From Basidiobolus meristosporus CBS 931.73 (taxonomy: Eukaryota > Basidiobolomycota > Basidiobolomycetes > Basidiobolales > Basidiobolaceae): a stretch of 27,938 nucleotides of DNA. The notes below the pieces were generated by a model that ran no database searches, had not been told where the DNA came from, and worked only from the letters and a program-made list of their open reading frames with translations. The position numbers were made by a program, and so were the translations under genes. Positions 1-27,938 of this stretch are shown in pieces (the first letter of the stretch is position 1; each line of letters starts with the position of its first letter). The stretch covers positions 1-27,938 of the forward strand of contig MCFE01000892.1 in the NCBI GenBank assembly GCA_002104905.1, read 5' to 3'.

Positions 1-639
1 TGAAATTCAGACTTGATTGGCATATGAATTGTTTTGCCACACTAACAGGAGACGAATGATAGAATATGGAAAGAGCACCCATCGAAGTTCAAGTTTGGAA
101 AATAATGCTACTTTAGTACCAATCAATGGAGATTCCGAAGCTGCCAATAATGCTCCAGTCAAAATGCATCCGGGCATTGGAAGAAATTTCTGTTGGCGGA
201 AATGGTCGTAATTGGCATGGATGGTTGACCGCTAAGTAAGATCGGTTACACACCGAATCTCCTCGAGGAGTTACTATTAAGCATTGGATGAGAGGCTCAC
301 GAATACGGATAATTCAGGGGCTCTCAAGTTTGGTGTAATAGTTTGTCTGGTATTTGAGAAGATCTTAATCACCTCCATTGTATATTTTCTCTAATCTATC
401 CTGATATAGACCGCCATTGGCCATGATGCTATGACTAATTCTACATCGTTCTTACTGAGGAACGACGATTACTTTTCTGTTGCAATTGGATTTCCTTAAT
501 CATCAACGATGGCTCCAGTCCATAGTGGCAATATTTTCACACTTGATTAATATATAATAAACCTCATGCCGATTTTCCCTGATCAGTCTCCCAGACTTCA
601 ATCTCTCCTCAGCTTAGAACTGTGTTTCATCCTTCCACT
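1..639. other. Upstream region of the DAHP synthase gene; no complete gene seen
   Basis: No recognisable coding sequence. A short open stretch at about 49-211 (+) follows an acceptor-like CTAACAG at 42-48. It could be the last exon of a gene starting outside the window, but its translation resembles nothing I know, so I do not call it. The rest is AT-rich and serves as the promoter side of the downstream gene. Confidence 0.4.
551..557 (+). promoter_or_regulatory. TATA-like element of the DAHP synthase gene
   Basis: TATATAA lies about 83 bases before the ATG at 640. The interval to the start codon turns pyrimidine-rich (CTCCCAGACTTCAATCTCTCC), which is common around fungal transcription starts. 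Its position and sequence are the only evidence. Confidence 0.35.
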
Positions 640-1784
640 ATGGCCTTCGAACAGACTGATGACCTCCGTATCTCGGGATATGACCCCCTCGTACCCCCTC
701 AGATTATCCAGCAAGAACACCCGTTGACCGACAAAGCCAGAGGTACTGTCCAAGAGGGACGTCAGAAGGCAACTGCTGTCCTGAAGGGTGAAGATGACAG
801 AGTGTTGGTCGTAGTTGGCCCTTGCTCCATTCACGACGTCGACGCAGCCAAAGAATATGGTGAGTGTTCAACGTTTCCTTTCATTCTTGACCATTGTATT
901 AACGAAACTCCCCAACAGCTCTTCTGCTCAAGGAGGCCGCCAAGAAGCATGAAAACGAACTGGTGATCGTTATGCGCGCTTACTTCGAGAAGCCTCGTAC
1001 CACCGTCGGCTGGAAGGGCCTGATTAACGATCCTTTCCTCGACGGCAGCTTCCAGATTAACAAGGGGCTCCGTATTGCCCGCCAGCTGTTGATTGACATC
1101 ACCTCCATGGGCGTTCCAGTAGGATCCGAGCTGTTAGATACCATCTCCCCACAATTCTTGGCTGATCTTATTTCCTGGGGCGCTATTGGCGCCAGAACCA
1201 CTGAGTGCCAACTTCACCGTGAGCTCGCCTCCGGCGTATCATTCCCTGTCGGCTTCAAAAATGGTACTGATGGCAATGCTGGTATTGCCCTTGATGCTAT
1301 CCGTGCCGCCTCCCATCCACACCACTTCTTGGGTGTGACAAAGCAGGGTCTGGCCGCGATTACCAACACCTCAGGAAACGACTCGTGCCATATCATCCTT
1401 CGTGGCGGTACTCATGGGCCAAACTACGAGAAGCAGCATATCGCCAGTATTCGCGAAGAATTGCGCAAGACCAAGTTGAATGAGGTGATCATGGTTGACT
1501 GTAGCCACGGAAATAGTTTGAAGCTTCACACCAACCAACCTAAGGTCTGCTCCAACCTAGCCCAACAGATCGCCGGCGGAGACAACTCCATTGTTGGCTT
1601 GATGATCGAAAGTAACTTGGTCGCTGGTAGACAGGATATTCCCAAAGAAGGCCCTGAGAGCCTCACCTACGGAAAAAGCATCACTGATGCCTGCGTTGAC
1701 TGGGAAAGCACTGTTGCCATGTTGGATGAACTGGCCAGCGCCGTGCAGAAGCGCAGAAGTTTACGTGCCAATGGAAATCATTAA
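640..1784 (+). CDS. 3-deoxy-D-arabino-heptulosonate-7-phosphate (DAHP) synthase, class I
   Basis: Condenses phosphoenolpyruvate with erythrose-4-phosphate, the first step of the shikimate pathway to aromatic amino acids, in the cytosol. Two exons, 640-859 and 919-1784, with a 59-nt GT-AG intron that splits an Ala codon and keeps frame. The protein is about 361 residues, close to yeast Aro3/Aro4 and E. coli AroG lengths. Visible family blocks are [10 protein letters not shown] near residue 64, [45 protein letters not shown] and YGKSITDAC. The ATG at 640 was chosen because it precedes the [10 protein letters not shown] start typical of the family; an earlier in-frame GTG is not a plausible start. 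Residue after ARTTE is Cys, where AroG and Aro3/4 as I remember them have Ser. I cannot say whether the enzyme is Phe- or Tyr-inhibited. AATAAA near 1960 may be its poly(A) signal. Confidence 0.96.
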
Positions 1785-4508
1785 GCATGCTCTTGTGGTG
1801 CTCACGAGTGTACGTCGATTATAACAATTTCCTTCGTGTGTCGCGTCGGAATTGGCATGTGAATATTCTGGCTCTTAATATATATATATCTATCTCGTTT
1901 ACTCCCATCATCATTCATTAACTCGGAAGGTTAGAACTATGATCTTCATTTCAACGCATAATAAAGCGGCGTCAATGAGCTTTGATTCTTCAAAAATCTC
2001 CGATTCTATCGCTTAGCATCAAGATGTGATACACTGTCCCCCTTGAGTTAGACTGCTGACAATGAAGTCTTTTCTGGATGTTGTATTACCATGACACCAT
2101 CCTTGCGTCATTTGTGAGTGGTTCTTTAGATCAACTAATAAGGTAGTTGAAACGGAACTTCCATGTCAAGGAGTAGCAGGTCTCAAAAATTTATACCAGT
2201 AACAGCAGCGTCTATACTGTTTTGCAAAGAATACGACGTTCTGTCTCCATAACTTGTTGCTGCGATTTCCATAATGACCACTTGGCATCGATATAAACAC
2301 CCTGCATCTCTCGCAATTGGCACTCACTTCTAAAGTGTGGACTTGGTGCAAAAGAATATCGGTGGCCATAAACAGTGTGAAGGTCGACATTACACCGCTC
2401 AATACCAAACAATCAATAGTGGGTGCCGACATCATTAATCCTGATGAATGTGCTCACGAGCTCGGAATAGTCAGTGCTGGCTAAAAACAAAGCCAGCATG
2501 AGTGATTTGCTAAATTAATTCTTCCCGCCTTGTGGTGGCCAAGGTACACGTGTCGCAAACACAGGAAATGGAAGTTATGGGGCTGTTGTTAGCATGTTTG
2601 AGCACAGTTTGTACTATGGACTTGGGATATCATTGCCAATACTAAAACTGCTCCTCAAATTAATTTGGCACTACGCTATAATTGGCTTAAATCAACAACG
2701 ACCTTGATTACCTGATATTAGATCGGATACCCGAGCCCTACTGAAAGCTAGTTTGTGTGGACTAAATTATGAGCCCACATTTGCATTGCATTCTGGCTCA
2801 ACACAGCTCTGCATCTAACAAGCGTAGCAAGTGTAAACACAATTGTTCCCAGTAGCTACACAACGTATCGAATCAGGGCACTCTATTTCCAACAATGGCC
2901 GCTCATGCAGCACGAGTTTACAGATCAGGCAGTGGACAGTGATGAGATATATCTGCTTGCTTATTTTAGAATTTGTCTCGTCCTGGTTCTTGTCTAATAA
3001 TCGTGTATAATCACCGCATTAATTAGTCAGCGTTCCTCATTGAATAGGCTAAAGCAATACAAATACAACCAAATGTGCATAGCATAAGCCTTGTAGTACC
3101 TGGGAGACATAGCAATTCTTGAAAAGGTGTAGCCGCCCCAGGAAGAGATCATATTCTTCACAACTCCATGCACCTTGTAACACAGCCACGGGTATACTCA
3201 TGCGGATTTCCTTACCTGTGCCAAAGGAGCATATGAGGTATTTGCAGGTTGGCTTGAATTAAACGAATGTTTCAACAGGGTTCAGTTGGTACCCGCTTAT
3301 GTACTGAATCTATTGCCCAGGCTCTGCTGCTCGGACCTAAGTTTCTCCAGTATTAACGAAGTCTTACAATGGGTGCTCCATTGGTTCATAGGCGTAGGTA
3401 TATTTATCGAAACTAGAACAGATTGCTTGGCTGCAGAAGATTCATGCAGTGGTACAGGAAAACCAAGGCTATGCGATTACACTAATCTAATTAGATATTC
3501 GATTTTCAATGCATCATCCTTATCATCGGGTGTGGGATGGCTGATAGAAGGTTAGCTTCATTCGAGGATGGTATACCGTCTGCCAGTCTCAGCTGATTTA
3601 TCGATCATCCAGCTTGAAATGGCCAGCGATGATCAGTGCACCACTCCAAATGGTTCTAGCGAACCAGGTAACGGGCTCTGTGTTGTATTGCATACCCTTA
3701 GAACGAGCACTTCCTCATTCGCCAGGAGTGCGATGAGGCGAAAAGGAAAAGCTCTGCCAGCCCATGCGTCAGCAAGAAGGCTTCTGATTGGGCACGGGAT
3801 ATTGGCATGCTGGATGGAGCCTGGGTCAATTGCTCCATTAAATAATACGCCAAAGGGTGCCATTTACTGCTTGCGGTAAAGCCTATTGTTCAAATCAGTC
3901 AATTTATCCGACATAGGAATGGGCATACCGATGAGTATGCTTAGCTCACCCCGTGTGTAGAAGCGATAGGAGACCATGTCTCAGTTGCCTTTTGGATCGG
4001 AAGTCAATATCAGAGGCACACAAGAGCACAGCTGTACCCACAACGTCCACTTAGTATTATTTTGGTCGAGACCCGGTGAATCCAGAGACCACAATATCTA
4101 CGCCTATTATGGCTCAGTAGAAGTCGGAATCTTAATGATACGGTGTGAGAATATATTGCGCGACTTGTATTTTTTCAGCCTACAGTGGCCTATGTACCTC
4201 GCCGGGTTTCACAGCGAAAATTGAACTGGTTTGCGATAAAAATGGGGCTTGATTTTGGGATTTTCTGGTTTCTCTTGAGGCGATTGAGGAGCCACTCCAA
4301 CACTCCTCATACATAAAAGTGTGTGCTCTTCCTGGATGGCCTCATCATTAGTCTCCTTTTTCATCCGATCTTCCGATTGACGCTTGGCCGTCAATTCACA
4401 TTTTATATTTTTTTAGCTTTGCTTCATCTTTGACATCGGTGCTCTCCTCCGACCAGAGCCCACCCATTCATCAACAGTTTTGTGCTCACGACATACCCCA
4501 CTTTAATC
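1785..4508. other. Long intergenic region without a recognisable gene
   Basis: About 2.7 kb. It contains the 3' flank of the DAHP gene (a short TA dinucleotide run near 1879-1890 and AATAAA near 1960), then sequence with frequent stops in all frames. The few open stretches of 60-100 codons (for example 3568-3879 on + and 4209-4394 on -) have unremarkable composition, no splice-consistent extension and no familiar motif. I see no tRNA, no transposon ends and no tandem repeat here. Confidence 0.55.
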
Positions 4509-5796
4509 ATGAGACTGCCTCAGATTGTAGAATCCTTCGTAGTTTTGAGCTTGGCTGCGTCTGCCCTCAGCCACAACACCTGCCAGGTTCCCTCTCCAAA
4601 GACCCATGTGTCCTATCGTTCCTCCGGCTCTATCGTACTTGATGGCAAGCTGGACGATGAGGCGTGGCAAAAGGTCCCATGGACCGATTATTTCGGCAAC
4701 ATTCAGGGTCCCTCCGGCGTGGCCCCTCCTTCAATTATGAATACTCGTGTCAAGGTGAGTTCACTAGGCGCCAGTGGCGATTTGTCTGGCTCTTGATTAA
4801 TCTCCCACCGCAGATCATGTTTGACGAAGAATACATCTATGTTGGAGCCCGGATAGACGAGGAGGTTATTCGTGCTAAGAAAAGTTATTGCGTTGGGGAA
4901 GGTTGGTGTGCATTCATGTGGTGATGATGAGGATGATGATCCAATCTAACGACAACTCCTTAGTCTGGGATGATAACGATTTCCAATTCTATCTTGATGC
5001 GGGTCGTACCAACACCAATCTCAAGGTGATCAAGATGAATGCCTTGGGGCTTTATGAAGCGTTGATTTACGACAAACCCATTGCCAACAAGGGCGTGGGC
5101 AAGCCTTGGGACATTAAGTCCAAGTTCGAGTTCAAGGTGTACACCAATGGAAAGGTCAACGACCCCAGCTGGCGCAAGGTCAAGGGCGGCTACTGGTCAG
5201 TGGAATGGAAGCTTCATAAAAGCCTGTTGTCTACCACGACCTTGGCGAAGCGCGATGTCCAGGGCGTCCCCGCCTACCAGAACATGAACTTTTTGCGGAC
5301 TGGATACAATCCCACCTCAGTTTATCCTCTCCCGAACCAGGCAAATGCAACAAGCACCGCCTCCCTATTCTTTGGAATCCCACCTGTGGCTAATGGTGGC
5401 TTGAAGAAACGCCATCAGGTTACCCCCAGATATCAATTCTCATGGACTCCTCAGTATTCCAATGATCCTACTAACTCTGACCTATGGGGCCATATGGAGT
5501 TCAAGGACTCCACCAACACATCGCTACCTTTTGTCGAGGATCCCAACTATTCTACTCGATTCGCTCTGACCCAGGTGTACTATGCCCAGCAAGCCTACGC
5601 TGCTCAAAATGGTGGAAAGTATGCCAACGTGTACTCGAAGCTGAATCTCAACTCGGAGGTCATTGGCAAGTGTGTTCCAGTTCCCAAGATTGAGGTCTCC
5701 CACGATTGCCATAATTTCAATGCGTTCATCAAGAAGAACAAGGTTGTCGGAGCTATCGATGATAGTCGCACGATCAGTTTCAAACCACAGCCATAA
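4509..5796 (+). CDS. Secreted CBM9-like (DOMON-superfamily) carbohydrate-binding protein
   Basis: Three exons: 4509-4754, 4814-4901 and 4964-5796, giving about 388 residues. The second intron has a CTAAC branch site at about 4946 and a weak donor (GTTGGT), so that boundary is the least certain. Residues 1-21 form a signal peptide (hydrophobic VESFVVLSLAASALS). The body matches the fungal CBM9-like pattern: VLDGKLDDEAWQKVPWTDYF, then DEEYIYVGARIDEE, then VWDDNDFQFYLDAG, then NALGLYEALIYDKP, and a PWDIKSKFEFKVYTNG ... YWSVEWKLHKSLL strand region. Family members are extracellular sugar- or heme-binding beta-sandwich domains, and I see no catalytic domain. N-linked sites (NAT, NTS, NYS) fit secretion. 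The ATG at 4509 is the first one giving a signal peptide. Exact ligand is unknown. Confidence 0.85.
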
Positions 5797-7050
5797 GACT
5801 TTCTCTTCCATATTTTGGGTTTCGTTTATATAGTTCTAACCATCCGAAGTCAAAAAACTAAAGTTCCGAATGAATTCCTGTCTCCTAGGAAGCCCCAATG
5901 TAGCCAATCATTTTTTCACTTTGCATTCCCAAACACACTGCGCTCAAGCTTGGTTCCACTGGGCACCTCGTACCATTATTATATCTGGCGAATAAATTGT
6001 TGGTTGCGTTCAGAGGCTCACCCCGTCGAAAGGTCATACATACCTAAGATGCTTCGGCAGAATGTTGGCTAGCCAGCATGAAGCACGCCCAGCATTTGGC
6101 AAGTATATGCCCGTCGGTGGTGGGCTACCTCCACACACTCTAAACAAATAAAGACACCCCATTGACCACATGTCTGTCCCTCCTTATGTGCGGCCTATAA
6201 AGATGGGGCAACTCTCTGGGATTTCTGATCTGGCATCATGCTAATCACACGGGGCAAGGATACTGCTGCAAGGTAGCACATGTGTAACAGATCCATATTC
6301 ATTTCTGATGCTATCAGTGGTGAATGTGTGATTTGCCTGGTAGCATCGTGTAATAGGCCTTCCGATCTTCAAACACTTGCTTTACAAAGCTCCCTTTGCC
6401 CATTCCACATGAGCTCATATGTCCCATAATTTCCCATACATACCTGCTGTTCCCTTGTGAATATAGATACTGGTGTCATCCAGGGCGACATCAATCCCAC
6501 ATCTAATGCAGACTGCATCATTCACGCAAGAATCCGGCGTTCAAGCCCATGGATGCTTGTGAAAGAGACAGTTATAATGATCCCACACCAAACATCTACC
6601 AGGTTGTCAATTCTGCCTGAGGTGTGATTCATGGCCATTCCTGGCAAATTACATGCAACGCAGCGGCTATTCTTCTGAAATAGCCCATCCATTGCTGCAT
6701 GCTTCTTAATGTAATCGTTGCAATCAGAGACAATGAGGCTAGTTGACTCATCGGGAGGTCATCCGCAATGCTGATAGGGTTGAAGTCTCCGTCATCCCTG
6801 TGGTTGTCCACAGTGAATTATTAATAGATTGAGAGTGAAACAAGATTGATTACACGTACAGAGGGAATTAACAACCTCAACTAAACCAAAATTTACTTAT
6901 TGCGTTTGTCACACTGAGATTTTCTCATCACCTAGCTCTACATGCAATCCACAGCTTTTGGTTACATGACGACTTAATAAATAGGCCACCATTTCCCTTC
7001 AAACCTTGACGAGAAGTTCTATCAGAGCCTTGTCTATTGGAAGAGTAACA
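5797..7050. other. Intergenic region between the CBM9-like gene and the transporter gene
   Basis: Contains the 3' flank of the CBM9-like gene (AATAAA near 5991) and the promoter side of the transporter. An AATAAATAGG stretch around 6978-6987 lies about 65 bases before the transporter ATG and might act as its TATA element. No coding sequence, repeat or RNA gene is evident. Confidence 0.5.
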
Positions 7051-8130
7051 ATGAGCAACTCACCAAGTCGCTACCAGTTCTTCTTAGTATGCTTTTCAAT
7101 TGCAGTTGCCCAGATGGGTTATGGTGGCTTTGCTATTGCAGCGAAGTTATGTTTCTCTGGGGAGGAGCAAATTGACCCTATCCTCTTCACTTTCCTTCGC
7201 AACTCTTTTGCTACCCCACTACTCTTTCTCTTAGCCTATGTTGTGGAAAAACCTGAAAAATTTCTCCCGGACAGAGAGGATTGGTTGCCATTCCTACGCC
7301 TCGGGCTATTTGCGAACTTCTTTAACCACGTTTTCAACACTGTGGGTCTAAAATTGGCGCCTGCGTTTAACGGGACCCTAATTCAGCAAACGGTTCCTGC
7401 TATTGCTACTATCATAGCCGGGTTTCTTCATTTGGAGGTGGTGTCCCCGAGGAAGCCTACAGGTCTCTGTAAAATTATCGGTATTGTCCTATCACTCCTT
7501 GGGGCGGTCATGATCTTACTTCCAAAAGATACCGCGGAGCAGCCTAGCAAGGAGGGTTTCGAACTTTTCCTTGGAAACGTGTTTTTCATCATAAACGGCG
7601 CTTCCTACGCTTGCTCTGTCTTCTTGCAGCGGCCTCTGCTGAAGAAGTACCCGCCTGTTTACGTGACAGCTTGGACTTTCTGCTGTGGTGCGGCTCTCTT
7701 GAGTTTAGGATTTCTTGGTTCGCTGGGAACTGGGGATATCTTGGCACCACAGCGCTGGCACATTGGTACGAAAGCTTGGTTAGGTTTGGCCTACTCGGTA
7801 ATTGTCGGAAGTGTTTTCGGCTTTGCTATTCTGAGTTGGGGCAACAAACTGGTTGGCCCGGTTCTCACAACTAGTTTTACTCCATTGCAGCCTGTAATGA
7901 CTGCTTTGCTTTCATCGTGGTTCTTGGATTATCACCTCGAGACTACTGATTACATCGCCGCCACCTTGATCTTTTCTGGTCTCTTTGCCGTCACTGCAAG
8001 TAAGTATGTTGAAGGACGGCAGGCTGCCAGACAGAAGGGAGATGAGATTGTCGACACTGACGAGCCGGCCTCTGATGCTGAGAGCCGATCGCTCATGGAT
8101 AGCAAGAAAGTCATCAGAACATATTCTTGA
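7051..8130 (+). CDS. EamA/DMT-family transporter (drug/metabolite exporter-like)
   Basis: Single-exon gene of 359 residues. About ten hydrophobic segments in two five-helix halves match the EamA (DUF6) duplicated fold: residues ~8-30, 45-65, 80-100, 105-125, 140-158, then ~175-195, 205-230, 248-270, 280-300 and 305-325. Helix-linking motifs such as FTFLRN, FNGTLIQQTVP and SFTPLQPVMTALLS sit where plant WAT1-like and bacterial EamA exporters carry equivalent loops. The C-terminal ~35 residues are hydrophilic and acidic (DEIVDTDEPASDAESRS), a cytosolic tail. An in-frame TTG precedes it at 7006, but the ATG at 7051 places the first helix correctly. Substrate cannot be predicted. AATAAA near 8325 may end the transcript. 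Confidence 0.9.
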   Translation: MSNSPSRYQFFLVCFSIAVAQMGYGGFAIAAKLCFSGEEQIDPILFTFLRNSFATPLLFLLAYVVEKPEKFLPDREDWLPFLRLGLFANFFNHVFNTVGLKLAPAFNGTLIQQTVPAIATIIAGFLHLEVVSPRKPTGLCKIIGIVLSLLGAVMILLPKDTAEQPSKEGFELFLGNVFFIINGASYACSVFLQRPLLKKYPPVYVTAWTFCCGAALLSLGFLGSLGTGDILAPQRWHIGTKAWLGLAYSVIVGSVFGFAILSWGNKLVGPVLTTSFTPLQPVMTALLSSWFLDYHLETTDYIAATLIFSGLFAVTASKYVEGRQAARQKGDEIVDTDEPASDAESRSLMDSKKVIRTYS

Positions 8131-10961
8131 TAAGGGTAATCGAAAGTTAGAGAAATAACACTTAGCTGTTCAACCAGTCTAGATTATCAGATCCGATGGT
8201 TAATGTTCAAAGATTGCAGTAGTTTTAAAGTGTATCATAATTCATACATACATGTCCACCACGAGAAATATTCAGATATCTTCGATGTAACACAATAATA
8301 GTATTAGTAATTAAAGCTTGCAGCACAATAAACGGCCTGTTTATTTTCTGTCAGCGTAAGATCCTAGTCTGCTCAGCCATGCTATGAATTTCACGACGTT
8401 TGATGCACTACTATCGCTTAGCCCCACGAAATGCAAGAGATAAGACACTTCATGGGTTCGTAGAGCCACGCTCTGACCATACTCCTAAACTGCCAATGTC
8501 TGTATTAGATCTATCGCCGATTTCTTAACACAGAGGAGGCTCCAAGCATGTGGTCGAACCTTTTTGACCTTACCCCATAATACGCTCATGAGCGAGATGA
8601 GCATGTGCTCTAATGAATCTGCTACAGATACCTGATTTCGACAGTGCTCACAAGGCAATGTTGCACACCTTGCGGAGGCTAACGGTCTATTCGGCGGATT
8701 TCACCCTTCCGGTCATTCAGCCAAATTGACCACCAGCATCAAGGCCAGAAAGCGGCAAGACTAAAATAAATGTTGCCGCAAGGCAGGGGTTTATCAAAAG
8801 TAGAAAATATTCTCCGTTCTCAGATGAATCTCTACCCCATATGCATGATTTGCCCTGAGCAGTTGCTTGATATATTCCTTATTTGCACTGTTATGGACAG
8901 AAGAAATAAGGCCAGATAGTGGTAGTAGCCCTGTGCACTATAGGTCCCCAAGTGACCCCTTTAAGCTACCGGTTCGGCTGCGATCCAAACCTTGTCACAG
9001 GAACCTGAATTCAGCTTTAGTCACTAGTTGAATCGATGCTGCTTGGAGTATGATCTGGAAAGGACCAGTGAACGTAATGCGGCATAGCATAGGAACTTCG
9101 ATAATTCATACAAATTCTGGCAGATGTTACTGTCCCGCTTTGTTTGTTGGTGCTTGTGTAGTACTTCGGATGACGAAGCGACTCACTAGCTACAAAAAGG
9201 TTAAATATTGCACCAGGGTTGAGTCCTGCCCAACTACCTAAGACAAATAGGATTGTCCCTTTTCATCACCAAATAGCAGTGAAGTGAAACCGTTCAGCGA
9301 GGTATAGCTCGAAATAGGTAACCTCTCCATACTTATATGTAATGTCGGCCGAGTCACGTTGTATGGAGATATCAACGTTCTATACCGGCTTCGGCATGAC
9401 ATGTGAAATTCGGCGAGAATGATACTAAGATACTCTTCATCAATGTTACGACCACTTGGAATTACTGAGCTTGGTGTCACCATTTATGATGATATTGAAT
9501 TCTTGAATATTTGATTTAGGTAGGCGGAGTATCTTCGTTAGGAATTTTACCACGTTCTTGTCTGATCCATACACTGGCGTTTGATTTGGCAACTGACACA
9601 TTCCATGATGGCCTCCTTTCAACTCAATGAGAGATAAGCGCTTTCGTATCCTCAAATACACCCTCATTGCTAGAGCATCTCACGTCTCTCTTCCATAGGT
9701 CTGAATCGATGACCGACACTGAAACAATCAGGTATGTAGTGTAAAGATCAAGGAGTAGATTGTCTGATCGTCCCTAAATATGCTTCATTAGTATATGTGA
9801 AAGTCTGAACTATGGAGGAATGATTCCCTTCCTGGTAGTTGCTGATTGAATTAATATTCAAAGTTTACTACCATTTGTACACATCAATATGAACCCTTTA
9901 ACATATCTCATCCACTTTTCATCACAATTGTCCATATTCACATGACTGGTATGAATGGAAATCTTGATCTAGATATGATATCACTGAATGGCCATTTCAC
10001 TGTGATCATTGTGAGCAGAAGAAAAGTCCGTTCAGATGAGTTTCAAATATGCACAACATGGACACACCATAGTGGTAAGTATTAGCCCTGTTTTTTGTTT
10101 TTGGACACATATCTAGAGCCAGCCTAAAATATGCAAAGAATCCATCTGTTTTCAGTTATATTATGGTAACAGCAGGCATAAGATGTATTCACTTCCACAG
10201 CGTGTATACAAGACAACCCACTATAACCACCGCAACAGTATCTTTCTTAGAGTTTGCATCATACCTGTATACCCAGAACTAACTTTTTAAGCTACAGACC
10301 TATCGAGATTCACATATTCAAGTACCAAGTAACACATGCAAGCCAACCAGCTGGCCTAATCTCAACGCAATATGATATAGGCAGTCACCCTTCCTCACAA
10401 CCCCAAGACCGAAACACACGCGCTGGTGACAGAAAGTCACTTCCCTCAAGTGGCCCTACTAACAATCGGAATTGATACGATAATAAAGTAAGTCAGCATG
10501 ACATCGGCCTAATCAAAACTAATCTGATGAGTAATTGCACATAGAATTAGAAAGCACATACTTCCTGAGATTATTGAGCAGCATGATCGCCATATTACTA
10601 AAATCAAGCCACGGGGGTAGAGATTCTGTGGTTACTGAAGAGGATATCATGATCGCAATATGCGTGTTTGGTGTCCACAACGAACCTGTGTTACTATTTA
10701 ATATACGGATTGGTTAGGATTGGACTGGGGGTATCGCAAGATATCTGTGGATAGATGTGTTTATCAGATGGTAATGGTGCGAATTGTGTGCCCTGTGGGA
10801 ATGTGCGGACTATACTAGATGGGATTACTTGACTATTGGGACATTTTTGTTGCTTTGGAAAAGCGATGGCTACCTTGACTAAAGGGAGTGTGGCATATTT
10901 ATAAATGAGGAAAGGCGAATGTATACAGTCATTGGTGGAAAATGTACGGATCTCTATCGGA
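8131..10961. other. Long intergenic region without a recognisable gene
   Basis: About 2.8 kb between the 3' ends of the convergent transporter (+) and arrestin (-) genes, so no promoter is needed here. Open stretches are short (up to ~80 codons; 9050-9241, 9446-9667, 10254-10475), overlap one another on opposite strands and show no known motif. I see no RNA gene or mobile-element terminus. Its size for a convergent gap is large, so a decayed insertion is possible, but I could not identify one by eye. Confidence 0.5.
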
Positions 10962-12070
10962 TCAGAGCGGAGAGGTTAAAACAGAGGCTTGGTATAGAGG
11001 CAGTGCCACTGTTGGGATGGTGGGGTGGGCGTCACTTTGAATTACTGACTCGTAAGAAGGAGGGCCCGGTATAAGATGGTAGAGAGGGAGAGCCTCTGAT
11101 GCGTCGTGGTTTTGGGACGAAATAAGAATTGGAAGCTCGTGGTAAGCATTATGCAAGTCTCCCTTATAGCTGATGTCAAGGCGAACTTGAAGGCGGTGGG
11201 TAACCTCAATATACTGATTGCTGGAGTCATATATTTTCAGAGAGGATGGGATTTTGATCATCATTTTGTTTTCTCCATTCACACCATCATCGTTCAACCA
11301 TACGAAGGTCATGTCCAATGTTTTCTCGGTTTCTCTGATCACCGCATTTGGCACGACTGGAGATTTGTAGGTGATGCTCTGCTTCAACATGCAAGCGGCA
11401 AGTAAAATCCGAACCAATTTAGTGTCGTCGGTTACTTGGTGCTGTATTTTCAGTGGAAACTCGTCGCCAGGTGCATGCCGAAACCCAGGGATGGAGATGG
11501 AGCATACAAGCATATCTCTCCAACTTTGGCTTATATTTGTGATGTGCCGTGAGGTTAGCAATGAGTCAACTTGCCGTTGAACGCATAGGGGTTTTTCGGT
11601 TTTTAGATTGAAGTGGGTTAAACTGGTGAAGACTGCGGCCTTGAATTTGTACTGAATCGAACCATGCTGGGACCGCACGCTTTCCGGTAAATGGGTAGGC
11701 AAACAGAGATAAAAATCAAATGTGTTACTTAGGCCACCGCTAAATGTTTTCCCCCTATTCTCATCGAGAAAAACCCAGTTTGTTTCGAAGAATGCAGTTT
11801 TGCTTTTACGAATATCTGAGTGGTAGAGGTGATCAGTCGAGGGAAAGGGCATCGGATATATGAAGACTTGGACTTACCTGATGATGTTGATACTACATAT
11901 CTTCCTTCAAACTGAAGCACGATCCTTTTGACTTTGATACAGGAGCCTGGAGTGAAAACCAGCGAACCGTGAAGGGTATTCTGCTCAGGTACTTCGAATC
12001 CGTTGAAGAGGATATTCTTATCGAGAATGATATCTAGCTGCGATTTTTTGGATATGGACAGCCTTTGCAT
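10962..12070 (-). CDS. Alpha-arrestin (arrestin-related trafficking adaptor) with PPxY motif
   Basis: Two exons, 11878-12070 and 10962-11815, with a 62-nt intron (donor GTAAGT, acceptor CTCAG) that keeps frame at a split Asp codon. Product about 348 residues. The N-terminal half carries the arrestin-N strand pattern (DIILDKNILFNG, LHGSLVFTPG, IKVKRIVLQFEGRYV) and the second half an arrestin-C-like domain. Near the C-terminus is PGPPSYESV, a PPxY motif of the kind that recruits Rsp5/Nedd4-type ubiquitin ligases. Family members are cytosolic adaptors that direct ubiquitination and endocytosis of plasma-membrane transporters. It is short for the family, with little disordered tail. The ATG at 12070 lies about 50 bases after a TATA box. 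The target is unknown. Confidence 0.85.
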
Positions 12071-12897
12071 GGTAAGGACTTATGGATGATAACTACACTC
12101 CTGTGAGCACTCTTCCGGGTATTTATACATCGCATGATATCTCTAATATCGCTAAAAAGGGGGTGTCTTTGCATACCACCAGCAACCTTAATTTGACAAG
12201 CTGCTCATGGATGTTAGTAATCAAAGCCATTACAAATATATGAAACAAAGGATCTTCCCTGGCACTTACACAGAATGACTAATTTGTATCCGCAGCCTCC
12301 CCCAACCGAATGCCCAGTTGTTATAGACCGGTAATCGAACACTCTACCTTTGCAAACCTGATTTGACGCCTACCTGACACAAGCATAGAAAGTGATTAAT
12401 GTGCTCCTAAATAAGCTGCATTATCACTCCTTAAAAGCACCTCAATTCGTGATTTCATGGAGGCACTTGGGTTCGAATGATGCGGTATTGGCGATCGCAA
12501 TAGTGAGCAGGCATTTTACTTGGTCCAAAGCGCCGAGCATGCATATCCAGTGCAATAACAATTGCCATGGAGACACCATGACCATGTTGAGTTATTGCGA
12601 TGACTGCAGAGTACCACCGCTCATAGATTAAAATAGTCACCAATGTATTATCTAATATTTCCATGCAACTGGGTACCAAAGCGGGGTGTCGAGTGCTGAT
12701 CAATTGCATGCACAATGCTTGGTTTATGTCCGGGGGACGTCCAGAGATGGATCTTGGAGGGTGACGAACGATCGACCTGAGCCTCCCGAGCACTTCCACT
12801 TGGGGATCAAACAAGAATGGGGGCCACTGGCGTGCTGATGTTATAGGATTTATTTCGAAACTTTTGCGTATCCAAGGAGAAATTAAAAAACATCGAC
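12071..12897. other. Intergenic region between eL36 and arrestin genes
   Basis: Both flanking genes are on the minus strand, so this holds the eL36 3' flank and the arrestin promoter. GGGTTCGAAT near 12470 resembles a B box, but no A box or cloverleaf partner surrounds it. The opposed open stretches at 12392-12631 (+) and 12455-12814 (-) overlap and look accidental. Confidence 0.45.
12120..12127 (-). promoter_or_regulatory. TATA box of the alpha-arrestin gene
   Basis: On the minus strand the sequence reads TATAAATA, about 50 bases upstream of the arrestin start codon. This is a perfect match to the eukaryotic TATA consensus at a reasonable distance. No other gene starts here. Confidence 0.5.
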
Positions 12898-13294
12898 TTA
12901 ATGAGCACGGCGAGATTCAGCGATGACGTTAGACATCTCCTCGACCTTGGCCTTGGCACGAATGAAGGTACCGAGTCTCTTCTTAGCAAGCTTACGAGCA
13001 CGCTTGTCCTTGGAGTTTTTCAACAATTCCATAATACGACGTTCATAAGGAGCGAAGCCGGCAACTTCACGAACGATTTCGCGGACAAACTTGACGCGCT
13101 TGGAGGCGACCTTCGAAAAGTAAGCAATCCAGTTAATCATCACGCTACTTCAATCATTCATCTGACACCCATCCATCCATCCATACGCAACTTACCCCCT
13201 TTTTGTGAGAAGGCTTGACCTTCAACTCGCGACGAGTAGTGATGTGACCGTGGTTAGCACCAAGGATGAGACCTGATCTTTGAGTAACAGCCAT
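12898..13294 (-). CDS. RPL36: 60S ribosomal protein eL36
   Basis: Component of the large cytosolic ribosomal subunit. Two exons: 13196-13294 (33 codons, starting [17 protein letters not shown]) and 12898-13110 (70 codons plus stop). They are joined across an 85-nt intron with donor GTAAGT, a GATTAAC branch region and acceptor TTCGAAG. The product is 103 residues, the normal eL36 length. Signature stretches are [32 protein letters not shown] and [15 protein letters not shown]. The intron contains a short ATCC run. Basic composition is as expected. The terminal residues ESRRAH match fungal homologues as I remember them. Expression is probably high and growth-regulated; a palindromic CACGTG element lies upstream. 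Confidence 0.96.
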
Positions 13295-13799
13295 TTTACG
13301 CCAGCAAAGAAATGAGAGAAGGACAAACTTCGAAGATCTGATACAACATAAAGGATTCATTTCTTGCTTGCTCCTCCAATCCCGATTCATCACGTGATCA
13401 ATTAAATTTTACTCATTCCACCTTATGAACTTCCGAGGTTTTGTCCAATTTTTGCTACCAGATTCACTGATCCACATCGATGGGTTTCTGACACGTAGAT
13501 CGCACCATGGTAAATAAACCAATCAGTCAAATCTCAACTTTATTTATGGTATCATATGAATGGGAGATAGTGCAATTCCGAGAGAATCTTGCTGTCAGCA
13601 ATCATCATTCCGATTGGCAACCAATATATCGAAGAGCAAAAAATGGCCTCTTTTACACCCGTGGGTTGCAGACCGACAAATCCAGTTTTAGCTCACACCG
13701 CTAGTGCTGGTGGTATGATAAATGCATCGCCGCTGTCATCCCAAATGAGTGGAAATCAGATTTATTGTGTTCAAGTTGTCAGCTAAATTTAGATTACAT
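13295..13799. other. RPL36 promoter region and 3' flank of the aminopeptidase gene
   Basis: About 500 bases between two minus-strand genes. Apart from the CACGTG palindrome I see no coding sequence. The open stretches at 13507-13786 (+) are short, overlap in two frames and have no motif. Confidence 0.45.
13389..13398. promoter_or_regulatory. ATCACGTGAT palindrome upstream of RPL36
   Basis: A 10-bp perfect palindrome containing CACGTG lies about 95 bases before the RPL36 start codon. TCACGTGA is the binding site of Cbf1-type bHLH proteins, which are known to control ribosomal protein genes in some yeasts such as Candida albicans. Assignment here is by sequence and position only. Confidence 0.4.
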
Positions 13800-15752
13800 T
13801 CATAATGGTGCGGTCTCACGAAGAAGCCAGTTGTAGGCCAATTCGTTATCCTTGAGAAGTGGGGCAATCTTCTCACGAGTGAGGGCGTGGTAGTCGTTGA
13901 CCCATTTGAGTTCCTCGGAGTTCAGCAAGGAGGTTTGAATCAGATTGCGCATCATTGGCACAAGTGTGATGTGCTCGAAGCCTAGATAGCCACGATTACC
14001 AAAGTTGTAGGAGGTGTTTTCTTCACGAACCAAAAGGATGTTTTCGATACGGATACCGAACTTGCCATCCTCATAATAGCCGGGCTCGTTGGTGACTGTC
14101 ATGCCTTTCGAAAAGCCGACTTCATTGGCACTAGGGCGAATGGCAATTCCATGAGGACCTTCGTGAACATTTAAGAAGGACCCAACACCATGCCCAGTTC
14201 CGTGGCGGAAATCAAGTCCAGCCTTCCAAAGATGACTACGAGCAAAGGCATCAATCTGGTATCCAGTGGTTCCTTGGGGGAAAACGAGGGCATCAAGGGC
14301 GATGTGCCCCTTGAGAACTCTGGTATAACACTCACGCTCATACTCGGTGGGATTGGTGAAATGAAGTGTGCGGGTAACATCAGTGGTGCCATCATAGTAT
14401 TGGGCTCCAGAGTCACATAGATAGATTTGGTTTTTGTCAATAATAGAGCAGGTCTCCTTTTCGGGCTTGTAGTGAATAATGGCACCATTGGGGCCAGTGG
14501 AAGAGATGGTATCGAAGCTTAGGTCAAAGAAATCGGCTTGCTCTCTTCTGAATTGTTCAAGTCTATCTGCTCCATCGACTTCACTGATGTTGGTGTTGCC
14601 TTTGTTCACCAACTCATCCTCCAACCAAGCAAAGTAGCTAATCAACGCAGCAGAGTCTCTGAGATGGCATTGTCTCATGCCTTCGAGCTCGGTTTCATTT
14701 TTGATGCTCTTGGCATCACTAATGGGTGAGCGAAGTTCGTGCACATTTTCGGCACCAATGGTTTCATAAAGAGCATAGCTGGCCTTATTCGAGAGGAGCA
14801 ATTTCTGTAGTCATCAAAACCAGTGTAAATAGGCAAGGTCGCGAGAACTGGGCCTGCTTGTTCGCTTACCTTCTTCTCGGAAGCGGCTTGGATAGAGGTT
14901 TGTTTGAGATCATCCCAAACTGCGTTGTATGGCTTAACCTTGACATTTGCGTCCAGATATTTCTTGACCTATATGCTACGTTAGTCATCTGCAGGTATAT
15001 TTCGATTTATGCATCTTATTACTGACGTCATCGGTGAGCTTTTCCTCGTTGATATACAAGGTCGCTTCGTTGTCGGTCACGAGTGCATAAGAGAAAAAGA
15101 CGGGGTTGCATTGGATGTCGTTGCCACGAAGATTAAATAACCAAGCAATTTCATCTAACGCCGAAACAATGAATCCGTAAGCATTGTGCTTGGCATATTC
15201 TTGTCGGACTTGCTTCAGCTTGTCTTCAATGGAGCGACCGGCATATTTGATAGGATGAACGAAGATTTTGTTCGAGGGGAAAGCAGGTTGATCATCCCAG
15301 ATTTGATCGATCAAATTCTCATGGATGGTGACCAAAGAGGAATCGACGCTTTGCAGTTCATCACGAAGTTTTCTAGCCTCAGGCGCAGTGAGGAGCTTGG
15401 GATCAATTCCAACACGGGAGCCAGCAGGGAGGTTCTTCACGACATACTCCTGCCAAGTTGGAACGTCGGGAAGTCCTTGCTTCATAAGTGTCCAGTTGTT
15501 GTCAAGTTGCTTGGAAGCTTGCAGGAAGTAACGGCCATCGGTAAAGAGAGCGGCAGCTTCGGTAGAGACAACGGCACAACCGGCGGAGCCAGTGAAGCCA
15601 GAGATGTAAGGTCTACGATTGTCAATGTCAGCTGTGTATTCACTTTGGTGGGCATCTTCACTTGGAATTATGTAGGCCTGGAGATTGTATTCCTTCTTTG
15701 CCATAAGCTCTCTGAGCTTTGCTAAACGGTGGGTGGTATTTGTGGCAGACAT
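13800..15752 (-). CDS. AMPP: Xaa-Pro aminopeptidase P (M24B metallopeptidase)
   Basis: Cleaves the N-terminal residue from peptides with proline in position two; a cytosolic dimanganese enzyme. Three exons: 15027-15752, 14870-14968 and 13800-14804, all in phase 0, giving about 609 residues against roughly 615 in fungal homologues. The N-terminal creatinase-like domain starts [20 protein letters not shown] and contains [11 protein letters not shown] and [11 protein letters not shown]. The C-terminal pita-bread domain shows all metal ligands: Asp in YLCDSGAQY and DGTTDVTRT, His in [16 protein letters not shown], Glu in [17 protein letters not shown] and Glu in GFEHITLVP. Intron donors are GTCAGT (weak, but it alone preserves frame) and GTAAGC. 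Nothing suggests loss of function. Neighbours give no hint of a shared pathway. Confidence 0.96.
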
Positions 15753-16537
15753 GCTTAATGTAGTATTATTTCAATGGAGCGGTGTCTTTGTGTCAGAAGA
15801 AAGCAAGAAGGCTTGGGAAATCAGGAACCACTAGAAGGATTGCAGGCAACTCTGAAGCTTTGGAGCAATTTTTGTCAAGAACCCGCCTGATTTAAAGTAG
15901 ATGGCGTCTTCCTAGAATGGCGAGAAGACCAATCAACTTCTCAGGTTGCGTAATTATGTCACGTTTTATGATAAGATTTCTATGTAGTTGAGATTCAATG
16001 GATATAGTAGTAAGAGATCCGTTTATAGTTCCAGATGACAAGACGAGCTGAAAGGACCAGGGCCTACCAATAGAAAGTTGGAGGCTGATTTACTCTCACC
16101 ATTGATAACATGTAGCAAAAAATGGGTGGTACTGAATCCATGCTGTGCATTGGACTCTATGCAACGGGCAACTACTGACGATTCTGTGTTACAATGCAGC
16201 AAAAATGGGAATACTCGTGAGATAATGGTTCTATTCTGATGCCAAAATTCAACCTGTCACATCGAAAAGCTCGTACAACTACCGCCATGACAATCCTACA
16301 GGCCGTCACCCGAGGTGCTTGGTGCAGACCCACGTTAAATCCGGGTAACCTTCTTGGGATGGGTCAGGAATCAAACGACAACTGGGGAATGGAGGGTTGT
16401 ATTGGTAGACGAAGTGCGTAGATTGTCAGGGCACATGATAATATTGGAGAGGACTGAAGGTTCTGGGGGGGATGCAGAGACACAGGGATACAGTGGATTC
16501 GGGACGAATGAATTCAAGCAGGTTACATCGTGCCGTC
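15753..16537. other. Intergenic region between the aminopeptidase and the phosphoesterase-RRM gene
   Basis: Promoter side of the aminopeptidase and 3' flank of the next minus-strand gene. A run of seven G at 16466-16472 resembles the G-runs found farther out at element junctions, but no element tail follows it. No gene, RNA or repeat is evident. Confidence 0.45.
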
Positions 16538-19330
16538 TTAACTCCTCCAACAAAGATCCAAGTCTCGCGTCTTTCCTTGCTTCCCGATATCATACAATCG
16601 ATAGGAGCTGCCGTTGAAATTTCGCTTCTCGAATTCACTATTGCTCGTGGCGACTGGCGGATGGCTGCGATTGTTGGTCTGCTCGTAATGTCCCGCCTTC
16701 CTGATTTTTAGGACACCACTGCACCACTCATGGCCATCTTTTCGTTGAGCTTGCCTCATGCTCACTGCATCTTTGAACTCAACAAAGCAAAAATGCCTTT
16801 GAAGTCCGGTATGGCGGTCATGGATCAGCTCCACCTGCTTAACTGAGCTACGCAAATCCCCAAAAGCTTTAATGACATCCTCAGTGGTGTACGAGGTGTC
16901 ATTGAATCCACCCACCCACAGTCTATAGGGCCCTGGCGATGATGTCATGGCTGGATTTTGATCAGCTCGCATGCTTGTAAAATGGCCTGATTTGGGCTCT
17001 GTTGGATGTACATGAGGTGATTTGGCGCGTGTTGGTGGGATGGCCTTGAGTCCATTGCTGAATGGCGGGCCACTCTTTCGAGCACCCAGGTCTGCAGAAC
17101 GGGAAACAACTTCGGGATCATATTCATCATCGTTCCACTCAAAGGCTCGGTTCAGCACAATGCCGCTGGATAATTTGGTATCCCAGTCCGTTGAGGGATT
17201 GAATGTTATTGGTTCGCCCCAACCAGCCGCGTTCTCCTCTCTAGGTTCTGAAGAATCCCAACTGGATGTTTGTTTCGAACCATCCAGCGTTGCGGATGCT
17301 GTTTCAGTTCCACACTCTTCAGCAACTAGATCATCCCAACTATAGATTCGATCTGAATCCTTGCTAGTGGTTGTTTCGGTTACATGTTCGTTGGTGGGGC
17401 ATTCGACGCTGGACGGTTGTACCAATTCTTGTCCAGCCATGACTCGTGGTGGTATACTTTCTTCTGGCAGCTGACCATCCCACATAGAAGCTGGCTTTGC
17501 ATCATCGTCGGCTTTAGGCGATGGTGCATCACCTTTGCCACAAGTTCGCAGCTGGATTTGAGCAAGTGGTCGGACCTCCTTGGCGATTTTTTTACCTGAC
17601 TTGTTGTAGCATGAGGCGGAGATATAGTTTTCTGCTAATGGTAAGTCAGTCAGGTAAGACACATTATACAACTTAAATTCCATCCAACAATACCGATGGA
17701 AACTGTATGGGTGGCCTCCTTCGGTAAACTTGTTCCTACGGGGTGAGATCTACATGTATTCCTCAAACGTTGAGCGAAATTAACACCTAGTGTAGTCTCA
17801 GTTCAACACAACATGTTATGTTACAGATTCGGGCATCAACACAATACCTGCCGATCTAGTTTCTGCAGCAATAGTCCCATTCGCTATGTTTAGAATCAAA
17901 GAACCCTTGTCTAATTCTGGAATCCCGAAGGTGTGGAAATGCCGTAAAGTGCCTTGAGTGCTAGGTAAATCGTTAAAAATCGCAAGGCCACTTTGGATTA
18001 AGTTCACCTGGTGTGGGCTAGTTTCGAGTCAAGGTTATTATGTTTGTGTCCTAGGCCTTTGCATTTTCCTGAGAAAGGCAAGTTACCTGTATGTCGCTTT
18101 TATATCTGCCTTGATTTGGGACCAAATCTTTAGAATGTTGGCTCGCTCTGCCATCATGCGAGTATGATGGAGGTGGGGATCGATTGAATGCGACGGCTCA
18201 ATTGTGCTTTGGCAGTAATGCGCATAGTCGGCAGCATAGATTATATAGTCGGTCTGGTAGTAGAGTGAACTTCATGCCGGGGGTGCAAACAGACCGCAAA
18301 AACCACTTACTTGGAGTGCATGTGCAAGTTGGGCTATGACCTTCTGCTTAATTGGGCCAACATGGGTCAACAGGATACGAATTTCAGAAGGGTCGTAGAC
18401 CTTGGCGATCGGTCAGAAAAGCTCACATCAGAAGAGAAGGAAGGCTTTACTCACCTTTTGGGCTGCTTGAACAAGTCTTCCCATCCCAGCGAGGTTAATG
18501 TATCTCCCATTGGATTGGCCTTCAGAATGTTACTCATAGCTCTATTTTCCATGAAGTAACATATCACTTACCATCTTCCAAAGTAAATAGTTGATTAGAT
18601 GAGAAGCCACCAGACATCCCAAATAATCGAATCTTCATCCCGCCAATTTCAAGTGCCTCATTGCTTCCAGCATGTAAAATCTGTAAATGAGGCACAAGTC
18701 CTTTCATCACGTTGCTCAGTAAGGTCGGATCCTCGTCAATACCACAGACAGCAAAAACTGGTGTAGCAAAGCACATGGATCCTGACAGGATAGACGTAAA
18801 CTGAGAGAGCTTTTGACAATCGGGGTGTTTGCGCAGAATCTCGATTGGTAAGCTATGCAATCTTTTCTTATCCTCCTGCAGCAGAAGTGGACTGGATGAT
18901 ATGATGCTTCTTAAAGAGCTTCTCGGTGTTTGGAGTTTAGCGTCAAGAATCCTGTCGAAATAGCTTGAGGTCCTACCTTTCCGGAATTCGAGAGTAACTA
19001 TGATTGTCTAGACATATTGGACTTAATACACGGTGTTATTTGGAATTAGAAAACACCATTACCGTGCACTCCAAACTCGCCACAATGCAGAACCGCCACA
19101 GCGTTATAGCTTTTGGCGAGTTTATTAAGGAGTGAAAAGTTCCCTATATAATACGTGGTTAAGAGTAATTAACATGTGCTACAGCATTTTTAGAGGTCTA
19201 CATAGGTTGCGTATGGACTAAGGTCGTAATTAAACTATATTTCCCATACCTCTTATATTCGAAACACACAGAATATTTCCAGCGTTCGTTTCAAAAATCG
19301 AATAGTTTTTTTCAGCACACCCTAGAGAGT
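16538..19330 (-). CDS. Metallophosphoesterase/DUF2433-like protein joined to a C-terminal RRM
   Basis: Exons I can splice in frame: first visible one ending at 19250, then 19063-19143, 18572-18997, 18455-18519, 18311-18400, 18087-18253, 17825-18017 and 16538-17749. Introns are 52-106 nt. The N-terminal half has the calcineurin-like blocks CVSNIRGNFSLLNKL, VLHCGEFG, FAVCGIDED, LEIGGMKIRLFGMSGGF, VYDPSEIRILLTHVGP and a late PELDKGSLILNIANGTI strand, as in fungal DUF2433 proteins recalled from memory. The second half is low-complexity, then an RRM (RNP2 LWVGGF, RNP1-like RHFCFVEF). An alternative acceptor at 17634 with donor 17846 also joins the halves in frame; otherwise exon seven would stop at 17816 and the RRM part would be its own gene from ATG 17683. 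No start codon is visible in the first exon, so the 5' end is unresolved. Role unknown; RNA-linked phosphoesterase function is inference. Confidence 0.7.
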
Positions 19331-19971
19331 CTGAAAGTTGCAAAGCACAAGGGAAGGTACATTCCAATTAGCATGTATCGCAACAGTTAGTTGAAGGTAC
19401 AACGTGTTTTTCTGGCGTACTTGAAGAACTTTTGTTGACTTGACCCTTGCCGACGACGAAAGTCGCCTTGGGTTTCGTTCGATTGTTTGCGGACCAATTT
19501 TGCCAACTAGAAGTGTCATATCTGGAAGAGCACGAGTTCTGTTGGCATTCTGTATTACCATGCAACGTTCGAGGGGGTCTAAATGAGTATTTCTGCTCCC
19601 TCTTAGCACTCAAAGTATGTTCTGGCGTCATATACGAAGTACTTTATAAAATAAATGGAAGTACGTGGAAGCAATGTGCCAACACATAAATGCTCCTAAT
19701 GATATCACCCTAAAGTCAGGTTATCGATCATATACGATGGCATATATTTTCATTCCGCATGCATTGGATATAATAGCTGGAATTAATGTTGTACTTTTGT
19801 CTGAATTAGCGTATAGGAATAACTCAAGATGGGCAGCTTGGGGATGATTAAGCTTATTGAAATCAGGATAAAGAGTCACTTTCCAATTGATTTTTCATTT
19901 AGTTTTCTGCAATATTGGTTTGTATGTCACAATACAACATAGGGTGATGAAAATCATGAATGGCAGAACTC
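19331..19971. other. Transition from genic to subtelomeric sequence
   Basis: The 5' end of the phosphoesterase-RRM gene may reach into this interval, but I cannot place its first exon. Opposed open stretches at 19322-19689 look accidental. CpG dinucleotides stop abruptly after 19810 although the first recognisable element tail begins only at 19972, so the outer part may be an older unrecognised insertion. Confidence 0.35.
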
Positions 19972-20157
19972 TTAGTGGAAGGAAAGTCACCAGTTTAATG
20001 AAATCATTATTTTACTGAGTACAAAACACTAAAGCTAAAATAAAGAACATAGCTAAGAGTTGTTGAATCCCCTAAGTAAATATTCTAACTTGAACTTTGC
20101 TTGAGCAATATTTTGCTGAATGAACTTAAGTTCTTGGGTGAAAGCAAAACTGAGAGA
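19972..20157 (-). mobile_element. Decayed retroelement tail (innermost relic)
   Basis: The plus strand reads TTAGTGGAAGGAAAGTCACC followed by TTAATGAAATCATTATTTTACT and later CACTAAAGC. This lines up with the tails farther out (TTAGGGGGAGGAAAGTCACC, then GTGGTGAAATCTTTATTTACTT and CTAAAGAAGCC), with several substitutions. Only about 185 bases separate it from the next tail, so it is a strongly 5'-truncated copy. It has the same orientation as all the others. No coding sequence remains. Confidence 0.55.
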
Positions 20158-20510
20158 TTAGGGGGGGGGACTCACAAATTGAACATTATACTTATCTATA
20201 TTATGGATATTTCAGCAAAAAGCTTGAATTGTGTAGACAAGGGTGTTGTAAATGTTGACAGAGTCTTGAAGATACTGGAAGTGATTGGGAGAACAAGTAA
20301 ATTATGTGGTTTTCACTTAATGATTTATTGAATTTAAGAGTAGTATTTGTACTTTTACATTGTCTTGGCATAATAAACATATAGAATATGTTAAGGAAGG
20401 TCACAAGTGTTATAAGGATTTGTTGTTTGACCAAAATATTCACCTAACTTAGTCACCTAGATCATTGCCTACAAATGTTAGAGAATACTGCCTAAATTCA
20501 TTATCAGGAT
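20158..20510 (-). mobile_element. Diverged 5'-truncated retroelement
   Basis: Begins on the plus strand with TTA plus nine G, then ACTCACAAATTGAACATTATACTT, a loose match to the AGTCACC...GGTGAAATCTTTATTT tail of the outer elements. The remaining ~320 bases are AT-rich and CpG-free and end exactly where the next TTA-plus-nine-G tail starts. An 80-codon open stretch on the minus strand (20201-20443) has no recognisable domain. It may belong to a different family that uses the same kind of end. Confidence 0.4.
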
Positions 20511-21767
20511 TTAGGGGGGGGGAGACAGTCACCAACAGGTGAAATCTTTATTTCAGTTAAAACAAAGAAGCCAGTGCTACTGTTGTAGCTCCAATACAAG
20601 AGTGTGTAGCTGAGGGGAATTTGTACGTAGGTTAATCAGGAGAGATGATAGTGCTTCAGTGCTCAAGACACTGTTCAGTGGGAAGGGTGGTAGCAAGAGG
20701 GGTAATAATGATTTGTGAACAACATTAATGAGGGGAATATGATAAGGATTGATATTCATCATAAAGTGAGTGTGCTGCTGCAGATATTGCTGCCAAAGGT
20801 CTGTCAAGTACTTCAGGTTGGCCAGCTTGGGTTTTTCTGACTGTAGAATATAGTTAGCAAACTTCTTGACTTCAGGATCTTCAAGTATACTTCTCCAGCA
20901 GGAGCCAGGTGTAGTGTGGTGTGTTCTCTTCCAGGTCTTGATCAGTGGGTTGTTGCAGTGGTGAAGTCTGAGATATAATCTGGTTCTAAGGTAGAGAAGT
21001 CTGATCTTGTAGGGCATAAACCCAAAAGCACCAGGAATAGCATGTCTGTAGGGGCATTCATGTAGATGAGGCACCAGGGATGTAATGCACCAGACTGCAA
21101 ACTTGTCAAGTTGAGTGCAGTCTCTAGAAGTAAGAGAGAAAGGTAGTAAGCCAAATTCCAGGACAGGGAACACAAACTGCTGAGTAGAAGGAGGCAGCTG
21201 GGAGCTGAAGTTGTAGGAGGAGTTACAGCCAGTTGCTTGTGGAGTGCTTGTCTTGCCAGGATAATTCTCTTCTTCAGGTGTGCTCCAGAGTCTAGTCCAG
21301 TAGGAAGGAAAGGAAAGCCAAGATATGTAGCAGAGACTTGAGCAGGTAGAGTGCAGTTATCTAAGTTGATAGGACAACCCAGAGGTACTGTCTTTGCAAT
21401 GGAAAGCAGGAGATTATTCTTCTGCAGATACTGGTGGATGGTCTGGGAGTCTTGTTGCACATTGGAGGAGGACATTCTGATGTCATCAGCAAAGAGAGTA
21501 ACCAGGCAGTCAGCTGAGAGTCTTGGGAAATCATTGAGGAAGATGACAAACAGTATAGGACCAAGCACAGAGCCTTGAACCACACCATTAGGAACTGAGA
21601 ATACAGCTGATTGCTCACTTGGGTGCAGAATTCTTGCTTGTGGATCCAGAAACAGAGACCTGACAAGGAGGGTGAGGGAGGTCATAGAGAAGCATTGCAA
21701 CTTGGACCAAAGCAGATTTCTGTCAACTGAATCAAAGGCCTTAGTAATATCAAACAAAACAGAGGGA
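20511..21767 (-). mobile_element. 5'-truncated LINE copy (same family as the 23196-27117 element)
   Basis: The 3' end on the plus strand is TTA, nine G, AGACAGTCACC, then the CACC/GGTG stem-loop and ATCTTTATTTCAG. The body aligns base for base with 23196-24452 of the outer LINE, differing at scattered positions. It breaks off after CAGAGGGA at about 21767, where the outer copy continues into TACTTGC. At that point the next element's TTAGGGGG begins directly, so the truncated 5' side is sealed by the next tail with at most one telomere-like repeat. Confidence 0.9.
20553..21767 (-). pseudogene. Broken reverse transcriptase (ORF2 C-terminal part)
   Basis: Encodes the RT from motif A (FDITKAFDSVD) through motif B (GVVQGSVLGPILF) and motif C (LFADDI) to the C-terminus. 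Relative to the intact copy it has a one-base deletion near 21180 (CTGCTGAG against CTGCTTGAG), shifting frame after the thumb region, and a Trp-to-stop (TAG) about eight codons before the ancestral stop. The endonuclease and N-terminal RT are absent through 5' truncation. It is therefore non-functional. Catalytic Asp residues are still present, so decay is recent. Confidence 0.9.
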
Positions 21768-21897
21768 TTAGGGGGAGGGAAAGTCACCAAGGTAGGTGAA
21801 ATCTTTATTTGATTTCAGACAAGTCTAACTACAAATAAAGAAGCCAACTGGGAATAGAAGATTCCCAAAGTAAACACTAAGTTGAATATGAATAAAT

Positions 21898-22626
21898 CTA
21901 AGCTAAAGTTAAAGCAGTATCCCAGAGTACACTGGAGTTCAGGTTCATGGGGGAGTGAAGTAGATAGGCTTGAGAGATATAATAATCTTTTAAGAAGTGG
22001 GTAACAGCGGGTGAAGGGGAGTTTTTGATAAGTGAAGTGAATCTTGAAAGCAGAGATTCCTCTAATGAGAAGGTCTTGTAAACTGGAGAATCAGGAAACT
22101 CTTTAAAGGCATGGTCAGTTGGTTCCCAGTAAAACTGGTCAGAGACATTTTGAGAGAATTGTTTAGCAATACTTTTGTCAAGTACTACCTCCAGAGTATG
22201 ATGGTTGATAAATCTCATGTTGACAATCTTGGATAAGTTGTAACCTTGTTGCTTGAGATACATCCTATGCTCAGATATAGGAATAAACTCCACATTGGCA
22301 AAGTAGCAGACAGCCCAGTCAGTAGCAGGAGGTAAATCAGAAGTGGCAGGAAACTTTCTTTTGGCCTTGGGAGGAGCAGCAGGATGTCTTGAGGAAGCAG
22401 GAACAGGCTTTTTGACAGCCTCAGAGTAGGAAGAGTGAGCAGGAGCAGATGAATCTTGGGGAGTCTTGTTGACAGGAGGAGTTGGCACAGGGACAATAGA
22501 TTCTTGCAGATCAGAAAAGGCAGAAAACAGCTTTTGAACTTGTTTCTTGAGTAAAGCATTTTCAGCTTCAACAAGTGCAAGCCTTTCATCCAGGAAAGAA
22601 ATCTGAAGGGAATGGAGTGAAGCCAT
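21898..22626 (-). CDS. ORF1 (Gag-like RNA-binding) protein of the ORF1-only element
   Basis: 242 residues from the ATG at 22626 (MASLHSLQISFLDERL). Residues ~10-40 form a coiled coil (ERLALVEAENALLKKQVQKL), residues ~50-105 are Pro/Ser/Ala-rich and basic. Residues ~110-180 resemble the RRM-like core of the outer LINE's ORF1: both show an A-T/S-x-W-x-V-x-Y strand, a PIS helix start, and LEVVLD/LEVILD before I-A. Both also end with a FLK...LWD segment. There is no CCHC zinc knuckle. The frame is open upstream through the 102-bp monomers, but two monomers of 103 bp break that frame, so I take the ATG as the start. The expected role is binding element RNA and carrying it to chromosome ends (inference). 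Confidence 0.75.
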   Translation of the reverse strand: MASLHSLQISFLDERLALVEAENALLKKQVQKLFSAFSDLQESIVPVPTPPVNKTPQDSSAPAHSSYSEAVKKPVPASSRHPAAPPKAKRKFPATSDLPPATDWAVCYFANVEFIPISEHRMYLKQQGYNLSKIVNMRFINHHTLEVVLDKSIAKQFSQNVSDQFYWEPTDHAFKEFPDSPVYKTFSLEESLLSRFTSLIKNSPSPAVTHFLKDYYISQAYLLHSPMNLNSSVLWDTALTLA

Positions 22627-22663
22627 AAGAAATAAGAAGAGGGTAGGATGGGGTGGGTGGGTG

Positions 22664-23195
22664 GGAAAATTAGCAGGGAGAAGAGAAGGAAGGAGCAAAA
22701 AATTCCAGAAGTCAGAATTTATAGATGGATAGACAAGGGTGGATGGATGGAATATTCCTGGGTTAGGAAAATTAGCAGGGAGAAGAGAAGGAAGGAGCAA
22801 AAAAATTCCAGAAGTCAGAATTTATAGATGGATAGACAAGGGTGGATGGATGGAATATTCCTGGGTTAGGAAAATTAGCAGGGAGAAGAGAAGGAAGGAG
22901 CAAAAAATTCCAGAAGTCAGAATTTATAGATGGATAGACAAGGGTGGATGGATGGAATATTCCTGGGTTAGGAAAATTAGCAGGGAGAAGAGAAGGAAGG
23001 AGCAAAAAATTCCAGAAGTCAGAATTTATAGATGGATAGACAAGGGTGGATGGATGGAATATTCCTGGGTTAGGAAAATTAGCAGGGAGAAGAGAAGGAA
23101 GGAGCAAAAAAATTCCAGAAGTCAGAATTTATAGATGGATAGACAAGGGTGGATGGATGGAATATTCCTGGGTTAGGAAAATTAGCAGGGAGAAG
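22664..23195 (-). repeat. Tandem array of ~102/103-bp 5' monomers
   Basis: About 5.2 copies; GGATGGATGG recurs at 22741, 22844, 22946, 23048 and 23151, so periods are 103, 102, 102 and 103. Copies are nearly identical and differ mainly by A6 versus A7. On the element's sense (minus) strand each monomer contains CTATAAATTC, then a pyrimidine-rich run (CTCCTTCCTTCTCTTCTCCC), then CCTAACCC. That order resembles a TATA box, an initiator-like tract and a telomere-like octamer. Placement just upstream of ORF1 matches promoter monomers of mouse L1 5' UTRs. Confidence 0.9.
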
Positions 23196-23231
23196 GGGGG
23201 GAGACAGTCACCAACAGGTGAAATCTTTATT

Positions 23232-26024
23232 TCAGTTGAAACAAAGAAGCCAGCGCCACTTTTGTAGCTTTGATACAAGCATGTGTAGCTGAGGGGAATT
23301 TGTAGGTAAGTTGATAAGAAGTGATGATAGTTCTTCAGTGCTCAAGACACTGTTCAGTGGGAAGGGGGGTAGCAAGAGAGGTAAGAATGACTTGTGAACA
23401 ACATTAATGAGGGGAATGTGATAAGGATTGATATTCATCATAAAGGGAGTGTGCTGCTGCAGATATTGCTGCCAAAGGTCTGTCAAGTACTTCAGGTAGG
23501 CCAGCTTGGGTTTTTCTGACTGCAGAATATAGTGAGCAAACTTCTTGACTTCAGGATCTCCCAGTATAGTTCTCCAGCAGGAGCCAGGTGTAGTGTGGTG
23601 TGTTCTCTTCCAGGCCTTAATCAGTGGGTTGTTGCAGTTGTGAAGTCTGAGGTATAATCTGGTTCTAAGGTAGAGAAGTCTGATCTTATAGGGCATAAAC
23701 CCAAAAGCACCAAGAATAGCATGTCTGTAGGGGCATTCAGGCAAATGAGGCACCAAGGAGGTAATGCACCATACTGCAAACTTGTCAAGCTTAGTGCAGT
23801 CTCTAGAAGTAAGAGAGAGAAGTGGTAAGCCAAATTCCAGGACAGGGAAGACAAACTGCTTGAGTAGAAGGAGGCAGCTGGGAGCTGAAGTTGTAGGAGG
23901 AGTAACAGCCAGTAGCTTGTGGAGTGCCTGTCTTGCCAGGATAATTCTCTTCTTCAGGTGTGCTCCAGAGTCTAGTCCAGTAGGAAGGAAAGGAAAGCCA
24001 AGATATGTAGCAGAAGCCTGAGCAGGTAGAGTGGAGTTCTCCAAGTTGATGGGAGAGCCCAAAGGTACTGTCTTTGCAATGGAAAGCTGGAGATTATTCT
24101 TCTGCAGATACTGGTGGATGGTCTGGGAGTCTTGTTGCACATTGGAAGAGGATATTCTGATGTCATCAGCAAAGAGAGTAACCAGGCAGTCAGCTGAGAG
24201 TCTTGGGAAATCATTCAGGAAGATGGCAAACAGTATAGGACCAAGCACAGAGCCTTGAACCACACCATTAGGAACTGAGAATACAGCTGATTGCTCACTT
24301 GGGTGCAGAATTCTTGCTTGTGGATCCAGAAACAGAGACCTGACAAGGAGGGTGAGGGAGGTACTGGAGAAGCATTGCAACTTGGACCAAAGCAGATTTC
24401 TGTCAACTGAATCAAAGGCCTTAGTAATATCAAACAGAACAGAGGGATACTTGCACTGGAGAGAGTGATCTTGGCTAAGTATGACTGCATATTCCAAGGA
24501 GAGGCCAGGAACAAAGCCAAACTGTGCAGGATGAAACTTGAGGGAGTCAGAGTAGAGCTCCTGAGCAAGCAGAAGCTCAAACACCTTTCTGCAGGTGGGC
24601 AGCAGAGATATTGGCCTGTAGGAGCTAGGATTCAGGTGCTTTCCTTTACCCTTGTACAGTGGCAGAACATTTGCAAAGGACCATTCCTCAGGAGTAGAAA
24701 GCTGGGCTGAGCATTGCTGAAACAGTGGAAGCAGAAGTGCAGACATGGCCTTGGTACTAGTCTTCAGAAGCTCATAGGAGATTGTGTCCACACCTGGAGC
24801 AGTAGAATTGGGAAGCCTCTTGAGCACATTATGGATTCTCCCTTGATCAAGTGCAAGTGGGATGGGCAGTGTCTTGAAGTCAGGATGAAAGCAAGGAGTT
24901 GAGTACTGCTTTGTAGAGAAGAAGATGTTAGCCAGCTGTTCTGTTGAAGGTAACTTCCTGGAAGAGGGCCTCATTGCCCTGTAGAGTCTTGATACTGTTC
25001 TTGTTATAGAGTTGGAAGATTGCAGAGGCAAAGAACTCATAATATGATCCCAGAGCTGAGTATGCAGAGTGTGGTGAATTGCCTTGGAGTGGTGTATTGC
25101 TGTCAGGAGGAGTTTCTCTGTTTTTGGTTTAGGGAAACTCAGGTAGCTTTGTTGCAGGGCTGAAACAATGGATTCCCATTTTCTTGAGGTAACAGCAGTA
25201 GTCTTGCATGGCAGTGAGAGGGAGGCAGACACCAGAATCAGATGCTTCACAAAGAGCCAGGCATAATTGAGATCATCTGGCAGAGAAAGTAGCAAACTGG
25301 CAAGCTTCAAGTAGTTCCCAAAGTCTTTCTTCTGATTCTTGGTAGCTTTGTGTGTGAGCACAGTAAGTTTTGGCAGCTTCTTCTTCACAACTGGTTGCAT
25401 AGAAAGGGACCAGGCTGGGTGGTCAGAGGCTCTCAAGGATCCTAGCTCAGCTCCAGAGAATTGCTTAACTTCATTCACAAAGTAGAGGGCAGCAGCAGAA
25501 GGGCAGATCCAGTCAACACATCTTTTCTCAGATTGAGCACCTAGTGCTAGCAGATGGCTTTCTCTCAGGAAGTTCAGTAGGAATGTAGACCTTGGCTTCA
25601 TTCTTGCAGTCAGAGTAGTCTTGTTCTCAGGATGGGGAATGTTGAGATCTCCAAGCAAGATAATAGGTGTTGATATAGATTGCTGGTATTGCTGAACTTT
25701 CTGGCATATAACTTGCACTTCCTGAAGGGCAAGACTTGGAGGCAGATAGCAGAGCACCAGACTGATAGTTGGCAACTGGAGAGCAGCACAGTAAGGGGAG
25801 TAAAGAGGAACACAGAGCTGAGGAGTACTGATGGTAGAAGAGATGAAGCAGATAGAGGAGGTATTCTTTGTTCTAGGAGTAGAAAAGCAATATAGATTAG
25901 TCAAAAGTATAGAGGGTAGCTGGACATCAATCAAACACAGGAGGGAAAATCTTGAAAGAAGTCTCTCTAGAGCTGGTCTTGATGGCTGTATGCTGTTGCA
26001 GTTAAGCAACAGAACTTCAGGTAG
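23232..26024 (-). CDS. LINE ORF2: APE-type endonuclease and reverse transcriptase
   Basis: About 930 residues, uninterrupted. Numbering from 26009: endonuclease core LNCNSIQPSRP at 2-12, CLIDVQLPS ~25-33 (family usually C-L-Q-E-T), CYLPPS ~87-92, GDLN 120-123, VDWICPS ~165-171, SDH 195-197. RT: NSTAPGVDTISYELLK 401-416, YKGKGK and SYRPISLLP 452-471, QFGF 496-499, motif A FDITKAFD 526-533, motif B NGVVQGSVLGPILF 581-594, motif C FADD 613-616. The ~300-residue C-terminal region has no RNase H and no CCHC that I can see. There is no ATG near the domain start; the frame runs back to a TGA at 26025-26027. The catalytic Glu position of the endonuclease appears to be Asp. It would make cDNA by target-primed synthesis in the nucleus. 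Confidence 0.93.
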   Translation of the reverse strand, partial: LPEVLLLNCNSIQPSRPALERLLSRFSLLCLIDVQLPSILLTNLYCFSTPRTKNTSSICFISSTISTPQLCVPLYSPYCAALQLPTISLVLCYLPPSLALQEVQVICQKVQQYQQSISTPIILLGDLNIPHPENKTTLTARMKPRSTFLLNFLRESHLLALGAQSEKRCVDWICPSAAALYFVNEVKQFSGAELGSLRASDHPAWSLSMQPVVKKKLPKLTVLTHKATKNQKKDFGNYLKLASLLLSLPDDLNYAWLFVKHLILVSASLSLPCKTTAVTSRKWESIVSALQQSYLSFPKPKTEKLLLTAIHHSKAIHHTLHTQLWDHIMSSLPLQSSNSITRTVSRLYRAMRPSSRKLPSTEQLANIFFSTKQYSTPCFHPDFKTLPIPLALDQGRIHNVLKRLPNSTAPGVDTISYELLKTSTKAMSALLLPLFQQCSAQLSTPEEWSFANVLPLYKGKGKHLNPSSYRPISLLPTCRKVFELLLAQELYSDSLKFHPAQFGFVPGLSLEYAVILSQDHSLQCKYPSVLFDITKAFDSVDRNLLWSKLQCFSSTSLTLLVRSLFLDPQARILHPSEQSAVFSVPNGVVQGSVLGPILFAIFLNDFPRLSADCLVTLFADDIRISSSNVQQDSQTIHQYLQKNNLQLSIAKTVPLGSPINLENSTLPAQASATYLGFPFLPTGLDSGAHLKKRIILARQALHKLLAVTPPTTSAPSCLLLLKQFVFPVLEFGLPLLSLTSRDCTKLDKFAVWCITSLVPHLPECPYRHAILGAFGFMPYKIRLLYLRTRLYLRLHNCNNPLIKAWKRTHHTTPGSCWRTILGDPEVKKFAHYILQSEKPKLAYLKYLTDLWQQYLQQHTPFMMNINPYHIPLINVVHKSFLPLLLPPFPLNSVLSTEELSSLLINLPTNSPQLHMLVSKLQKWRWLLCFN

Positions 26025-26027
26025 TCA
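26025..26027 (-). other. Possible readthrough stop (UGA-CUA) between ORF1 and ORF2
   Basis: On the sense strand GCC TGA CTA CCT leads straight into the endonuclease six codons later. The frame before this TGA reads an ORF1-like C-terminus (DAPFEELWDSAGHIV), comparable with the SVLWDTALTLA end of the other ORF1. ORF2 has no AUG at its start. UGA followed by CUA is the best known eukaryotic leaky-stop context. Only one copy covers this region. Confidence 0.45.
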
Positions 26028-26107
26028 GGCAGAGGTTGTAGCTTCTTCAGAGGCAGCATTGACAATGTGACCTGCAGAGTCCCAGAGCTCTTCAAATGGT
26101 GCATCAC

Positions 26108-27117
26108 TTAAGTCAGCAAGCAGGAAATGGCATGATTCTTGAGGAAGTATGCCACATCATAGGAGGGGGCTTGTCTCTTGATGGCAGCAAAGAAAGAGAG
26201 AATGGCAACAAGGGCTGGAGGCTTGTTGAACAGTAGAGAGTCAGAGGATTCAGATTCTTCAGGCACTATCTTGAAGTCAGTTTTCAGCCAGTTAAGGTTC
26301 TTCTCCACAAAGGCAACAAAGGGGTCAGCAATGTTTTGGTCTAGGATAACCTCCAGAATCTTCCCTTTTCTCCAGGCCAGGTTGACAAATCTTGAGAGCT
26401 GAATATTGCATGCCTTGAGTGCTCTCCTGATGTTGGAAATGGGAGTCCAGGGAACTTGCTTCAAGTACACCACAGTCCAGGTAGAAGCTGGTGGTAGGTT
26501 TGCTGGGGGCTTGTAAGTCCTTCTGTGTGGCAATGGAGCTGCAGTAGTCAGATTGGATTCCACATTCTCAGTAGAGGGTTTTCTTGATGTGTCTTGCTGA
26601 ATGGTACTGGAGCTGGATGTGCTGATAATTCTTGCTAGAACCTTGCCTGCATAAGTCTGAGGTATAGCTGAGGTAACTGTAGGGGTGGTGGCAGCTGGTG
26701 CAGGTGGAGAGGCAGAAACTGAAGCAGGAACTGAGGTCACCTGGGAGAAGGCAGTAGAAGCAGGTTTTCTGGGAGGAGCAGAGTTCACTATCCAGTTGTT
26801 CTGTAAAACACTGGAGTAGCTTTTCTGTTGAACAGGATCTTGCTCTTGAACAGGAACAGAAGCAGGAGGCTGGGGCTGAGCAGTAGTGGTAAGGCAGTGG
26901 CACTCCAAGGAAGCTTTTTGCAAGGCATCTCTGGCAGTTTTCAGGGCAGCATTGGCTTCATTCTTGAGCTTCTTGCATTGGGCATCCAGTCTCTTGTTTT
27001 CAATAGCCAAGGCAGTATTGGCAGCCTCTAAATCAGCAATTCTCTTCTCAATTGCAAGGAATCTCTGAAGAAATGCATCAGTAGAAGTGCTGGCATCTGG
27101 GAGAGCAGTGGCAGGAA
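26108..27117 (-). pseudogene. LINE ORF1 protein, 5'-truncated and probably frameshifted near its end
   Basis: Open from the element's truncated edge at 27117 without a Met, so the first residues are missing. A coiled coil (FLQRFLAIEKRIADLEAANT, continuing to about 26960) is followed by a long Ser/Pro/Ala-rich linker. An RRM-like core follows (TWTVVYLKQVPWTPISNI, RFVNLAWRKGKILEVILDQN). The frame stops at 26108. Shifting back one base at about 26115-26135 continues into LADLSDAPFEELWDSAGHIV and then the TGA at 26025, which matches the C-terminal LWD motif of the 21898-22626 protein. I therefore suspect a one-base deletion in this copy. No zinc knuckles. Role: binding element RNA, by homology of architecture. 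Confidence 0.75.
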
Positions 27118-27134
27118 TAGGGTTAGGGTTAGGG
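27118..27134 (+). repeat. Interstitial telomere repeats between elements
   Basis: TAGGGTTAGGGTTAGGG, nearly three units, sits between the truncated 5' end of the LINE and the next tail. This is the longest telomeric tract inside the stack; the other junctions hold one unit or none. Its G-rich strand points outward like the terminal telomere. Confidence 0.9.
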
Positions 27135-27192
27135 GGAGGAAAGTCACCAAGTGGTGAAATCTTTATTTACTTATGACAAGTATTTAAAGGGG
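27129..27192 (-). mobile_element. Tail-only element copy, about 60 bp
   Basis: TTAGGGGGAGGAAAGTCACC, stem-loop, ATCTTTATTTACTTATGACA and AGTATTTAAAG match the outer SINE-like element (27215-27280) with one substitution and then stop. It is an extreme 5' truncation: reverse transcription covered only the tail. It is followed by GGGTTAGGGG. Confidence 0.85.
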
Positions 27193-27214
27193 TTAGGGGA
27201 GGGGAGGAAAGTCT
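27193..27214 (-). mobile_element. Minimal tail fragment, about 21 bp
   Basis: TTAGGGGAGGGGAGGAAAGTC repeats just the last ~20 bases of the tail, with one extra GGGGA, and halts before the stem-loop. The next full tail begins immediately. It could be an aborted reverse transcription product or a slippage or template-jump event during insertion of its neighbour. Confidence 0.6.
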
Positions 27215-27299
27215 TTAGGGGGAGGAAAGTCACCAAGTGGTGAAATCTTTATTTACTTATGACAAGTATCTAAAGAAGCCAAGTTAATCTGAAGTTTTT

Positions 27300-27418
27300 C
27301 CTAGAAAGCTAGGTCTGAGAGATATCTTCCTGGTAAGCCAGGTCTGAGAGTTGAGAAGCTGAGTGGTACTATATTTCCTAGTTAGCTAGGTCTGAGATTG
27401 GTTTCCTGGAAAGCCAGG
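27300..27418 (-). repeat. Four covarying short hairpins in the SINE-like body
   Basis: Plus-strand copies: CCTAGAAAGCTAGG (27300-27313), CCTGGTAAGCCAGG (27329-27342), CCTAGTTAGCTAGG (27377-27390) and CCTGGAAAGCCAGG (27405-27418). Each is followed by YCTGAGA. The fourth stem pair is A-T in copies one and three and G-C in copies two and four, so pairing is preserved through a compensatory change. Loops are four bases ending in AG. Confidence 0.85.
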
Positions 27419-27676
27419 CCTGAGAAGTGAGAATCTGAATATATCTGAGCTAAGTTATACTGGTTTGCGGTAGCTGAATTGTGGCCGGAATGGCCAGTAG
27501 ACTGGGGGAACTGAGAGGAATTTCTGGGCGATCACTGGCCAAATTTACTAGGCAAATCTGGCCAATTAGCATTTCAAGGATTTCAGCCAATCAGAGCCTT
27601 TACTTTGCCCGATGGTTGATCAAGCCATCTCCCAATGAGCACACATCAATTTATTAATCAAATTTTGCTGGATCCA

Positions 27677-27739
27677 GGATTTGAACCCACAACCATGGGT
27701 ATGGAAGGGTTAGGGATAACCACAAGGCTAAGTGTTCTT
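27677..27739 (-). ncRNA. tRNA-like Pol III promoter head (A and B boxes)
   Basis: On the minus strand TAGCCTTGTGG (27730-27720) matches the A-box consensus TRGCNNAGTGG except one base. GGTTCAAATCC (27687-27677) matches the B-box consensus GGTTCGANTCC except one base. Box starts are 43 bases apart, as in tRNA genes. The cloverleaf is degenerate: I cannot form a convincing acceptor stem, so it is tRNA-derived and not a working tRNA. CCCTAACCC lies between the boxes. Confidence 0.75.
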
Positions 27740-27938
27740 GGGTTAGGGTTAGGGTTAGGGTTAGGGTTAGGGTTAGGGTTAGGGTTAGGGTTAGGGTTAG
27801 GGTTAGGGTTAGGGTTAGGGTTAGGGTTAGGGTTAGGGTTAGGGTTAGGGTTAGGGTTAGGGTTAGGGTTAGGGTTAGGTTAGGGTTAGGGTTAGGGTTA
27901 GGGTTAGGGTTAGGGTTAGGGTTAGGGTTAGGGTTAGG
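27740..27938 (+). repeat. Terminal telomere, (TTAGGG)n
   Basis: About 33 units of TTAGGG running to the end of the window with the G-rich strand pointing outward, the expected polarity for a right-hand chromosome end. One unit is TTAGG (27875-27879). Everything else is perfect, which indicates telomerase-made repeats. The open frame of alternating Gly-Leu across it has no meaning. Confidence 0.97.

Follow-up and report, generated by a model that had tools for sequence, protein, structure and literature searches.

In Drosophila, which lacks telomerase and telomere repeats, HeT-A, TART, and TAHRE form one-way stacks of 5'-truncated copies that are probably attached to the chromosome end, and HeT-A serves as a Gag-only partner. 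In Bombyx, the APE-type LINEs SART1 and TRAS1 are restricted to telomere repeats and insert in a fixed orientation; SART1 targets repeat tracts and needs at least three repeats. The endonuclease-deficient Penelope-like elements Athena and Coprina are also telomeric, and their priming is generally ascribed to the G-overhang. In stringent-type LINE/SINE pairs, the two partners have a common 3' tail. In fungi, MoTeR1 and MoTeR2 (Magnaporthe oryzae) and FoTeR (Fusarium oxysporum) form arrays below TTAGGG telomeres, with the 5' end outward, truncated copies, and short interstitial tracts; both have a restriction-enzyme-like endonuclease and belong with CRE-type elements (FoTeR paper). MoTeR has a partner element with a common 3' end, carries an endonuclease, and was observed to insert anew one TTAGGG from the telomere base (PMC7367193). 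In Chlorella, the LINE Zepp has accumulated in a telomeric region (cited in PMC10088271).

The chromosome ends of Basidiobolus meristosporus CBS 931.73 carry telomere-attached, one-way arrays of a LINE, an ORF1-only element, and a tRNA-like SINE. The MoTeR-like arrangement, with the 5' end toward the telomere and a repeat at the 3' junction, was found apart from 11 of 136 tails (repeat) and the copies in contigs C726 and C402 (position). In contrast to MoTeR and FoTeR, the LINE has an N-terminal APE-type endonuclease, a SINE accompanies it alongside the ORF1-only element, and its joints mostly hold a single TTAGGG rather than the 3–7 repeats of FoTeR. A TERT gene is present (two Telomerase_RBD pieces at C880, each above the cut-off) together with TTAGGG ends, so that telomerase is not replaced as it is in Drosophila. 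A preliminary description likened the layout to that of HeT-A/TART and MoTeR. The LINE heaped in the telomeric region recalls Zepp, for which we know of no SINE or micro-cDNA ladder. Penelope-like elements belong to another reverse transcriptase class, whereas the Basidiobolus LINE keeps its APE endonuclease.

The window analysed, 27,938 nt in length, is an entire contig (C1193) whose right end is 199 bp of TTAGGG. Its features are as follows.

19972..20157, minus strand: perhaps the decayed remains of a tail, uncertain (differs from the 16-mer at 3 positions)
20158..20510, no strand assigned: G-run without hairpin, then a dispersed repeat (20253-20513); no clear tail (genome matches)
20511..21767, minus strand: LINE copy with 3' tail at 20511, 5' cut within the reverse transcriptase, frame broken (tail motif)
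21768..23195, minus strand: ORF1-only element (tail 21768-21848, ORF1 21898-22626)
23196..27118, minus strand: 5'-truncated LINE (ORF2 23235-26024, ORF1 26108-27118)
27118..27135, plus strand: two to three telomere units, TAGGGTTAGGGTTAGGG, separating the truncated LINE from the tail that follows (sequence and junction table)
27132..27189, minus strand: SINE 3' fragment of ~58 nt (tail with loop AAGT)
27190..27213, minus strand: GGGTTAGGGG, then a micro-cDNA (sequence; this class of event recurs elsewhere)
27214..27739, minus strand: full-length tRNA-like SINE (about 27217-27739), with TTTAGGG before it (5' end matches other full-length copies)
27740..27938, plus strand: terminal telomere, 33.3 TTAGGG units (TRF)

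Six clear tails point their 3' ends inward below the telomere, and LINE, ORF1-only element, and SINE do occur together there, as the preliminary description had it. It counted at least eight tails; the one at 19972 is at best decayed and the one at 20158 is the G-run. The tail claimed at 27193 is the micro-cDNA at 27201-27213, the final 13 nt of a SINE 3' end. GGTGAAATCTTTATTT occurs without mismatch in the tails at 20511, 21768, 23196, 27129, and 27215. A search of the window with the 16-mer at up to 3 mismatches gave 6 matches (shuffles: mean 0.57, largest 3), and the strict motif AAAGTCACC(N4-6)GGTGAAATC gave 3, with 0 in 100 shuffles. The claim that truncated 5' edges abut the next tail fails for the outermost SINE, whose 5' end coincides with that of other full-length copies. 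The LINE copy at 20511 retains a reverse transcriptase match (RVT_1, E 6.9e-17) in frame 20942-21814, where two frames overlap. In the ORF1-only element, a 102-bp unit is repeated in tandem (5.2 copies, 22664-23195) until the next tail interrupts it. The LINE with its tail at 23196 encodes a 930-aa ORF2 and an ORF1 without its 5' part, and its 3' junction has no TTAGGG and reads GAGAAGGGGGGGAGACA. The dispersed repeat has 86 genome matches on both strands (40 candidates scored); for the seven other copies in contigs of known length, again on both strands, the distance to a contig end is 3 to 72 kb. The array is flanked by host sequence that is single copy in the genome, and no empty site (empty allele) was found for it.

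The three elements have one common 3' end, a TCACC/GGTGA hairpin followed by a C-rich terminus. The SINE and the ORF1-only element carry the hairpin and GAAGCCA motif of the LINE on different bodies, and the SINE has the 3' tail in common with a LINE that characterizes LINE-dependent SINEs. This tail sharing is that of stringent-type LINE/SINE pairs, with the difference that the Basidiobolus target would be the chromosome end. The hairpin folded in all four tails tried and was clearly below shuffles only for the LINE tail (z -4.2; the others -1.5, -1.3, and -0.3); its stem is invariant across the sequences used. The LINE is an APE-type non-LTR retrotransposon, with an N-terminal APE endonuclease followed by a reverse transcriptase. 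ORF2 of the window LINE matched RVT_1 (E 2.3e-25, 90 bits) and, below the cut-off of 27.4, Exo_endo_phos_2 (PF14529; E 3.3e-4, 20.9 bits); APE-type and reverse transcriptase domains alone were found in ORF2, with no restriction-enzyme-like endonuclease. The best PDB match of the reverse transcriptase is the LINE-1 ORF2 protein (E 4e-13). In the APE active site, N, Y, D, N, D, and H are retained and E is replaced by D in all three clade sequences covering the column (window, P0001, and P0003). An endonuclease-dead LINE was ruled out, since the active site is altered at this position alone, and the retained catalytic residues suggest that the endonuclease still has a role.

ORF1 of the ORF1-only element is 35% identical to LINE ORF1 over 142 aa (E 2e-20), and no Pfam family was detected in the ORF of the window copy at E 0.01. 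The SINE contains GGTTCAAATCC, which by eye reads as a perfect pol III B box; ARAGORN found 0 tRNA genes and Rfam 0 matches in the SINE. Full-length 5' ends of both LINE and SINE were found repeatedly. At C491, a telomere suspected of sitting on filler proved to lie on LINE 5' sequence.

Near-exclusive terminal position and fixed polarity, set beforehand as the test, hold genome-wide with few exceptions. The tail motif has 1522 copies (1399 forward and 123 reverse), and the host contigs mostly have the telomere on the right. A host protein match at 74% identity places the genome in the genus Basidiobolus. In contigs with reverse copies, 2 of the 11 left ends read begin with telomere and 9 do not, so that a minority of the reverse copies is traced to a telomere. 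Among 150 copies of the LINE endonuclease region, 147 are on the minus strand, and none of the 147 is more than 30 kb away from the right end of its contig (110 in contigs >60 kb). More than one copy occurs in 11 of 138 contigs, with mixed orientation in none of the 11. For tails after two TTAGGG, 63 of the 100 listed are in contigs >60 kb, and 62 of these 63 are no farther than 30 kb from the end predicted by polarity. Contig C424 (312.6 kb) is complete and has mirror-image arrays at its two telomeres. The exceptions read are an interior tail with two TTAGGG in C402, 80.7 kb from the end, and an internal array in inverted orientation in C726. Fixed orientation, which the preliminary description set against random APE-LINE insertion, is compatible with endonuclease insertion, and we dropped orientation as proof of end-priming, because SART1 is a telomere-specific LINE of the APE type and SART/TRAS insertions are oriented too.

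One TTAGGG with a tail in the next 12 nt gave 1469 genome-wide hits versus 6 in the reversed-pattern control, after two tandem units 331 versus 0, and after four 26 versus 0; hits are not equal to tails, with double counts of 3 in 100 listed, 3 in 100 listed, and 2 in 26, respectively. In a non-random sample of 136 fetched tails, 131 have at most three units and 5 have at least four; one unit is found in 84 and none in 11 (for example, GAGAAGGGGGGGGGAGACA). Uniform insertion would place at most three units at ~12% of tails. The median terminal tract at 40 ends is 201 bp (3 of the 40 being minimum lengths, and telomeres as assembled possibly trimmed). Random insertion in the telomere was ruled out by these counts. 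The outermost tail beneath a live telomere has one unit in 11 and two in 4 of the 15 true tails read; one further case (C1235) has at least four. Row L188 was removed from this table as a false match within the ORF1-only element, and in L186 a single later tail, spelled in a variant form, has TTAAGGG and then one TTAGGG.

Some cDNAs are only 8–45 nt long before they give way to TTAGGG, including at live telomeres. LINE 3' ends that TTAGGG interrupts within 39 nt gave 32 hits (27 forward and 5 reverse, including 2 double counts) versus 1 in the control. Among 18 such micro-cDNAs read, another tail follows in 13, a live telomere in 3, and a different repeat in 2. Six of the 40 live telomeres read sit on cDNA of 10–45 nt, three of them fetched on account of the micro-cDNA search. 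Microhomology between telomere and truncated element averages 2.23 nt versus 1.35 simulated (n = 52, p 0.0001; a few of the junctions truncate other sequence, and the simulation drew on the three elements alone) and 2.36 over all 64 junctions with a reference copy. The 12 removed by hand after inspection were seven full-length SINE ends, three with telomeric or unusable references (L034 terminal, L104, and window terminal), and two without telomere at the joint (L056 and window 23196).

We propose, with a probability of roughly 0.6, that short or uncapped chromosome ends offer their G-strand as a primer to the LINE reverse transcriptase, which works in alternation with telomerase. In favour are the polarity and location of the copies, with the mirror-image arrays of C424, the short telomere remnants, the tails lacking any unit, the micro-cDNAs, the microhomology above simulation, and the TERT pieces. 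The C-rich RNA 3' end would pair with GGG of the telomeric G-strand where about one repeat remains, or rarely none, and the reverse transcriptase would elongate the G-strand 3' end into element sequence. Judging from the junctions, telomerase would then cap the new end, full or truncated, with TTAGGG, on which the next element could begin. Breakage and healing of chromosome ends probably occur as well. We infer that the physical chromosome end is used instead of a nick; the junctions read are consistent with the preliminary suggestion that the G-strand acts as primer, at its 3' end or at a nick within it, an interpretation that is supported overall, and the short remnants and micro-cDNAs would fit end attachment as in HeT-A. 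Counting against end-priming are the kept endonuclease, the new MoTeR insertion next to the telomere base in a fungus whose element has an endonuclease, the five tails with at least four units, and the C402 tail 80.7 kb inside. We give even odds to the view that the LINE machinery is a second, facultative chromosome-end polymerase beside telomerase, which would start on the single-stranded G end with no cut required, sometimes drop off after 8–45 nt, and return the end to telomerase, with the ORF1-only element and the SINE using the same 3' signal.

The main rival, which we regard as rather unlikely, is target-primed insertion, whereby the LINE would use its APE endonuclease to nick the G-strand within the innermost repeats at the telomere base, similar to the insertion of SART1 or MoTeR into telomeric DNA, and the old telomere stays outside. 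Most catalytic residues are retained, open frames of at least 900 aa hold 80 of the 150 endonuclease-region copies, and the endonuclease nonsynonymous/synonymous ratio is 0.16, although this value is biased since the 12 copies used are the best protein matches. The majority of junctions lie in TTAGGG, and MoTeR offers a precedent (PMC7367193). However, such insertion needs a strong bias to the innermost one or two of ~33 repeats, and the requirement of SART1 for at least three repeats does not suit joints that usually hold one. Some junctions have no TTAGGG, and stacked cDNAs of 8–30 nt are awkward if second-strand resolution is required.

It seems improbable that elements insert at any point of the telomere and that long interstitial tracts then break, so that only short-tract insertions survive. 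Magnaporthe tracts of at least three TTAGGG often break (PMC7367193), and telomeres seated on truncated Copia-like and Gypsy-like sequence, identified by eye, suggest that ends break and heal here too, but random insertion should leave long tracts at most outermost tails, and the 15 read, besides the one with at least four, already have just one or two units. More improbable still is that the arrays spread mostly through recombination or break-induced replication between chromosome ends and not through reverse transcription. Telomere repeats and common sequences at the ends permit it, and the inverted array inside C726 points that way; against it stand truncation points, remnants, and order that vary among the 105 junctions listed (full-length SINE ends aside), junctions mostly unique to each end, families with a common 3' end but unlike bodies, and recurrent full-length LINE and SINE 5' ends. 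An artefact of assembly or contig ends is scarcely credible: the strong telomere-on-right orientation is odd for an assembler, but there are 1522 tail copies, no tail place in the 11 contigs >160 kb among 100 places listed is more than 23 kb from an end, the complete contig C424 has an array at either end, and the host flank of the window array is single copy.

The stacked copies at Basidiobolus chromosome ends, some only ~10 nt long and usually with a little telomere sequence between them, suggest that a LINE and telomerase act in turn on one end. We found no telomeric SINE in the literature searched and nothing useful on Basidiobolus chromosomes among the matches listed. If the proposal is true, this would be, to our knowledge, the first known telomere-dwelling SINE. 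The arrays add an APE-type fungal example and, as far as our searches show, a telomeric SINE to the known systems, and would bridge telomerase telomeres and Drosophila-type retroelement telomeres, which are normally separate. More than 1000 junctions in one genome, ~10-nt cDNAs included, may record both enzymes, which would make the sharing of a chromosome end between LINE and telomerase directly testable.

Contig C1193 (C numbers designate contigs of the genome, which totals 89.0 Mb in 1311 contigs) is covered whole by the window (27,938 bp). It encodes at 7051-8127 a host protein with 74% identity to a Basidiobolus ranarum protein, and its right-hand end carries a stack of retroelements. On the + strand, rightward is toward the telomere, and this strand corresponds to the cDNA.

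Order of the telomeric stack in the window (+ strand, innermost first)
20511-21767: LINE, 5'-truncated, innermost of the clear stack
21768-23195: ORF1-only element, ending within its own 102-bp repeats
23196-27118: LINE piece of 3.9 kb
Between the LINE piece (to 27118) and the SINE fragment: two to three TTAGGG units
To 27189: SINE fragment of ~58 nt, then TTAGGG
27201-27213: tail fragment of 13 nt (micro-cDNA), then TTTAGGG
To 27739: full-length SINE, directly under the telomere
Right end of the window: terminal telomere of 199 bp, outermost

The preliminary description counted at least eight tails (element 3' ends) facing the same way. Six of the eight are clear; the other two are not, because the tail at 19972 is degenerate and that at 20158 lacks the hairpin and continues into a dispersed repeat, copies of which also occur in the interior, on either strand. 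The dispersed repeat at 20253-20513 has 86 genome matches, and its parts are often inverted relative to each other. The array strand continuous with the telomere G-strand is G-rich, with a GC skew of 0.22-0.42 per kb at 20-27 kb versus at most 0.16 elsewhere in the window.

The three elements share a 3' hairpin, CTTTATTT and GAAGCCA (five sequences compared). The LINE, which would be ~4.6 kb at full length, has an ORF2 of 930 aa with an APE-type endonuclease and a reverse transcriptase (RT) whose top hit in the PDB is LINE-1 ORF2 protein. In the active site of the endonuclease, the columns for N, Y, D, N, D, and H are retained, and the glutamate is replaced by aspartate in the three clade sequences covering that column; these residues are named after those of LINE-1. 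Among the 150 copies of the endonuclease region that were scored (of 314 candidates), 80 lie in frames of at least 900 aa, so the family looks recently active. ORF2 starts with LPEVLLLNC in all 12 LINE copies compared. At window position 26024, this motif immediately follows a stop without an ATG; translation may therefore start by reinitiation or at a non-ATG codon. The relative P0001 reads MDLLLLNC. The LINE ORF1 and that of the ORF1-only element share 35% identity. By eye, the SINE carries a perfect B box; ARAGORN and Rfam gave no match for it.

The tail pattern GTCACC(N4-7)GGTGAAATCTTTATTT has 1399 forward and 123 reverse matches in the genome (control with the reversed pattern, 0). Overlapping matches to (TTAGGG)6 number 6568 forward and 68 reverse (controls, 0 and 11), indicating that the usual contig orientation places the telomere at the right. 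The proposed terminal location and fixed polarity were borne out genome-wide, with few exceptions. Of the 150 endonuclease-region copies, 147 are on the minus strand and 3 on the plus strand; all 147 minus copies, including 110 in contigs >60 kb, are located no more than 30 kb from the right contig end. More than one copy is present in 11 of 138 contigs, and none of the 11 mixes strands among these copies. Among the 100 tails with two TTAGGG units in the matches listed, 63 are in contigs >60 kb; all but one of these (62) are found no more than 30 kb from the end predicted by their direction. Contigs without a measured size were bracketed by their inferred name number, with which length falls monotonically in 100 of 100 contigs. 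At the exception, C402:165365, 80.7 kb separate the tail from the contig's right end. This LINE tail after two TTAGGG (L220; L numbers designate stretches fetched around tails and telomeres), the only interior copy among the 63, may be a former chromosome end.

As for the three plus copies, C1257 starts within a reversed LINE, C726 has an inverted array ~10-13 kb from a right-hand telomere with its own forward tails, and the third is in C284 (12 kb). C726 is thus mixed, probably by rearrangement. The left ends of 11 contigs with reverse copies were read: two (C419 and C424) have a telomere and nine have none, and C80 and C979 start, by eye, within reversed element sequence. C424 (312,558 bp) begins with CCCTAA followed by a reversed SINE and ends with SINE copies followed by TTAGGG; it thus runs from telomere to telomere in one contig, with opposite SINE directions at its two ends (L214 and L231).

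Very little telomere sequence lies on the interior side of the tails. In 136 fetched tails, the preceding TTAGGG-like units number 0 (11), 1 (84), 2 (28), 3 (8) or at least 4 (5). Genome-wide, 1469, 331, and 26 tail matches follow at least one, two, and four tandem units (controls, 6, 0, and 0), with double counts of 3 per 100, 3 per 100, and 2 of 26 matches listed, respectively. With a median terminal tract of ~201 bp, insertions distributed across the telomere would be expected to leave three units or fewer in only ~12% of cases. Tails that no TTAGGG precedes follow sequence with a G-rich end wherever read (L056, L029, L072, and window 23196).

Micro-cDNAs, 8-45 nt of an element end followed by TTAGGG, were recognized by eye at window 27201-27213 and in L014, L052, L067, L088, and L100. 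The corresponding pattern has 32 genome matches, two of them double counts (control, 1). Eighteen matches were read. They continue into another tail in 13 cases (a variant one in L207), into a live telomere in 3, and into a different repeat beginning TTAGGGTGTAGG in 2 (L200 and L205). A further repeat starting TTAGGGTGTAGGTGTTATAGTAAGGGC occurs in L054, L200, and L205, directly after the LINE micro-cDNA in the latter two. Triple stacks are present in L206 and L225; in L225 (C793), three tails of different families are stacked within ~120 bp.

Most simply, a short G-strand end would prime the LINE RT, and telomerase, whose gene is present in the genome, would re-cap the product. Slippage of the C-rich RNA end on GGG would fit the 3-10 consecutive Gs at the joint. 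Telomere repeats on truncated elements show a mean microhomology of 2.23 nt versus 1.35 nt simulated (52 junctions, p 0.0001). Annealing of telomerase to the end would produce such an excess, but annealing-type repair would do so too. The primer could be either the physical end or a nick made by the endonuclease in the innermost repeats. Short tracts at the joints could also be mimicked if long ones are lost once an element has inserted, as reported for MoTeR (PMC7367193). Against this, all 15 true outermost tails read under live telomeres already follow one (11) or two (4) units, although an additional one in C1235 follows at least four.

In a systematic sample of every 65th contig (20 contigs; last 1000 bp at the right, first 400 bp at the left), a telomere was present at 4 right ends and 0 left ends. 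The assembly therefore seems oriented, and telomeres may number in the hundreds, ~260 by extrapolation. Beneath these four lie an ORF1-only element, a LINE, another repeat topped by a 12-nt LINE micro-cDNA, and a truncated Copia-like element. In all, we read 40 live telomeres, mostly chosen for a nearby element and hence not a fair sample, and classified their substrates ourselves: 33 sit directly on a LINE (12), ORF1-only element (5), SINE (10) or micro-cDNA (6: C293, C473, C1102, C1109, C726, and C258, of which C473, C1102, and C1109 were chosen from the micro-cDNA pattern matches). A diverged relative underlies one, and the remaining six sit on other sequence: Copia-like, Gypsy-like (both by eye), a G-rich 72-bp repeat (2), unknown sequence, and ~52 nt of filler over a LINE. 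The Copia-like and Gypsy-like pol fragments (L169 in C1008 and L182 in C524) are truncated, in sense direction and directly under the telomere; broken ends thus seem to be healed by telomere addition. The filler (L107 in C1), distinct from LINE, SINE, and ORF1-only sequence and partly telomere-like, could be cDNA of another RNA. Beneath telomeres, more than one element family has tandem repeats, 102 or ~72 bp long (window 22652-23195, L158, L193, L034, and L247); the G-rich motif GGGTGGGTGGGTGGGAAA in the first three could be a quadruplex motif.

FoTeR and MoTeR group with CRE-type elements having a restriction-like endonuclease, and FoTeR 3' ends carry 3-7 repeats (PMC12857005). MoTeR elements point their 5' ends toward the telomere; their stable arrays contain no more than two TTAGGG, and a single new insertion was located one repeat away from the telomere base (PMC7367193). 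SART1 requires at least three repeats and, according to its authors, is not attached at the end (PMC7265360). The Basidiobolus system resembles MoTeR, and probably HeT-A, in how it works, but lacks one defining feature of each. The catalog in the available part of PMC10088271 (SART, TRAS, GilM, GilT, Zepp, MoTeR, Tx1-1_ACar, Athena, and Drosophila elements) names no SINE; in that of PMC4700185, SINEs appear only as Alu or by analogy, and that of PMC10386755 has nothing on Basidiobolus telomeres. As literature searches on Basidiobolus telomeres or retrotransposons and on telomeric SINEs listed no report of such an array, we take the Basidiobolus arrays as a new form of a known telomeric retroelement system.
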